Shown: positions 1 to 64,000 of the stretch, in pieces | How the letters are laid out: each line of letters opens with the position of its first letter | Numbering within the stretch: position 1 is the stretch's first letter | Source of the DNA: Ardenticatenaceae bacterium | Lineage (GTDB): Bacteria > Chloroflexota > Anaerolineae > Promineifilales > Promineifilaceae | Direction of reading: 5' to 3' | DNA: 64,000 nt | Assembly (NCBI GenBank): GCA_030065875.1 | Contig: JASJCR010000010.1 | Coordinates: 1-64,000, forward strand | Program-made: the position numbers and the translations under genes | The notes under the pieces: model-generated | What the model saw: only the letters and a program-made list of their open reading frames with translations | Told to the model about the DNA's origin: nothing | Databases searched by the model: none

Positions 1-548
1 CCAAAAGACCCGGAAAGCTCAAACGCCTCGCTAAACAAACTCAACGGGGTGGCAAAAATCTCACCCGGATTGGTTCGGGCAATGGTGACGGAGCTGGAGG
101 TTCTCAAGAATTGAACGCCATCGTTGATGAGCAGTTCCGCGGTATAGTCCACCTCTTCCTCTTCAGCGACAATGGTGCGGCTCAATGATTGTGAGGTGTT
201 GTCATCCTCAACAGACAACGTAATTTGAGCCACGGCCGTCTGGTCATTGGGAGAACCGGAATCCGCCAAAACCAGGCCGCTGGTGTCCAGCAGCTTGACC
301 CGGGTCTGGGTCAAGATAGAAAAAATGTTGATCTGGGCCTCTACTAATTCAAGGTCGCTGCTCTCCAAAATTAATCCTACCAGCAAGCTGCTGACGGCCG
401 CGCCATTATCCGCCAAATATTCCGCTTCACGCCAGCGATAATAGGTGGCCAGTGAACCGATTACCAAGCCCCCCAGAAGCAGCGTGGAAAACATGGCTAC
501 CAGGCCATGGGAAAGAGATAAGCGGCTGCGAATTGATTTAAACATCAT
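1..548 (-). CDS. Sensor histidine kinase, N-terminal part (truncated by window edge)
   Basis: Reading frame open to window start; reverse translation begins MMFKSIRSRLSLSHGLVAMFSTLLLGGLVIGSLATYYRW (TM segment plus extracytoplasmic sensor region); lies directly downstream of an OmpR-type regulator on the same strand. Confidence 0.6.
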   Translation of the reverse strand, partial: MMFKSIRSRLSLSHGLVAMFSTLLLGGLVIGSLATYYRWREAEYLADNGAAVSSLLVGLILESSDLELVEAQINIFSILTQTRVKLLDTSGLVLADSGSPNDQTAVAQITLSVEDDNTSQSLSRTIVAEEEEVDYTAELLINDGVQFLRTSSSVTIARTNPGEIFATPLSLFSEAFELSGSF

Positions 549-721
549 GATAGATCATGGACTCCAGGAGAAAGAACCACTTTAACGGTAACGAATACCG
601 GTTTCAAAATGGTATCCAGAATGTTTCAATTTTGTAACCCGCAAGTTATCATATTCGCTGTGGATTAGCACGGGTTTGTCTATTCAATCTCGGCGTAAGG
701 GAAATATTGAAAATATTTTGT

Positions 722-1429
722 TTAAACGAGCCGGTAGCCCACTCCGGGAACGGTTAAGATCCGCTGCGGTTTTCCAGGGTCAAGCTCCACTTTTTCCCGG
801 AGTCGTCGAATTTGCACATTGACGGTTCGCTCGCTTTCCACGTGATCGTACCCCCAAACTTCACTCAATATTTGGGCCCGAGAAAGGGCGATTTGCCTGT
901 TTTGCATCAGGTAGACCAGTAAGCGATATTCTGTCGGAGTTAAGTTCAGGGGCCGGCCGCTGCGTAAAACCTCATTTTTGGCCAAATTAATTTCGAGATC
1001 CCCGGCGGATAGATGATGCGCGTCAGCCGGACTCAATTGACCGTATGCTCTTCGCAACAGCGCTCGTACATTGGCCTGAAGTTCCCGAAGGCTAAACGGT
1101 TTGGTCATGTAGGCGTCCGCGCCCATCTCTAATCCCAAAACCTTGTCTACTTCATCATCCTGGACGGTCAACATCAAAATTGGGGCGGTTATTTTTTGAT
1201 CGCGAAGCTGGCGACAAAAATCAAAGCCCGATCCATCCGGCAGGCGCACATCGAGGATGATCAGCTGCGGCCGGCTTTCTCGCGCCAGCATGAGACCTTC
1301 CTGGCCGCGACTGCGCCATGAAACCCGATATCCTTCACGTTCCAGGGCGGTCGTCAAGCCCTGGGCTACGGCCGAATCATCTTCGATCAGCAGCAGATGG
1401 TAATTACTAAACCCGATGACGTCACCCAT
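722..1429 (-). CDS. OmpR/PhoB-family response regulator
   Basis: Receiver domain (LLLIEDDSAVAQGL...LIILDVRLPDGSG...KPF) and winged-helix DNA-binding C-terminus (LTPTEYRLLVYLMQN...ERTVNVQIRRLREKVE). Confidence 0.93.
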   Translation of the reverse strand: MGDVIGFSNYHLLLIEDDSAVAQGLTTALEREGYRVSWRSRGQEGLMLARESRPQLIILDVRLPDGSGFDFCRQLRDQKITAPILMLTVQDDEVDKVLGLEMGADAYMTKPFSLRELQANVRALLRRAYGQLSPADAHHLSAGDLEINLAKNEVLRSGRPLNLTPTEYRLLVYLMQNRQIALSRAQILSEVWGYDHVESERTVNVQIRRLREKVELDPGKPQRILTVPGVGYRLV

Positions 1430-3872
1430 CCCCCATCACCTTGTTTTCCTGAATTTCATTCAAAGTTGCGCGAACTTTTTTTGCCAGAGTCTGAGGGGTA
1501 AACGGTTTGGAAAGCAGCGTAATCCCCTCATCAATACCGTGTAAGCTCAAAATATTATCGGTGTAGCCGGACATGTATAAAACCCCAATTTCTGGGCGCT
1601 CTTCCAAAATGTAGCGGGCTAAATCTGGCCCACTAACGCCGGGCATAATTACATCAGTCAGTAGCAAATGAATAGGGCCTTCATAACTGCGACAGAGGGA
1701 AACAGCCGATTCTCCGCTGGCTGGAAGGACCAGATAGCCATGATGTTCCAAGATTTGTTGGGCTAGATCGCTCACTTCTTGATCATCCTCAACCAGCAAA
1801 ATTGTCTCAGATCCTTTTAAATCATCCGGAGCAGTTTTATTTTTCCGGCTTTCATGCTCGGACTCAATCACGGCCGGTAGATAAACTCGAAAAGTTGTGC
1901 CCACATCAGGTTCGCTGACCACCTCGATATGCCCCTGGCTTTGCTTGACAATACCGTGAACTGTCGCTAAGCCCAGCCCGGTTCCTTTTCCCCGACCTTT
2001 GGTTGTAAAAAATGGTTCAAAGATTTGAGCCTGCGTCTCTTTGTCCATGCCCATGCCGGTATCGCTAATCGTGATTAACACATATTTCCCAGGGTTTAAT
2101 TCTGTTGGAGAGGATAAATCAATCACAACATCGGCCGTCTCAATGTTCAAAATACCCCCATGCGCCATGGCATCATGGGCATTGAGAGCGAGATTCATCA
2201 CCACCTGTTCTAATTGGGTCGCGTCCGCATTTACCAGGCTTAAGTTAGGGGCCAAATTGGTTTCCAGATGGACATTTTCATGGATGAGGTGGGTCAACAT
2301 ATCCATCAAATTAGAAATAAGGGTATTGAGATCGATGATTGTGGGCTCCATCACCTGCCGCCGGCTAAAAGCCAGGAGTTGTTTGGTCAATTTTGCCGCC
2401 CGTTCTCCGGCTTCTTTGATGCGGGTTACGCTTTTGCGCAAAGATCGGTCTTCCGTGTTTAGAAGCCGCATAACCATATCGCTGCGGCTGATGATGATCG
2501 TCAAAATGTTGTTAAAATCATGGGCCACGCCACCAGCCAACCGGCCGATCGCCTCCATTTTTTGTGCTTGCTGCAATTTGGCTTCGCTTTCTCGCAAGGC
2601 ATGCTGCGCACGCTGACGCTCCAGTTCGGCTACGGCGCGTGCTGCAAAAATACGAAGTGTCGCCTGGATCAGCTCTGTATTTTGCAGCGGCAATTTATAC
2701 AGAACCAGCAACAGCCCTAAACTTTGACCGCTTGAATTAAGCAGCGGATAACCGACATACGCCTCAATTTCTTTTTCAAACAGCAGCGTATCTAAGGGAA
2801 ACAATTTGGCGACATCGCTTGTATAAACGGCCGGGCCCACCCTGACCACGTTGGCACAGGGAGTGCCGGTCAAATCATACTCAAAATTGTCGACGATCTG
2901 GCCATCTTCATACACGGCCGTGGTCTGAATAACCTGTTTTTCCCCAATTAATTCACCCACAAGAACGATATCCGCAGATAAAACCTTGCTCAAATAAACA
3001 ACAAGAGACCGAAAGAATTCCACGCCGGTCGTGGCGGATACCCCTCGCGCGATATTGTAAACAACTTCCTCTGTTTTTTTGCGATGGGAAATATCGCGAA
3101 TAATTCCCTGAAACCGGCCGTCAGGAAGCATCCTGGCGCTAATTTCCGTTGTTAACCCCTTTCCTTTTGCTGTTTGTAACGTCTGTTCCCCGATAATCAT
3201 TTTCCCTGTGGTAAGAGACGCGGTGGAAAAGGTTTCATTGGGAAAATCACCGACCAGATCAAACCAATTCATTTGCAGAAGTGTCTCTTCTGAATATCCC
3301 AACATCTCGCTCAATCGCTGGTTGACCTGGACCACCCGGCCGGATCTTTTGGTAATTAATATCCCGTCAGAGGCTTGCTCCATAATGAGCTTATAACTTT
3401 GACGGCTGATCTCGAGCGCCTGGGCACGCTGCTCTACCCGCTCTTCCAATTCCTGACGAAGCTTCTGTAAGGCCATCTCCGCCCTTTCCCGCTCGAGTAA
3501 TTCCTGTTTGAGCTGTTTGCGCACCTCGGAAAAATACCCCACGAGCAGAGTGACCACCAAAATCCCAATTTCACCAATAATTCCCTGCGGCCGTAAAAAT
3601 CCTAACGGGGTTTCGCCAACCATTGGAAACAGTACAAATGTATTGAGAAAGGCGGTAAACAAAGCGAAGAAAAATCCAGGAACCAACCCATAAAACCAGG
3701 CAATCAACAGAATGGGGATCAATTCGACCATGGCCACTGAATTGCCGATTAGTGGATACAAAGCAAAAAAGAGAATGAGGTAAAATATCAGGGATAAACC
3801 CCACCACATTATATCTTTTAATAATCCCGGTTTTCTAATCATGGGAATTCTCACACCACCACCAGAGTTCAA
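1422..3872 (-). CDS. PAS-domain hybrid histidine kinase with C-terminal receiver domain
   Basis: N-terminal TM segments, PAS (DGILITKRSGRVVQVNQRLSEMLGYS), GAF-like region, H-box (GGVAHDFNNIL), ATPase motifs (GTGLGLATVHGIV), C-terminal receiver (ILLVEDDQEVSDL). Confidence 0.95.
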   Translation of the reverse strand: MNSGGGVRIPMIRKPGLLKDIMWWGLSLIFYLILFFALYPLIGNSVAMVELIPILLIAWFYGLVPGFFFALFTAFLNTFVLFPMVGETPLGFLRPQGIIGEIGILVVTLLVGYFSEVRKQLKQELLERERAEMALQKLRQELEERVEQRAQALEISRQSYKLIMEQASDGILITKRSGRVVQVNQRLSEMLGYSEETLLQMNWFDLVGDFPNETFSTASLTTGKMIIGEQTLQTAKGKGLTTEISARMLPDGRFQGIIRDISHRKKTEEVVYNIARGVSATTGVEFFRSLVVYLSKVLSADIVLVGELIGEKQVIQTTAVYEDGQIVDNFEYDLTGTPCANVVRVGPAVYTSDVAKLFPLDTLLFEKEIEAYVGYPLLNSSGQSLGLLLVLYKLPLQNTELIQATLRIFAARAVAELERQRAQHALRESEAKLQQAQKMEAIGRLAGGVAHDFNNILTIIISRSDMVMRLLNTEDRSLRKSVTRIKEAGERAAKLTKQLLAFSRRQVMEPTIIDLNTLISNLMDMLTHLIHENVHLETNLAPNLSLVNADATQLEQVVMNLALNAHDAMAHGGILNIETADVVIDLSSPTELNPGKYVLITISDTGMGMDKETQAQIFEPFFTTKGRGKGTGLGLATVHGIVKQSQGHIEVVSEPDVGTTFRVYLPAVIESEHESRKNKTAPDDLKGSETILLVEDDQEVSDLAQQILEHHGYLVLPASGESAVSLCRSYEGPIHLLLTDVIMPGVSGPDLARYILEERPEIGVLYMSGYTDNILSLHGIDEGITLLSKPFTPQTLAKKVRATLNEIQENKVMGDG

Positions 3873-4040
3873 TAAAAATTCAAGGAGAATTTTTCTTTCA
3901 GACTCTATTGTAACAGCAGATTGTTGTCCAATATAAAGATAAGGTTTAATTGTATAGGTATTGGGTACTATTTACCTGGTTGTGTTGACATGCGGGATTT
4001 TTCTTCAACCCTGCTTATTGAGATTTGATAAATCATGTTC

Positions 4041-4169
4041 GATACAGCAGTGTCATTCCCGCGAAAGCGGGAATCCATTGGTTGTCTACCGGTGGATCCC
4101 CGCCGTCGTTTACCCCCGTGAAGACGGGGGCCAGGATGACGGGCCTGTTTTGGAAGATGGTTCGTATTC
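4041..4169 (+). repeat. Dispersed repeat family A, copy 1
   Basis: GATACAGCAGTGTCATTCCCGCGAAAGCGGGAATCCATTGG...CCCCGTGAAGACGGGG...; near-identical copies at ~25950 and ~42515 (inverted). Confidence 0.85.
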
Positions 4170-4292
4170 AGTAGTTTACAAAAAGAATTGTTTAAAAAAG
4201 CCACGGATTAACACGGATTTTCACAGATTTCTTCCTCTAATCTGCGTAATCTGCGGACAATTTTTCTCATAACATTTTTTGTAAACCACTTA
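4170..4292 (+). repeat. Dispersed repeat family B (AATCTGCG type), copy 1
   Basis: Begins GTAGTTTACAAAAAGAATTG, ends TTTTTTGTAAACCACTTA (imperfect terminal inverted repeats); internal CACGGATTAACACGGATTTTCACAGATT words. Confidence 0.8.
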
Positions 4293-4481
4293 AAGGGCCT
4301 GACCTGGTGGTATACCGACCATTTAGCCGTCGGTCTTAATCGACGGCTGTAGAAAATATCGCAAATTTGAGGATCAGAATGAATCAAATGTCAACGCCCT
4401 GCCGATGAATAAATTCATCTAACCCCTAACCGCATTTCGATGTAAAATACCGCCTTAAACACCCTTTTAGAGCGAAATTCC

Positions 4482-6239
4482 ATGAGAAAATATTTGAACA
4501 TCTATTTAGACGATCAATCAATTGAGGCAGAAGATTTTTCGGGCGAGCAATTGGTAAAAGCCGGCCGACATTTTATCGCCAAGACCCTCAACGACATAGG
4601 GGCAGCCACAGTGGATCCCCTTGGTCCGCACAATCCTCTCATTTTTTCGGCCGGACCGTTTGCCGGCACGACCTTTTCTAACGCCAACCGCATCAGCGTC
4701 GGCTGTAAAAGCCCGCTTACCGGAGGGATCAAAGAGGCCAACGGTGGAGGTACATTTGCCTATGCGCTCGGCCGCCTGGAATTGGCCGGGTTTACGCTGC
4801 ACGGCCGTTCGCACGATTGGGTTGTGATTCATTTTCACAAAGATGGGCAAATTACCTTTGATGACGCGGCCCCGTACCTGGGCAAAGGCAACTTTGAAGC
4901 AGCCGAAATGCTGCACGAGAAATACGGCAAAAAGGTCAGTTTGGGCCTATGCGGTCCGGTGGGAGAGTATGAGGGGTTACTGGCCGGTATCGCCTTTAGC
5001 GACAACGACAACCGGCCGTCGCGCCTGGCCGCTCGCGGCGGCGTAGGAGCGGTCATGGGCAGCAAAAAAGTGAAGGCGATCGTAATCGACCTCCACAAAA
5101 TGCCCAATCTGCACGATCGGAAGAAGACCCTCGGAGCGGTCAGAACGTACGCCAAATGGATTCGGGAAGATCCGGCAGTCAAAAATACATACAGCCCAAT
5201 CGGGACCATGGCCATGGGAGATTACACCAACCATGTCGGTGGCATCCCGGTCAATAACTTTACCCTGGGGGCCCAGGTTCAGGACGATCAGGAAACGTTC
5301 AAAATGGGTGGACAGTTTATTCGCGATTTAAACGTCTCCCGCGGTGGCCAACACACCCACGCCTGCATGCCGGGCTGCACCATTCAGTGCAGCAACGTCT
5401 ACGTCGATGAGAACGGCAAGGAAATTACCTCCCCGGTCGAATATGAAACGCTAGCCCTGCTGGGTACCAACTGCGGGTTAACCCATCCGGATGATTTGGC
5501 GGAAATGAATCAACATTGCAACGAGTTAGGCATCGATACAATCGAAACGGGGGCGATGATTGCGGTGATGATGGACGCCGGAGAGGCGGAATTTGGGGAC
5601 ATCGAATTTATGCGGATGGTGTTTAAAGAATTGGCCTCCGGCAGTGAAAAAGGGCGTTTATATGCCCAGGGCACTTACCGCGTCGGCCGGCACTTTGGCC
5701 TCCACCGCATTCCGACCATCAAAAAGCAGGCGATCAGCGCCTATGATCCCAGGGTGATCGAAATCACCGGTATTTCAATGATGGTCACCGCCCAGGGGGC
5801 CGATCACACGGCCGGAAATGTACCGAGATACGCCTCGCGGGATAAAGATTTGTCTGAATTGGTGGAGCGCAGCCTCGAAGCCCAAATTGGAGCCGCGGCC
5901 GCTGATTCAATCGGTCTCTGCATATTTGGGCGGACGGTGACCAATCCACACGTCGAATTTATGGCCGAAGCGATCAAAAATGCCGTCGGGGCGGAGGTCG
6001 ACCCCACCTTTTTTCACAAAATCGGCCGGGAAACCTTGCTCATGGAAAAGGCGTTTAACCAGGCGGCTGGGTTTAAAACAGAAGATGACGAACTACCGGA
6101 ATTTTTCTATCTTGAGCCGCTGCAGCCCAGTGGTCAAACCGCTCGCTTTCACGCCAAGGATCTCGAACATACTTATGAACGGCTGGATGAGGTTGGCACA
6201 CAGGGGGTTCCGGATGAGTTCGGGCGAGAAGAGAAGTAA
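4482..6239 (+). CDS. Aldehyde:ferredoxin oxidoreductase (AOR) family tungsten/molybdopterin enzyme
   Basis: AOR hallmarks: VDPLGPHNPLIFSAGPFAGT, ISVGCKSPLTGG, cluster ligands CMPGCTIQC and late Cys in SIGLCIFGRT. Confidence 0.9.
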   Translation: MRKYLNIYLDDQSIEAEDFSGEQLVKAGRHFIAKTLNDIGAATVDPLGPHNPLIFSAGPFAGTTFSNANRISVGCKSPLTGGIKEANGGGTFAYALGRLELAGFTLHGRSHDWVVIHFHKDGQITFDDAAPYLGKGNFEAAEMLHEKYGKKVSLGLCGPVGEYEGLLAGIAFSDNDNRPSRLAARGGVGAVMGSKKVKAIVIDLHKMPNLHDRKKTLGAVRTYAKWIREDPAVKNTYSPIGTMAMGDYTNHVGGIPVNNFTLGAQVQDDQETFKMGGQFIRDLNVSRGGQHTHACMPGCTIQCSNVYVDENGKEITSPVEYETLALLGTNCGLTHPDDLAEMNQHCNELGIDTIETGAMIAVMMDAGEAEFGDIEFMRMVFKELASGSEKGRLYAQGTYRVGRHFGLHRIPTIKKQAISAYDPRVIEITGISMMVTAQGADHTAGNVPRYASRDKDLSELVERSLEAQIGAAAADSIGLCIFGRTVTNPHVEFMAEAIKNAVGAEVDPTFFHKIGRETLLMEKAFNQAAGFKTEDDELPEFFYLEPLQPSGQTARFHAKDLEHTYERLDEVGTQGVPDEFGREEK

Positions 6240-6266
6240 ACGGTTACAAGAGGAAAGCAACAGAAA

Positions 6267-6596
6267 ATGTTTTATCAAGAAAATTTAAAAGAAGGGTACC
6301 GGGAAATGCTGCCGGGCATCGATATGAAAACCCTGGTTTATGGCGATAAAAGCCTGCTGGCCCACTTCTTCCTGAAAAAGGGGGCGGTCATTCCCGATCA
6401 CTCACACGTCCATGAACAAACAGGCTATCTGATCTCCGGCCGGGTTAAATTTACCGTGGCTGGTGAGGTGCATATCGCCGAACCAGGCTCAAGCTGGTGC
6501 ATCCCCGGTGACGTCATTCACAAAGCGGAAATACTGGAAGACGCGGTGATTATCGAAGTGTTTTCACCCGTCCGAGAAGAGTATTTGTCACAGTAG
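6267..6596 (+). CDS. Cupin-domain protein
   Basis: Compact beta-barrel motifs PDHSHVHEQTGYLISGRVKFTVAGE...GSSWCIPGDVIHKAE. Confidence 0.9.
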   Translation: MFYQENLKEGYREMLPGIDMKTLVYGDKSLLAHFFLKKGAVIPDHSHVHEQTGYLISGRVKFTVAGEVHIAEPGSSWCIPGDVIHKAEILEDAVIIEVFSPVREEYLSQ

Positions 6597-6636
6597 GCGA
6601 CTTATTTCTCGGTCAGCGCCTCAATTTCACCGCCAA

Positions 6637-6709
6637 AAGCTGTGGCCGGTGTCCACACCGAGCCACCGGCCGGCACGGTCAGAGACCGGCCGGAGCACTT
6701 GAACAGCTA
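6637..6709 (-). repeat. Dispersed repeat family D, copy 1
   Basis: GCTGTGGCCGGTGTCCACACCGAGCCACCGGCCGGCACGGTCAGAGACCGGCCGGAGCACTTGAACAGC; inverted copy at 48926-48998. Confidence 0.8.
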
Positions 6710-6710
6710 C

Positions 6711-7268
6711 TTATTCCTCGATCAGCGCCTCAATTGCGGCTCTGGCTTCTGAGGTAAAACGGCCGCGTGTCCGCCAGACAATCTCACCATCCTGCCGAAC
6801 CAGATAAACCTGAATTTCAGACTGATCGTCGATCTCAAGCTGCTTCAAAAACCGCTGTTTGTTTAAATAAAGAGTAATCGTGCGCTGACGGGAAAGGGGA
6901 TCGGGTATCCCGGCTCGCATCCCTTCATTGATAAAGGTGCGCCGCATCGGCCCCATCTCATTAATCGTCGGAAATTCATAGTAAATGATGCGGTCGTTTG
7001 ATTGTTCTAATCTCTGGGCAAACGGAATCCACGTGTTCACGTCATCCTGCTGACGCTGTAAGAAGGCCACAAAAATCAGGCTGAATTCTTTGGGCGCGTC
7101 TTGGGGAAATGTGAAGTCCTGACGATCGAGATTTGTGCCCGATACCTCGGGAAAGTATCCAAGCGGAGCTGCCCCAACCCCGCTTTTCAGCGGGCCAAAA
7201 CGCCAGATCAAGAAAAGGCCTGTGGCCAAACCGCCGGCAGATAACAGCCATCTAAATATTTTCATCAT
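6711..7268 (-). CDS. Membrane-anchored protein of unknown function, possibly thioredoxin-fold
   Basis: N-terminal TM anchor (MMKIFRWLLSAGGLATGLFLIWRF); FSLIFVAFLQRQQDDVNTW...IQVYLVRQDGEIVWRTRGRFT resembles a thioredoxin-like layout; start chosen downstream of the longest ORF start. Confidence 0.55.
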   Translation of the reverse strand: MMKIFRWLLSAGGLATGLFLIWRFGPLKSGVGAAPLGYFPEVSGTNLDRQDFTFPQDAPKEFSLIFVAFLQRQQDDVNTWIPFAQRLEQSNDRIIYYEFPTINEMGPMRRTFINEGMRAGIPDPLSRQRTITLYLNKQRFLKQLEIDDQSEIQVYLVRQDGEIVWRTRGRFTSEARAAIEALIEE

Positions 7269-7319
7269 TTCCTCTCTGAACCTTGCTGAAACGCTTTTGA
7301 CTTGAGCAAGGTCATGCAC

Positions 7320-8345
7320 TTAATCAGAACTATCTTTCGTGATCTGATATATCCGGCCGACGGCATAATCGCTAACCAGCAGTGACCCGTCAGCGATAGT
7401 TAACAAATGCTGCGGGTTGCCGATTTCGGTTAAAAATGGGGCGATTTCTCCCACGGCGTTGTCAGCCGTTTCACTTACTCGAACGGAGACCACCTCCCCA
7501 CTCACCCACAAAGCAACCAGAAGGGTCTGGTCTGCAAATGGAGAAATGGCAACGCTGGTCGGGGTGCTGTGGGGCTCAAATACAGCAACGGCCGGTCGCA
7601 CCCCCGCACAGTCGGGGCCGGCTAACTCGCGGCCGTAGCAGCGTGGCCAGCCAAAATCAGCCCCTTCAACCCATAAATTGAGCTCATCCGGCAAGGTGAC
7701 CCCATCCACCGAGCCATCCACAATTTCAGTCAGCCACAGACGACCTTGATCATCAAACGCATGGGCATACCCGCCTTTTAGACCGGCCGCGATTTGGCGA
7801 TGTTCCCCATCGGCCGGGTCAAACTCCCACAGCTTGCCAGAATCAGCATCGCGACGGTTGCCGCTTGTTTCGTAGATGATCGTCTGTTGAGGGGTCACTG
7901 TTAAGGTGCCGTTTGACCGGCCGTTGTTGGGCAAATCGCCAATGACGACCTGCGGCTCAAGATCCTCTTCAACATTAAATTGCAGGATGGCATCCCGTGT
8001 TGCTACCCAAACAGTTTGGTCAACGACCGCTAATCCGGTGGGTTTATCAAGCCCTTCGAGGACAATCAATTCTTCCCCGGTGGTTAAATCAATACGCAAA
8101 ATTCGACCCTGCTGATCATTTTCACCCCCGTTTAACTCAGCCACCCACAAGAAGTCGCCAACGAGGGTGAATTGGGTCGGCCGGTCAAAGCGGTACGGCA
8201 GCTCTACGGCCGAAAAACCAGCGGGCAAATCAAGCGTCACTGGATCGCCGCTGATCGCTGGGTTTTCATTTGAAGCGGAGGGTGATTGACAGGCGGTTAA
8301 AAAAATGGCGCAGCAGCCAAGATAAGCTAAAAACGTTTTCACCAT
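7320..8345 (-). CDS. Lipoprotein with NHL/sorbosone-dehydrogenase-like beta-propeller
   Basis: Lipobox (LGCCAIFLTACQS); LPAGFSAVELPYRFDRPTQFTLVGDFLWVAELNGGENDQQGRILRID...; WVEGADFGWPRCYG as in PQQ/GDH-like propellers. Confidence 0.75.
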   Translation of the reverse strand: MVKTFLAYLGCCAIFLTACQSPSASNENPAISGDPVTLDLPAGFSAVELPYRFDRPTQFTLVGDFLWVAELNGGENDQQGRILRIDLTTGEELIVLEGLDKPTGLAVVDQTVWVATRDAILQFNVEEDLEPQVVIGDLPNNGRSNGTLTVTPQQTIIYETSGNRRDADSGKLWEFDPADGEHRQIAAGLKGGYAHAFDDQGRLWLTEIVDGSVDGVTLPDELNLWVEGADFGWPRCYGRELAGPDCAGVRPAVAVFEPHSTPTSVAISPFADQTLLVALWVSGEVVSVRVSETADNAVGEIAPFLTEIGNPQHLLTIADGSLLVSDYAVGRIYQITKDSSD

Positions 8346-8537
8346 GCCCTTACCCTAAACGGACCACCTTTGATTCAAATTAATCTTCCTGCAACTTTTA
8401 GGGTTGAAATGGGGTAACCCCTTCAAAGTGTGTCACAAAAAATTGCCTAACCAGTATAGCAGGACAGATTTCCCAGGCATTACCGGGCCGCAGCATGGTG
8501 CGGCCCGATAGAATGGTTTGTGTCGTCTAAATTATTA

Positions 8538-8690
8538 AGTAGTTTACAAAAAGAATTGTTAAAAAAAGCCACGGATTAACACGAATTTTCACAGATTTCT
8601 CTCTCTAATCTGCGAAAATCTCCGAACCTACGGTTCTGCGCTACGCGCTCTGCGGACACCTTCTTCAGAAAACTTTTTGTAACTTACCTA
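8538..8690 (+). repeat. Dispersed repeat family B, copy 2
   Basis: AAGTAGTTTACAAAAAGAATTG...CTTTTTGTAACTTACCTA with internal AATCTGCG words. Confidence 0.8.
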
Positions 8691-8722
8691 GATCAAGCCG
8701 GATTAATTCCGAGAAGGTTTCT

Positions 8723-9109
8723 ATGAAAATTTCGATAAACGTCAAAACAATCATCATCACCATCATGATGCTTAGCGGCTTCTTATTCGTGGGCTGTGAA
8801 AAACAAATTCACCAGGTGCGATACGAGGTCAGCGGCACCTCTCCAGAATTTGATATTCGCTACCGAAACGAGCTAAACGGGGTTGAAACGACCGTGGTTA
8901 ATTCAGGCTGGGTGAGAGAGTTTGAGGTGGAGTCATATTACAACATCAACCTCCGCGCTTCTAATCGCAACAACTCTGGAACGGTTTCGTGCAAAATATT
9001 TGTCGATGGGGAACTTGTTGCTCAGGCGGAATCAAGCGGCAAATTTAAATTTGCCGCCTGTAACTACCTGGTCGTGCCACCGACTCCGACGCCTGGTGGG
9101 GGTGAGTAA
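8723..9109 (+). CDS. Small lipoprotein, MmpS-like (MmpS/DUF-type beta-sandwich)
   Basis: Lipobox (LSGFLFVGCE); VRYEVSGTSPEFDIRYRNELNG...SGTVSCKIFVDGELVAQAESSGKFKFAACNY resembles MmpS-family extracytoplasmic domains. Confidence 0.6.
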   Translation: MKISINVKTIIITIMMLSGFLFVGCEKQIHQVRYEVSGTSPEFDIRYRNELNGVETTVVNSGWVREFEVESYYNINLRASNRNNSGTVSCKIFVDGELVAQAESSGKFKFAACNYLVVPPTPTPGGGE

Positions 9110-9121
9110 TTTTTGTCAGCT

Positions 9122-10345
9122 TTATCGACGAGACCATCCGGTTGCAGTATCGCCGGCCACAGGAAAATCAGCAGTAAGGTTGACGGCCGTTTGCTCATCC
9201 AAATCAACGATATAAATATCAGCAAGGCTGGAGCCACCTGACACAAAACCGCTGGTTTGCAGTAAAAATTTGCGGCCATCCCCAGACCAGCTAATAATTC
9301 TTTCATCCTCAAAAGGATCATCGGCCCGAAATGTGGGAAACCGAGTTAAACCGGTACCATCCGGATAGAGCGCTACCGGATACGTATTGCTTGGAAACAA
9401 ATAGTCAATCGAGTTAAATATGAGGTATTGATCGTTTGGCCCCCACTGGATCGAGCCGATGAGATACACCTCTCCGTAGATGTTAAAAACACTTTCGGGG
9501 TCTGACCCATTTAATTCCCCTACATACAGTTCAAAGTTGTTATTTACAATAGCGATTTTACTGCCATCACTCGATATATCCATAGAGGCTGGAAGAATAT
9601 TGAGATTAGCTGAATCATACAATATTTCTTTGGTTCCTCCATCAACGGTGGTGACATAAACGCCATATGCGTCTTTATGCCCAAAATAAATTTGGCTATC
9701 GTCGTTTGTCCAGAGAATCGTTAAACCGTCATTACTAATGAACGTTTGCCAAATTTCACTGCTCTGGCCAGAGTCAAAATCATAAACAGTTAAACCACCT
9801 TTAGACCCATCGATTGAATTGTCGTTAATGTAGTAATTTGTGGTGTAGGCGATTTTTGATCCATCATGAGACCATGAGATATACGGCAAAACTCTATAAT
9901 TTGAATCCGGCGTGAGCTGAGTTTCGATCTCTGTTTCTAGATCATAGACATACAGCTGATCCCCTCGTTCAAAGGCGATTTTTTTGTAATCTGGAGACCA
10001 TGATGGTGCAATTGAAGATTCAACATCGTTGGTTAAACGCTTGATATTTTTACCGTCTTCTTCCATTAGGTAAATATCATAAATGTAGTTGGGTAAGTTA
10101 TCTCGATTTGAGTAGAACAAAATTTGGGGAGGGGGAGGATAATTCTTCAAAAGAATCGGCATATTTATTGTGGTGGTTAGACTGGTCGTATGCGGAATAA
10201 ATGATGGATGATCCTCAAGGTTGATCTCAACCTGATTAGCATTTGCAGAATTTATCAAATTTATTGGAAAAATCCCTGTGAGTAGAAAGGCTCCCACCAA
10301 AAAAATTGCTGCTGTCCACACGATGAACAGGTGTTTGTGCCTCAT
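9122..10345 (-). CDS. TolB-like WD40/PD40 beta-propeller protein, membrane anchored
   Basis: Repeats such as DGKNIKRLTNDVESSIAPSWSPDYKKIAFERG and LPYISWSHDGSKIAYTTN. Confidence 0.85.
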   Translation of the reverse strand: MRHKHLFIVWTAAIFLVGAFLLTGIFPINLINSANANQVEINLEDHPSFIPHTTSLTTTINMPILLKNYPPPPQILFYSNRDNLPNYIYDIYLMEEDGKNIKRLTNDVESSIAPSWSPDYKKIAFERGDQLYVYDLETEIETQLTPDSNYRVLPYISWSHDGSKIAYTTNYYINDNSIDGSKGGLTVYDFDSGQSSEIWQTFISNDGLTILWTNDDSQIYFGHKDAYGVYVTTVDGGTKEILYDSANLNILPASMDISSDGSKIAIVNNNFELYVGELNGSDPESVFNIYGEVYLIGSIQWGPNDQYLIFNSIDYLFPSNTYPVALYPDGTGLTRFPTFRADDPFEDERIISWSGDGRKFLLQTSGFVSGGSSLADIYIVDLDEQTAVNLTADFPVAGDTATGWSRR

Positions 10346-10440
10346 TTTTTTCCTCCTTTGCTAGACGCCCTGGTAGACGTTTGTAGAATAACATATGTGT
10401 TTATGCTACTCAACGATGGAAATCAAAAATTGTTCCATTT

Positions 10441-12072
10441 TTAGCCAAGAAGTAGATAAAGCAGCTGCGCCAGGGCAACTTTGAGGATAATGCCGATTGG
10501 CAGGGCCATCGTAAAACCGATTTGCGGGAGCTGATTCCCAGATCGTTCGGTCATGTAATTTAAGACGGCCGGTTGAGACGCCAAAATTCCGGAAACCAAG
10601 CTAAACGGGATTCTAAGCAGGCGATAACCTATGACCAAACCGAGCCACATCGTGCCTAAAACGGCCACAAACGACGCCCCCAGCACGACGAGGGAGGTGA
10701 TGCTGAGCAAGCTGTCCTCCAGCGAATTACCGGCACTCACCCCCACCCCGGCCAGAAGCAGGATAAGCCCCAGCTGCTGCAAAGTCTGATTGGAACTGTA
10801 CGGCAGACTCCACACCAGTGGCCCGGTGCGCCGCAGGGCTCCTAAGATGACGGCTACGACCAGCGGACCCCCGGCAAAACCAAGGCGAAATTCAAATCCA
10901 CCGGGAAAGGTTAAATTGATCATCCCCAGCAGCAGGCCCATGGTCACGCCAAAACCCAACGACAGCAAATTGACTCCGCTGACTGCCACGTACGAATCCC
11001 CAAATAAATCCACCAGCCGCTGCATTTCATTGCGATGGGCTAAAACACGGACGCGATCCCCAAGTTCAAGAACCGTATCCGGCTTGGCCAGCAAATCGAT
11101 ATCTCCGCGACGTACTCGGGTGACCAATGCGCCATAACTTTCCCGCAAATCAAGTGAGATCAGTGATTTCCCGGCCACTTCCGGATTCGAGACAAACAGA
11201 CGCCTTTTTTCATATACCGTCTGGTCAATCGTGATATCTTCTTCTGATGGTTTGCCAAAAAAACCGATAACATCTTGGGAATCCTCTTCTTCACCAGCGA
11301 TGGCCACCACATCACCCAGCTGAAATACCGTGTCACCTCCAATAAGGGAAATGTGATTGGCGCGCGAAAGACGGCCGAACAGCACATTCCACCGGTGCAC
11401 CCTTTTCAGATCCCGCAGCGACCGGCCGGTCGCCTCGGCATTGGTGACCTTGATGCTGCGATTGACGATAGTGCGCGCTACGGGAAACTCTTCTTTTAGT
11501 GCTTCCGCTTCCGCCGCAAAATCCACCCGCCAGAAGCGCTGGGCCAGAGCCAGGGAAACCATGCGACCGACCACGCCAATCGGGTAGCTTAATGAATAAC
11601 CAATGACCACCCGGGCAACTTCTTGATCATGTATGCGGCCGGTCAAGGTGGTTTCAATGATGTCCAGAACACCCGCCAGAGCCGGTGTATTGGTTTGCGA
11701 TCCGGCAAAAATCCCGCCGATTGTGGAAGCATCCAGCATCGTGAGGAAATAAAATGGCACCAGGAGAAGGGCCGGTATCACCACCGACAAGACGATAAAA
11801 AAAACGTTGACGTTGGCGTTCTTTTGCAACGCGGCAAAGAAGCTGGCCCCGTTGCTCAAACCAATGGCATATACAAAAATCACCAACCCTAATTGAGAAA
11901 CAAAAGAAGGTAAGGTTAAGTTTGGATCGATGGAACCAAAGTATAGACCCACAAAAAGCACGGCCGCCACGCCGAGCTGAAACCCAAAAATGCGTAACCG
12001 GCCGATGGCATACCCGACGGCGGTTACAAAGAAGAGGAGAAGCAGCTGGCTCTCTTGCAGGAGTTCAATCAT
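10441..12072 (-). CDS. AspT/YidE-type transporter with two TrkA-C (RCK_C) domains
   Basis: Duplicated AAE transporter membrane modules (GLYFGSIDPNLTLPSFVSQLGLVIFVYAIGLSNG; LGLILLLAGVGVSAGNS) flanking two TrkA-C-like domains; start set at MIELLQES. Confidence 0.85.
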   Translation of the reverse strand: MIELLQESQLLLLFFVTAVGYAIGRLRIFGFQLGVAAVLFVGLYFGSIDPNLTLPSFVSQLGLVIFVYAIGLSNGASFFAALQKNANVNVFFIVLSVVIPALLLVPFYFLTMLDASTIGGIFAGSQTNTPALAGVLDIIETTLTGRIHDQEVARVVIGYSLSYPIGVVGRMVSLALAQRFWRVDFAAEAEALKEEFPVARTIVNRSIKVTNAEATGRSLRDLKRVHRWNVLFGRLSRANHISLIGGDTVFQLGDVVAIAGEEEDSQDVIGFFGKPSEEDITIDQTVYEKRRLFVSNPEVAGKSLISLDLRESYGALVTRVRRGDIDLLAKPDTVLELGDRVRVLAHRNEMQRLVDLFGDSYVAVSGVNLLSLGFGVTMGLLLGMINLTFPGGFEFRLGFAGGPLVVAVILGALRRTGPLVWSLPYSSNQTLQQLGLILLLAGVGVSAGNSLEDSLLSITSLVVLGASFVAVLGTMWLGLVIGYRLLRIPFSLVSGILASQPAVLNYMTERSGNQLPQIGFTMALPIGIILKVALAQLLYLLLG

Positions 12073-12332
12073 AACGCTCGTACGAGCATATCCCCAGCGG
12101 CGCTTTGCGACAAGGGGCGAAAAGCCCAAAAAGCGGATGTCAACCATATGTTATTTTGCTCAATTTTCAAATAAGTAGGGGTTTAAAGGAAAGAGAAGAG
12201 CCCGTGAGGCGCATCATCGGGGCATCAGAGCACATTCACAGGTTATAAATCGTTTTTGCATCAGGCAAGCGATGGTCCCATTTTGGTACATTTCATTTAT
12301 TATTTTTAGACATCAATAAAGGGGTCGCTGCA

Positions 12333-13016
12333 ATGTCAAAAAACTTATTCCTGTTATTAATTTCCCTTCTCATATTGGGCGCTTGTTCCTCAGTGGAAGT
12401 AGACAACACATTGGTTTCGGATGTGGAGGTTTCAGAAATAGAAAACAAATTAACCTTGGCAATACGACCAGTAAAGGCCAAACCGCCGACAAAAACGAGG
12501 CCCATCCCCTCACCTGTTGTTCCAACTAAACTCCCAATCTCAACATCAGAAGGAAAAAATATATCCGTTTCAATGGGACCACCTGCAGGGTTCATAGAAT
12601 ATCTGAATCCAGCCGCCAAAGTATCTCTCTTCATCCCTGAAAATTGGCGAGTGCAGACGCCTGATCATGGTCATTTTGTGCATATTTACTCTTATCCAGC
12701 AGGTAAATATGTTGGAGGAGAGACCTTCAAACCAGGAGACATGAAGTGTGATCTGTTTTTCACTTCACTCACCATGGAAGAGTATCTGCAAAAATCGGAA
12801 GAGGATCGCGACAAGGAATATTCATTTGAAGTCATTTCTGAACAAGAAGTTGTTCTTCTAACAGGCCAAACAGGTATCAAGAGAGAGGAATATTCATTCG
12901 GTCATTCCAATTCATTGGTGGCTGAAATTAATGAGGGAGTTGTTATCTTTCGCTGTTATGGAGATCTTTCCCGATTTGATGAGGTCGCAGATACACTGCA
13001 CGAGAGTGAATCATAA
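12333..13016 (+). CDS. Hypothetical lipoprotein
   Basis: Signal peptide and lipobox MSKNLFLLLISLLILGACSS; no recognised domain. Confidence 0.6.
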   Translation: MSKNLFLLLISLLILGACSSVEVDNTLVSDVEVSEIENKLTLAIRPVKAKPPTKTRPIPSPVVPTKLPISTSEGKNISVSMGPPAGFIEYLNPAAKVSLFIPENWRVQTPDHGHFVHIYSYPAGKYVGGETFKPGDMKCDLFFTSLTMEEYLQKSEEDRDKEYSFEVISEQEVVLLTGQTGIKREEYSFGHSNSLVAEINEGVVIFRCYGDLSRFDEVADTLHESES

Positions 13017-13060
13017 CCGGATTTTTGTTGTCCAAGGGTGAATTTGAAGCCCAACCCATT

Positions 13061-13936
13061 TTATATATTTGCCTTAGAAAGATGGAAGCGAAAAGGAGCT
13101 GTCCCCTGAATGGGCAAATCAACGGCATATACGGCCCCAGCCAAATCATCTTCAGCCTGGCTCCCGCCACCAGCCGTGGTAATAAAAAGCGTCTTCAATT
13201 CCGGGCCGCCAAACACACAGGAGGTCACATTGGCCGTGGGTACGGCAATAGTCTCCAGTTTTTCACCTGTTTTCGGATGCCAGCGGTGGACCGCATGGCC
13301 GCCATACATGGCGATCCACAGCATCCCCTCCACGTCAATTGCCATACCGTCCGGATATCCCAGGTCAGGATCGATGGCAAACGCGACCCTACGATTGGTC
13401 AGTCGCCCGGCGGCCGCATCAAAATCAAATGCGGCCACCTCATGGGTCGGTGTATCAATGAAGTACATCGTTTGATTGTCGGCCGTCCATGCTAGCCCAT
13501 TCGAAATCGTCAACCCGTCAACCACTTTTGCGATAGTTAGATCGGGTTTTAGGTGAAACAGAGCGGCCGCTCCCGGTTGCTGATCATAAGCCATCGTCCC
13601 GGCCCAAAATCCTCCATCCGGTCCAGGTTTGCCCTCGTTAAATCGTATGCCCGATTGGGCTGTCTCTTCATTTTTGATGGGATTTACGTTTCCCGTTTGT
13701 GGATCAAGCCAGGCAAATCCACTCTCCCAGGCGATGATCAACCGCTCTGTTTTTGTCAAACCGAGCGTTCCCACCGGCCGATCAAGCTGAATCATGCGGT
13801 GGGTCGAGCTGGCGAGGCGATATTGATGTACTTCACCAGCCATGATGTTCACCCACCAGAGACAGCCGCGTTGAGCATCCCATAAAGGACCCTCACCTAA
13901 TTCATGGTGCAAATTTATGAGTGGTTTAGGGATCAT
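13061..13936 (-). CDS. SMP-30/gluconolactonase/LRE family protein
   Basis: HHELGEGPLWDAQRGCLWWVNIMAGEVHQY...NEGKPGPDGGFWAGTM...NGLAWTADNQTMYFIDTPTHEV...YPDGMAIDVEGMLWIAMY. Confidence 0.93.
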   Translation of the reverse strand: MIPKPLINLHHELGEGPLWDAQRGCLWWVNIMAGEVHQYRLASSTHRMIQLDRPVGTLGLTKTERLIIAWESGFAWLDPQTGNVNPIKNEETAQSGIRFNEGKPGPDGGFWAGTMAYDQQPGAAALFHLKPDLTIAKVVDGLTISNGLAWTADNQTMYFIDTPTHEVAAFDFDAAAGRLTNRRVAFAIDPDLGYPDGMAIDVEGMLWIAMYGGHAVHRWHPKTGEKLETIAVPTANVTSCVFGGPELKTLFITTAGGGSQAEDDLAGAVYAVDLPIQGTAPFRFHLSKANI

Positions 13937-14013
13937 AGCTTACAGAATAATATAAAATTCGTGATTTTTGAACCGGTGCAGGTAGATCTGACACGGTGGC
14001 GAAGGTCGCCAAA

Positions 14014-15528
14014 TCAAAGGGAAATTTGTTCAACCCGTTTAAGACCATGCCGCGTCAGCACAAGGCGGGTACGCGTATGCAGTTTTTCTTTTGTCGGACG
14101 AAATGAGCGGTAGCGGGAAACAATGTTGAGGTGATACACTTTGTGGGCAGGAATAGATTGCAACTGGCCGTTTTTTACATACAATCGCTCCTGTACTGGC
14201 TCCGCCATTTTGTTCAGATATGGTCGAATATCGTAACGCATAATATCATTCAAGCCGGTTACCTTCGGGAAGTCGTCAAACGCCCGTTTGAACGCTCGCG
14301 CATAAAGGGTGATCTCCTTGGTGTATCGAATGATCAGCTCACTTTGGCCGTCATTATCCAAATCAACCATTAAATTTTTGTTGCGGGCACGCAGCACCGG
14401 TTTTGGAATATCCTCTTCCTTCACAAAACTAACCTTTTCGCGCAAAATACCTAACTTATGGCGACCGTCTGAGCTTCGAATATGAGTCCGACGGTCAAAC
14501 ACCTGAGTTTGTAAATACTTACTCAACAAATCCCGCCCTAACTCTTTGATGCGGTCTTTAAACATATAGCCAACAATAAGCGCAATAAAAACGGGAAAGG
14601 TGAAGTTCCCATACCGATTTTGAAAGTAAAAGGCCACAATGGTGGCAAATATCATGGAAATTCCAGCGGCCACGGCAAACAGTAATTGTTGTACCGTACG
14701 CCCTTCGCGGGAGACGGCCGTTTGCAAATACAGCACCGACGCAGCGTACTTCTTCAATACTGATGCTCGAAAGGTGTACTGTTCATTCTCGTCCCCCATC
14801 CGTAATACAGAGCCATATCTGTGCAGCGAGCGATGCGCCGTTTCGATTTCTACCAGCCTCTCCAATCGCCGTAAAAACTCCTTTTGTTGTGTGCCCACCA
14901 ACTGGGTCGATACAATTTGAAACATCTCTACTGCGCCTTCTTCAATCAACAAGCTAATTGCCTCATCTGTCAATTTGTACGCGGTGAAGAGCGCGGTATC
15001 CACATAGGGCAAATTGAAAGATGCAAAAAAAGAACGGTATCGAGTCGTAATTTGTTCATTACGCAGCAAAAACTCTTCTACCAAATTATTAATGAGTGGC
15101 TCAATTTGAGCTGTTGAGGAGGCCTCATTAATTCGTCGCTCAATGAGCGTAAAATGGTCACGCAAGGCACTTTTGAGCATGGCGCTCAACAGTTTGCAAT
15201 TAGTCACCAGCTGTCTGTGCAAATCCGCAGATTGGCTCCAATTTTCAATTTGAAGCAAGCGCTCGATATTGGCTAATGGCGTTTGTTCATTTTCACACAA
15301 GGCCACCAAATTTTTAACTGGGGTTTTCAGGCGAATGTAATTTTGCACATCTCGATAAAAATCTTGCTTTTGATAACTATCGGCCGTGATGCCTAAGCTT
15401 TGCGGAATAAAAATGTAGGTCGCCACACGATAATGTGTGTCTTGTTCTGCCAGCAGCTGGTAATCTAGCTTGATTTCAATTTGATACTGATCATGCAGCT
15501 TAATTGCTTGTTCTATAGCGTCAATCAT
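14014..15528 (-). CDS. Conserved hypothetical membrane protein of unknown function
   Basis: Long ORF with two central TM segments (LLFAVAAGISMIFATIVAFYF; FPVFIALIVGYMF) and DLDNDGQSELIIRY acidic motif; start set at MIDAIEQ. Confidence 0.7.
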   Translation of the reverse strand: MIDAIEQAIKLHDQYQIEIKLDYQLLAEQDTHYRVATYIFIPQSLGITADSYQKQDFYRDVQNYIRLKTPVKNLVALCENEQTPLANIERLLQIENWSQSADLHRQLVTNCKLLSAMLKSALRDHFTLIERRINEASSTAQIEPLINNLVEEFLLRNEQITTRYRSFFASFNLPYVDTALFTAYKLTDEAISLLIEEGAVEMFQIVSTQLVGTQQKEFLRRLERLVEIETAHRSLHRYGSVLRMGDENEQYTFRASVLKKYAASVLYLQTAVSREGRTVQQLLFAVAAGISMIFATIVAFYFQNRYGNFTFPVFIALIVGYMFKDRIKELGRDLLSKYLQTQVFDRRTHIRSSDGRHKLGILREKVSFVKEEDIPKPVLRARNKNLMVDLDNDGQSELIIRYTKEITLYARAFKRAFDDFPKVTGLNDIMRYDIRPYLNKMAEPVQERLYVKNGQLQSIPAHKVYHLNIVSRYRSFRPTKEKLHTRTRLVLTRHGLKRVEQISL

Positions 15529-15556
15529 AAATGCGTTATAAGTAAACGTGCGGAAT

Positions 15557-15799
15557 TCACCACATCTCATGGATAGCGACCATTCCGACCGGATCAATCT
15601 GTTTTAATCTATCATAGCGGCTACTAATGCCTGCCGCCATGATCACTGATGCCGGCTTGCTCATTTGCGTTCTTTTTAATGAGTGTATCCTTGCGGGTTT
15701 TGCGCTTGCCAATGCCAAACAAGTATGACTACCAATGGTACCAGCCCCACCTGTAACTAAAACCTTTTTCATTCTCATTTGATTGAATTGATCATTCAT
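15557..15799 (-). pseudogene. Fused remnants: epimerase N-terminus followed by sugar nucleotidyltransferase N-terminus
   Basis: MKKVLVTGGAGTIGSHTCLALA (NAD-binding Rossmann start of galE-like epimerase) joined to ASVIMAAGISSRYDRLKQIDPVG (N-terminal nucleotidyltransferase motif), then stop. Confidence 0.7.
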
Positions 15800-15802
15800 A
15801 CG

Positions 15803-17416
15803 CTATTTCACAACCCCTACAGATGGAATCATGCGTTGGTAAATGGCCTGAGGAATACCGCGTCGGTCGCCCGGAATGACCGCTTGTCCTCCCATAAAAT
15901 ACGCTTGGGTCGAGCCGCCCCCATCCAGGTTAACGGCCGTGACCACTCCCTCCTCCCTTAATAATTCAGCTAATTCCAACAGCGTAACGCCACTGCTATC
16001 GACACCCGGTGCTTCCATACCGCTGTTGACCCCAGGGGCGGCGATTAATATCAAATGACCGGTCCTGTCAATCCCAATACCAACACGTCCGGTACGGTTT
16101 TGGTCAACGTTGGTATCATACTGGGTTGAGACGACACCCATTTGCCAAAGGCCGTCCTCACCGGTGCGGCTTGGCCAGAACTGCTCAACCTCTTCAAGAT
16201 ACCTATTTGTGAGCGGAGATTGGCCATTTTGCAACAAAATTGGCCCTGCCTGAATTCCCTGTCGAATCGTTTGATGCGCTTCCGATACAAATTGATACTT
16301 CAGCCAAAAATGATGGGAAAGCATATCGAGCAGTGGTTGCTGTGCGATTCTTGAGAGTATATTTTGGGAAAAAGAGATAACAATGCCGTTGTGGGGCAGT
16401 GGCAAACCACCGTTTACTTGCCAGCCAACGATACGCCGGTCGATGATGGTTAACTCGACACGACCTGGTTCAACAGGCGTAAACCCCAACACGCTTCCCT
16501 GTCTTGCTACTCCGTAGTAACGTGTGTAAAGGGTAATATCTGAAGGGCCTTCATCGTTGAGCGTATAGGGAAGATCGTTTTTAGATAACGGCCGTTCTCG
16601 ATGAACCAATCGCCACCCATTAGGCAAAACCAGGCACAAGTCATCCAGCCCCAGCAGCCCCACTTCCCAACGGCCGTTTTCATGCTGCCATATTGCCCCA
16701 CGCCGAAATAGTGGGGGGCGCTGGACGACGCCATCGAACATCCAAAAGCTGTACGCTTCGTTCATAGCCGAATGATGGCTAAAATAATCTTCGGTCTCAA
16801 ACAGGAAGTAAGCTGTGTTAAAAGCCAGCTGAGGCTGTTCTCGCTGGCTAAAATTGCTCAGAAAACCGGATTCAGCCACGGGTATCAACTCTTGTTTAGG
16901 GTTTATCTTTACCTGAGCAAAATCCAGCTTGCCGGCTCTTTTTGTTTTTAGACAAAGGCGGTGTTTTGTGGTGAGATATCGTAAAACCGCCGTTCCCCTC
17001 TCTTGCCAGGCTCGCTCTGTTGGCGGAACGGCCGTTTGCCAAACGCCCTCCTCGAAACAAATCCAGCCGCGCTGAAACAACCTTTGCATCGTGTACGTGA
17101 TAGCAGAGTTGGCACTTAACAGCCGCTCACCTTCTTCGGTCTCAAATGAAAGGCTGGGAAACAGCTGCGCCACCGGCCGATCGGGCTGCTGCAGAGTAAA
17201 CGTTACTATTACAGGTGCAGCCTCTCCCCGCATTTGCGCTTTTCCATATTGGTAATGGGCAATATCTTGCAGTTTGACACGCTCATTCTCTTGATCAATA
17301 TCAATAAAATTGAGGGCAGATGGGGGAATGGAAAATATCACGTAATCAGAAAAAGAGCCATCATCATGGAACCGTCGCCGATTCGTTTTACTGACCATGG
17401 CCGCTTTCATCCTCAT
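15803..17416 (-). CDS. Phosphodiester glycosidase family protein (NAGPA domain)
   Basis: C-terminal NAGPA signatures: GRVGIGIDRTGHLILIAAPG, TLLELAELLREEGVVTAVNLDGGGSTQAYF. Confidence 0.85.
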   Translation of the reverse strand: MRMKAAMVSKTNRRRFHDDGSFSDYVIFSIPPSALNFIDIDQENERVKLQDIAHYQYGKAQMRGEAAPVIVTFTLQQPDRPVAQLFPSLSFETEEGERLLSANSAITYTMQRLFQRGWICFEEGVWQTAVPPTERAWQERGTAVLRYLTTKHRLCLKTKRAGKLDFAQVKINPKQELIPVAESGFLSNFSQREQPQLAFNTAYFLFETEDYFSHHSAMNEAYSFWMFDGVVQRPPLFRRGAIWQHENGRWEVGLLGLDDLCLVLPNGWRLVHRERPLSKNDLPYTLNDEGPSDITLYTRYYGVARQGSVLGFTPVEPGRVELTIIDRRIVGWQVNGGLPLPHNGIVISFSQNILSRIAQQPLLDMLSHHFWLKYQFVSEAHQTIRQGIQAGPILLQNGQSPLTNRYLEEVEQFWPSRTGEDGLWQMGVVSTQYDTNVDQNRTGRVGIGIDRTGHLILIAAPGVNSGMEAPGVDSSGVTLLELAELLREEGVVTAVNLDGGGSTQAYFMGGQAVIPGDRRGIPQAIYQRMIPSVGVVK

Positions 17417-19595
17417 TTTCGGAAGATTCGCCCATCACCATCCCTTTCGCCCAAGTCACCAGTTCGTCGGCTTTTTCTAGGCTGTCTGCTTCAGCAAAAA
17501 TACGCAAGACCGGTTCAGTGCCTGAGAAGCGAAGCAGCACCCAATTGTCATTTTCCAGAAGAAACTTGGTGCCGTCTATATGGGAGACATTCTTGACGGA
17601 ATACGCCCCAATATGGTTGACGGGATCCATCTGCAACCGGCGTGGAACAATTATTTTCATCTCTGATGTTGCGGGTAAATTACTCTCCACGCTATACAGA
17701 CGGCCGGTAATGTCGTACAGTTGACGGCGTAGTTCTGAGATTTTTTTGCCGGTAACGGCCAGCATCTCCACAATCAAAGCCGCCGCAAAAATACCGTCTT
17801 TTCCCAAAATATGTCCTCGAATGGTTAAGCCCCCGCTGCTTTCCCCACCCAACACGGCATTGTGGGTTTGCATTCCCTGTACAATATGCTTGAAACCAAC
17901 GGGCGTTTCCGTACAAGTTTCACCAAAATGGGCAGCCAGCCGATCCAACAGATGGGTTGTCGCCAGATTACGCACAACGCCACCGCGCATGCCTTTTATC
18001 TGGTACAAATAATCGTAAAGAAGCAGAAGAATATCGTTGATATGGATAAATTCCCCCTGTTCATCAACAATGGCAATACGATCTGCATCACCATCCATTG
18101 CCATACCCAAATCAAAACGGCCGTCTTTCATCGTCGTAATCAACAACCCCAAAGCTTGCAAATTTGGCGCGGGTGAACGCCCACCAAATAGCGGGTCGTG
18201 TCGCGCATGGATAGCTGTCACCCGGCAACGGGCTTCGGTCAAAATGGTCTCGAGTGTCCCCTGACCCGTGCCGTACATAGGGTCCAATAAAACGCGCAAG
18301 CCCGCTTCGCGAATCGCCCCCATATTTATATGAGCCTCAACCGCATCGATATATAGATTTGTGAAGTCTTCGTAGTGGGCAATTCCGGCTTTCAAGGCAA
18401 GGTCAAGCTCCAGTTTGGCAACATCATTTGGGGTCAAAGCGTTGGCTTCAGCTTCAAGACGGTTTGTCTCGTCAGTAAGCAACAGCGAACCGTCCTGATG
18501 GAAAACTTTGAGTCCATTCCATTCTGGGGGGTTATGACTGGCGGTGAAGACAAGGCCAAAGGCCGCACGTTTATGATCTGTGACATAGGTTACCAGTGGG
18601 GTTGGTGCATCCTCAGGCAGCAAGATGACCGGAATATTGTTGCCGGCAAAAACCTCAGTGGCGACATCCGCCGCACGATCAGAGAGAAAGCGGCGATCAT
18701 ATCCAATAAGAACCCCTTGTTCCTCTTTGTCGTCACATATAATTTGATTCGCCAAAGCCTGGCATAGGCGACGCACGTTGTTCATCGTGAAGCCTTCACC
18801 TATGATGGCTCGCCATCCCCCGGTGCCAAAATAAATCTTGCTTTCTTCTTCGGCACGATGTGGGCGAAACTGTCTTTTTTTCAGAATAAATTCTGCCTGT
18901 GCCAAATCGTCCGCTGTATTGATGCCCAATATCTCATCAGGATCATGGCTTTGATATCCCGCAATCCGCAGCCCGGAACGGACAAAGTGATGAATGGCGT
19001 CTGTCATCCGCAGCTGCTCAACGCCCTGTATGTCCATTTGGCGCAGAGCGGCAAACAGTTTGTCGGCTTTGGCGACGTAAGCACCGAGGTTGAGTTCCTG
19101 GATTTGGCGCATGGAGATGGAAGCATCAGATTCCTCGATAATATCGATAATTTGGCCGTTTGCATCGCGCAGGATACGACCGTACGGCAGTGCCTGATCG
19201 GTAACGGCCGTAAACAGCGTCATATCTGCCTCTTTCAGGCGCTGGCGATGGAGCATTCCCAAAATAGAAGACGGTCGGAACAAAGGGGTGTCCCCATACA
19301 AAATGAGCAGGTCGCCCTTGTAATTGATGAGGGTATCGGCCGTTTGCAGCACCGCATCACCTGTTCCCCTTAACTTATCCTGCACGATGTACAAAAACGC
19401 ATCTCCCAAATGCGTGCGTATCTGCTCGGCCTGCTCCCCAACGACGATATAAATATCTTCAGACGGTACAAAGCGGAGCGCCGTAGCCAGCACATAATCG
19501 ATGATCTGTTTTTCCCCCAATCGCTCCAACAACTTTAGCGTCGCCTCTTTTGTCCGGGCAGCCAAGATGACAACTTTCAATTTTTGGTGTTTCAT
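17388..19595 (-). CDS. Fusion: GlmU-like nucleotidyltransferase domain plus phosphoglucomutase/phosphomannomutase
   Basis: N-terminus has QDKLRGTGDAVLQTAD and LYGDTPLF (GlmU-like); C-terminus has TASHNPPEWNGLKVF, DGDADRIAIVD and RFSGTEPVLRIFAEA (phosphohexomutase). Confidence 0.9.
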   Translation of the reverse strand: MKHQKLKVVILAARTKEATLKLLERLGEKQIIDYVLATALRFVPSEDIYIVVGEQAEQIRTHLGDAFLYIVQDKLRGTGDAVLQTADTLINYKGDLLILYGDTPLFRPSSILGMLHRQRLKEADMTLFTAVTDQALPYGRILRDANGQIIDIIEESDASISMRQIQELNLGAYVAKADKLFAALRQMDIQGVEQLRMTDAIHHFVRSGLRIAGYQSHDPDEILGINTADDLAQAEFILKKRQFRPHRAEEESKIYFGTGGWRAIIGEGFTMNNVRRLCQALANQIICDDKEEQGVLIGYDRRFLSDRAADVATEVFAGNNIPVILLPEDAPTPLVTYVTDHKRAAFGLVFTASHNPPEWNGLKVFHQDGSLLLTDETNRLEAEANALTPNDVAKLELDLALKAGIAHYEDFTNLYIDAVEAHINMGAIREAGLRVLLDPMYGTGQGTLETILTEARCRVTAIHARHDPLFGGRSPAPNLQALGLLITTMKDGRFDLGMAMDGDADRIAIVDEQGEFIHINDILLLLYDYLYQIKGMRGGVVRNLATTHLLDRLAAHFGETCTETPVGFKHIVQGMQTHNAVLGGESSGGLTIRGHILGKDGIFAAALIVEMLAVTGKKISELRRQLYDITGRLYSVESNLPATSEMKIIVPRRLQMDPVNHIGAYSVKNVSHIDGTKFLLENDNWVLLRFSGTEPVLRIFAEADSLEKADELVTWAKGMVMGESSENEDESGHGQ

Positions 19596-19608
19596 CTCGT
19601 CAGACTCC

Positions 19609-20505
19609 CTATTTTAATCCCGTTGTGGCAATCCCTTCCACGACATAACGCTGGGCAAAAATATAGATGATGATCAACGGCAGGACTGAAATTACTGCAG
19701 CAGCCAAAAGTAGATTCCACTGCGCCCCAAACTCATTCTGGAAGGTTGTAATGCCAATCGTCACGGTGCGCAATTCTGGCGTAGAAATGTATAAAACCGG
19801 CCGCAGCAGCTCGTTCCAATTGTTGATAAATGCAATCAAAAACAGGGTAGTCATAGCGGGAATCGAAATGGGCAGAAATATGTCCTTATAAATTTGAAAA
19901 GTCGTAGCGCCATCCAAAACGGCCGCTTCAACTAACGCTTCGGGCACGGTCGCAAAAAACTCTCGAAGCATAAACGTGCCAAAAGAGGCTGCCAAAAAAG
20001 AAGGAACAATCAGCGGCAGGTAAGTATCTAACCAGTTGAGTCGAGCCATCAACAAAAATTCCGGGATAATAACCACCTCTACCGGAATGATCGTGGTAGA
20101 AAGAAGCAGCGCAAAGAAAAATCCGCTGCCGCGAAATTTCATGCGAGCAAATGCAAACCCAGCCATTGAAGCCGTCACCAACTGCCCCACGGCCGCCGCA
20201 CCCGCCACGAAGAAGCTGTTAAGCGTATAGCGAAGGAAATTGTGTTGTGTCCATACCTCCACATAGGCGTCCCACATCCCCTCTTGGAAGAGAAGATCAG
20301 GTATCAGCGTTGGTGGTAAGGAAAAGATCGCACCCCGTGATTTCAGGGTCGTTGAAATCATCCACAGGAAGGGAAAAATCGTCGTAAACGCAAAAACAAT
20401 AAGGAAAACATATGCCATCGAAGAGCGCAACAGGCGTAGATTTATCATCGACTGCACTTTATTCAAGAATGTGGTGTTGGAGCTTGTCGAATAATTTGTC
20501 GTCAT
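19609..20505 (-). CDS. Carbohydrate ABC transporter permease (MalG-type)
   Basis: Six-TM permease; EAA motif EAAVLDGATTFQIYKDIFLPISIPA. Confidence 0.95.
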   Translation of the reverse strand: MTTNYSTSSNTTFLNKVQSMINLRLLRSSMAYVFLIVFAFTTIFPFLWMISTTLKSRGAIFSLPPTLIPDLLFQEGMWDAYVEVWTQHNFLRYTLNSFFVAGAAAVGQLVTASMAGFAFARMKFRGSGFFFALLLSTTIIPVEVVIIPEFLLMARLNWLDTYLPLIVPSFLAASFGTFMLREFFATVPEALVEAAVLDGATTFQIYKDIFLPISIPAMTTLFLIAFINNWNELLRPVLYISTPELRTVTIGITTFQNEFGAQWNLLLAAAVISVLPLIIIYIFAQRYVVEGIATTGLK

Positions 20506-20518
20506 TGCATGCTCTCCT

Positions 20519-21394
20519 TCACAATGCGTAGTCCACGAGTCGATCTTTCAACCGAAACGAGATAAATGTAGCCGCACCAACAATAAGCATTAAAAACATC
20601 GCCAGGGCCGAAGCGTACCCCATACGCCCAAAGGTAAACGCATTCTGATAAATGTAAAACGCCAGCGTCGTCGAGGCGTTATTAGGGCCACCGCCAGTCA
20701 TCGCAAATGTGACCTCAAAAGTTTTGAACGCATCAATGACCGTTATGATAAATATAAAGAAGGTGATTGGCGACAGTAGAGGCAATGTTATATTAAAGAA
20801 TTGCTTCGTTTTGCTAGCCCCATCTATCGCAGCCGCTTCATATAAAGTAGCGGGAATACCCTGTAGACCAGCTAAAAAAATTAGCATTTGAAAACCAACC
20901 TGCTTCCAAATAGCCACAATCGCCAATGACGGCAGTGCCCAGGTTTTGTCGGCCAACCACGCTGGTGGATCAGCAACCATAAAGAAGTTTGTCAACACAT
21001 AATTTAATACGCCAAATCGCGTGGCAAATATCCAGCGCCAAACCATGGCAACAGCAACCATAGCCGTAATATAGGGCAGAAAATAAAGCCCTCGGAAGAA
21101 AGCGATTCCGGGCAATTTTTGGTTGACCATCATCGCCATCAGCAAAGAGATGATCATCACGCCCGGAACAAAGATGGCGGTGAAAAGCAAGGTGTTTCGA
21201 AATACAAGCCAGAATGTCTCATTATTTATGAGTTCAATGTAGTTCCCTAATGCCAAAAACTCGGGAGGCGTGCGCACATTCCAACGGGTGAAGCTAGCGT
21301 AGGCGGCAACGGCGGTTGGGCCTAACCGAAAAACGAACACACCTATAATGGTGGGGAGAATGAATAGGTAGGGAGTTATTTTCCCATGTCTCAT
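20519..21394 (-). CDS. Carbohydrate ABC transporter permease (MalF/UgpA-type)
   Basis: EAA motif EAAAIDGASKTKQFFNITLPLLSPI; TPYLFILPTIIGVFVFRLGP start. Confidence 0.95.
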   Translation of the reverse strand: MRHGKITPYLFILPTIIGVFVFRLGPTAVAAYASFTRWNVRTPPEFLALGNYIELINNETFWLVFRNTLLFTAIFVPGVMIISLLMAMMVNQKLPGIAFFRGLYFLPYITAMVAVAMVWRWIFATRFGVLNYVLTNFFMVADPPAWLADKTWALPSLAIVAIWKQVGFQMLIFLAGLQGIPATLYEAAAIDGASKTKQFFNITLPLLSPITFFIFIITVIDAFKTFEVTFAMTGGGPNNASTTLAFYIYQNAFTFGRMGYASALAMFLMLIVGAATFISFRLKDRLVDYAL

Positions 21395-21423
21395 AGCGTC
21401 CTCCTTCGATTCTTACTACATTG

Positions 21424-21513
21424 AAAGTAAGCGGCCAACTTTTACTTCCCTCACCTTGAAGGCCGCTTACTTTAAGCCGCCCGCAAATTTCTGTTCTGTT
21501 ATTTACGGGCGGC
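21424..21513 (-). promoter_or_regulatory. Two consecutive intergenic hairpins between substrate-binding protein and permease genes
   Basis: AAAGTAAGCGGCC(21424-21436)/GGCCGCTTACTTT(21461-21473) and GCCGCCCG(21476-21483)/CGGGCGGC(21506-21513) are perfect inverted repeats. Confidence 0.75.
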
Positions 21514-21523
21514 CGTTACGCAT

Positions 21524-22918
21524 TTATGGATAGAATCGTTCCAGAACCCCATTGGCGTATTCAGTAATGTTACTTAAGGCTGTTTCCAAATCAGCCTCAC
21601 CATTAAAGACCTCGTCAATCTGTCCTTCAAATCCTGCACCGTCTGTGTAACCACGCCATTCGCCCCAGCCAGGGGTGAAAGTTGTTGGACCGGTGTTGTT
21701 GGCCCACTCCAGCAAGAATCCCTTGTTATCTGGCAGCTGATCAGCTTCCAGGAATTCCTCCGAGTTTGCGACAGGGGAGTAAATCGGAATTTTCCCCCCA
21801 AAGGTTAAGTCAATCGTCCGCTCCGGGCCGGTCATAAAGTTAATGAATTCCCAAGCCAGATCGGGATGCGGGCAGTTTGCTCCAATTGCCATACTATCCG
21901 GCCAGCCATAGGCTGTATCGCCGGCTGCTTGTGGCCCACGTGGAATAGGGGCGATGCCCCAATCAAAATCATCCCCAATCGTTTCGCGGTTTCCATTAAT
22001 GTTCCAGGCACCATCTACCCACATGGCGGCTAAGCCCAAGGGGAACACATCTTGCTGGCGAATGCCTTCCATCTCCTTGGGTTCGGGTGCAACGCCGTGT
22101 TCATGAATCAGGGAGTCCAAGAACGACAGCGCTTCTACCGCATTGTCGTCAGCAGCAAAGCGGGTGGCGTCTTCATTTAGAAGACGGCCGTCATTTTGGT
22201 AGACCCAAGATTCAATATGAGCGTAACGACCATAAAACCAAAATCCGTATTGCTCAACCACGCCATCATCGCCTTCATCCACAGTCAGGGCCTGCGCAGC
22301 AGTTAGAAACTCATCCCATGTCCATCCTTCAGCAGGATAGGGAACGCCAGCCGCATCAAACGCATCTTTGTTATAGAACATGACCGTTTCTACAAAGGCG
22401 AAAGGGAAGGCGTGCATATTACCGGTACTTTTGTTTCGAACAACGTCAAAAACACCGGTGAAATAATCATCAGGGTTAATATCAGCATCGACGTAAGGCT
22501 GGATATCATACAGCAAACCATCACTGATCCATTGATCGACAAAACCAGCGCTCATGTTAAAGACACAGGGCAAATCATCGGCCGCCGAGAGGGCTTCCAA
22601 TTTAGTCCAATAATCGGGCGTGCCAATCACTTGAAAATCAATGGTGACGTTGGGATTTTCGGCCATAAATTTATCAACCATGATTTGTTCTGTTTCTTCA
22701 AATGAGGGATCCCACATGAAGTAACTCATGGTGATTTCCTCATCCATGGGCTCTTCCATCTCTTCGTCTGCGGTCTCACTTTCTTGGCTGTCTACTTCTT
22801 CGGCCGACGTGTCTTCAACAGCTGGCTCTTCGGCAACTTGCGCGCCACCGCAAGAGACCACAAGAAACATGACCATAAACAAAATAGTATATAATTTTAT
22901 CGTCTTCATTTTCTTCAA
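21524..22918 (-). CDS. Extracellular solute (sugar)-binding protein
   Basis: Lipoprotein signal (MVMFLVVSCGG), ITMSYFMWDPSFEETEQIMVDKFMAENPNVTIDFQ, FPFAFVETVMFYNKDAFDAAGVPYPAEGWTWDEFL. Confidence 0.95.
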   Translation of the reverse strand: MKKMKTIKLYTILFMVMFLVVSCGGAQVAEEPAVEDTSAEEVDSQESETADEEMEEPMDEEITMSYFMWDPSFEETEQIMVDKFMAENPNVTIDFQVIGTPDYWTKLEALSAADDLPCVFNMSAGFVDQWISDGLLYDIQPYVDADINPDDYFTGVFDVVRNKSTGNMHAFPFAFVETVMFYNKDAFDAAGVPYPAEGWTWDEFLTAAQALTVDEGDDGVVEQYGFWFYGRYAHIESWVYQNDGRLLNEDATRFAADDNAVEALSFLDSLIHEHGVAPEPKEMEGIRQQDVFPLGLAAMWVDGAWNINGNRETIGDDFDWGIAPIPRGPQAAGDTAYGWPDSMAIGANCPHPDLAWEFINFMTGPERTIDLTFGGKIPIYSPVANSEEFLEADQLPDNKGFLLEWANNTGPTTFTPGWGEWRGYTDGAGFEGQIDEVFNGEADLETALSNITEYANGVLERFYP

Positions 22919-23371
22919 TCGTCCTCCGTAAGAATTTTCAAACTCTGTATTTGCTAAAAATAAGGCTTCTTATGTGGTCTTTTTGATAAACATCACCTCC
23001 ATTTTGCTAAGCAAATTGGTGTTCAAAAAGTGGGTGACTTCAGCAAGGTATCAAGAGAATGATTTCCCTGCCTGGGTTGCTGTCATAATTTGATGTATAT
23101 CGACTGTTTGGGGTGAAAGGAGGTTTGTTCTTGATGTGAACCCTTCCCCTGGCTAATTAAGTAAGAAAAAGTTTATACTTCTGCCCTCCTATTGTCAATG
23201 AAGTTGGGCTGTGGGGGTGGGCCAACGACCGCATCGCATCGCAAATCGGCGAGATTGGGAAATCACGCCTACGCTCCTTTCAATTTAACCAACTAGCATA
23301 AGACCCTGTTAGGTTTTGAGTAAATACCTGACTGGTCTAGAATCACCTAAGATGCACCGGTCACAATCTCA

Positions 23372-25891
23372 TTGACCCAAAATAGGATTAATCTTATGCT
23401 GACAGGCTTAACCCAGGCAGAAGTCACCGCTCGACGGGCGCGAGGAGAGGGGAATATAACCCAGGTCAAAAGTGGTCGTTCCTACCTCGACATTGTCCGC
23501 ACCAACCTATTCACCTTTTTCAATAACATTCTCTATGCGGTTGGCATTTTGCTGGTGGTGCTGGGTCAGACGTCAGACGCTCTTCTCAGCGTCGGCCTGG
23601 GAGTCATCAACGCGATTATTGGCACGGTCCAGGAAATACGGGCCAAGCGCAAGCTTGACCAGGTGGCCCTCTTAAATCAGCCGGAGGTGAGGGTGGTGCG
23701 TGACAGCCAGGAGCAAACGATCCGGCCGGAGAAACTGGTCCTGGGCGACATTGTGGTGTTACGCGCCGGTGAACAGGCGCTGGTCGACGGCCGACTTGCC
23801 AGCCAAAATCCCGTCGAAATGGATGAATCCCTGCTGACCGGCGAAACAGACCTCATCCGCAAAGTGGAAGGATCGGAAATAATGTCCGGCAGCTACTGCG
23901 TGACCGGTGAGGGACTGTATGAGGTAACGACGGTCGGGGCAAATACCTACGCCAATCAGGTGACGGCCAGCGCTCGCGCCTTTGAGGTCAGCTACACGCC
24001 GCTTCAGCGACAGGTCAATTATGTGATACGGCTGGTGATGGTCATGGTCGGGGTCATGTCGCTGGTTATTTTTGCGGCTGCGATTTTGGAAGGGCTGACC
24101 TTTAGCCGCCTGGTGGAAATGGCGGCCGTGCTCACCGGCCTGGTCCCTTACGGCCTCTTCACCATGATTGTCGTCTCTTACGCGCTGGGTGCCTCTCGCA
24201 TCGCCAATGAGGGGGCGTTGGTGCAGCAAACAAACGCCATCGAATCGTTAAGCAATATCGACGTGCTGTGTATGGATAAAACCGGCACCTTGACCACAAA
24301 CGGGCTGGAATTTGAAGCGATCGCTCCAGTAACCGAGGTCCTTTCTAAAGAAGAAATCGGCCGTCGGCTAGGTCAATTTGCCTGCAGCGCATCCGGTCAA
24401 AACAAAACGAGTGAAGCGATTGCGGCCGCCTTTCCCGCCAACGCCCAGGAACCGCTCGACGAAATCCCGTTCGCCTCTTCTCGTAAATGGAGCGCCCTTG
24501 CCTTTGAGTCGGGCACCTATGTGATGGGAGCCATCGAAAACCTGACCCCCTACCTCGGTTCGGAAACGATCGCGGCCCATACCCGTCTGCGGCAGCAGGC
24601 CGAAGCATGGTCAGACCGCGGACTGCGGGTACTGCTTTTTGCCTACAACGAAGCGGTGACTGCGCTTCATGACGGGGAAGTGATCAAGCTGCCTCCGTTA
24701 ACCCCGCTGGCGGTGATCAGTTTGCGGGATGCCTTGCGGCCGTTTGCGACAGAGACGCTCAGCACGTTTGAGCAACTCGGCATCGACCTCAAAATTATCT
24801 CCGGCGACAACCCCCGAACCGTGGCGGCGCTGGCCAAACAGGCGGGGATGAAGAACACTCAGCTTGTGTCCGGCCCTGAGCTGGCTAAACTCTCTCCGGC
24901 CGAGCTGCACGAGGTGGTTAACACGACCATGGTTTTCGGCCGGATTACCCCTGAACAGAAGCAGGCGTTGGTCGATGCGCTGATTGCGCAGGGGCATTAT
25001 GTGGCCATGATGGGAGATGGGGTCAACGATGTCCTCTCCCTCAAAAAAGCACAGGTCGGGATCGCCATGCAGAGCGGCAGCCAGGCGACGCGCAACGTGG
25101 CGGATATGGTGCTGCTGCAGGATTCTTTTGGGGCGCTGCGGCCGGCGTTTAATGACGGGAAAAATATCGTTGGGGGCTTGATGAGGACGATGTACCTCTA
25201 TATTTCTCGATCCCTGGCGTACGCCCTGATTGTCATTGGTATCGCCATGATGGGGTTAAATTTTCCGTTTGAACCGGCGCAGGTCTCCCTGACCCTTTTC
25301 TCCGTCGGTATTCCGGGTCTGTTTTTGACGATGTGGGGGCGGCCGATTCGGCTCAGGGAAAGCCTGCTACGTTCGCTTGTCCGGTTTACCGTCCCGGCCG
25401 CGCTGCTCGTGATGCTCTTTGGGTTGGCCTACTACACGTTCTTTTTTTACAGCATCCAAAACAACCTGTTGTCGGGTGCGGATATTCCTCCGCGCTTAAT
25501 TCAAATGTTTGAAGAACAGACGGGGATCATCTATTCAAGCGATGATCCTGAATTGTTCACCACAGCGGCCGCGACCATCATGGCCCAAACGATGATGTCG
25601 ATCTTTGTGAATTATGCGGGCATCGTTCTCGTGCTTTTCTTAGAGCCACCTCATCGCTGGTTTGAAGGATGGACCACCAAGAGCGATATGCGCTGGCCGG
25701 GCTGGCTGGCGCTGGTATTGTGGATCGTTTTTTCAGTTGCCGTCGAAGCGGATGCCGTCAGCACTTATTTTGGGCTTGCCCCAATAAGACAAAACTTATT
25801 GATTTCCGTCTGGGCAGGGGTGTTGGTTTGGGCGCTGCTGCTGCGTTCGATTTGGCGAGCACGCTGGATCGATAAAATATTGACAATATGA
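23372..25891 (+). CDS. P-type (E1-E2) cation-transporting ATPase, CtpE-like
   Basis: DKTGTLTTNG phosphorylation motif, LTGE, MMGDGVNDVLSLKKAQVGIAM; N-terminal GLTQAEVTARRARGEGN...IGTVQEIRAKRKLD resembles CtpE-type pumps; TTG start with alternative ATG at 23396. Confidence 0.93.
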   Translation: MTQNRINLMLTGLTQAEVTARRARGEGNITQVKSGRSYLDIVRTNLFTFFNNILYAVGILLVVLGQTSDALLSVGLGVINAIIGTVQEIRAKRKLDQVALLNQPEVRVVRDSQEQTIRPEKLVLGDIVVLRAGEQALVDGRLASQNPVEMDESLLTGETDLIRKVEGSEIMSGSYCVTGEGLYEVTTVGANTYANQVTASARAFEVSYTPLQRQVNYVIRLVMVMVGVMSLVIFAAAILEGLTFSRLVEMAAVLTGLVPYGLFTMIVVSYALGASRIANEGALVQQTNAIESLSNIDVLCMDKTGTLTTNGLEFEAIAPVTEVLSKEEIGRRLGQFACSASGQNKTSEAIAAAFPANAQEPLDEIPFASSRKWSALAFESGTYVMGAIENLTPYLGSETIAAHTRLRQQAEAWSDRGLRVLLFAYNEAVTALHDGEVIKLPPLTPLAVISLRDALRPFATETLSTFEQLGIDLKIISGDNPRTVAALAKQAGMKNTQLVSGPELAKLSPAELHEVVNTTMVFGRITPEQKQALVDALIAQGHYVAMMGDGVNDVLSLKKAQVGIAMQSGSQATRNVADMVLLQDSFGALRPAFNDGKNIVGGLMRTMYLYISRSLAYALIVIGIAMMGLNFPFEPAQVSLTLFSVGIPGLFLTMWGRPIRLRESLLRSLVRFTVPAALLVMLFGLAYYTFFFYSIQNNLLSGADIPPRLIQMFEEQTGIIYSSDDPELFTTAAATIMAQTMMSIFVNYAGIVLVLFLEPPHRWFEGWTTKSDMRWPGWLALVLWIVFSVAVEADAVSTYFGLAPIRQNLLISVWAGVLVWALLLRSIWRARWIDKILTI

Positions 25892-25949
25892 TCCAAACCT
25901 TCCCGATAAATAAATTCATCGGCCAAAGGGATCAAAACGCGATATTAAG

Positions 25950-26112
25950 TTTTGACAAATAGATACCGATATCGCATCTTCATTCCCGCGAAAGCGGGAA
26001 TCCATTGGCTTGCCACCGATGGATCCCTGCCGTCGTTTACCCCCGTGAAGACGGGGGCCAGGAGGACGGGCCTGTTTTGGAAGACGGTTCATATCCGCAT
26101 TTATTAGTAAAT
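25950..26112 (+). repeat. Dispersed repeat family A, copy 2
   Basis: TTTTGACAAATAGATACCGATATCGCATCTTCATTCCCGCGAAAGCGGGAATCC...CATATCCGCATTTATTAGTAAATCTTCAAAA. Confidence 0.85.
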
Positions 26113-26620
26113 CTTCAAAATCGCGTTCGTTAATGAATGATCAGCGACATTCCATCTCGAATTCAGGCCTAAATAAAGCCACGACAAAATGTGGGCAGTA
26201 TTAATGAGATTGTATTTAGCTACATAATTTTTTATTATGATATTAGTAAGGACATTTTGTGCAATTTTATTTGTTAAATCTCTTTTCAATCCAGCCTGCT
26301 GAGTTCTAACACACTCCAAATCCCTACAATCAGCTAACTCATCAATTTGTGCACCCTCGCCTTTATTTTTGATTTCATCCGGGCTTTTTCTAAATAATAT
26401 AACCTAAGCGGCCGGTTTCTGTTCGATGCCCAGTCCAATCCCTGATTCGTATTTTGCGCGGAGCACAATATCCCACCGACCCGTCAGATAAGCGCCCAGG
26501 CCAAGACCAACAGCCGGGCTTACGTGTGTGTCCGCAAAAATTTGACTTGATGAAAAAGAATAGCGGGGGGTTTGGCTATTTATCATGAGGCTGCTTAATG
26601 AACTTACATGGAGGAATAAA

Positions 26621-28696
26621 ATGGCCTACAAAGAGCATGTAATCAAAGAGTATAGTTATAGTTTCGCGGCCGGTTCTGGTCCGGATCGAATTCAATTATG
26701 GGGCGAGAGTGGACTTGTTGGAGATATCCGATTTGTCAATGACCATACCGATGTGCCACCGCCGGTCATTTGGGCGGGTCTGACAGGAGCCGAAGCGTAC
26801 TTCAATAGCCGTGATTTGCCGGCATTGGTCGACCTACTCAGGAATGAAAGCCCGGTAAAAATCACCTTAAATGATCAGCCACCTGGGTTTGTTTTTGTTC
26901 ATTCTGGCTCAGAACCTGCAGGGGAAGAAGAATCTACAATCAACAATCCCCATATTGCAACGAAACAATTAAGTCATGTTGATGACTTTGGCGCTTCAGT
27001 AGAGGGAGATGCCTCGGCAAATGCCATTGGCATTCAAGCAGCGATCAATTCAGTGGGTGATAATGGTGGAGGCACTGTTGTTTTCTCACCTGGCACCTAC
27101 GAAATTGATAACAGCATTATCGTTAACCAGCCCGCGTCTATTATTTTGCAGTTTCAGAACACCAAACTTCGCTATGTCGGTGAGGGTTGTCAAACAGCAC
27201 TCACTTTCTCGGCTCCTACCGATAGTACCCCTTATAAGCTCCTCAGAGGAACACAAGGCGTCTTATTTCTTGAGAACGGCCCGGACAGATCTGCGGAAAA
27301 GGTAAAAAACGGGTGGAAGAACAATATTACGGGCATAAGAGTAGAAAACGTTGTGCAGAGCTCGTTTGATACGCTACACGTCAGGTTTTTTACAACTGGT
27401 ATTGAGCTGTCTGCCCCAGGAACCTTTCATCAACCCACCGCTTATAATCGTTTCATCATAGGTTCCATGAAAGGAAATCAGGTGGGGTTACGCCTGCAAG
27501 CTGGCGAAGGTGGAGCATGGGCAAATGACAACACTTTTATTGGCGGTACATGGGCAAACGGCGCAAATATCGAAGGAGCTTGTGGTTCACGCAATGTTGT
27601 CATTGAAAATGGCGGTCATAACCGGTTTATTGCCTGCTCCTTTGAAGGAGATACGGAGCGAAATCTTGAAATGGCCGAAACAGCCGGCAATAACGTTTTT
27701 ACAGACTGTCGTTTTGAAAATCCTCCCGAACATCAAAATACGAAGTATTTAGTGTACAGTGCGGCCAAGTCAGCTGTTTTTACCGGATGTGTTTTTGTAA
27801 CCAGAAGCATGGGCAAAGAGTGTGGCAAGTGGGATACGCCTATGTATACCTTTCATACCCTGGCCAATGCCGGCCCACACATTTTGATTGGCTGCAAAGG
27901 TCCAGAATTCGTTCAAAGCGAAACTGATGTTGCCCCTATTTATTCTATTGGCAGCCAAGGAAGCAATGCCTCCCCACCGCTTATTGGCAATCAATTAATT
28001 ACAAACTCAGCCTTCACTTACTTTGATGGGGACCATCCAATTGGTTGGCAACTGAGCGGTGCAGACAATTATTCAATCTGTCAAGTTAATGATCCTGACG
28101 ATAACAATGCACCTTTGCACGGGTCCTGTGTTTTGAAAATCAAAAATTTGCCTGAGGAGAATGATACTGATTCTCAAGCTTCGTTGAAGAAAGAGAAAGA
28201 AGTTCTCATCTCCCAAAAACTCACCACCATCCCTGGATCTGTTTATACCTTCTACGTCCGTTATCGCGTCTCTGGCGGCATCGGGTCAATTGAACTGGAC
28301 AAAGGCGAATTTGTAGGAAATAAGGCCACTTCCATTATTATCGATGAAGATGATAAATGGCATGTTAGTTGCCGCAGTTTCATAGCCACTCAAGATGAAA
28401 CAAACTTTGGATTTAAGTGTCCTGAAGGAGAAACAACTTTCCTCGATATGATGGCTGTAAATGCGGGTTTGGAGGTTCCACAAATTTACACTCCCCGTCC
28501 GGTAGATGAATTGGGAGGAATGATATTTGGGAATCTTGAATTAGCAGATGCGGAAGCTGGGGTCATTCTTCGTTCAGAGAATAACAGCCGTTTTCGCATC
28601 ACTGTTTCAGACAGTGGTGAGTTAAAAACAATACCTATTGAAACCTCACTCACTGGTATCTCCAACCTGGATAGCCGCCTGCGCCGGGCTCAATAG
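26621..28696 (+). CDS. Pectate-lyase-superfamily (right-handed beta-helix) protein
   Basis: VDDFGASVEGDASANAIGIQAAINSVGDNGGGTVVFSPGTYEIDNSIIV (Pectate_lyase_3 start) followed by beta-helix-like N-rich repeats; ATG at 26621 with GGAGG upstream. Confidence 0.8.
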   Translation: MAYKEHVIKEYSYSFAAGSGPDRIQLWGESGLVGDIRFVNDHTDVPPPVIWAGLTGAEAYFNSRDLPALVDLLRNESPVKITLNDQPPGFVFVHSGSEPAGEEESTINNPHIATKQLSHVDDFGASVEGDASANAIGIQAAINSVGDNGGGTVVFSPGTYEIDNSIIVNQPASIILQFQNTKLRYVGEGCQTALTFSAPTDSTPYKLLRGTQGVLFLENGPDRSAEKVKNGWKNNITGIRVENVVQSSFDTLHVRFFTTGIELSAPGTFHQPTAYNRFIIGSMKGNQVGLRLQAGEGGAWANDNTFIGGTWANGANIEGACGSRNVVIENGGHNRFIACSFEGDTERNLEMAETAGNNVFTDCRFENPPEHQNTKYLVYSAAKSAVFTGCVFVTRSMGKECGKWDTPMYTFHTLANAGPHILIGCKGPEFVQSETDVAPIYSIGSQGSNASPPLIGNQLITNSAFTYFDGDHPIGWQLSGADNYSICQVNDPDDNNAPLHGSCVLKIKNLPEENDTDSQASLKKEKEVLISQKLTTIPGSVYTFYVRYRVSGGIGSIELDKGEFVGNKATSIIIDEDDKWHVSCRSFIATQDETNFGFKCPEGETTFLDMMAVNAGLEVPQIYTPRPVDELGGMIFGNLELADAEAGVILRSENNSRFRITVSDSGELKTIPIETSLTGISNLDSRLRRAQ

Positions 28697-29698
28697 ATCG
28701 GGTGAAAAAGTAAACACGTGCTCTGGGAGCACCTGTGAATACGAGAACTCCGGCGTTTTATGATAAGAACCGGCGTTGCAGACCAATCCGAAGGCCAATA
28801 CCACCTGATTGTTTTCATCGATAATTTGGCGCGTACTCTCGGACGGGAACCAGGAATATAGATCGAGGACAATGGACCCGCTGGGAGTCTCTAAATCTCG
28901 ATACTCCCAGGTTCCCGTTTGGCGGCTCCAATCTCTGAAGTCGGTAAACTGGCCATCGGACTCTGGATGAACAAGCCCGACAACAAGCCTGGCAATTTGG
29001 GCATGCGCGGGCTGCAGATTATACTCGATAACCACCTGCGCTTTGGGGGTTGACTCGGTGAATTGGGCGGGCGAAGATACCTGGGTGACCTGCAAACTTT
29101 CTTGATTTGGATCCAAAATACAAGATTGTCCGTTTTGGGGGACCCTAAGGGCCAGATCGTCAAAAACGTAGTGAAAATACTGGTTTGTTGGGCTAATTGC
29201 CGGATAGAGTGAATCTTGCAGGCTAGCAATTGGAACAATCTGTGAATCTGGAGGAAATCGAAACAGCTCTCTTGGATCGATCGACAGTTCCACGACCTCT
29301 TCACCCGATCCTTTTTGAACCTCCATATCAACCGTCGCCAGCAGATTCGAGAAATTACTTCCCCGATCAACTCGATCTAAATCCAAACGACTTCTTAATT
29401 GGATCAGCAGCGTCGCTGAGGGCTTTGACTCAAGATTGTAGCGTACTCGCAAGACCACCTTGTTGGTATCTGTCGGAATTTCATTGTCTTCTGCCGGGGA
29501 GATCACATCGATTTTTACCCAATCAGCGGTGCTGGTCTGGGGCGTTTCTGGCAGAGGCCAGGCGGGAATTAGAATAGAGCGGGTAATACGGTAGTAAGAC
29601 CCGATGTAAAGGAGCAGCGACGTTAGAAAAAACAGTCCGATAAGCGCAAGGGCTGTTTTCGCCCGTGATCTATCTATTTTGGGTGCACTTTTGATCAT
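28646..29698 (-). CDS. Hypothetical membrane protein (possibly DUF4436-like)
   Basis: N-terminal TM (ALIGLFFLTSLLLYIGSYY) then extracytoplasmic beta-rich domain. Confidence 0.55.
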   Translation of the reverse strand: MIKSAPKIDRSRAKTALALIGLFFLTSLLLYIGSYYRITRSILIPAWPLPETPQTSTADWVKIDVISPAEDNEIPTDTNKVVLRVRYNLESKPSATLLIQLRSRLDLDRVDRGSNFSNLLATVDMEVQKGSGEEVVELSIDPRELFRFPPDSQIVPIASLQDSLYPAISPTNQYFHYVFDDLALRVPQNGQSCILDPNQESLQVTQVSSPAQFTESTPKAQVVIEYNLQPAHAQIARLVVGLVHPESDGQFTDFRDWSRQTGTWEYRDLETPSGSIVLDLYSWFPSESTRQIIDENNQVVLAFGLVCNAGSYHKTPEFSYSQVLPEHVFTFSPDLLSPAQAAIQVGDTSE

Positions 29699-29825
29699 AT
29701 AAACCTCCCGGCGGCTTAATCCTGATTAATCCTCACCGCCCAATGAAGTACGATTCCAAGCCAGAGCAGCATCCCGTCTGGGCGTCGCCGATAAAACAGT
29801 TGCTTATCTAAAAGGGTTGTTAGGG

Positions 29826-29962
29826 ACTTAGTGGTCCGTTTCCTAAATAACTAAATAGCCACAGATTATCACAGATTAACACCGATTTCTCTCTGTAATC
29901 TGTGAAAATCCGTGTTAATCTGTGGCTAAATTTGTTTAGGAACTTGAGAAATGAACCACTTA
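29826..29962 (+). repeat. Dispersed repeat family B variant, copy 3
   Basis: ACTTAGTGGTCCGTTTCC...CACAGATTATCACAGATTAACACCGATT...AATCTGTGGCTAAATTTG...GAAATGAACCACTTAG; near-palindromic overall. Confidence 0.8.
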
Positions 29963-30180
29963 GATTTGGTGAGAAAAATGGTGAAAAACTCTGCTCATTC
30001 TCGAAATTATAAAATAAAAAGAGTGAATCTTTCATACCCGGGGTGACTTTCTTCGTTTCACTTCAGAAAGAATTGCCTTCCTGGGGAACGAAACAAGAAA
30101 GATGATACAATCTAACCCAAATTCGGGTTAGAATACCAGCTCAAGTTCCTGTTTACCCAATTACTTCCCAAGAGGTTTTT

Positions 30181-30966
30181 ATGACATACGAAACATTGCT
30201 TGTCGAGCAGATTGAAGGGGTTGTCGAAGTCACCCTCAACCGGCCGGAAAAGTACAACGCCCTCACCGCCCAGGTGGCCCGTGAAATCATGGACGTGTGC
30301 AAAAAAGTGGGGCGCGATGCCTCAATGCGGGCGATTTTGTTGACCGGTGCCGGCCGTGGATTCTGCGCCGGTCAGGATTTGGAGGAAGTGGATGACCGGG
30401 CCGGTGATCACTCCTTCCGCAGCCATCTCCTCAAAACCTATAATCCAATGGCGATGGCCATGCGCGCATTGGAAAAACCGATTGTGGTGGCGGTGAACGG
30501 GGCCGCGGCCGGGGCCGGGTTTGGGCTGGCGCTGGCCGGCGATATTCGGTACGCCAGCGAACATGCCAAATTTGTACCCGCCTTTATCGGCATCGGTCTC
30601 GTTCCGGATACCGGGGTCAGCTACTGGCTGCCGCGGCTGATCGGGGCCGGCCGCGCCGCCGAAGTGCTGTTTTCCAACGAGCGGATCAATGCCCAACAGG
30701 CTGCGGAGATGGGGCTGGTCAATAAAGTGTTCCCGGCCGATTCCTTTTTAGATGAAGCCCGCTCCCTGGCTCAAAAACTGGCTAGCGGACCCACCCTGGG
30801 CATCGGTCTCACCAAACGAATTCTCAACCATTCGTTAGGGGTCTCTTTTGCCGAACAAATCGATTATGAAGCCTATTTGCAAGATGTTACCGGCCACTCC
30901 GCAGATTACCAGGAAGGGGTCACCGCATTTTTAGAAAAACGCGCCCCTGAATTTAAAGGAATGTAA
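30181..30966 (+). CDS. Enoyl-CoA hydratase/isomerase, PaaG-like
   Basis: Crotonase motifs LLTGAGRGFCAGQDL, VNGAAAGAGFGLALAGDI, GLVPDTGVSYWLPRLIG (PaaG-like Asp retained). Confidence 0.88.
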   Translation: MTYETLLVEQIEGVVEVTLNRPEKYNALTAQVAREIMDVCKKVGRDASMRAILLTGAGRGFCAGQDLEEVDDRAGDHSFRSHLLKTYNPMAMAMRALEKPIVVAVNGAAAGAGFGLALAGDIRYASEHAKFVPAFIGIGLVPDTGVSYWLPRLIGAGRAAEVLFSNERINAQQAAEMGLVNKVFPADSFLDEARSLAQKLASGPTLGIGLTKRILNHSLGVSFAEQIDYEAYLQDVTGHSADYQEGVTAFLEKRAPEFKGM

Positions 30967-30983
30967 CCAAACATCATTTAAAT

Positions 30984-31802
30984 ATGCGAAAATACGAAGA
31001 TTATCAACACATGCTGTTTGAGCGGCGCGATCCCCACATCTTGTGGATCACGCTTAATCGGCCGGAGGTCCTGAACGCGGCCGATCGCCAGCTCCACACC
31101 GAGTTTGTCGATTTGTGGCAAACGATCGATGCCGACCCGTGGGTTCACTGTGCGGTAATCACGGGGGCCGGCCGGGCGTTTTCGGCCGGTGGAGACCTCA
31201 AGCTCGTGGAAAACGCCTACCAAAATTACGATGAGATCATCCGCATCCTCAACGAGGCCCGCGATCTCGTGTACAACCAGCTGCAGTGTGACACCCCGAT
31301 CATCTCAGCCATCAACGGACCCGCCGTTGGGGCTGGCCTGGTTGTTGCCCTACTGGCGGACATCAGCATCGCCGCCGAAAATGCGCGGCTGGCTGATGGG
31401 CACGTGCGGATGGGGGTGGCGGCCGGCGATCATGCGGCCGTGATCTGGCCACTGCTGTGCGGGATGGCCAAAGCCAAATATTACTTGATGACCAGCGATT
31501 TTATCAGCGGCAAAGAGGCCGAACGGATCGGTCTGGTCAGCTTGACCGTCCCGGACCAGGACCTACTGCAAAAAACGATGGAAGTCGCAACCCAAATCGC
31601 CACCGGCCCGCGACACGCCATTAAATTTACCAAGCGGGCGTTAAACCAGTGGGCGCTGGCGGCCGGCCCCATATTTGACCACTCTCTGGCCCTGGAGATG
31701 TTGGGCTTCTTCGCCTCGGACATGATGGCCGGGGTGGAAGGAATTCGGCAGAAAAAGAAGCCGGATTACCCCAGTCAGGACAATTATGAATCGTTGTTTT
31801 AA
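30984..31802 (+). CDS. Enoyl-CoA hydratase/isomerase family protein
   Basis: [51 protein letters not shown]. Confidence 0.9.
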
Positions 31803-31972
31803 TGCTTAAGCTCGGGGCTGCGCCCCGTTTAGCTTTTAGCTCGGCCCTGCGGGCCTCTTAGCGATTAGTATGTAGCTGCTGACAGCTGAAAGGCCGAAGG
31901 CCGCGCTGAAAGCCGCACAGCGCCGTACTAATTGCTGAGAGGGGCTTTAGCCCCGAGCTACCCCAGGAGAAC
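31803..31972 (+). repeat. GC-rich palindromic element with inverted termini
   Basis: Starts AGCTCGGGGCTGCGCCCCG and ends GGGGCTTTAGCCCCGAGCT, forming inverted ends, with internal GCGGGCC/GGCCGAAGGCCG hairpins. Confidence 0.65.
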
Positions 31973-31975
31973 CCC

Positions 31976-32269
31976 ATGAAACTCGTTGCTCTTTATGCTC
32001 ACCCCCAAGATGTCGAGGCCTTTGAGGCCAACTACGCCGCTCACCTCAAGCTGGTCGATCAAATACCCGGTCTGGTTGAAACCCGCATCACCCGCTTCTC
32101 ACGTACCCTGGCCGGTGGGGCCGGATTTTATTTGATGGCCGAAATGATTTTCCCCGATAAGGAAACGTTCAAAGCGGCCATGAACAGCGCCGAAATGGCC
32201 GCCACCGGCAAAGACGCCAATCGCTTTGCGGCCGATATTATGACGTTGATGATCGCCCAAGAAGCGTAA
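31976..32269 (+). CDS. EthD-family protein
   Basis: MKLVALYAHPQDVEAFEANYAAHLKLVDQIPGLVETRITRF is the EthD dimeric alpha/beta barrel pattern. Confidence 0.82.
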   Translation: MKLVALYAHPQDVEAFEANYAAHLKLVDQIPGLVETRITRFSRTLAGGAGFYLMAEMIFPDKETFKAAMNSAEMAATGKDANRFAADIMTLMIAQEA

Positions 32270-32346
32270 AGACCACAGACGACAGATACTTTAAATCAGG
32301 CGCCATCTGTGGTCTGAAGTCTGTGGTCTGAAGTCTCTAAAACATT

Positions 32347-33696
32347 ATGATTTGGAACGAACCGTTAGAAACAATGCCGCGGAGCGAGCTCGAAAGGCTG
32401 CAAAGCGATCGGCTGGGTGCGCTGGTTAAATATGTCTATGAACGCGTCCCCTTTTATCGGCAAAGATTTGACAAATTAGGGGTAAAATCAGATCGCATTC
32501 AATCGATCAAGGATTTACCCCAGCTCCCTTTTACAGGTAAAAACGATTTGCGGGATCACTATCCCTTTGGCCTTTTTGCTGTGCCGATGGACGAAGTAAT
32601 TCGCCTGCATGCATCCTCCGGTACGACCGGCAAACCAACCGTTGTGGGGTATACGCGCGAAGATATCGATATTTGGGCGGAAGTATGCGCCCGCTGTTTT
32701 GCCCTCAGCGGAGCAAAGCCCGGCGACATTTTTCAAAACGCTTATGGGTACGGCCTTTTTACCGGAGGGTTGGGGATGCATTACGGGGCGGAGAAGCTCG
32801 GTCTCAACACCATTCCGGTTTCCGGTGGGAATACCGCCCGGCAAATCACCCTCCTGCAAGATTTTCGCTCAGACATCATGGCCTGCACCCCCTCTTATTC
32901 GCTGACTCTCGCTGATGCCCTGCACAGCGAAGGGATCAACCCGGCCGATCTGGCGGTGCGGTCGTTTATACTGGGGGCCGAACCGTGGACCGAAGAAATG
33001 CGCGATGAAATTGAAGCGGTCCTCCATGCCGATGCGGTTAACATTTACGGATTAAGTGAGGTGATCGGTCCTGGGGTATCAAATGAATGCGTAGAAGGGA
33101 AAAACGGCATGCACCTGATGGAAGATCATTTTCTATGCGAAGTTATCGATCCGGAAACCGGTGAACACCTGCCCACGGGATCGGTCGGCGAGCTGGTTAT
33201 AACCACGCTGACCAAAAAGGCCCTGCCTCTGATTCGCTATCGCACCGGTGACATCTGCACGATCGATAAAGATCCCTGCCGCTGCGGCCGAACCACCGCC
33301 CGCATGAGTCGGGTGCTCGGCCGAGCGGATGACATGCTGATTATTCGCGGGGTCAACGTCTTCCCCACGCAGATTGAGGCGGCTATGGTGGGGCTGGCCG
33401 AAATTTCACCCCATTATCGCCTGATCGTTTCGCGCCACAACCGGCTCGACCAGCTTGAAGTCCAGCCGGAAGTAACCGAAGCGTATTATCAAGCGATTGG
33501 AGAATCACACTTCTCGCCAGAGAATCAGGCGGTGGTTGAATTGACCAATCGCATCACCCACACCCTGCGCGACGCCCTGTTGATCAATACCAAGGTCACC
33601 CTGCTGCCTCCCGGTCAGGCCCCCCGCTCACAAGGGGGTAAAATCCAGCGCCTAACTGATACAAGACAACAGACATCAGACGACAGACCACAGTAG
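32347..33696 (+). CDS. paaK: Phenylacetate-CoA ligase family protein
   Basis: PFTGKNDLRDHYPFGLFAVPMDEVIRLHASSGTTGKPTVVGYTREDI; GADDMLIIRGVNVFPTQIE equivalent; PaaK layout. Confidence 0.92.
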   Translation: MIWNEPLETMPRSELERLQSDRLGALVKYVYERVPFYRQRFDKLGVKSDRIQSIKDLPQLPFTGKNDLRDHYPFGLFAVPMDEVIRLHASSGTTGKPTVVGYTREDIDIWAEVCARCFALSGAKPGDIFQNAYGYGLFTGGLGMHYGAEKLGLNTIPVSGGNTARQITLLQDFRSDIMACTPSYSLTLADALHSEGINPADLAVRSFILGAEPWTEEMRDEIEAVLHADAVNIYGLSEVIGPGVSNECVEGKNGMHLMEDHFLCEVIDPETGEHLPTGSVGELVITTLTKKALPLIRYRTGDICTIDKDPCRCGRTTARMSRVLGRADDMLIIRGVNVFPTQIEAAMVGLAEISPHYRLIVSRHNRLDQLEVQPEVTEAYYQAIGESHFSPENQAVVELTNRITHTLRDALLINTKVTLLPPGQAPRSQGGKIQRLTDTRQQTSDDRPQ

Positions 33697-33726
33697 TCGC
33701 CTCTGAAGTCTGTCGTCTGAAGTCTG

Positions 33727-34149
33727 ATGTCTGAGTATAAGATTGTTAAAAAACTCACCCAACTCGATGCCGCGGTGATCGAGCATTTGGGTTTTGAAGA
33801 AATCGAGATTTCGGAAAATCGAGCCACCGTAACGTTAACCGTCAAGCCTCACATGGTGAACAGCCACGGTTATTGTCACGGTGGGTTGATTTATGCGCTG
33901 GCCGACCACGCTTTTGCCTACGCGGCGATGGGCAGCAATCGGAGCGGGGTAACCTTGTCGGCCCAAATTGTTTACGAGCGGCCGGCCAAATTGGGAGAAA
34001 CTCTCCTTGCCGCGGCCGAAATACAACCGACTGAGGGGCGAGTCGTCAATGGACAGGTGACGGTAACCAACACAGCCAGTGAAAGGATCGCTTCCCTTCA
34101 GGGGGTGCATTACCGCTCTGATCAACCCATCATTGAGGGAAATGCTTAA
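33727..34149 (+). CDS. paaI: PaaI-family hotdog-fold thioesterase
   Basis: VKPHMVNSHGYCHGGLIYALADHAFAYAAMG. Confidence 0.9.
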   Translation: MSEYKIVKKLTQLDAAVIEHLGFEEIEISENRATVTLTVKPHMVNSHGYCHGGLIYALADHAFAYAAMGSNRSGVTLSAQIVYERPAKLGETLLAAAEIQPTEGRVVNGQVTVTNTASERIASLQGVHYRSDQPIIEGNA

Positions 34150-34189
34150 TAGCTAATATTCATCGAGCCGGTCGATGGGGCTCCCAAAT

Positions 34190-34285
34190 CCTGTCCACAT
34201 GTGTAAGGGCTTGGCTAGCCAAGCCCCTACTAGCCAACCCCCTACACAAAAGCTTTGGTTTCATCCTGGCCACCTGTCCACAGCT
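34190..34285 (+). repeat. Dispersed repeat family C, copy 1
   Basis: TCCACATGTGTAAGGGCTTGGCTAGCCAAGCCCCTACTAGCC...CTTTGGTTTCATCCTGGCCACCTGTCC. Confidence 0.8.
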
Positions 34286-34344
34286 TGAACGCGGCAAGGA
34301 CAGTCGGCATTTTGTCCATTTAATTTTTAAAACCCGGCTATTTA

Positions 34345-35325
34345 TCAGGAGGATAAGGCAGCAGCTTGAATTAGAGGGGTGAGAAAATCAGCAATCGCTT
34401 CTTTGACCGGTTCGTTATTTTGCGGCTCGCGCAAATCTCCAACGATAACATGATGAGTCGGGTGAGTGGTTTTCACCGGCAGCAGCGTTTTGTCTTGAGT
34501 CCCCCAATCGTTAAAAATACGCGTCATTTCCTCGATGTCGATGACCACATCATCTGGGGAATAAATCATCATCAGCGGCGTTTTGATACGGTCAAAATCA
34601 TACCGGCGCACGTGATCTACGATGCCCATCATCGGCAGCATCGAGACGGAGGGATAGCTCGTTGTCCAGTATTTCCCATCCAGCTCATTCATGGGCGGTC
34701 TTGAACGGGTACGCCCAAAAACGAGAGGAACAAACACGTTGGCCCACGGTGACAGAAAATATTCAGATCGCTTATCCCGCAACCCTAAATTCGGCGAAAG
34801 CATGATGCAGGCCAAAAGATCGTGTTCCCGCTCTACCAACCAGGTCGCCAAAGTGGCACCGGTGGACGTGCCTACGACCACGACCTTCTCGCCCAGCTGA
34901 CGGCCGATGGCCAATGCCTCCGTGGCGTCATTGAGCCAGTCGTTTACCGTTGCTTCCCCCATCGCCTCCCCGCTGCGGCCGTGCCCGGACAGGCGGGTGT
35001 AAAAAATATTGGCTTCTAAGTCCCGTCCAACCAAATCAAGCAGGGGGGCTGTCTCCTGGCGAGAGGCGGAAAAACCGTGCAGATAAATAAATGCCACGGC
35101 GGTTTTTTGCTTCTTTTGCGGGTCTGCCCAAATTATTTTTTTCTCGGTATTCGGCCGGATATCTTCAAAGCGGCCTTCAGATCGCTTCAAATACTTTTCT
35201 AAATCCTCCGGCAGCGGAAAAGAGTGAATCGTTTCATCCACTTCAACTCGAGGCCCTCGCCACAAAAAGATGAGTACGGCCGCTAAAACCACTAGCCAGG
35301 CCGCTGTTTTGCGCCAAAATTTCAT
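34345..35325 (-). CDS. Alpha/beta hydrolase with N-terminal membrane anchor
   Basis: AFIYLHGFSASRQETAPL, nucleophile elbow VVGTSTGATLA, late SPDDVVID and TTHPTHHVI. Confidence 0.88.
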   Translation of the reverse strand: MKFWRKTAAWLVVLAAVLIFLWRGPRVEVDETIHSFPLPEDLEKYLKRSEGRFEDIRPNTEKKIIWADPQKKQKTAVAFIYLHGFSASRQETAPLLDLVGRDLEANIFYTRLSGHGRSGEAMGEATVNDWLNDATEALAIGRQLGEKVVVVGTSTGATLATWLVEREHDLLACIMLSPNLGLRDKRSEYFLSPWANVFVPLVFGRTRSRPPMNELDGKYWTTSYPSVSMLPMMGIVDHVRRYDFDRIKTPLMMIYSPDDVVIDIEEMTRIFNDWGTQDKTLLPVKTTHPTHHVIVGDLREPQNNEPVKEAIADFLTPLIQAAALSS

Positions 35326-35459
35326 AAGAAGAATTATTTACAACCTGCGTAAATTTTCAATAATCAACGATCAATAATTAATTGTCAATTGACGATTGAC
35401 CCTTGATTATTGATAATTGACACAAAGATATCCGATTTAAAATCAAGTAAAACCCCCTC

Positions 35460-35969
35460 ATGACCGTCTCATTAACAAACTCAAAAGCTGTTTATCAGGG
35501 AATCAGGGACGCTGGCGTTCGGTCGATTTCCGCCCTTCCAGAAACATGGCTGGTTTATCTCTTACAAATGGCTGATGATGATCCGCACATGCAGCTCGTT
35601 GAAGTGGCCAAAGAAGAAGAAGCGATCGGTATTGCGGCCGGGTCATACTTTGCCGGGGACAAACACATCCTGCTGATGCAAAACCACGGTTTTCTGGCCG
35701 CGATAAACGGCATCGTTTCGCTGGCCCAGCTCTATCGCATCCCCCTCTGTATGCTCGTGGCCCACCGCGGCCACTGGGGAGAGCCATACCCGTGGCACAC
35801 CCGAGGCGGCATTGTCACCGAAGAAGTTTTGCGCGCGCTCGGGATCCCCTTTGAATACGCCCGCGATCCCCACAAAGTCGGAAAACAAATCAAAGAAGCC
35901 CTGACATTTGCCCACAGCTCGCTGGGGCCGGTTGCCCTGCTTCTCTCTCGCGATTTAATGGAGGATTAG
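35460..35969 (+). CDS. TPP-dependent 2-oxoacid decarboxylase, alpha subunit (sulfo-/phosphonopyruvate decarboxylase-like)
   Basis: PYR-domain pattern: ALPETWLVYLLQ...VEVAKEEEAIGIAAGSYFAGDKHILLMQNHGFLAAINGI. Confidence 0.83.
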   Translation: MTVSLTNSKAVYQGIRDAGVRSISALPETWLVYLLQMADDDPHMQLVEVAKEEEAIGIAAGSYFAGDKHILLMQNHGFLAAINGIVSLAQLYRIPLCMLVAHRGHWGEPYPWHTRGGIVTEEVLRALGIPFEYARDPHKVGKQIKEALTFAHSSLGPVALLLSRDLMED

Positions 35970-35971
35970 AC

Positions 35972-36553
35972 ATGCTGCGTTCAAAATGCCTGGAAGCGAT
36001 CTATTCGGAGTTAAATGACAAAATTGTGGTCACCATCATGGGTGCCTGCGCCCAGGAACTGTACGATTTAGGCCATCAGGAAAACTTCTTTTATCTGCAG
36101 CATGCGATGGGGCTGGCTTCGTCGATTGGGATGGGGATCGCCCTGCATTCTCCAGAGCAGAAAGTGGTTGTTTTAGACGGGGATGGCTCGGTGTTAATGA
36201 ATCTGGGGACCCTGGCGACAATGGCCCGCTATCGGCCGCGTAATTTGGTGCACATAATCTTTGATAATGGCAGTCTGCTGTCCACCGGTGGCTTCCCCAC
36301 CCACACAACCGATGGAACGACAGATTTGGCGGTTATCGCCCAGGGCGCGGGCATCCCCCACGTGGCCCGTGTTGGTACACCCTTCGATTTTATGGAAGCG
36401 GTTGGAGACGCGTTTGAGCGCGATGACCTCAGCGTCATTGTCGCCAAGGTAGAAGCGGTCGGCCCGGATCACTTCGGCATGGATTTTCAGCTCCCGGAAA
36501 ACGCGTTTATGTTTAAACGGGCGATTCGAGAGATGAAGTTGGGGGATGGGTGA
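35972..36553 (+). CDS. TPP-dependent 2-oxoacid decarboxylase, beta subunit (ComE-like)
   Basis: TPP-binding motif GDGSVLMNLGTLATMARYRPRNLVHIIFDN; 2 nt downstream of the alpha subunit. Confidence 0.85.
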   Translation: MLRSKCLEAIYSELNDKIVVTIMGACAQELYDLGHQENFFYLQHAMGLASSIGMGIALHSPEQKVVVLDGDGSVLMNLGTLATMARYRPRNLVHIIFDNGSLLSTGGFPTHTTDGTTDLAVIAQGAGIPHVARVGTPFDFMEAVGDAFERDDLSVIVAKVEAVGPDHFGMDFQLPENAFMFKRAIREMKLGDG

Positions 36554-36635
36554 TGGGTGTTGGGTAATAGGTATTGGGTGGTAGGTGTTGGAAATATTCG
36601 TTAATCATCAATCGTAAATCAACAAGGATGTTCCC

Positions 36636-37424
36636 ATGAACCAAAAAGTAACCGTGTTATCACTTTTAGTCGAAGAATTGCGCAGCGGCCGGGTCAAGGT
36701 AGTGGACTTGACGCAGCCGCTTGGTCCGGACACGCCGGTGATTGAGCTCCCGGACATGTTCGCCCAATCGCCGGGCTTAACCATTTCACAAATTTCCAAA
36801 TATGACGACAATGGGCCAGCCTGGTATTGGAACACCATCACCCTGGGAGAGCATACCGGAACCCATTTTGATGCCCCGGTTCACTGGATCACGGGGAGAG
36901 AGCGATCCAGCAACACCACCGATACCATTCCGGTCGGCCAATTTGTTGGCCCGGCATGCGTCATCGATGTCAGTGAGGAAGCGGCCCAATTTAACGATTT
37001 TATCCTGACTCGGGAACACGTTTTGGCGTGGGAAGGGGAAAATGGCAAAATTCAGCCGGGGTCCTGGCTGCTGCTGCGCAGCGACTGGTCAAAGCGAACC
37101 GGCCGTGACGCATTTTTGAATGCCGACGAAGAAGGACCTCACTCGCCCGGTTTTCATCCGGACTGCGTGCGGTTCTTGGCTCATGAGCGAGATGTGCTGG
37201 GAGTGGGAGTAGAAACGGTGGGCACCGATGCCGGGCAGGCCGGGGGCTTTGATCCACCCTTTCCAGCCCACAACATCATGCACGGAGCGGGAAAATTGGG
37301 GTTAGCCAGCCTGGCAAATCTCGATCAGCTTCCGCCAACCGGAGCGGTTGTGATTGCAGCACCACTCAAAATAGTCAACGGCTCCGGCAGCCCGCTGCGG
37401 GTGATTGCCCTGGTTCCCAGCTAA
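36636..37424 (+). CDS. Cyclase-family metal-dependent hydrolase (KynB/isatin-hydrolase fold)
   Basis: Metal motif HTGTHFDAPVHW; VVDLTQPLGPDTPVIELP; VGVETVGTDAGQAGGFDPPFPAHNIMHGAG. Confidence 0.88.
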   Translation: MNQKVTVLSLLVEELRSGRVKVVDLTQPLGPDTPVIELPDMFAQSPGLTISQISKYDDNGPAWYWNTITLGEHTGTHFDAPVHWITGRERSSNTTDTIPVGQFVGPACVIDVSEEAAQFNDFILTREHVLAWEGENGKIQPGSWLLLRSDWSKRTGRDAFLNADEEGPHSPGFHPDCVRFLAHERDVLGVGVETVGTDAGQAGGFDPPFPAHNIMHGAGKLGLASLANLDQLPPTGAVVIAAPLKIVNGSGSPLRVIALVPS

Positions 37425-37473
37425 ATCCTTAAATGCAAATCTTGAAAAGCCCAACCAATTCCCCTCCCCGCGT

Positions 37474-37602
37474 CGGGTTCAAGGGCGATTTAACCAATCC
37501 ACATGTGTAGGGGCTTGGCTAGCCAAGCCCTTACACAAAGTCTTTGGTTTCATCCTGGCCACCTCTACCGCTGAACCCGACGCGGTTCAAGGGCGGACAG
37601 GT
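37474..37602 (+). repeat. Dispersed repeat family C, copy 2
   Basis: CGTCGGGTTCAAGGGCGATTTAACCAATCCACATGTGTAGGGGCTTGGCTAGCCAAGCCCTTACACAAAGTCTTTGGTTTCATCCTGGCCACCT. Confidence 0.8.
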
Positions 37603-37674
37603 AAAATTTTCATCCTCGTAGATTGGACCAATCTGAAAATTCAATATGGAAAATGAGAGGCAGGAGCGCCTATC

Positions 37675-39087
37675 TTACGGCAGAGTCGTGGGAATGAGGT
37701 AGTTCACATTTTCCGGAACCGGGGTCAAATAGTAAACGTCGACATAGCCGTTCCACGATTCAAAGGTATCCCAATCATCCTCATAGCCCAGGTCGATCCA
37801 GCGCCCTTTGACGCCCCCACCCGTATCTCCGGCAAAACCAACCCCGTAGCCAGGAACAAAAACCTCAGAACGAAAGGGCACAACGCGGGGATCAATGGCC
37901 ACCACCCCATAACCGGCCGTGACCCCGCTGGCGGTAATCCCATACCCCGGGGCACCTCTTGGTTTACCGGAGGTTTGGGCCATATAAGAGGTCACGCGCA
38001 TGCTGACTTTTCGCCAATACGCACGCGGCCCTTGCTCGGTGTCGATGGTGCGAATCACGATATTTGTGCCGTACCCCACAATTTCAGGTATCGGTTCCTG
38101 GGCAACCCAGCGGGCGTCTGGGGTGCGGCTCACCTCAACTCCGTTTTCATAGCGCACCCGAACGCGCGTCCGTTCGATTCCGGGCACGCCGTTTTGGAGG
38201 AGTGCCCGCTGATCGATTTCTAATTGATCGGTAGCCTGGAAAAGGGCTTCAAAGGGGATTTGCGTCTCTTCAACCAGAAATTCCTCAGTAACCCGGATGA
38301 CTTGAATCTGGTTTGCCGTCGTAATTGAGGAATCCAGGGCGGGAATCGTGTAATCGTACCCGATCAAACCCACGCCGCTCTCCGCCAGGATTTGTCCCAC
38401 GGTGCCCGGCCGGGTGCGCGTTTCAATATTTTGACCGTCAACCAGGATGGTTATCGGAATCGCTCGATCGAGCGTAATTGTCATCCCAGGGGTCAGGGCG
38501 GTAGCCAAATTGGGTGTCGCGCCATCGGCCGCATATAGGGCGATGTTGGCCTCAACCAGCGCATCTCCAACCGTTTGGGCGGCCGTGCTCAGCGAGATTT
38601 GCTGCCCTCCATCCAAAATCGTGATCGTCATCGCTCGGGCAATTTCAATTTCGGCCGGGAGCGGTTCAAATTCAATATCAAACAGATCAACAAGCCGGCT
38701 GCCGGCCGTCAGACGATCGGTCCGCATCAGGGAAATGCCGTTTTCCGCCAGAAATTCTCCCACCGTAGCGGCACTAGACACATAGGTGGAGGAAACGCCG
38801 TCAATGGTCACCCTCACCTCGCGCGCGCTGCTCACCCGGATAGGCACCTGCGGCGCCGCGGCTTCGTTGGCTAAAGGGGCCACATCATCAACCGGTCTTA
38901 GGACCACCCCGGCCGCGGCCACCACCTCTCCTACCGTTTCATATTCACCGCGCACTACCAGCGGTTCGCCATCCGCATAAACAACATAGCGCAGCGGGGA
39001 AAACAAAATGGCTCCAGCGGCAATGAGCAGCGAAATTGATGCGCCTAAAAGCAAATATCCGATTCTTTTGAGGGAGGCAGGAGACAT
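37675..39087 (-). CDS. Cell-wall protein with DUF348 repeats, G5 and 3D domains (YabE/Rpf-like)
   Basis: Repeated ubiquitin-like modules (TVGEVVAAAGV, TVGEFLAENGI, TVGDALVEANI, TVGQILAESGV), G5-like region, 3D domain VIAIDPRVVPFRSEVFVPGYG...DTGGGVKG. Confidence 0.9.
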   Translation of the reverse strand: MSPASLKRIGYLLLGASISLLIAAGAILFSPLRYVVYADGEPLVVRGEYETVGEVVAAAGVVLRPVDDVAPLANEAAAPQVPIRVSSAREVRVTIDGVSSTYVSSAATVGEFLAENGISLMRTDRLTAGSRLVDLFDIEFEPLPAEIEIARAMTITILDGGQQISLSTAAQTVGDALVEANIALYAADGATPNLATALTPGMTITLDRAIPITILVDGQNIETRTRPGTVGQILAESGVGLIGYDYTIPALDSSITTANQIQVIRVTEEFLVEETQIPFEALFQATDQLEIDQRALLQNGVPGIERTRVRVRYENGVEVSRTPDARWVAQEPIPEIVGYGTNIVIRTIDTEQGPRAYWRKVSMRVTSYMAQTSGKPRGAPGYGITASGVTAGYGVVAIDPRVVPFRSEVFVPGYGVGFAGDTGGGVKGRWIDLGYEDDWDTFESWNGYVDVYYLTPVPENVNYLIPTTLP

Positions 39088-39224
39088 AGGCGAGCAATTA
39101 TGGGGGAAAAGAAAGTGAAGGGCAAATTGCTTAAGAATGTTATGAACTACGACGTACGATTTACGAGATACGATTCAAGCTATCGTATTTCGTATCTCGT
39201 AGATCGAATCTCTTAAAATAAAAA

Positions 39225-39358
39225 CGCCCAGCGGATTGGTGATAACCAGGGTGTCCAAGTCACCCGAGGGGGTCGCCTTAGTGCTGCTTCCTTCCGGACC
39301 TGACACGGTTCAGCGGCCCTCGCCGCCTGGGCCCCGATTATCACCAAACCGCTGGGCG
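39225..39358 (-). ncRNA. ffs: Small bacterial signal recognition particle RNA (4.5S-like)
   Basis: Minus strand contains the SRP domain IV signature GTCAGGTCCGGAAGGAAGCAGC within GGGGCCCAGGCGGCGAGGGCCGC...GCGACCCCCTCGGGTGACTTGGACACCCTGG; closing 20-bp helix, then TTTTATTTT. Confidence 0.95.
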
Positions 39359-39364
39359 GTTTCT

Positions 39365-39922
39365 CTACCCTTCCCACATCAACCGCATGGCGCTTGGCCC
39401 ACGGTCGAGTTCCCAGGGATAAACAATATAAGCATCGGTCACGGCCGCATAATAGGTCGGTGCGTGACCCGGGTAAAGTGATGAGGCAGGTTTGTAATGC
39501 AATACGCAGCTTTCCGGCGTGCCGCCGGCCGCATCGATGCGATTGCACACCGTGACCACGTTTCGGCCACGCGTCCACACGTCATCAACCACTAAAATTC
39601 GCCGCCCCTCAATTAATTCGTCATCCGGAAATTGAATAAATTCGGGGATGACGTATTTATCCTGCGGGCTAAACATTCCGGGAAAATCGGCCGGAAATCG
39701 AATCGATGCCGTCAGCAAATAAGTAATATTGAGCGCTTCGGCCAAGAGCCCCCCCGGCACAATGCCACCACGGGTGATAATCATCATCGAATCAAACCGC
39801 CCCTGGATTTGGGGAACAAGGTAATCAATTAATTTATCTACATCTGACCATGTCAGTACTTCGCGTCGCACACCAAACTCCTTATTAGCCAACTCGGCGA
39901 GATGGATGCACCAAAATTTCAA
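39365..39922 (-). CDS. Phosphoribosyltransferase (xanthine/hypoxanthine type)
   Basis: MMIITRGGIVPGGLLAEAL and PRPP motif ILVVDDVWTRGRNV. Confidence 0.88.
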   Translation of the reverse strand: MKFWCIHLAELANKEFGVRREVLTWSDVDKLIDYLVPQIQGRFDSMMIITRGGIVPGGLLAEALNITYLLTASIRFPADFPGMFSPQDKYVIPEFIQFPDDELIEGRRILVVDDVWTRGRNVVTVCNRIDAAGGTPESCVLHYKPASSLYPGHAPTYYAAVTDAYIVYPWELDRGPSAMRLMWEG

Positions 39923-40158
39923 CGTTGTTAATCACTATCGCTGGGAATAGAGTAATTTATCGTGTTTTCATACGCTCCAGAATCCACAAGATCACGTGCA
40001 AGTTTTTCCAAGGATCTGATACGAAGAAAGCGTCAGGCCATGACTTTTTTTGGACCAACGCTCCGAAAATCACGATTTAATTTAATGTTAAACAGGTTGA
40101 GGCTTAAAGATAAATGCTATACGCCATTGATGAACGTGTCAACTGCTAGACCACCATT

Positions 40159-41007
40159 TTACCGCCAGATGACAAATGCGCCAAAAAATCCGGCTAGCAA
40201 AACAGCCGTGGCCAGTAAAACTACCCACCATCGATAGGTTAAGCTGGCCCGATCATACACCTTCACCTGGGTGCCAATCACGTGTGAAACCACATATTGC
40301 GGCACCAGCAAATAGCCGAGTAAGAAACCGGAAACCAATCCTCCCATGTGGGCCAAATTATTGACGCGTACGATTAAAAATCCGATAACCAGATTAATTC
40401 CAACCAACTGCAGGGTGCGGTTCAACCGATCTTTACCAAATTTCCCCAATTTATTGCGATAAAAGGCAAAAAACGCCAGATTCATGCCCAAAATCCCAAA
40501 AATCGCGCCCGACGCGCCGACCGAAAATTCATCCATGCCGCGCACCCAAAAAGAGGCCAGGCCGCCAAATAAACCGGTCAGGAAGTAGAGGGCCAAGTAT
40601 CGACCCCGGCCGTAGATTCGCTCCATATCCAGACCCAAAATATAGAGGGCATACCCGTTAAACAGGATGTGGGTGATGTCGGCATGTAAAAACATGGCCG
40701 TCAAAAAGCGCCACCATTGCCCTTCGATGAGGATAGAGGGTCCGAAGGTTGCCCCAAATCGAAAAAGGGTGCTCGATGGATCCACCAGCAAGCCGTTTAG
40801 CATCGTTAGACCAAAAATCAGGACAATGGCCGCCAGCAGCACATATGTGGCGACTGGTTGGGTAAACGGCTGAGCAAATGGATTAATTAAATCCCCTACC
40901 TGGGGTGGTCGGGGGGGGATTGGAGGCGGCTCTGCCGGCTGAATGTCATCACCACTTTCCAATGACGGCCGGGCATGTGGATCATCTGGATTAAATCGTT
41001 GTGTCAT
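40159..41007 (-). CDS. Rhomboid-family intramembrane serine protease
   Basis: WWRFLTAMFLHADITHILFNGYAL, catalytic GASGAIFGILG, LAHMGGLVSGFLLG; start set at MTQRFNPDDP. Confidence 0.93.
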   Translation of the reverse strand: MTQRFNPDDPHARPSLESGDDIQPAEPPPIPPRPPQVGDLINPFAQPFTQPVATYVLLAAIVLIFGLTMLNGLLVDPSSTLFRFGATFGPSILIEGQWWRFLTAMFLHADITHILFNGYALYILGLDMERIYGRGRYLALYFLTGLFGGLASFWVRGMDEFSVGASGAIFGILGMNLAFFAFYRNKLGKFGKDRLNRTLQLVGINLVIGFLIVRVNNLAHMGGLVSGFLLGYLLVPQYVVSHVIGTQVKVYDRASLTYRWWVVLLATAVLLAGFFGAFVIWR

Positions 41008-41371
41008 AACAAGAACTATAATCGGTGTATGCAGAAAAGCAACGATTTCTAATGAGGGGTAGGTAATTGACAATTTGTCGGTGGCAATTAGGTTACTGAC
41101 CGACAAGCTCCCCTCCCTGCGTCGGGGAGGGGCTGGGGGAGGGGTGAGATGACGGCAAAAGACCCACCCCCTAACCCCCTCCCGACACGGAAGGGGGGAT
41201 TTGTAGAGCTTAAATGAGGATTTTCCATTCATTGAACGACCTGTCCGCTCTTGAACCTGTAACGGGGAGAGGCGCGTGTTGGGCTGTTTTAGAGCTCTAC
41301 CGATTCGATGAAAAATACACGATTTTATTTAACAGAGCACTAGTTACTGGATTTTTTGATAAAATTAAAAT

Positions 41372-42463
41372 ATGGCTGTTCGAGAAGGGCGTTGGGATTG
41401 TCAATATTGCGGCACAAAGGGGGTGTTCGGCCGTCACAAGTCGTGTCCGGTTTGTGCCACCAGCCGACCGGCGGGCACAAAATTTTATCTGCCGGCCGAT
41501 GCGGAAACCGTTACCGATGAAGATCGCCTCGGCTATGCGCTGATGGGTCCGGATTGGATTTGCGCTTTTTGCGGCAGCAGCAACGGGGCCAGCCACAAAG
41601 TTTGTCAAAGCTGTTTTGCGGAAAAAAAGGAAGACACCGTTAAACAGGAAGTCAAAGAATATATTGACGCACCCACCAGCGGCGACATGACCTTTGAGCC
41701 TGGAGAGTCACCAAAGGCGGTATCATCCTCTCTCAGTCAAGAAGCGCCGGGTCGCCTCCCTCGATGGATTACCGTCGGGGGTGCGTTAACGATCATTCTG
41801 GTGCTTGGGATTTGTGGCTTCATTGCCTCCAGCTTTTTTATCAATTCAACCGTTGATGTTGAAGTCCAATCTTATGAATGGGAGCGCACAGTTGAGGTAG
41901 AGGCATATCGCACCATTGATGAATCTGATTGGGAAATCCCGGCCGGCGGCCGAGTGACCGGTCAGGCGGAAGAAATTCACCATTATGATCAGGTTTTAAC
42001 CGGTTATGAGCAAAAATCTCGCCAGGTAGCCGAAGAAGTTTACGTGGGTGAAGAAACGTACGTGTGCGGCCAGCGCGATTTAGGCAACGGCTTTTTTGAG
42101 GATATTACCTGCAGCGATTCAATATACGAAACACAATATCGCACTGAATTTTATGATGAGCCTCAGTACGAGGAGGTGCCGGTTTATCAAATGAAATACA
42201 GCTATGAAATCGACAAGTGGGTGTATGATCGCACCGCAACCGCCTCTGGCCAGACCCATACCGCCGAATGGCCGGTCCTCATCCTGGAAAATAACGAACG
42301 GGAAGGGGCAAAAACCGAGTCTTACGGCATCCTTTTTAACGCGGCCGATGGGGAAACCTACCGCCTTGAATTTTCTTATTCAGAATGGCTGGAATATTCA
42401 GAGGGACAAACCTATAAACTTGAGGTTAATGGTTTTGGGGAGCCGGGAGAGATTTCCCCATAA
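41372..42463 (+). CDS. Membrane protein with tandem RanBP2-type zinc fingers
   Basis: WDCQYCGTKGVFGRHKSCPVC and WICAFCGSSNGASHKVCQSC; single TM (ITVGGALTIILVLGICGFIASSFF); Tyr/Glu-rich C-terminal domain. Confidence 0.8.
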   Translation: MAVREGRWDCQYCGTKGVFGRHKSCPVCATSRPAGTKFYLPADAETVTDEDRLGYALMGPDWICAFCGSSNGASHKVCQSCFAEKKEDTVKQEVKEYIDAPTSGDMTFEPGESPKAVSSSLSQEAPGRLPRWITVGGALTIILVLGICGFIASSFFINSTVDVEVQSYEWERTVEVEAYRTIDESDWEIPAGGRVTGQAEEIHHYDQVLTGYEQKSRQVAEEVYVGEETYVCGQRDLGNGFFEDITCSDSIYETQYRTEFYDEPQYEEVPVYQMKYSYEIDKWVYDRTATASGQTHTAEWPVLILENNEREGAKTESYGILFNAADGETYRLEFSYSEWLEYSEGQTYKLEVNGFGEPGEISP

Positions 42464-42514
42464 AATTTTACTACGCCGTTATGCTGGTTGTTTAAATAGC
42501 CCCGCATTATTGAA

Positions 42515-42665
42515 GATTTACAAATAAATGCGGATATGAACCATCTTCAAAAACAAGCCCGTCATCCCCGCGTAGGCGGGGATCCACCGGTAGCAAGCCA
42601 ATGGATTCCCGCTTTCGCGGGAATGACGCTGCTGTATCGGTATTGGCTTATCAAAACTCAAAAAT
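42515..42665 (-). repeat. Dispersed repeat family A, copy 3 (inverted)
   Basis: GAAGATTTACAAATAAATGCGGATATGAACCATCTTCAAAAACAAGCCCGTCATCCCCGC...GGATTCCCGCTTTCGCGGGAATGACGCTGCTGTATCGG is the reverse complement of copies 1 and 2. Confidence 0.85.
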
Positions 42666-42740
42666 GCGGGAGTGGAGAATTATCCTAAATGTCAACACAA
42701 CCTGCAAAAGAGTTGACACAAGAAGACAAATTCATTAACA

Positions 42741-42758
42741 TTTTACCAGTTGGTAAAA
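42741..42758. promoter_or_regulatory. Palindromic operator candidate for adjacent TetR regulator
   Basis: TTTTACC-AGTT-GGTAAAA immediately before the tetR start codon at 42760. Confidence 0.7.
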
Positions 42759-42759
42759 A

Positions 42760-43338
42760 ATGAGCAAGAAAAACGAAACCCATCGCAAAATTTTGGACGT
42801 GGCGGACAAATTGTTTGCTACCAAGGGGTTCAAAGCGGTTACTCTGCGAGAAATCACCAACTCACTTGGGCTAAAACATACTGCATTGTTCTATTACGCT
42901 AAATCAAAAGAGCTTCTCTACATGCAGGTGATGGAACGCAATTTTAAACGTCACGAGCAGAAGATGGAGGAAGCCATCCTCCATGCAGGAGATGATTTAA
43001 AAGAGCAAATGCAGGTCGTCGCAGAGTGGCTATTATCTCAACCTCCTCTGAACCTGGGTCAACTCATGCAGTCAGATTTTACACATCTTAAACCTGAACA
43101 CGCCAGCAGGCTTGCCGTTCTGGCCTTCGATTCCCTGCGAATGCCGCTCACAAAGACCTTTCAACGGGCAAATGATATCGGCATTATTACGGTCGAGGAC
43201 CCGGGATTAGCAGCTATATCATTTGTATCGCTGATCGAAACCGTCCACGCAACCCAGCCAGCATTTGACGCTGAACAACGCCAAAGCATCGTAAATAGCA
43301 TCATTGACATGTTATTAAACGGTTTGTATTCTCGATAA
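42760..43338 (+). CDS. TetR-family transcriptional regulator
   Basis: KILDVADKLFATKGFKAVTLREITNSLGLKHTALFYYAKSKELLYMQVMER. Confidence 0.95.
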   Translation: MSKKNETHRKILDVADKLFATKGFKAVTLREITNSLGLKHTALFYYAKSKELLYMQVMERNFKRHEQKMEEAILHAGDDLKEQMQVVAEWLLSQPPLNLGQLMQSDFTHLKPEHASRLAVLAFDSLRMPLTKTFQRANDIGIITVEDPGLAAISFVSLIETVHATQPAFDAEQRQSIVNSIIDMLLNGLYSR

Positions 43339-43357
43339 GTTTTTTTTGCAAACATTT

Positions 43358-43373
43358 TTTACCAAGCGGTAAA
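43358..43373. promoter_or_regulatory. Second palindromic operator candidate, upstream of DUF418 gene
   Basis: TTTACC-AAGC-GGTAAA; same half-sites as 42741-42758. Confidence 0.7.
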
Positions 43374-43426
43374 TTTTGTGGGGATCAAACCCGCCAATCA
43401 ACTTCTTTTCATGGTGAGAAATTAAA

Positions 43427-44695
43427 ATGTCAACAAATCCGAATCTCCGTAAAAATTTTTCTACTCCTACATTGCCTAAGGAGCGAATTCAAGCCCTTGA
43501 TATAATTCGTGGCTTTGCCCTAATGGGCATTCTTCTCATTAACATTTTTGCTTTTGCTAGTCCTGGAACACCCCCTTTTTTCACGGCCGGCCGTTCCCTC
43601 TCAGACCAAATCGTCTTGATCGGTCTCCTTATTTTCGTGGAATCAAAATTTTTCACCGTTTTTTCTTTTTTATTTGGAATTGGGTTTGCCATTCAGTTTT
43701 TAAAAGGGAAGGCAAAAAATAATGGGCGATTCGTCCCGTTTTTCAGAAGACGGCTTTTCTTCTTGGGGTTGTTTGGAGTCGCCCACATCATAATCCTATG
43801 GGAAGGGGATATCCTTCTGTTATACGCTATTGTTGGTTTCCTCATCTTGCCTTTTAGAGAAATGTCTCCCAAGAAGCTGCTGCGATGGATTGCTGGCTTG
43901 CTGCTCGTTCCAACCGTTTTATACTCGCTTATGTTGAGCGGATTATTTATTGCGCAGAACCTGCCGGCAACAGCTACGCTAACCACCGAAATTGATATGG
44001 AGATTTTAGGAATTTTCACTGAGGCCCAAATATCTGCCGCCAAAATTTATAGCAACGAACAATTCAGCATAATCTTGGAGAACCGTATCCGATCCTTTGC
44101 CGAAACAGGTTTTTTGCTCGTGACTCGAATACCAAGCGTGCTGGCCATGTTTCTTTTAGGGTTATATGTTACAAAATCAGGTCTATTATCGACGATCCTC
44201 GAACAACCCACTTTGCTAAAACGATGGCGAAATTGGGGATTGGGCCTGGGCCTGCCGATCGCCTCAGCTGTCGGCTTAGCAAGTCTGTTCTTGCCCATAA
44301 CCAATGTCCTGATTGTGGCTTTTTTCAACCAGGCAATCGCAGGCCCTTTGACAGCAATAGGCTACTCATCCACACTCGGCATTCTCGTGCAAAATTACCC
44401 TCGCTGGTGGGGGTTTCAATGGGTAGCTAGCTATGGGCGAATGGCGTTAACCAATTACTTGATGCAAAGTCTTATTTGCGCTCTGATTTTTTATGGTTAC
44501 GGCTTAGGATTTGTTGGTCAGCTGTCACTCGTGACGACAATTCTCCTTGCGATTTTGATCAACCTCTTGCTCCTTGTTTTTAGTAAATTTTGGCTTAAAA
44601 TTTTCATCATGGGACCACTGGAATGGTTGTGGCGCTCCTTCAATTACAAACAATTTCAACCGATCTTAATTTCAAAAACGGCCGTTAATAAATAG
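43427..44695 (+). CDS. DUF418-domain membrane protein
   Basis: ERIQALDIIRGFALMGILLINIFAFASPG and multi-TM C-terminus with GRMALTNYLMQSLI typical of DUF418. Confidence 0.92.
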   Translation: MSTNPNLRKNFSTPTLPKERIQALDIIRGFALMGILLINIFAFASPGTPPFFTAGRSLSDQIVLIGLLIFVESKFFTVFSFLFGIGFAIQFLKGKAKNNGRFVPFFRRRLFFLGLFGVAHIIILWEGDILLLYAIVGFLILPFREMSPKKLLRWIAGLLLVPTVLYSLMLSGLFIAQNLPATATLTTEIDMEILGIFTEAQISAAKIYSNEQFSIILENRIRSFAETGFLLVTRIPSVLAMFLLGLYVTKSGLLSTILEQPTLLKRWRNWGLGLGLPIASAVGLASLFLPITNVLIVAFFNQAIAGPLTAIGYSSTLGILVQNYPRWWGFQWVASYGRMALTNYLMQSLICALIFYGYGLGFVGQLSLVTTILLAILINLLLLVFSKFWLKIFIMGPLEWLWRSFNYKQFQPILISKTAVNK

Positions 44696-44793
44696 AGTCT
44701 TTCTCATTAAAAAAATATTTCCCTACCCGAAACATCATTAACATATACCTTTTCCCCATTTCCACAATCGAGTTTTCTCATAAAATTAAGAGT

Positions 44794-46497
44794 ATGATTA
44801 TGTTTAAGCGTGGGTCGTTTCTTGCCGGGTTGGCGCTCTTAATCAGCGTCTTTCTACTCAATCAGGGCAGCACCGTACAGTCACAAGCACTTCCATCTAA
44901 TTTTTATCTGCCCATCGGGGCACAAAATCCGGCCAATGAAGGGGCGATCGCTTACGGCGTCAATTTTATGAATTCGGTTGACCATCCGGCCGATGCTCAG
45001 ATGTTTGCCAACGGCAAGTTAACCGGAGCCGTGTGGAATCGCTGGCCCCTCTACTGGAGTCGCATCGAAACAGGGAACGGGGTTTTTGATTGGTCCGCTC
45101 ACGATCCAATTGTGCAAGCTGACATCACCAACGGGTTTCGCACAAATGCGATTTTGCTGGGCACGCCCTCTTTTTATACCACAGCGGATGTGCGGCCGGA
45201 TGAACTCGAAACACTGACGCTGGAACCTGGAGATTCAATCTCCCTCAACACGGTACAACGAGCCACACCGGTCGGCTTATACGAACCGGTTTTCACCGAC
45301 GGAAATGACGCCCCAGGCGCAGGAAAAACCATCAATCCCGCCAACCGCTGGGCCCGCTTCGTCTATCAAATCGTCAATCGCTACAAACCAGGGGGAACGC
45401 TGGCCCGCCAAAACAACTGGCCAGGAAATGCAGGCATTACCCATTGGGAAATGTGGAACGAACCGGATTTTGCGCTTTTCTGGGATGCCAGCCAGGCGGA
45501 TTATGCTCGCCTGCTCAAAGTGGGTTACCTGGCCGCCAAACACGCCGACAGCAGCGCCGTGGTTTTATTTGGCGGATTGGCCAATAACGGTGACCTCAAT
45601 TTTTACGAAAACATTCTGACTATCTTTGATCGGGATCCTCTGGGTCCGACCAACAGCTACTTCCACGATATTTACGTAACCCACAGCTACTCCCGCGCCT
45701 CTCGTTCCTGGCTGCACGTGTTCCGGGCGGAACGAGACCTGCGAGATTTTAACATTCAAAAACCGATTTGGCTCAACGAAACCGGTGTACCGGTCTGGGA
45801 TGATTATCCAGGCCCGGTGTGGGATGCCGGCAGCTGGTTGCGCGGGTCTGCCCCTGAAAAAGCGGATTATGTCCTGCAATCCGCCTTTTATTCAATTTAT
45901 GCAGGGGCAGATGGGTATTTTTACTTTCAACTTTATGACGGGTGCGGCAATCAGCCGGCGTTTACCGATTTCCCACCGCACAATGGGGAATTGTGCGATG
46001 CCAATGGCTACCTAACCAATGATCCCTCAAAACCGTGCTCCGGCGATGCCCACGGCCTGTTTCGCAACGCCTCTGACATGATCTGCTTCTCCCAACACCC
46101 CAATCCGGAAAGCCCGCGCTCTGGGCTGGCCGCCTTTCAAATATTGACCGGTTATGCACAGAGTGTACAACCGCTCACCCGCTCTCGACCAAACGGCACG
46201 GCCGAAATTATTCAGCTCTATCAGCCCACAACCAATCGTCGGCTGGTGGCAGCCTGGGCATTAACCAACCAGCCCGAAACGGTAGTTATACCGGCTAAAA
46301 GCAGCAGTGCCCTACTCCTATGGTCCGATGGGACCCAGCAGCAAGTCACCCCGGTTAATGGCGAATACGTATTGTCTCTGCCCGGAGCAACCAATACAAA
46401 CGGCCATAATTTTTACAGCCCCAATGCGCCATTTTTTGATCCATCCCCCTTTATGATTGGCGGGAAAACGGTGGTTTTGATCGAAGACAACGGATGA
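44794..46497 (+). CDS. Secreted glycoside-hydrolase-like (TIM-barrel, GH39-like) protein
   Basis: Signal peptide; HWEMWNEPDFALFWDASQADYARLLKVGYLAAKHADSSAVVLFGG; second acid candidate IWLNETGVPVWDD. Confidence 0.8.
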   Translation: MIMFKRGSFLAGLALLISVFLLNQGSTVQSQALPSNFYLPIGAQNPANEGAIAYGVNFMNSVDHPADAQMFANGKLTGAVWNRWPLYWSRIETGNGVFDWSAHDPIVQADITNGFRTNAILLGTPSFYTTADVRPDELETLTLEPGDSISLNTVQRATPVGLYEPVFTDGNDAPGAGKTINPANRWARFVYQIVNRYKPGGTLARQNNWPGNAGITHWEMWNEPDFALFWDASQADYARLLKVGYLAAKHADSSAVVLFGGLANNGDLNFYENILTIFDRDPLGPTNSYFHDIYVTHSYSRASRSWLHVFRAERDLRDFNIQKPIWLNETGVPVWDDYPGPVWDAGSWLRGSAPEKADYVLQSAFYSIYAGADGYFYFQLYDGCGNQPAFTDFPPHNGELCDANGYLTNDPSKPCSGDAHGLFRNASDMICFSQHPNPESPRSGLAAFQILTGYAQSVQPLTRSRPNGTAEIIQLYQPTTNRRLVAAWALTNQPETVVIPAKSSSALLLWSDGTQQQVTPVNGEYVLSLPGATNTNGHNFYSPNAPFFDPSPFMIGGKTVVLIEDNG

Positions 46498-46557
46498 ATA
46501 ATAATCAATAGTCAATGGTCAATTTTCACGTCAACCCAATTGATCATTGTCTATTGA

Positions 46558-47115
46558 TTATTGACGATTGATAATTTTTTCCCGCTGGTTGATTTCCAAT
46601 GCGATTTTAGCCACGTGACGGGCATCATCAATCGCCCGGTGGTGTCGTCCGGCAAACTCAACTTCGAGGATCCGAAGGGCTTTCATCATCCCAACCGGCC
46701 GGTCTAAATTATATTGGGCGGCAAACACACCTTTTAAATTGACGTGATTGGCTTCAGATAGAAATTCCCCCCAGGGCAGGTTAAGCCGCTTTAAATCCAG
46801 GGTAAGCTGCTCCCGGTCAAAGTTGCCCCAGGAATACCAAATTAATGGGGAATTCCCTGCCCACCCGAGAAAGTCGGCAAAAACCTCTGCAAACGGTGCC
46901 GCCTGATCGACATCTTTTTGCTCGATAGACGTTAACCGGGTGCAGAAAGGGCTCAATTTGGGTTTGAGGACCGGCCGAACAAAACGATCATACTCCTCGA
47001 TGACCGTCAAAGAATCATCGGTTTTGACCGCTCCAATTTCGATGGTCTCCATATTTTCACGGACGTGATTTTTTTTCCAGCAGGTGCATTCAAGGTCGAG
47101 GAATATATGGTACAT
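46558..47115 (-). CDS. DEDDh 3'-5' exonuclease (KapD/ERI-1-like)
   Basis: MYHIFLDLECTCW...ETIEIGAVK...HHRAIDDARHVAKIA. Confidence 0.9.
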   Translation of the reverse strand: MYHIFLDLECTCWKKNHVRENMETIEIGAVKTDDSLTVIEEYDRFVRPVLKPKLSPFCTRLTSIEQKDVDQAAPFAEVFADFLGWAGNSPLIWYSWGNFDREQLTLDLKRLNLPWGEFLSEANHVNLKGVFAAQYNLDRPVGMMKALRILEVEFAGRHHRAIDDARHVAKIALEINQREKIINRQ

Positions 47116-47130
47116 GTGTGTGGTTGCTTG

Positions 47131-47631
47131 TTAGGTTAAAGTGAGTCCCATGGCGTCCTCCCCGGCGATGACCAGACCGGTTTTGGCAAACCCAAACGAC
47201 TTGTAAAAATTTTCGGCCGCGCGATTTTCAGGATGAACCGTCAGGTACACTCCTTCACAGTTGGGGAACCGTCGACGAACGGCCGCTAGATAATCCTCCA
47301 TGGCCGCCTTGCCATATCCCATACCTTGAAATCGCCGATCAATTAAAAACCCGCTAATATAACAGACTCGCGTATCATGCGGCTTGTACATAAAACTGTA
47401 AAAGCCAACCATTTCATTGGTTTCCTGACTGTAAATGCCGCACGGGTCGTAATGAACGCCGTTTGGCCTGATATACGCCTTGGCTAACGACATAACGACT
47501 GAGGGCACAAATTGCCCCTGCTGGGGGTGAACCCGCAAGGTAAGCGCCTCTTTCCAGTTGTCAGCGTCGATCGGCCGAACATAAATCATCTTCTTTTTGT
47601 GGGAAGGTTTTAAATGGATGTTGCTCATCAT
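47131..47631 (-). CDS. GNAT-family N-acetyltransferase
   Basis: GFLIDRRFQGMGYGKAAMEDYLAAV...VHPENRAAENFYKSFGF. Confidence 0.92.
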   Translation of the reverse strand: MMSNIHLKPSHKKKMIYVRPIDADNWKEALTLRVHPQQGQFVPSVVMSLAKAYIRPNGVHYDPCGIYSQETNEMVGFYSFMYKPHDTRVCYISGFLIDRRFQGMGYGKAAMEDYLAAVRRRFPNCEGVYLTVHPENRAAENFYKSFGFAKTGLVIAGEDAMGLTLT

Positions 47632-47847
47632 GATAAATCCGCTACGCTTATCGAACTTTTCAACATCGATATGCTTATTGTGTCACAAAACAGCCGCGGA
47701 CGCATGTTTAACACTCAACACCGGATGACCTGATTTCTCAATTGCGTTATCAATCTGCGAATATATGCGGTTCCCCCCGACGGGGTCTGCGGATAGTACA
47801 ATTCATCAAACATCTTGTAACTCACCCATTATTTTGGAGAAGCGGAA

Positions 47848-48906
47848 ATGACTGAACCTTATGATCATCCAACGTTGGAATTGTTTCAGGAATTATTAGA
47901 AGAACCCTCCCCCTCCGGCTTTGAAGATCAAATCGCCGCCCTCATCATGGACAAGCTGGAATCGTGGGGGTATGAGCCGGTTACCGACGCGGCCGGGAAC
48001 GTATTTGTCATGTTTGATGGTCAGCCGGAAGCTCCTCTGGTTTGCTACGCGGCTCACATGGATGAAATCGGCTTCATGGTGAACCGAATCGAAGCAGACG
48101 GCCGCCTGCGAGCGATCCGACATGGAGGGCTGATGCCCTGGAAAGCGGGTGAAGGGCCGGTTGAAATATTGACCGATCGCGGAGAGCGGCTGATGGGAGT
48201 CCTATCATTTGGTTCAACACACGGCCCATCACAAACTCCAACCTGGGAAAGTGCTTCGATTATGACCGGTTTGACCCCGGAAGAGTTAAACGAAAAAGGG
48301 GTGCGGCCGGGATCACCGGGCGTGCTGGCCAGACACGTCTGTCAACCGGTCATTCTTGGCTCAAATGATGATCCGCTGGTGGGCGCCTGGACCTTTGATG
48401 ACCGGCTTGGCTGCGCCACCCTGCTCCGCGCCCTAAAGCGATTAAAAGATGACGGCAACGATCCTCTGTGCCCAACTATTGTGGCCTTTACCACCCGCGA
48501 AGAAGTCGGCGGATACGGGGCTCGCTATCTGGCCAGCCTGCACATGCCCGATATTTTTATCGCCGTAGATGGCGCGCCGATGACGGCCGAAACCGATTTA
48601 AAGCTTGACGGCCGACCGGTCGCCTGGGCCAAAGATCAACTTGGACCGTATGATGGTCAGCTGATCGTCGACCTCATCGAAATCGGCCGCGATTTGGAAA
48701 TTGGGGTCCAAACCGCCACCTACGGCAGCAACGCCAGTGACGCCAGCATGGCCATGACGGCCGGTGGGGTCGGCCGGATCGCCTGCTTTGGCCATCCGCG
48801 CGAAAACAGCCACGGGTTTGAAGTCACGCGCCTCTCGGTATTCGACAATATGCTGGAAATTTTACTGACGTTTATGACCCGCTGGGACGGGAGAGATGCG
48901 GATTAA
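47848..48906 (+). CDS. M42-family metallopeptidase
   Basis: LLEEPSPSGFEDQI, CYAAHMDEIGFMV, WTFDDRLGCATLLRAL, TTREEVGGYGARY. Confidence 0.93.
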   Translation: MTEPYDHPTLELFQELLEEPSPSGFEDQIAALIMDKLESWGYEPVTDAAGNVFVMFDGQPEAPLVCYAAHMDEIGFMVNRIEADGRLRAIRHGGLMPWKAGEGPVEILTDRGERLMGVLSFGSTHGPSQTPTWESASIMTGLTPEELNEKGVRPGSPGVLARHVCQPVILGSNDDPLVGAWTFDDRLGCATLLRALKRLKDDGNDPLCPTIVAFTTREEVGGYGARYLASLHMPDIFIAVDGAPMTAETDLKLDGRPVAWAKDQLGPYDGQLIVDLIEIGRDLEIGVQTATYGSNASDASMAMTAGGVGRIACFGHPRENSHGFEVTRLSVFDNMLEILLTFMTRWDGRDAD

Positions 48907-48925
48907 CCCCATTATCAATCAAAAT

Positions 48926-48998
48926 AGTGGCTGTTCAGGTGCTCCGGCCGGTCTCTGACCGTGCCGCCTGGTGGCTCGGTGTGGACACCGGGCACAGC
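48926..48998 (+). repeat. Dispersed repeat family D, copy 2 (inverted relative to copy 1)
   Basis: GTGGCTGTTCAGGTGCTCCGGCCGGTCTCTGACCGTGCCGCCTGGTGGCTCGGTGTGGACACCGGGCACAGCC. Confidence 0.8.
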
Positions 48999-49162
48999 CT
49001 CTAGAGAAAGTTGAGCCCCGAACAACTGCTCGAATAAAACATCCTGAATAATGACAGATGGCCGCCATGACGGCCCTTTTCTAACAACTCTCCGACACCT
49101 GCGAAGCCAGGTGCTGTGGTACAATTTACCCTGTTAAAATGACCTGAAGGAGACCATTTTTC

Positions 49163-52075
49163 ATGACCACAGCCCACGGTTTCACCCTAATCACCGAGGA
49201 AAAAGTTGACGAAATAAACAGCATTACCCGCCTGTACAAACATGAAAAAAGCGGAGCGGAGCTGCTGTCAATCATCAATGATGACGAAAATAAAACGTTT
49301 GGCATCACCTTTCGGACGCCGGTCACCAGCTCCAGCGGAGTTCCCCACATTATGGAGCACGCTGTCCTGGGTGGATCGCGCAAATTTCCGGTCAAAGAAC
49401 CTTTTATTGAATTGGTAAAAGGCTCCCTAAACACATTTTTGAACGCCTTCACCTACCCGGATATGACCTGTTATCCGGTTGCCAGTACCAATTTGCAAGA
49501 TTTTTACAACCTGGTAGACGTCTATCTCGACGCCGTTTTTTACCCGTTAATCACCCGGCACCATTTGGATCAGGAAGGGTGGCATTATGAACTTGAACAA
49601 CCCGATCAGCCCTTAACCTACAAAGGGATCGTCTTTAACGAAATGAAAGGGGCGTACTCCTCTCCAGATGGCATTCTCTTTAAATACAGCCGGGAATCAC
49701 TTTTCTCATCCGATCATCCGTATGGGGTTGATTCCGGTGGCGATCCGGCCGTCATTCCCGACCTGACGTATGAGGAGTTTAAGCGGTTTCACGACGTTTA
49801 TTATCATCCCTCAAACGCCAGAATTTACTTTTATGGAGATGATAATCCGGAAGAGCGATTGATCATGCTCGATCGCTACCTAAGTGATTTTGATAACCGG
49901 CCGGTGCCCAGCGAAGTGCCTCTTTTCCCTCTTCGAGACAAATTCCAGCGTCACACCATCCCCTATGCGGTTGACGAGGCGGGAGAAGAAGATCCCAAAT
50001 ATTACCTAACCTTAAATTGGCTCCTGCCGGAAATCACAGATCGACAAACGGCATTGGGCCTGTCAATCCTCTCTCATATTTTATCCGGCACGGCCGGGTC
50101 GCCTCTGCAACGAACCCTGATTGAATCGGAATTAGGTGAAGACACAATCGGGGGCGGATTCTCGACCTACATGCGGCAGCCGATGTTTATGTCCGGCATG
50201 AAAGGGGTCGAAAAAGATAACTTGGACAAAGTCGAGCAGCTTATCCTCGATACCCTGGCGCAGCTGGCCAATGAAGGAATCGACCCGGCCGCAGTTGAAG
50301 CATCCGTCAATACCGTTGAGTTCAGCCTGCGAGAAGCGAATACCGGGAGCTTTCCTCGCGGTCTGGTTTATATGCTCAACGCCCTGAGCTTCTGGCTGCA
50401 CGAAGGCAACCCGCTTGACGGTTTGCGCTATGAAGAACCGCTGGCCGCAATCAAAGAGGCCGTGGCCGCTGACAGCTACTTTGAATCCCTTATCAAAACA
50501 TTTTTGCTCGACAATCAGCACCGCACGGCGGTGACCCTGGAACCGGACGCCCAGCTCAATCAGCGCAAGCTGGAGGATGAAGCAGCCCGCCTGGCCGAAA
50601 TCAAGGCCGGGCTCACTGACGAGGAACTTGAATCAATCATCGCCAATACGGCCGAGTTAAATGTGCGGCAGGAAACCCCTGATGATCCGGCCGATTTGGC
50701 CAAGCTGCCTTCTCTAACGCTGGATGATCTGGACAAAGAGGCAAAAGAACTGCCGATCGCCATCGAAAATGAGCACGGGCTGGAAATCATCCATCACGAT
50801 TTATTTACCAACGGCATCGTTTATTTTCGTCTGGGGTTTGACTTAAAGGTGCTGCCGCAGGATTTGCTGCCATTTCTCCCTTTGTTTAGCTATGCTTTAA
50901 CCGATATAGGAACCGAAACCGAAGATTATGTTAAATTAACCCAGCGCATCGGTCGCTCTACCGGAGGGATTAATGCCTCTCGGGTTGTGACCGATAAATT
51001 TAAGACCAGGGAGGCCCTGAGTTATTTGACGATGCGTGGAAAAGCCACTCTGGAGCAGGCACCGGAAATGCTGGCCATCATGCGGGATATCCTGCTAACC
51101 GTTAAGCTTGATAATCAGTCCCGTTTCCGCCAAATGGTGCTGGAAGAAAAAGCGGGAGAAGAAGCGCGCCTCATCCCCAGTGGCCATGGAATCGTTCTCG
51201 GCCGTTTACGGGGAATGTTTACCGAGGCCGGGTGGATCAATCAGCAAATGGGCGGGATCGATTATCTTTTCTTCCTACGCCGCCTGGTTGACGAAGTTGA
51301 AAATAGCTGGCCAACTGTCCTGAAAAAATTAGAAACGATCCGCAAACTGCTGGTGAATCGGCAAAATATGTACGTGGATACCACCCTCGACCAGGAAAAT
51401 TACCGGACATTCCGGCCGCAAATCGATGGGTTTCTCAATCAACTACCCTCGTTTAAACCGGAAAAAACCACCTGGCAATTTGCCTTTCAACCCCAAAATG
51501 AAGGATTGACGATGCCGGCTCAGGTCAACTACGTGGCCAAGGGCATTGACCTGAAGGCCCAAGGGTTTGAAACACACGGCTCGATCAACGTCATCAGCAA
51601 TATGATTCAGACCGGCTACTTGTGGGAACAGGTGCGCATGAAGGGCGGGGCTTATGGCGGCTTTATGTCCTACAGCAGCCACTCTGGCCTGCTGGCATTT
51701 TGCTCTTATCGAGATCCCAATCTGCTAGAAACTTTGAGTGTGTACGATCAGGCGGCCGCCGTCCTCAAAAATACGACGTGGACACAGGAAGCGATCACCA
51801 AAGCGATTATTGGCGTCATCGGCAATATGGATGGGTACCAGCTGCCCGAAGCCAAAGGGAAAACCGCCTTGATGCGTCATTTACACGGCATTACCACCGC
51901 CGACCGTCAAAAAACCAGAAATGAAGTGTTGGGGACCGGTCCGGAAGATTTTTATCGCTTTGTCGATGTTGCCCAAACCGTGCGTGATGAGGGCACCGTC
52001 GTTGTCCTTGGGGCACCGGACCGTGTTCAGCAGGCGGCGGAAACTGTTAAAATGACCCTGACCAAGGTCAAATAG
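49163..52075 (+). CDS. M16C-family peptidase (presequence protease/PreP-like)
   Basis: Inverted zinc motif HIMEHAVLGGS (HxxEH); VKEPFIELVKGSLNTFLNAFTYPDMTCYPVAS. Confidence 0.96.
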   Translation: MTTAHGFTLITEEKVDEINSITRLYKHEKSGAELLSIINDDENKTFGITFRTPVTSSSGVPHIMEHAVLGGSRKFPVKEPFIELVKGSLNTFLNAFTYPDMTCYPVASTNLQDFYNLVDVYLDAVFYPLITRHHLDQEGWHYELEQPDQPLTYKGIVFNEMKGAYSSPDGILFKYSRESLFSSDHPYGVDSGGDPAVIPDLTYEEFKRFHDVYYHPSNARIYFYGDDNPEERLIMLDRYLSDFDNRPVPSEVPLFPLRDKFQRHTIPYAVDEAGEEDPKYYLTLNWLLPEITDRQTALGLSILSHILSGTAGSPLQRTLIESELGEDTIGGGFSTYMRQPMFMSGMKGVEKDNLDKVEQLILDTLAQLANEGIDPAAVEASVNTVEFSLREANTGSFPRGLVYMLNALSFWLHEGNPLDGLRYEEPLAAIKEAVAADSYFESLIKTFLLDNQHRTAVTLEPDAQLNQRKLEDEAARLAEIKAGLTDEELESIIANTAELNVRQETPDDPADLAKLPSLTLDDLDKEAKELPIAIENEHGLEIIHHDLFTNGIVYFRLGFDLKVLPQDLLPFLPLFSYALTDIGTETEDYVKLTQRIGRSTGGINASRVVTDKFKTREALSYLTMRGKATLEQAPEMLAIMRDILLTVKLDNQSRFRQMVLEEKAGEEARLIPSGHGIVLGRLRGMFTEAGWINQQMGGIDYLFFLRRLVDEVENSWPTVLKKLETIRKLLVNRQNMYVDTTLDQENYRTFRPQIDGFLNQLPSFKPEKTTWQFAFQPQNEGLTMPAQVNYVAKGIDLKAQGFETHGSINVISNMIQTGYLWEQVRMKGGAYGGFMSYSSHSGLLAFCSYRDPNLLETLSVYDQAAAVLKNTTWTQEAITKAIIGVIGNMDGYQLPEAKGKTALMRHLHGITTADRQKTRNEVLGTGPEDFYRFVDVAQTVRDEGTVVVLGAPDRVQQAAETVKMTLTKVK

Positions 52076-52101
52076 CTGGTTTTTTTATCGTGATCCACTT
52101 C

Positions 52102-52236
52102 AAGTAGTTTACAAAAAATGTTACAAGAAAAATCGTCCGCAGATTACGCAGATTTTCGCAGATTACAGTGAAAATCTGCGGCCATCTGCGTAATCTGTGG
52201 ATACCTTATTTCAGAAAACAATTTGTAACTTACCTA
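52102..52236 (+). repeat. Dispersed repeat family B, copy 4
   Basis: AAGTAGTTTACAAAAAATG...GCAGATTACGCAGATTTTCGCAGATTACAGTGAAAATCTGCGGCCATCTGCGTAATCTGTGG...CAATTTGTAACTTACCTA. Confidence 0.8.
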
Positions 52237-52252
52237 AAAAGGAAAACCCTAT

Positions 52253-52525
52253 ATGAATACAATTCATGCAGCGGCGGGTTCTGATGAAGTTCAGCTGGTC
52301 AAAAATGAGCAGCTTGAAGTATCCGGCCAAGCTGAGTCCTATACGGTTGAATTTCCTTATGGGAAGGCGGTTTGGAACCGCCCCACGGCCGTTGTTGTGG
52401 CTCAAAATGGACAGTCATTCTCTTATCCAATTGTTGATGTTACCCGTATATTTCAGCTAGCCATATGGGTCATAGCGGCGGCGGCCGTTTTGATCATTTG
52501 GCGTTCGGGGCAAAAGGAAAAATGA
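52253..52525 (+). CDS. Small membrane protein, partial GerW/YtfJ-like paralogue
   Basis: C-terminus SYPIVDVTRIFQLAIWVIAAAAVLIIWR parallels the next gene's EPIVDVTKLGLTLFSAAAAVLLTLIR. Confidence 0.6.
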   Translation: MNTIHAAAGSDEVQLVKNEQLEVSGQAESYTVEFPYGKAVWNRPTAVVVAQNGQSFSYPIVDVTRIFQLAIWVIAAAAVLIIWRSGQKEK

Positions 52526-52923
52526 GTGAAAAAATGGAAAATGGTTCCCAAATTTACGGTGCACGCGAAGCACATCAATTTTTAGATCACCTGGGGCAGA
52601 CAGGACGGGCCAAATCGGTTTTTACAGCCAGGGTAGAAGCCAATGGCTACACAATTATTCAGGCTGCGGAAGTTGGCTTGTCCGGCGGTGTGGGGTTTGG
52701 AGGAAGTGTCTCCTCCACTGATGAGCACAGCGAAGGAGGCGGTGGCGGTGGCGGCGGTTATGCGTTCGGCCGGCCGGTGGCCTCTGTCATTATCGGTCCG
52801 GATGGGGTTCGTGTTGAACCAATTGTAGACGTCACCAAACTCGGTCTGACTTTGTTCTCGGCTGCGGCGGCCGTTTTGTTGACGTTAATCCGCATCAGGG
52901 GAAAAGTTAAAATGGCCAGATAA
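52522..52923 (+). CDS. GerW/YtfJ-family protein with C-terminal TM
   Basis: Gly-rich core GLSGGVGFGGSVSSTDEHSEGGGGGGGGYAFGRPVASVIIGPDGVRVEPIVD; ATGA overlap with upstream ORF. Confidence 0.75.
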   Translation: MSEKMENGSQIYGAREAHQFLDHLGQTGRAKSVFTARVEANGYTIIQAAEVGLSGGVGFGGSVSSTDEHSEGGGGGGGGYAFGRPVASVIIGPDGVRVEPIVDVTKLGLTLFSAAAAVLLTLIRIRGKVKMAR

Positions 52924-54676
52924 GGGGCAAAATCGTTAAGGCTAAAATCAGGACAAGCAGGTTGAGCAGTGCTCCTACCCGCACGTAGTCCATAAAGCGG
53001 TAATTTCCTGGACCCATAATGATCACATTTACCTGATGGCCAACCGGGGTCATAAACGAGGTCGAGGCCGCTAGCACGACACCCATTACCAGTGATCTGG
53101 GGTCGATCCCCTGAGATTGAGCGATGGCGATGGCAATGGGAACCATCAGCACGGTTGTGGCCGCATTGGAGATAAAGCTGGTTAACAGGGAGGTCAAAAT
53201 AAACAACCCCGCCAGAACCGCCAGCGGCCCATAAGCACCCAGAACGTCAACCGCTCGCTGGGCTAAATATGCGGCCGTGCCGGTATTTTCCATAGCCATT
53301 CCCAGAGGGAGCAAACCGGCGATCAGAAAAACCGCCTGCCAATCAATTGATCGGTACGCATCCTCCATCGAAATCGACTTTGACAGGACCATGGCAATCG
53401 CCCCAACCAGCATGCCGGTGGCCGTGTCAATTAATCCCATGGTGATCGCCAGCAGCGTGACCCCCAAAATACCCAACACAACCGGAATCTTTTCTGTTTT
53501 CTTGAGCTCCAAAGGGGATGTATCTAAAACCAAAAAATTGGGATTTTCATGCAGGACCTCAATGCGATCGAGCGGTCCTTCAACCATCACATCATCCCCG
53601 ATCTGCAGAGGAATGTCACCTAAATGAGTGGTATGCACATCGCCATCGTGCTGGATCGACACCACGGACAATCCATATCGATTGCGAAAATTCATGTCTT
53701 TTAAGGTTTGCCCTTCCCGCCGCGAGTGGGGGGCCAGTGTAATTTCGGCCAGCGTTAACTCTTTTGGATCGGTTTCCGCCCGCTCCCACCCGCGAAAAAT
53801 CCTCAGCTTTTCATTCTTGCCGGCCTCCACAATTTTTTCCGGCTCCCCTTCCAATAAAAGGACGTCACCAACGCGAAGGCGGTAATCGCTTTGAGGGTCA
53901 ATTTCTTGCCCCATATGCCGAATTTGAATGACCTGCAGGTGGTATTTTTGTTCAATTTCGCTTTCAGGAATCGTTTGACCTAATATCGGGGCCCGCTCGC
54001 GAACCCGCACTTCAGTCACAATTTGATCTGCGGTTTGACCTTTTATCGGCGATCCGGAATAGCGCTCCGGCAGCAGACGGTTGCCCAGATAGGTCATATA
54101 CAAAACCCCAACGACTAGAGATGAGAAACCCAAGGGGAAGAAATCAAAAAAGCCAAACGGTTCAATTCCGGCCGAACGAGCGAGAATTTCTGTGGCCAAT
54201 ATATTTGGAGGGGTGCCAATTAAGGTCATATTTCCCCCCAAAAGGGCGGCAAATGCCATCGGCATCAGCATCTTTGAAGGTGCAAGCTCAATTTGTTTGC
54301 TGATGGCCACCACGGCCGGCATCAAGATCGCCACCGCACCGATATTGTTCATGAAGGCCGACATCCCCCCGACAACCAGCATGACGACCAGCTGCAGCCG
54401 CAAGACATCGCGGCCGGTTACCTTCAATATTTGATCCCCCAGCAAATCGGCCACGCCGCTGCGCAATAAGGCACCGCTGATGATAAAAACCGCCCAAACT
54501 GTTACTACTGCAGGGCTAGCAAACCCGGCAAAAGCTTCGGCCGGGGTCAGCAAACCGGTTAATACAATCGTCACCAGCACAATCAGGGCTATGATATCAG
54601 CCCTCAACCGGTCTATCACAAATAAAACAACAGCTACAACTAGCGTGCCCAGCACGAGCCATTGTTCATGGGACAT
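52907..54676 (-). CDS. SLC13-family permease with TrkA-C domains
   Basis: Membrane motifs LMPMAFAALLGGNMTLIGTPPNILA and SFISNAATTVLMVPIAIA; central TrkA-C-like pair. Confidence 0.93.
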   Translation of the reverse strand: MSHEQWLVLGTLVVAVVLFVIDRLRADIIALIVLVTIVLTGLLTPAEAFAGFASPAVVTVWAVFIISGALLRSGVADLLGDQILKVTGRDVLRLQLVVMLVVGGMSAFMNNIGAVAILMPAVVAISKQIELAPSKMLMPMAFAALLGGNMTLIGTPPNILATEILARSAGIEPFGFFDFFPLGFSSLVVGVLYMTYLGNRLLPERYSGSPIKGQTADQIVTEVRVRERAPILGQTIPESEIEQKYHLQVIQIRHMGQEIDPQSDYRLRVGDVLLLEGEPEKIVEAGKNEKLRIFRGWERAETDPKELTLAEITLAPHSRREGQTLKDMNFRNRYGLSVVSIQHDGDVHTTHLGDIPLQIGDDVMVEGPLDRIEVLHENPNFLVLDTSPLELKKTEKIPVVLGILGVTLLAITMGLIDTATGMLVGAIAMVLSKSISMEDAYRSIDWQAVFLIAGLLPLGMAMENTGTAAYLAQRAVDVLGAYGPLAVLAGLFILTSLLTSFISNAATTVLMVPIAIAIAQSQGIDPRSLVMGVVLAASTSFMTPVGHQVNVIIMGPGNYRFMDYVRVGALLNLLVLILALTILPLIWPF

Positions 54677-54788
54677 ACCAATTTCTCCTTCAACGACGCA
54701 ACTATTGATATCATACCAGCCTTTTGCCGAGTCACAATGGTGATGACAATGATTACGGTGTTGAAAAGCGGACAGCCAGCCATTTTGT

Positions 54789-56186
54789 TTGCGTTATTTA
54801 GCTTGTCAAATTATTAAAGAATGTAATATAACAATGACTCTGGGAAAGGTACATGGAAAAGTTTATATGAGCAAACAAAAAGAAAAAAAACCGCATTTAA
54901 CCAGAGAGACCCGAAACGAAATTTATGAAGAAGCTCCAGTCTTAATAAAGTGGATTTGGGATATTCTGGGCGGTAATAAACCTCATAAACGCTATCCAAA
55001 ACCCACTCAAACCGCTTCGAGGCTCGATGTTTTATTTGCGATTCGGTTTATCTGTCTACATGAACCCAGTGAGCAAGTGCTGCAAAAGTTATATCGCCAC
55101 GTCACCTCATTCAATTTTAATTCAATGATGATCGTCCATCATCTTCAATATTCAGACCAGCATTTGCAAAAATTAGAGAAAAATCTCCAGCACGCGATCG
55201 TTCCCAAAAATCCAATCATTATCGGGAAGGCATATAAGCTGTTTCTCAAAAGAACGGCAACTTTAATAGAGTATTGCATCGAATTTATTCGCATCATTTT
55301 CCTTCCGCCAACTTATTCGGATTTTGTGACCCGGTTTCTCAAAAGCAAGGAATATGAGTTATTACAGGAAAAAGAAAATCAACCTCACCTTGTCCAAACT
55401 AAAAAATTTAGGATTTTTATTCGACCCAATGATTATTTCGCGGGGGCACACCTGGCTGAACATGGCGTGTATGAAATTAAAGTAACGAGTTACATTGAAA
55501 AATTGATAAAAGAGGGAGATTTTGTAATTGATATCGGAGCCAACATTGGTTATCACACCATGAATTTTGCTCGTCTGGTTCAATCACGCGGCCGTGTCTT
55601 TGCTTTTGAACCAAATCCTCATAATTTGGAGTTAATCGAGCTCAGCAAAGCGGAAAATGGGTTTACCAATATCAAGCTATTCCCGTATGCGGTCGGGAAT
55701 GAAGAAACCGTCCTGGATCTGGTCATCGAAGGGTGGCAATCAAATGCTCATTTATTCAATCAGACCGATCTTAACAGCCGATCAATCACCCGAATACCGG
55801 TAAAGGTCACAAAAATCGATAAGGCGTTACAAGGCGTAGAAAAGTTAGATTTTGTAAAAATGGATGCGGAAGGGGCCGAGCTAATGATTCTTAATGGGAT
55901 GAAGGAGACTCTAAAACGTCACCGGCCGGTAATCATATTTGAATTTTTTCCAGACTACATTGAAAAAACCTCGCAAGGAAACCCTACCCATTTGCTTGAT
56001 GGGCTTATCAGCCTGGGATATGAACTGCGAATGCTTCTCGACCAAGGTCTAAGTCAATCTGCGCACACAACCAATGAAATCATGCATTATTTAGAACCTG
56101 AAGAGGCGGTGTTTGTTGATATTTTAGCCGTCCCAAGTGAAGATTTGCACAAAATCAAGCCGCTGTTTGCTCTCCAAAAGACATAA
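54789..56186 (+). CDS. FkbM-family methyltransferase
   Basis: SAM motif FVIDIGANIGYHTMNFARLV...VFAFEPNPHNLELIE; FVKMDAEGAELMIL; true start may be downstream. Confidence 0.88.
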   Translation: MRYLACQIIKECNITMTLGKVHGKVYMSKQKEKKPHLTRETRNEIYEEAPVLIKWIWDILGGNKPHKRYPKPTQTASRLDVLFAIRFICLHEPSEQVLQKLYRHVTSFNFNSMMIVHHLQYSDQHLQKLEKNLQHAIVPKNPIIIGKAYKLFLKRTATLIEYCIEFIRIIFLPPTYSDFVTRFLKSKEYELLQEKENQPHLVQTKKFRIFIRPNDYFAGAHLAEHGVYEIKVTSYIEKLIKEGDFVIDIGANIGYHTMNFARLVQSRGRVFAFEPNPHNLELIELSKAENGFTNIKLFPYAVGNEETVLDLVIEGWQSNAHLFNQTDLNSRSITRIPVKVTKIDKALQGVEKLDFVKMDAEGAELMILNGMKETLKRHRPVIIFEFFPDYIEKTSQGNPTHLLDGLISLGYELRMLLDQGLSQSAHTTNEIMHYLEPEEAVFVDILAVPSEDLHKIKPLFALQKT

Positions 56187-56258
56187 AACACCCAAAGAGA
56201 TCGGTTGATTCCGGTTCTTGAGCAATAGCTCATCACTCAGATCAGATAGGAGAAGTAG

Positions 56259-57101
56259 ATGGTCGTCACAGACAATATCGATCAAATTCGCCAAAAGCGT
56301 TGGCAAGACCCAACCGTTAGTTGGGGGCTGGTTCCCACAATGGGTGCTTTGCACGATGGGCACCTGGCTCTGGTCAAAAAGGCCAGAATGGAAAATGAGC
56401 GGGTTGCCGCATCGATTTTTGTCAACCCCACTCAATTTGCGGCCGGGGAAGATTTATCCACATACCCGCGCCCGTTAGAACGAGATTTGGCGATGTTAGA
56501 CGCAGCCGGGGTCGATCTGGTTTTTACCCCAACAGCGGACATCATGTATCCGGCCGGTTTTCAATCCAAAGTCGAGGTAACCAGGCTCTCTCGCTTTCTC
56601 GAAGGGGCTTCCCGACCGGCTCACTTTGCCGGCGTCACTTTAATCGTTTGCAAATTGTTCAATATTTTTCAACCGACTCGAGCTTACTTTGGTCAAAAAG
56701 ATGCCCAACAAACGGTGATTTTAAACCGCATGGTGCAGGACCTCAATCTCAACCTCGAACTGGTTATTTGCCCCACGCAGCGGGCCAGTGATGGATTGGC
56801 CTTGAGCTCCCGCAACCAATATCTCTCACCGGCCGAACGGGCAGCCGCTACCGTCCTAAATCAAGCGCTTCAAACCGCCGCTAAGCTGATCAAAGAGGGA
56901 GAAACCCGGGGGGATACTATCAGGCGAACGATGGGTGAATTAATCTCGGGTGAACCGCTGGCCCGTATTGATTATGTCAGTGCAGCTGATTTAAACACCC
57001 TCGAGGAATTGGACACGCTTAAAGGAGACGTTTTGCTGTCGCTGGCCGTCTTTTTTGGCCAAACCAGATTAATCGACAACGTGATGATGTACGATATTTA
57101 A
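56259..57101 (+). CDS. panC: Pantothenate synthetase
   Basis: VPTMGALHDGHLALVKKAR, SIFVNPTQFAAGEDLSTYPRPLERD, YFGQKDAQQTVILNRMV, SSRNQYLSPAER. Confidence 0.97.
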   Translation: MVVTDNIDQIRQKRWQDPTVSWGLVPTMGALHDGHLALVKKARMENERVAASIFVNPTQFAAGEDLSTYPRPLERDLAMLDAAGVDLVFTPTADIMYPAGFQSKVEVTRLSRFLEGASRPAHFAGVTLIVCKLFNIFQPTRAYFGQKDAQQTVILNRMVQDLNLNLELVICPTQRASDGLALSSRNQYLSPAERAAATVLNQALQTAAKLIKEGETRGDTIRRTMGELISGEPLARIDYVSAADLNTLEELDTLKGDVLLSLAVFFGQTRLIDNVMMYDI

Positions 57102-57105
57102 GTTT

Positions 57106-59889
57106 TCAAGGGGAGTAAACCGAAACGCCACCGGCCGTCATGAACCAAATATCCCCGGTAGTGGCCATCTCAATTCGAAAAATGTTTTGATCAGCCAGCT
57201 TCCGATCAAAATCCAATTTTTCCCAATCCGAACGACCCAGTAAATAAATCCCTTCTTCACTCCCGACCCATGGCTGACCGGATGACGTCAAAGCCAGTGC
57301 ATGAGGTTGATTTTCAATCAGGCGTTCATCTAGGTCAATCGTTACCACCCGCTCATTGACCAGCTGGAAAAGTTGATCGCTGGTCAAAAACCAGAGTCGA
57401 TCTTGTTGATCGGTTGCAAAATCGATAAATGTCCGGCCGCGCAAACCCAAGATCGGCCAATCAAGCTCGCCGCTTTCCAAATCCAGCGCAATCGCCCCGT
57501 TGTTGGCGGTTGCCCACCAAATTCGATTGTTGGTCTCTTCTAATATCCCCGACACAACCTGTAACTCTTCCCGATGCTCGACAAATGAGCACCGCTGGTC
57601 GTTTAGGGCCACAATGCCGAGTTCGGTGCCCAACCATACCCCTGAGGAAGTGGCGATCACATCACTCACGGCCGCTCGGGATAAATCGCTCTCATAACGC
57701 ACCCATTGATCTTGCTCCGGCCAGTAACGAGCCAGCCGAGCTTCTCGATCCGCAATCCAAACCGATCCTTCCTGATCGACCACGATAGATCGAGCGCTTG
57801 ACCATACCAGGCGAAAATCATCGGGCTGATAAAGCAGTTGATCAGGAGCCACGCTGCCCACCTCTCCAAAATAAGTACCAAACCAAACGCGCTGACCGGC
57901 CGTGACCCCCATTGTCATCACTTCATCCCGGCGAGGGCCAAATGATGGGCCGTGACCCCCATTTTCCGCCTGCGGATCGATAATATTGTGAATCGTACTC
58001 CAGCGGCCGTTTTCAAATACGCTAAACCCTAAACGGCTGTTGGCGTATCCGGCGTAAACATCACCTTCCTGATCGATGGCCAGGGTCGTAACTTCTTCGC
58101 TGGCTAACCCATCCGATAAATCGTACCTCTCCCATTGCCCTTCAGAAAAGTGAACCACCCCCTTCTTGCTGGATAACCACAGACCATTTTCATTTGAAAC
58201 AAATCCATAAGTCGGGGATTCAACAGGTGGAAACGGGATAAACGCGGGCCGATCGTCAACAAGATGAGCGATACCATTGTTGGAAACAAACCACACCAAT
58301 CCAGCCGGGTCAACCGTCAGGCGGAAGACATTTTCAGGGATAATTAATTCCCAACGCCCCTGGCCAGGGTCCAGACGGAAAAGCCCTTCTTCTAGCCCGA
58401 CCCAGACTTGATTGTCCTCATCAACCACAATTGAGCGGGCGACGCTTTCGGCCGGCCAGCCGGCCGAAAAAGAGTGCCATCGAGCCCCGTCAAACCCCAT
58501 CGCCCCCCAGTCGCTGGCAAACCATACCCAACCATTGGGGGCCAAAGCACCGCTCGATATCGTGTTGGTGTTGGGTCCGGCGGTATCACAACCTTGCCTA
58601 GACCACGATGTCCCATCATACAGGGACAATCCGGCATCTGGAAACTCACCGGCCACCACAACCTGAGATCCGTTGATGGCTATGGCCGCGGCCGGGAAAT
58701 CGGAAATTATCCCCCAGCCTCCATTTTCATAAAGATAGGTTCCCCGATCGCTGGTCAACCAAACTCCGGTTTCATTTTCGGCCCAATCAGTTATGCCCTG
58801 GGGGACATCGCTTGGGAGGGTGATCGCTGCCCAATCACGGCCCGTTGAGTCCGACCGCCACAGCCCGGTTGCCGTTCCTACAAACAGCTGATCTCCAATC
58901 TGCTTGAGCATTTGCACCGATGACCTCGGCAAAGATTGGTGGGTGATCGCCCCGTCAAAAAAAGCGATTTCACTTACGCTTGAATCTTCATAACCGATCC
59001 AGGCCGTGCCGTTTGATCGCGGAAATAAATCACTGATTTTCGCTTCATACAAACCATCTTTAACCGTAATTCGATCCCACCGGCCGGCGGTAAACCGACC
59101 AATGCCGGCCGGGGTCACCGCCCATACCGTCCCGTCACCCCCCACCCGAATTTGGGAAACCTGATCGTTAATCAATCCATCGTTCAACGAATAGTTTTCC
59201 CAATCAGAGCCGTTGTAGCGCCATACTCCCTCTTCCGACCCAACCCATAAACCGGATAGGCCGCTGGCCACATCATTTACTCGTGGGGGGACGACATTGA
59301 GTAAATTAAACCGCACCGTGCGCCAGACCTGTCCATCAAAGCGGATTAAACGGTTGGAGACCACACTCCACACAACCCCCTCTCGATCAACGACCAACCG
59401 CGATACCGATAATCCCGGCAAACCATCCGCCATGGTAAACGTTTTCCAGCGACGGCCGTTATATCGTACTATTCCCCGGTTTTCAGTACCGATCCAAATA
59501 TTTCCCTGTAAATCGGCCGCAATTGTCGTCAGCCGATTGCCGGGAAGTCCGTGGTCGACTGTGAGGTGAACCTGGGTTTCATTTTGCGGATCGATAACCA
59601 CCAAACCACCATCTGTCGCTAGCCACCAATAACCGTGGGCGCTGATTAAATCGCGAACCGTTTCCGCATTGGCGTATGTCTGCCACTGTGGATCTGCCTT
59701 AACGGCCAGCGGCAAAGAATTGATGTCGGCGTTTCCAGGCACGCTTGAAACAGTGGGTTGGTATTGAGTGTAAAATTGATAGAGGTAAAAAGATACCCCT
59801 CCGCAAAGAGCCAAAAACACCACAGCTCCCAAAGCCAGAGTAACCCACCGCAAACCGCCTGAAACTTTTTGGTCCTTCATATGTGTCAT
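57106..59889 (-). CDS. Membrane-anchored two-component-regulator-propeller (Reg_prop) repeat protein
   Basis: N-terminal TM; many Reg_prop repeats (LPGNRLTTIAADLQGNIWIGTENRGIVRYNGRRWKTFTMADGLPG); no kinase or GGDEF domain in the ORF. Confidence 0.88.
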   Translation of the reverse strand: MTHMKDQKVSGGLRWVTLALGAVVFLALCGGVSFYLYQFYTQYQPTVSSVPGNADINSLPLAVKADPQWQTYANAETVRDLISAHGYWWLATDGGLVVIDPQNETQVHLTVDHGLPGNRLTTIAADLQGNIWIGTENRGIVRYNGRRWKTFTMADGLPGLSVSRLVVDREGVVWSVVSNRLIRFDGQVWRTVRFNLLNVVPPRVNDVASGLSGLWVGSEEGVWRYNGSDWENYSLNDGLINDQVSQIRVGGDGTVWAVTPAGIGRFTAGRWDRITVKDGLYEAKISDLFPRSNGTAWIGYEDSSVSEIAFFDGAITHQSLPRSSVQMLKQIGDQLFVGTATGLWRSDSTGRDWAAITLPSDVPQGITDWAENETGVWLTSDRGTYLYENGGWGIISDFPAAAIAINGSQVVVAGEFPDAGLSLYDGTSWSRQGCDTAGPNTNTISSGALAPNGWVWFASDWGAMGFDGARWHSFSAGWPAESVARSIVVDEDNQVWVGLEEGLFRLDPGQGRWELIIPENVFRLTVDPAGLVWFVSNNGIAHLVDDRPAFIPFPPVESPTYGFVSNENGLWLSSKKGVVHFSEGQWERYDLSDGLASEEVTTLAIDQEGDVYAGYANSRLGFSVFENGRWSTIHNIIDPQAENGGHGPSFGPRRDEVMTMGVTAGQRVWFGTYFGEVGSVAPDQLLYQPDDFRLVWSSARSIVVDQEGSVWIADREARLARYWPEQDQWVRYESDLSRAAVSDVIATSSGVWLGTELGIVALNDQRCSFVEHREELQVVSGILEETNNRIWWATANNGAIALDLESGELDWPILGLRGRTFIDFATDQQDRLWFLTSDQLFQLVNERVVTIDLDERLIENQPHALALTSSGQPWVGSEEGIYLLGRSDWEKLDFDRKLADQNIFRIEMATTGDIWFMTAGGVSVYSP

Positions 59890-60183
59890 TATGAGTGCTG
59901 CACATCAAAAGCAAGTCGACAGCCGAATATTCTTAGAAGGTGTTGATATTCACTGTTTCCAGTCAGTATGCCGGTTTTTTGTTTTCCATTTGTAAAAATT
60001 GCATAAGAAAAAGGAGTCAGAAACGATTCATCTTCCCAGCCATGTATTTTTTGCCGATCTATCTGTCACGTATGGGGTAACAGTCAGCAAAAATTTAATC
60101 ATGATGCTGAACTTCTACGACGAAGACGTTGATTCCCCATCAGCTGACCGTCAATCGCAATACTTGAAGATTGAGGAAAAGAA

Positions 60184-62181
60184 ATGACAACCTGGACAAC
60201 ACGAATAAGGCAGCAGTTTTCGCTCACCCTACTGAAGGAAAATTTACGGCCGGTCGCGGCTGTCACCCTAAGCGCTCTGATCGTTTTGGGAACTTGGAAC
60301 GGTTTAAGCGACCTTGACGTTTACGCCCGCCTGGCATTTATGATGTTTGGTCTGGCAATTGTGGGTTGGACTCTCACCAGCATCAACAACACTTATATTG
60401 CGGTGGCCGCCGCGCTTTCATTTACCCTGGTAGGGGTAGACGAGCCCACACGATTTTTTGAATCTTTGGCAGACCCGATCATCTGGCTTCTTATCGCCGC
60501 CTTTGTCGTTTCGGCCGGAGTCAGCGCCTCCGGTCTTTCAACTCGCATCACCATTGCGCTGGCCACGCGCGCCCGTACAGTACAGCACTTATTTTATTTA
60601 TTAACGGTTGTGCTGATCATAACCGCTTTTATCATTCCCTCTACGAGCGGCCGAGCAGCGTTAATGGTGCCAATCTTTGTCGGACTGAGTCAAAATATCG
60701 CCCACCGTCCTACCGTTCGCGCCCTGTCCCTGCTCTTTCCTACCGTCATTTTACTATCGGCCATCGCTTCCCTAATTGGGGCCGGGGCCCACCTGGTTAC
60801 GGTTGATCTGCTGTGGCATATGGGGTACGAGCGCATTAGCTTTGGACGCTGGATCGTTTTAGGACTTCCCTTTGCCATTGTCAGCAGCTTTGTATCTGTT
60901 TGGATTCTGCTGCGCATGTTTCTTTCAAAGGGAGAGCGTCACCAGCCGCTGCAAATCTCGGCCAACCAGCTGGATGATGGCTACTCTCCACAATGGTCCC
61001 GCACCGAAAAATATGTTGGCCTTTTGATCACCGGATTAGTCGTACTCTGGTCCACGGAAGCATGGCACGGATTTAACAATACGATCATTGCCATCATCGG
61101 TGCTCTGCTGATTACCGCGCCCAATTATGGGGTCGTCGATTTCAAAAAAGCGGTCAATTCGGTGAACTGGAACCTCATTCTGTTCATGGCCGCCACCCTT
61201 AAATTAGGTGAGGCGCTGATTGAATCCGGTGGGGCGCAGTGGCTGGTCGAGTCGATTTTTATGACGATGCAGGAATCACTCGCTCAATCCTCGTTCTGGA
61301 CGATATCGCTTATTGCTCTGATCGCCTTGTTATCCCACCTTCTCATCACCTCGCGAACCGCTCGAGCATCGGTGGTTGTCCCCCTAGTCATTTTGGTAGC
61401 AGCTTCACTCGGTTACTCGCCCGTTCCTATCGCCTTTCTGACCACCGTGGGCGTTGGTTTTTGCCTGACCCTGCCCGTCAGCGCCAAACCGGTCGCCATG
61501 TTTGCCAATGCGGATGAACGGGCGTATCAGCCGCGGGACCTGCTGCGGTACAGCAGCATTTTGCTTCCGGTCCATCTGGTCTTGCTGGTGGCCTTCGCCT
61601 TTGGAGTCTGGCCGGCATTTGGCATGTCGCTTTCGCAAACTGAAATTCCGCCGAGCACCGTACCCTCCGCACCGGGCTGGATCGACCTGCCCGATTACAA
61701 TCCGGTCAGCCCGAACCCGCTGTCAATCTTCCTCGGTGTCTCAACTCAAAAAGGTCCAATCGATGAATCGGCCGTTCCCGGAGATCCACATGGCAATCAG
61801 CCTATTTTAATTCCGCTTACCCCTGCTCCCACCCCCACAACGGAGCCGCAATCCACAGCCGTTCCACCAAATCAGGAAGAAGCTGGAAGTGAAACACCCA
61901 ATGAACCGGAAGAGCTGATTGGTCAACCGGAGGAGCAAGAAAGGGAAGGGTCCGATGATGACCAGTTGGAAGAAGGCCCTGCAGCGGACGATTCGGCCAA
62001 ATCCGGTGACGATGAGGCCGTTGAACCGGAACAGGATGAAGCAGGGGATGACCAGGAAAGCGAACAATCACCACCGCCATCCCCACCCAACAGCGATGAT
62101 GAACTCCCGCAACCTGGAAACCGCGGAGATTCATCCTCAGATGATGATGATCGTAACGATCACAATGATGACGAAGATTAA
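60184..62181 (+). CDS. SLC13/DASS-type transporter with long acidic Pro/Glu/Asp-rich C-terminal tail
   Basis: Multi-TM region with FIIPSTSGRAALMVPIFVGL and LITSRTARASVVVPLVILVAASLG; tail from ~61790 is low-complexity acidic. Confidence 0.85.
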   Translation: MTTWTTRIRQQFSLTLLKENLRPVAAVTLSALIVLGTWNGLSDLDVYARLAFMMFGLAIVGWTLTSINNTYIAVAAALSFTLVGVDEPTRFFESLADPIIWLLIAAFVVSAGVSASGLSTRITIALATRARTVQHLFYLLTVVLIITAFIIPSTSGRAALMVPIFVGLSQNIAHRPTVRALSLLFPTVILLSAIASLIGAGAHLVTVDLLWHMGYERISFGRWIVLGLPFAIVSSFVSVWILLRMFLSKGERHQPLQISANQLDDGYSPQWSRTEKYVGLLITGLVVLWSTEAWHGFNNTIIAIIGALLITAPNYGVVDFKKAVNSVNWNLILFMAATLKLGEALIESGGAQWLVESIFMTMQESLAQSSFWTISLIALIALLSHLLITSRTARASVVVPLVILVAASLGYSPVPIAFLTTVGVGFCLTLPVSAKPVAMFANADERAYQPRDLLRYSSILLPVHLVLLVAFAFGVWPAFGMSLSQTEIPPSTVPSAPGWIDLPDYNPVSPNPLSIFLGVSTQKGPIDESAVPGDPHGNQPILIPLTPAPTPTTEPQSTAVPPNQEEAGSETPNEPEELIGQPEEQEREGSDDDQLEEGPAADDSAKSGDDEAVEPEQDEAGDDQESEQSPPPSPPNSDDELPQPGNRGDSSSDDDDRNDHNDDED

Positions 62182-62249
62182 TTGAACCAGCAGCTGCAAA
62201 TTGTTTATTATTTAAGCAAGAGCTGCATACACGGAAATAGGAGATACAG

Positions 62250-63419
62250 ATGACCATTCACATTTTAGTAGCCCCCTCAGGATTCAAAGAGAGTCTGGAA
62301 GCCGAATTGGCGGCCGATTGTATCGAAGAAGGTGTTTTGCGAGTCTTTCCCGACGCTATTGTTGACAAAGTCCCCCTTGTTGATGGCGGTGAAGGATCAA
62401 CCCGTACCCTGGTCAAAGCAACCGGGGGTGACCTCTACAAGACGACCGTGACCGGTCCAGTAGGGGTACCGGTTGATTCATACTACGGAATTCTCGGTGG
62501 CGACGGCCCCAAAACCGGTATCGTCGAATTGGCTGCCGCCGCCGGGCTGGCGCTCGTCCCTCGTGATCAACGCGATCCGCAAAAAACCACCACCTTTGGG
62601 GTTGGCGAGCTCATTCGTGAGCTGATGGAGAAACACCAGCCGGAGCGCATCCTGGTCGGCTGCGGCGATTCTGGGACAAACGATGGCGGTATCGGTATGG
62701 CCCAGGCGCTTGGGGTTCGTTTTCTCGATACGGATGGTCAAGAATTGGGGTACGGCGGTGAGCAGCTCAAAAACCTGGCCTCAATCGACATGAGCGGCCG
62801 TCACCCTCTGCTCGATGAGGTGCAAATCGATGTGGCCTGCAACTGGTTCAATATATTAACCGGTGAAAATGGGGTGTCTCGGGTGTTTGGGCCGCAAAAA
62901 GGGGCCACCCCGGAACAGGTTGAAGAGATGTCGGCCACCATGGACCGTTTTGCAGCTATCATCGAGCGTGATACTCAAACAAACGTGTGGACGATCAACG
63001 GCGGCGGAGCTTCTGGCGGAACCGGGGCTGGTCTGGTGGCCTTCTTAGGCGCCACCCTCTATCCGCGATTTGACATCATTTTAGATTATCTCGACTTTGA
63101 CCAGCGCTTGCGCCATGCCGATTTGGTTATCACTGCTGAGGGGGCCATCGATTTTCAAACGCCGCGAGGCAAAGTTCCGGCCGAGGTAGCCCAACGGGCC
63201 AAAGCGCTTGGCCTACCGGTTATCGCTCTGGCCGGCACCCTTGGTCGCGGCGCGGAAGACAATTACGCCAGCGGAATCGATGCCTTCACCAGCATCTTGC
63301 CCGCCCCCATCACCCTGGAAGACGCCATCGAGCAAGGACCAGAGTTTTTAGCCGATTGTGCTGAACGCAGCATGCGGTTTGTCAAAGTTGGCTCCCAATT
63401 TTTAGCCGGGGCCATATAA
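62250..63419 (+). CDS. Glycerate kinase (GarK/GlxK type)
   Basis: LVAPSGFKESLEAELAADCIEEGVLRVFPDA, VDGGEGSTRTLVKATGGD, CGDSGTNDGGIGMAQALG, GAIDFQTPRGKVPAEVA. Confidence 0.96.
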   Translation: MTIHILVAPSGFKESLEAELAADCIEEGVLRVFPDAIVDKVPLVDGGEGSTRTLVKATGGDLYKTTVTGPVGVPVDSYYGILGGDGPKTGIVELAAAAGLALVPRDQRDPQKTTTFGVGELIRELMEKHQPERILVGCGDSGTNDGGIGMAQALGVRFLDTDGQELGYGGEQLKNLASIDMSGRHPLLDEVQIDVACNWFNILTGENGVSRVFGPQKGATPEQVEEMSATMDRFAAIIERDTQTNVWTINGGGASGGTGAGLVAFLGATLYPRFDIILDYLDFDQRLRHADLVITAEGAIDFQTPRGKVPAEVAQRAKALGLPVIALAGTLGRGAEDNYASGIDAFTSILPAPITLEDAIEQGPEFLADCAERSMRFVKVGSQFLAGAI

Positions 63420-63421
63420 CA

Positions 63422-63505
63422 ACGTCTTTTGTAAGGGCTTGGCTAGCCAAGCCCTTACTAGCCAAGCCCCTACAAATGTGGATGGGTTAAATCGCCCTCG
63501 GAACA
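63422..63505 (-). repeat. Dispersed repeat family C, copy 3 (inverted)
   Basis: GTAAGGGCTTGGCTAGCCAAGCCCTTACTAGCCAAGCCCCTACAAATGTGGATGGGTTAAATCGCC, reverse complement of 37480-37530. Confidence 0.8.
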
Positions 63506-63515
63506 CCTTTTCCTT

Positions 63516-64000
63516 CTACTCACTTGCAATTGCTTCTAAATTTGAATTTTGCCCCTGCTGCGGCCGGTCATTTGCACAGTTCGCAGCAGGGTTTTTATAT
63601 ACCACGATGGTGCCCGACCGAAAAACCTCAGGCCACATTTCAACGCTTCTGACCGTTTCCGTTAATCCAGCCACATGCACAACCGCCCAATTTCGCCACA
63701 AATCATCAATCACCACATAGTGAGCACAGCTAAATCGAGGTTGAAATACCCAGCGATCTGATGGAATATCTGGCGGGAAATGAGGGGTTTCTAATCCATT
63801 CACGGCCACCGCCATCTGAAAATCGGCCGTGTTGGCGGTGATCCGCCATCCAACGGCCGGTGAAGCGATTACCATGTCCTCTTCCCTGAACCTGCCGTTG
63901 ATAAAATTGGTGACGGCGGTTACATCCGCCCCGTTGAGCAAAAATCGATCGATGACCGTTCCAAATTGATTTTGCACGCGACCGGCCGTCAGCCAGATCG
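63516..64000 (-). CDS. C-terminal part of a glycosyltransferase family 39-like membrane protein (truncated by window edge)
   Basis: Frame open to window end (IWLTAGRVQNQFGTVID...); ADVTAVTNFINGRFREEDMVIASPAVGW...YVVIDDLWRNWAVV resembles the soluble C-terminus of GT39-like proteins. Confidence 0.5.
   Translation of the reverse strand, partial: IWLTAGRVQNQFGTVIDRFLLNGADVTAVTNFINGRFREEDMVIASPAVGWRITANTADFQMAVAVNGLETPHFPPDIPSDRWVFQPRFSCAHYVVIDDLWRNWAVVHVAGLTETVRSVEMWPEVFRSGTIVVYKNPAANCANDRPQQGQNSNLEAIASE

Follow-up and report, generated by a model that had tools for sequence, protein, structure and literature searches.

Two-sided heptanucleotide repeat loci of fixed strand polarity between the genes of an Ardenticatenaceae bacterium

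Heptamer repeats have been known for decades in scattered bacteria, and the origin usually suggested for them is polymerase slippage. To our knowledge, there is no accepted explanation of how they arise. Among the systems closest to the loci described here are the G-rich GGGNATC and GGGGA(C/T)T repeats of Xanthomonas and Nostoc (Rehm et al. 2015, PMC4692102, which in turn cites the cyanobacterial STRR heptamers). Like our arrays, these repeats are 7-nt, intergenic, found beside genes of unrelated function, variable in length and sequence, and sometimes inverted. Their placement relative to ORF edges is also the same, although the available part of that paper does not draw the conclusion of a fixed strand. 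As far as that text goes, it reports one word per genome, so that a multi-word dictionary and fixed-polarity two-sided arrays are features seen here, as are the mixed-word pairs, unmirrored arms, and promoter-headed perfect arrays, which the same portion of the paper does not describe.

The TAACTGA direct repeats of Beggiatoaceae, Cyanobacteria, and Bacteroidetes (MacGregor 2015, PMC4679880) are likewise intergenic heptamers with a patchy distribution over distant phyla and indels in 7-nt steps. However, they consist of a fixed 7-mer, lie mostly upstream of starts, include one indirect repeat in 169 sets in the genome studied, and lack the two-sided structure of our loci. The Class I and Class II heptamers of the trnL (UAA) intron P6b region in Nostoc (PMC4476775) resemble our arrays in forming a hairpin of degenerate heptamers, in which whole words have been replaced repeatedly at one site while the hairpin was kept, but this is a single, structurally constrained site within a group I intron. 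REP and REPIN palindromes (PMC3116915, PMC3733652) are also intergenic, high-copy, and dispersed; in the accessible parts of those papers they are fixed sequence families, whereas the loci here are free outside 5-nt cores, have a period of 7, and are non-palindromic in one third of cases. For this bacterial group, we found no heptamer literature in open-access full text, which is weak evidence of absence. The arrays reported here are heptanucleotide repeats of the class found in cyanobacteria, Xanthomonas, and Beggiatoaceae, organized as two-sided intergenic loci, and are best read as a variant of bacterial heptanucleotide repeats that is new in its two-sided, fixed-polarity, multi-word form.

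Heptamer loci in the window and the genome

The window is the whole 64-kb stretch of DNA that was analyzed (64,000 nt). It contains six such loci and one similar-looking hairpin; z values compare RNA folding with shuffles.

32270-32336: two-sided CAGACNN locus (sequence, repeats, TRF; lag-7 match 0.52; z -3.9), left arm 32270-32286, right arm 32306-32336; placed immediately after the stop codon that closes ORF 31976-32269 (EthD), with 10 nt left before ORF 32347 (AMP-binding ligase)
33664-33734: two-sided CAGACNN locus, symbolic map CCC|cccc (fold -42.3 kcal/mol; z -7.5); left arm translated as the C-terminus of ORF 32347-33696, right arm containing the start codon of ORF 33727-34149 (4HBT thioesterase)
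35346-35424: two-sided TCAATNN locus (z -5.4) in the gap between divergent ORFs 34345-35325 (- strand) and 35460-35969 (+ strand)
36540-36625: two-sided mixed-word locus (TRF), map WWWW..R|..t; a TGGGTNN array as the left side (36540-36591, sharing sequence with the 3' end of ORF 35972-36553) and TCGTAAA-like units as the right side (36598-36625, preceding ATG 36636)
39148-39215: two-sided TACGANN locus (z -4.9) adjoining the small SRP RNA gene (39241-39339, - strand)
46500-46576: two-sided TCAATNN locus (z -5.9) between convergent ORFs 44794-46497 (+ strand) and 46558-47115 (- strand, RNase_T), followed by a T-run; also recovered by the genome-wide polarity search
29856-29928: AATCTGTG hairpin, TRF period 10 (lag-10 match 0.51, lag-7 match 0.22), not a member

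The six loci belong together because all are built on a 7-base period. Their lag-7 self-match is 0.52-0.61, against a maximum of 0.38 at lags 4-6 and 8-12, and the window as a whole holds four lag-7 clusters vs. 0.0 in shuffles, with other lags almost empty. The original prediction had described intergenic inverted arms, each made of one reiterated word, and both the sequence and the folding z confirm them at the five same-word loci. At 36540-36591, the predicted GGTGTTGGG array exists, but an inverted arm of its own word is absent, and the locus still obeys the polarity rule set out below. The AATCTG "family B" that had been counted with them has a period of 10 rather than 7 and represents a different class. 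Word hairpins with a period of ~10 were seen at 29856-29928 and also at L143 13490-13600 (CACAGATTAA / CACGGATT).

Arrays can rewrite gene ends, as illustrated by the array at 33660-33737. A terminator scan flagged none of the window arrays; nonetheless, 46500-46576 precedes T's between convergent genes. At Rfam curated thresholds, only the small SRP RNA passed between 29500 and 47500, and no array there matched a known family.

Other structures in the window were noted in passing. An imperfect hairpin at 41096-41211 gave weak sub-threshold matches to microRNA families, presumably due to shape alone. A dispersed palindrome around GGGGCTTGGCTAGCCAAGCCCCTA, with the 15-bp repeat CTAGCCAAGCCCCTA, occurs at 34205-34250, 37500-37545, and 63428-63476, and the gap at 31803-31975 is full of short G+C-rich hairpins (CTCGGGGCTGCGCCCCG, GGGGCTTTAGCCCC) that are not of period 7. 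About 75 bp at 42553-42627 match ~40 places in the sister species G400 at 80-86% identity and are a dispersed element there.

To place these loci in context, we cataloged arrays in a 1.26-Mb sample (17%) of the 7.42-Mb draft genome. This yielded 246 lag-7 arrays vs. 2 in third-order shuffles, while lags 8-13 gave 4-31. The arrays merge into 194 loci, or about one per 6.5 kb, and ~71% of array bases fall outside crude ORFs, which cover ~90% of the DNA. The words, initially listed as 5-9 bases long, are in fact heptamers of five fixed and one or two free bases, repeated with a strict period of 7. The position that follows the core varies almost freely in CAGAC, TACGA, TCAAT, and GAGAC arrays, and the one after it is more constrained; in TGGGT arrays the freest position is the last base.

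The words form a dictionary of ~10 (CAGACNN, GAGACNN, TACGANN, TGGGTNN, TCAATNN, ACTTTNN/AAAGT, GCTAATN, AAGGTNN, and GTCCTNA among them) and are found again at hundreds of loci; by core, the sample holds 35 CAGAC, 20 TACGA, 19 ACCCA, and 17 TCAAT arrays. The idea that each gap has a word of its own therefore holds at most within the window, since a small set of words is used over and over. The pattern TCAATNNTCAATNNTCAAT had 122 matches genome-wide and 0 in the reversed control. Clustering of words along the chromosome was not clear (0.31 vs. 0.24, p=0.07). Exact 7-nt units far above chance, mainly intergenic, at many unrelated loci, and with length and sequence variation among related genomes are what define bacterial heptanucleotide tandem repeats, and the arrays have all of these.

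Strand polarity and unmirrored arms

For each word, same-word pairs set the orientation that we call W, with R as its complement. Because a hairpin reads alike on both strands, which word comes first is independent of the strand chosen. In the sample, W stood on the left and its complement on the right (first-word counts: CAGAC 27:0, TACGA 5:0, AAAGT 4:0, TGGGT 3:0, TCAAT 6:1). Because CAGAC reads the same letter by letter in both directions, reversing the genome-wide search pattern as a control amounts to searching for the opposite polarity; pairs of this word were W-first in 109 matches vs. 0, with overlapping matches counted, and the strict pattern gave 11 distinct loci vs. 0 in the 1.26-Mb sample. 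Genome-wide, TCAAT matches were 29:1 TCAAT-first. The GCTAA/TTAGC word did not follow the rule cleanly.

Neighboring arrays of the same word ran W-then-R by 39:1. Those of different words did so in 20 cases vs. 3, and of these exceptions, one spans two neighboring loci and the other two are continuous, morphing arrays. Thus 20 of 59 two-sided loci, a third, carry different words on their two sides and yet keep the polarity (symbolic maps of two-sided loci include GGGGGCCC|wwwwwwwwww and WWWWWWWWRR|ggcccccccc). Since different-word pairs are unable to form hairpins, polarity is not a by-product of pairing.

Arrays without a partner arm also obeyed an edge rule, lying at the left vs. right gap edge in 28:8 cases for W and 4:26 for R (p=1.3e-7), and tandem, convergent, and divergent gaps all showed the same trend. 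Across all arrays, the median distance to a coding edge was 9 nt on the W 5' side vs. 83 nt on the 3' side, distances that are approximate because gene calls were crude ORFs. On both sides, then, the W strand has its 3' end facing the gap center. A simpler rule, purine-rich strand first, proved a trend only (64:12 in this genome, 22:0 in G372, 9:0 in G404, 30:11 in other phyla, and 229:166 in ordinary hairpins), is broken by TTRGCTN-first in G401/G402 (6:0), and predicts position much less well than dictionary orientation does.

The free bases allowed us to ask if the two arms are copies. Between facing same-word arms of 45 hairpins they were not mirrored (1.16 observed vs. 1.18 order-shuffled; 1.20 vs. 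1.34 for arms swapped between loci), and a cruder earlier test gave the same result. In L049, (CAGACTA)10 faces (CAGACAT)5, each arm homogeneous in different free bases. One G372 hairpin (L143 15294-15366) is a nearly perfect palindrome; most others in that genome are not. Same-word arrays at different loci shared runs of free bases no more than random draws would. With free bases neither mirrored between arms nor shared between loci, the arms are not copies of each other. Still, the two sides agree in word more often than expected if they arose independently (0.67 vs. 0.27). A test of unit decay for growth direction gave no clear signal, and center-side units gave no sign of a younger age.

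Other genomes and a promoter-centered sub-family

In a phylum sample of 400 genomes, the CAGAC hairpin was essentially private to this species, with few matches in two others; in G372 these were GTCTG-first 4 times vs. 2 in the opposite polarity. Relatives use other words: AAGTATG in G400, GCGTGAT in G404, AATTACG, CAGTGGT, and GGGTGGC in G372, and TTRGCTN in G401-G403. By contrast, four successive TCAATNN units are present in many phyla among the matches listed. Polarity was scored in 47 genomes from among those matches plus our own, and 23 genomes, spread over many phyla, were each one-sided. Among the matches listed, Fischerella (11:0) and Symploca (4:0) are TCAAT-first like our genome, while nearly all others are ATTGA-first (e.g., 121, 16, 15, 11, and 10 vs. 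0; match counts), and no genome holds both polarities in numbers, with few matches in most. TCAAT-type hairpins in Fischerella (G451, L178) have conserved loops (GTCCAGAGTTTTTACAAATGAC), as do those in a Desulfobacteraceae genome (G470, L212; AAATAAGAAGTGTTC; 121 matches), and both are element-like families.

Orthologous slots differ in content. The slot of 32270-32336 holds AGCTNNT words in G401-G403 and none in G405; that of 33664-33734 holds a TTGGCTN hairpin in G401/G402, an ordinary hairpin in G403, and neither in G405. Beside the SRP RNA, G404 has a GGAGATT hairpin, and G402 and G403 have none. Slots in a 20-kb stretch were also compared in eight species of the G372 genus (72-89% identical over most of it), where those between nuoC, D, E, H, I, J, and L contain different words, single-sided arrays, or no array. 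Arrays lying between consecutive genes of the nuo operon, as they do in G372, are unlikely to be terminators. Word choice appears to drift in each species, with slots being re-filled by other words in sister species. Comparing filled and empty slots by eye at ~70-85% identity showed no clean target-site structure.

Some arrays are headed by promoters. In the sample, 11 loci have at least five perfect heptamers, and a sigma70-like promoter stands 1-8 nt before the array in 7 of them by an automatic test (one weak), where ~0.2 would be expected at the random rate; two further cases were found by eye (L046, L090:2389). Most of these arrays have TTGACATAAA-N13-TADMCT in common, which occurs 20 times in this genome and 0 times in 34 other genomes of the family. 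No promoter heads any of the six perfect arrays of G372 or the 19 in loci of other phyla.

A family of ~25 loci (L315-L337, L340, L034:6948, L080:8264, L085:15503) is arranged as a W array, a near-identical sigma70-like promoter, and a long perfect R array, and the words that follow the same promoter core include ACCCAAC, TCGTAAA, TTAGGAC, TCTCGTC, GTCTGAA, and GTCTGTA. Given its central position, the promoter could not but read the R strand, so this direction is no independent evidence. Downstream genes, where visible, are oriented away from the promoter, which would make leaders of the arrays. At L330 (G000:C140:80676), what comes after the same core is not heptamers but a perfect 9-mer array, (AATCGAACC)n. 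The sub-family is an element dispersed through the genome whose center is conserved, and it makes the best case for whole-element copying.

How the arrays may arise

That a common architecture with different words reflects a shared generator, as originally proposed, is supported by the lack of extra shared free-base runs and by the different words in orthologous slots. Polarity that is one-sided within genomes and opposite between them is predicted by neither slippage, foldback, nor selection on hairpins, and points to a strand-specific generator acting in trans. Our tentative first choice, at a probability of about 0.38, is that the arrays are made by strand-specific 3'-end extension using words supplied in trans. 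Where the DNA between two genes is broken or gapped, each of the two 3' ends would grow in 7-nt steps, with the ~5-nt core as an anchor and the remaining bases poorly templated; the word templates would come in trans, the lengthened ends would then be joined, and a hairpin would be the by-product where both ends had received the same word.

Extension of this kind would directly explain the dictionary, the unmirrored free bases, the polarity, and the edge rule, and it would also account for the two sides agreeing in word, provided that a single template is used at both ends. However, the excess of word sharing between sides counts against it, as do the lack of any sign of younger center-side units and of clean target-site structure. 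The conserved loops in Fischerella and the Desulfobacteraceae genome, like the promoter-centered sub-family, also look more like whole-element copying. A link to a reverse transcriptase found no footing: the only RVT_1 gene in this genome is a group II intron maturase, and a search of G400 found none, though G400 has heptamer hairpins. This weakens an RNA-templated version and is why we place trans extension first with low confidence.

It is also possible, if on the whole unlikely, that the arrays are mobile palindromic families of REP or MITE type, in which each word goes back to one founder hairpin that spread by copying and passed on its polarity. Later slippage and point mutation would then have scrambled the free bases, and recombination between neighbors would have made the mixed-word loci. 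Such copying fits the one-sided polarity per word and genome and the above-chance use of one word on both sides, and it gains from the conserved loops abroad and from the conserved center and arms of the promoter-centered family. Yet copies sharing both arms and loop were found in that sub-family only: elsewhere, loops are mostly dissimilar, though some k-mers are common, and arrays have no long common runs of free bases. The core bases persist amid random free bases, lone arrays obey the edge rule, and no target-site duplication was recognized in the slots compared by eye. The original prediction that this is not one mobile family thus stands in that the word is fixed and the sequence free, but fails for the promoter-centered sub-family, whose sequence is fixed; beyond that sub-family, free-base runs and loops rule out one mobile family of fixed sequence.

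We consider it distinctly improbable that selection maintains the arrays as RNA or DNA hairpins, for example as mRNA stabilizers or operon leaders, and that ordinary slippage lengthened their arms. Such selection would lead one to see the strong folding of the window loci, the hairpins of different words held by nuo slots in several species, and the perfect arrays between promoter and gene. However, the third of two-sided loci whose words cannot pair keep the polarity, selection for pairing explains neither a genome-wide dictionary nor the polarity, and in some species the corresponding slot lacks a hairpin.

Very little speaks for the arrays being ordinary heptanucleotide microsatellites that owe their spread to nothing but replication slippage, locus by locus. 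Long perfect arrays do exist, and heptamers are over-represented among bacterial simple repeats according to the available part of one study (PMC4692102), but slippage yields neither words common to many loci nor polarity, neighboring units are no more alike than distant ones, and the polarity across 23 genomes among the matches listed is hard to reconcile with it. In the process originally suggested, a word already in the gap would give rise to the hairpin locally, through template switching or hairpin-primed slippage. This would account for the frequent same-word sides and for a few nearly perfect palindromes such as L143 15294-15366, but it is most improbable, because the arms do not mirror each other in their free bases, only one polarity occurs where both are expected, the same words stand at hundreds of unlinked loci, and a third of two-sided loci cannot pair.

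Within the trans-extension reading, there is at best a slim chance that the promoter-headed arrays are master loci, where for several words the sigma70-like promoter would transcribe R, and this RNA, or strand-specific DNA copied from it, would serve in trans as template for a polymerase adding W to DNA 3' ends beside genes. If true, this would be a bacterial analogue of telomere-repeat addition taking place inside the chromosome. More generally, the regularity of polarity bears on how bacteria make and replace their intergenic DNA.
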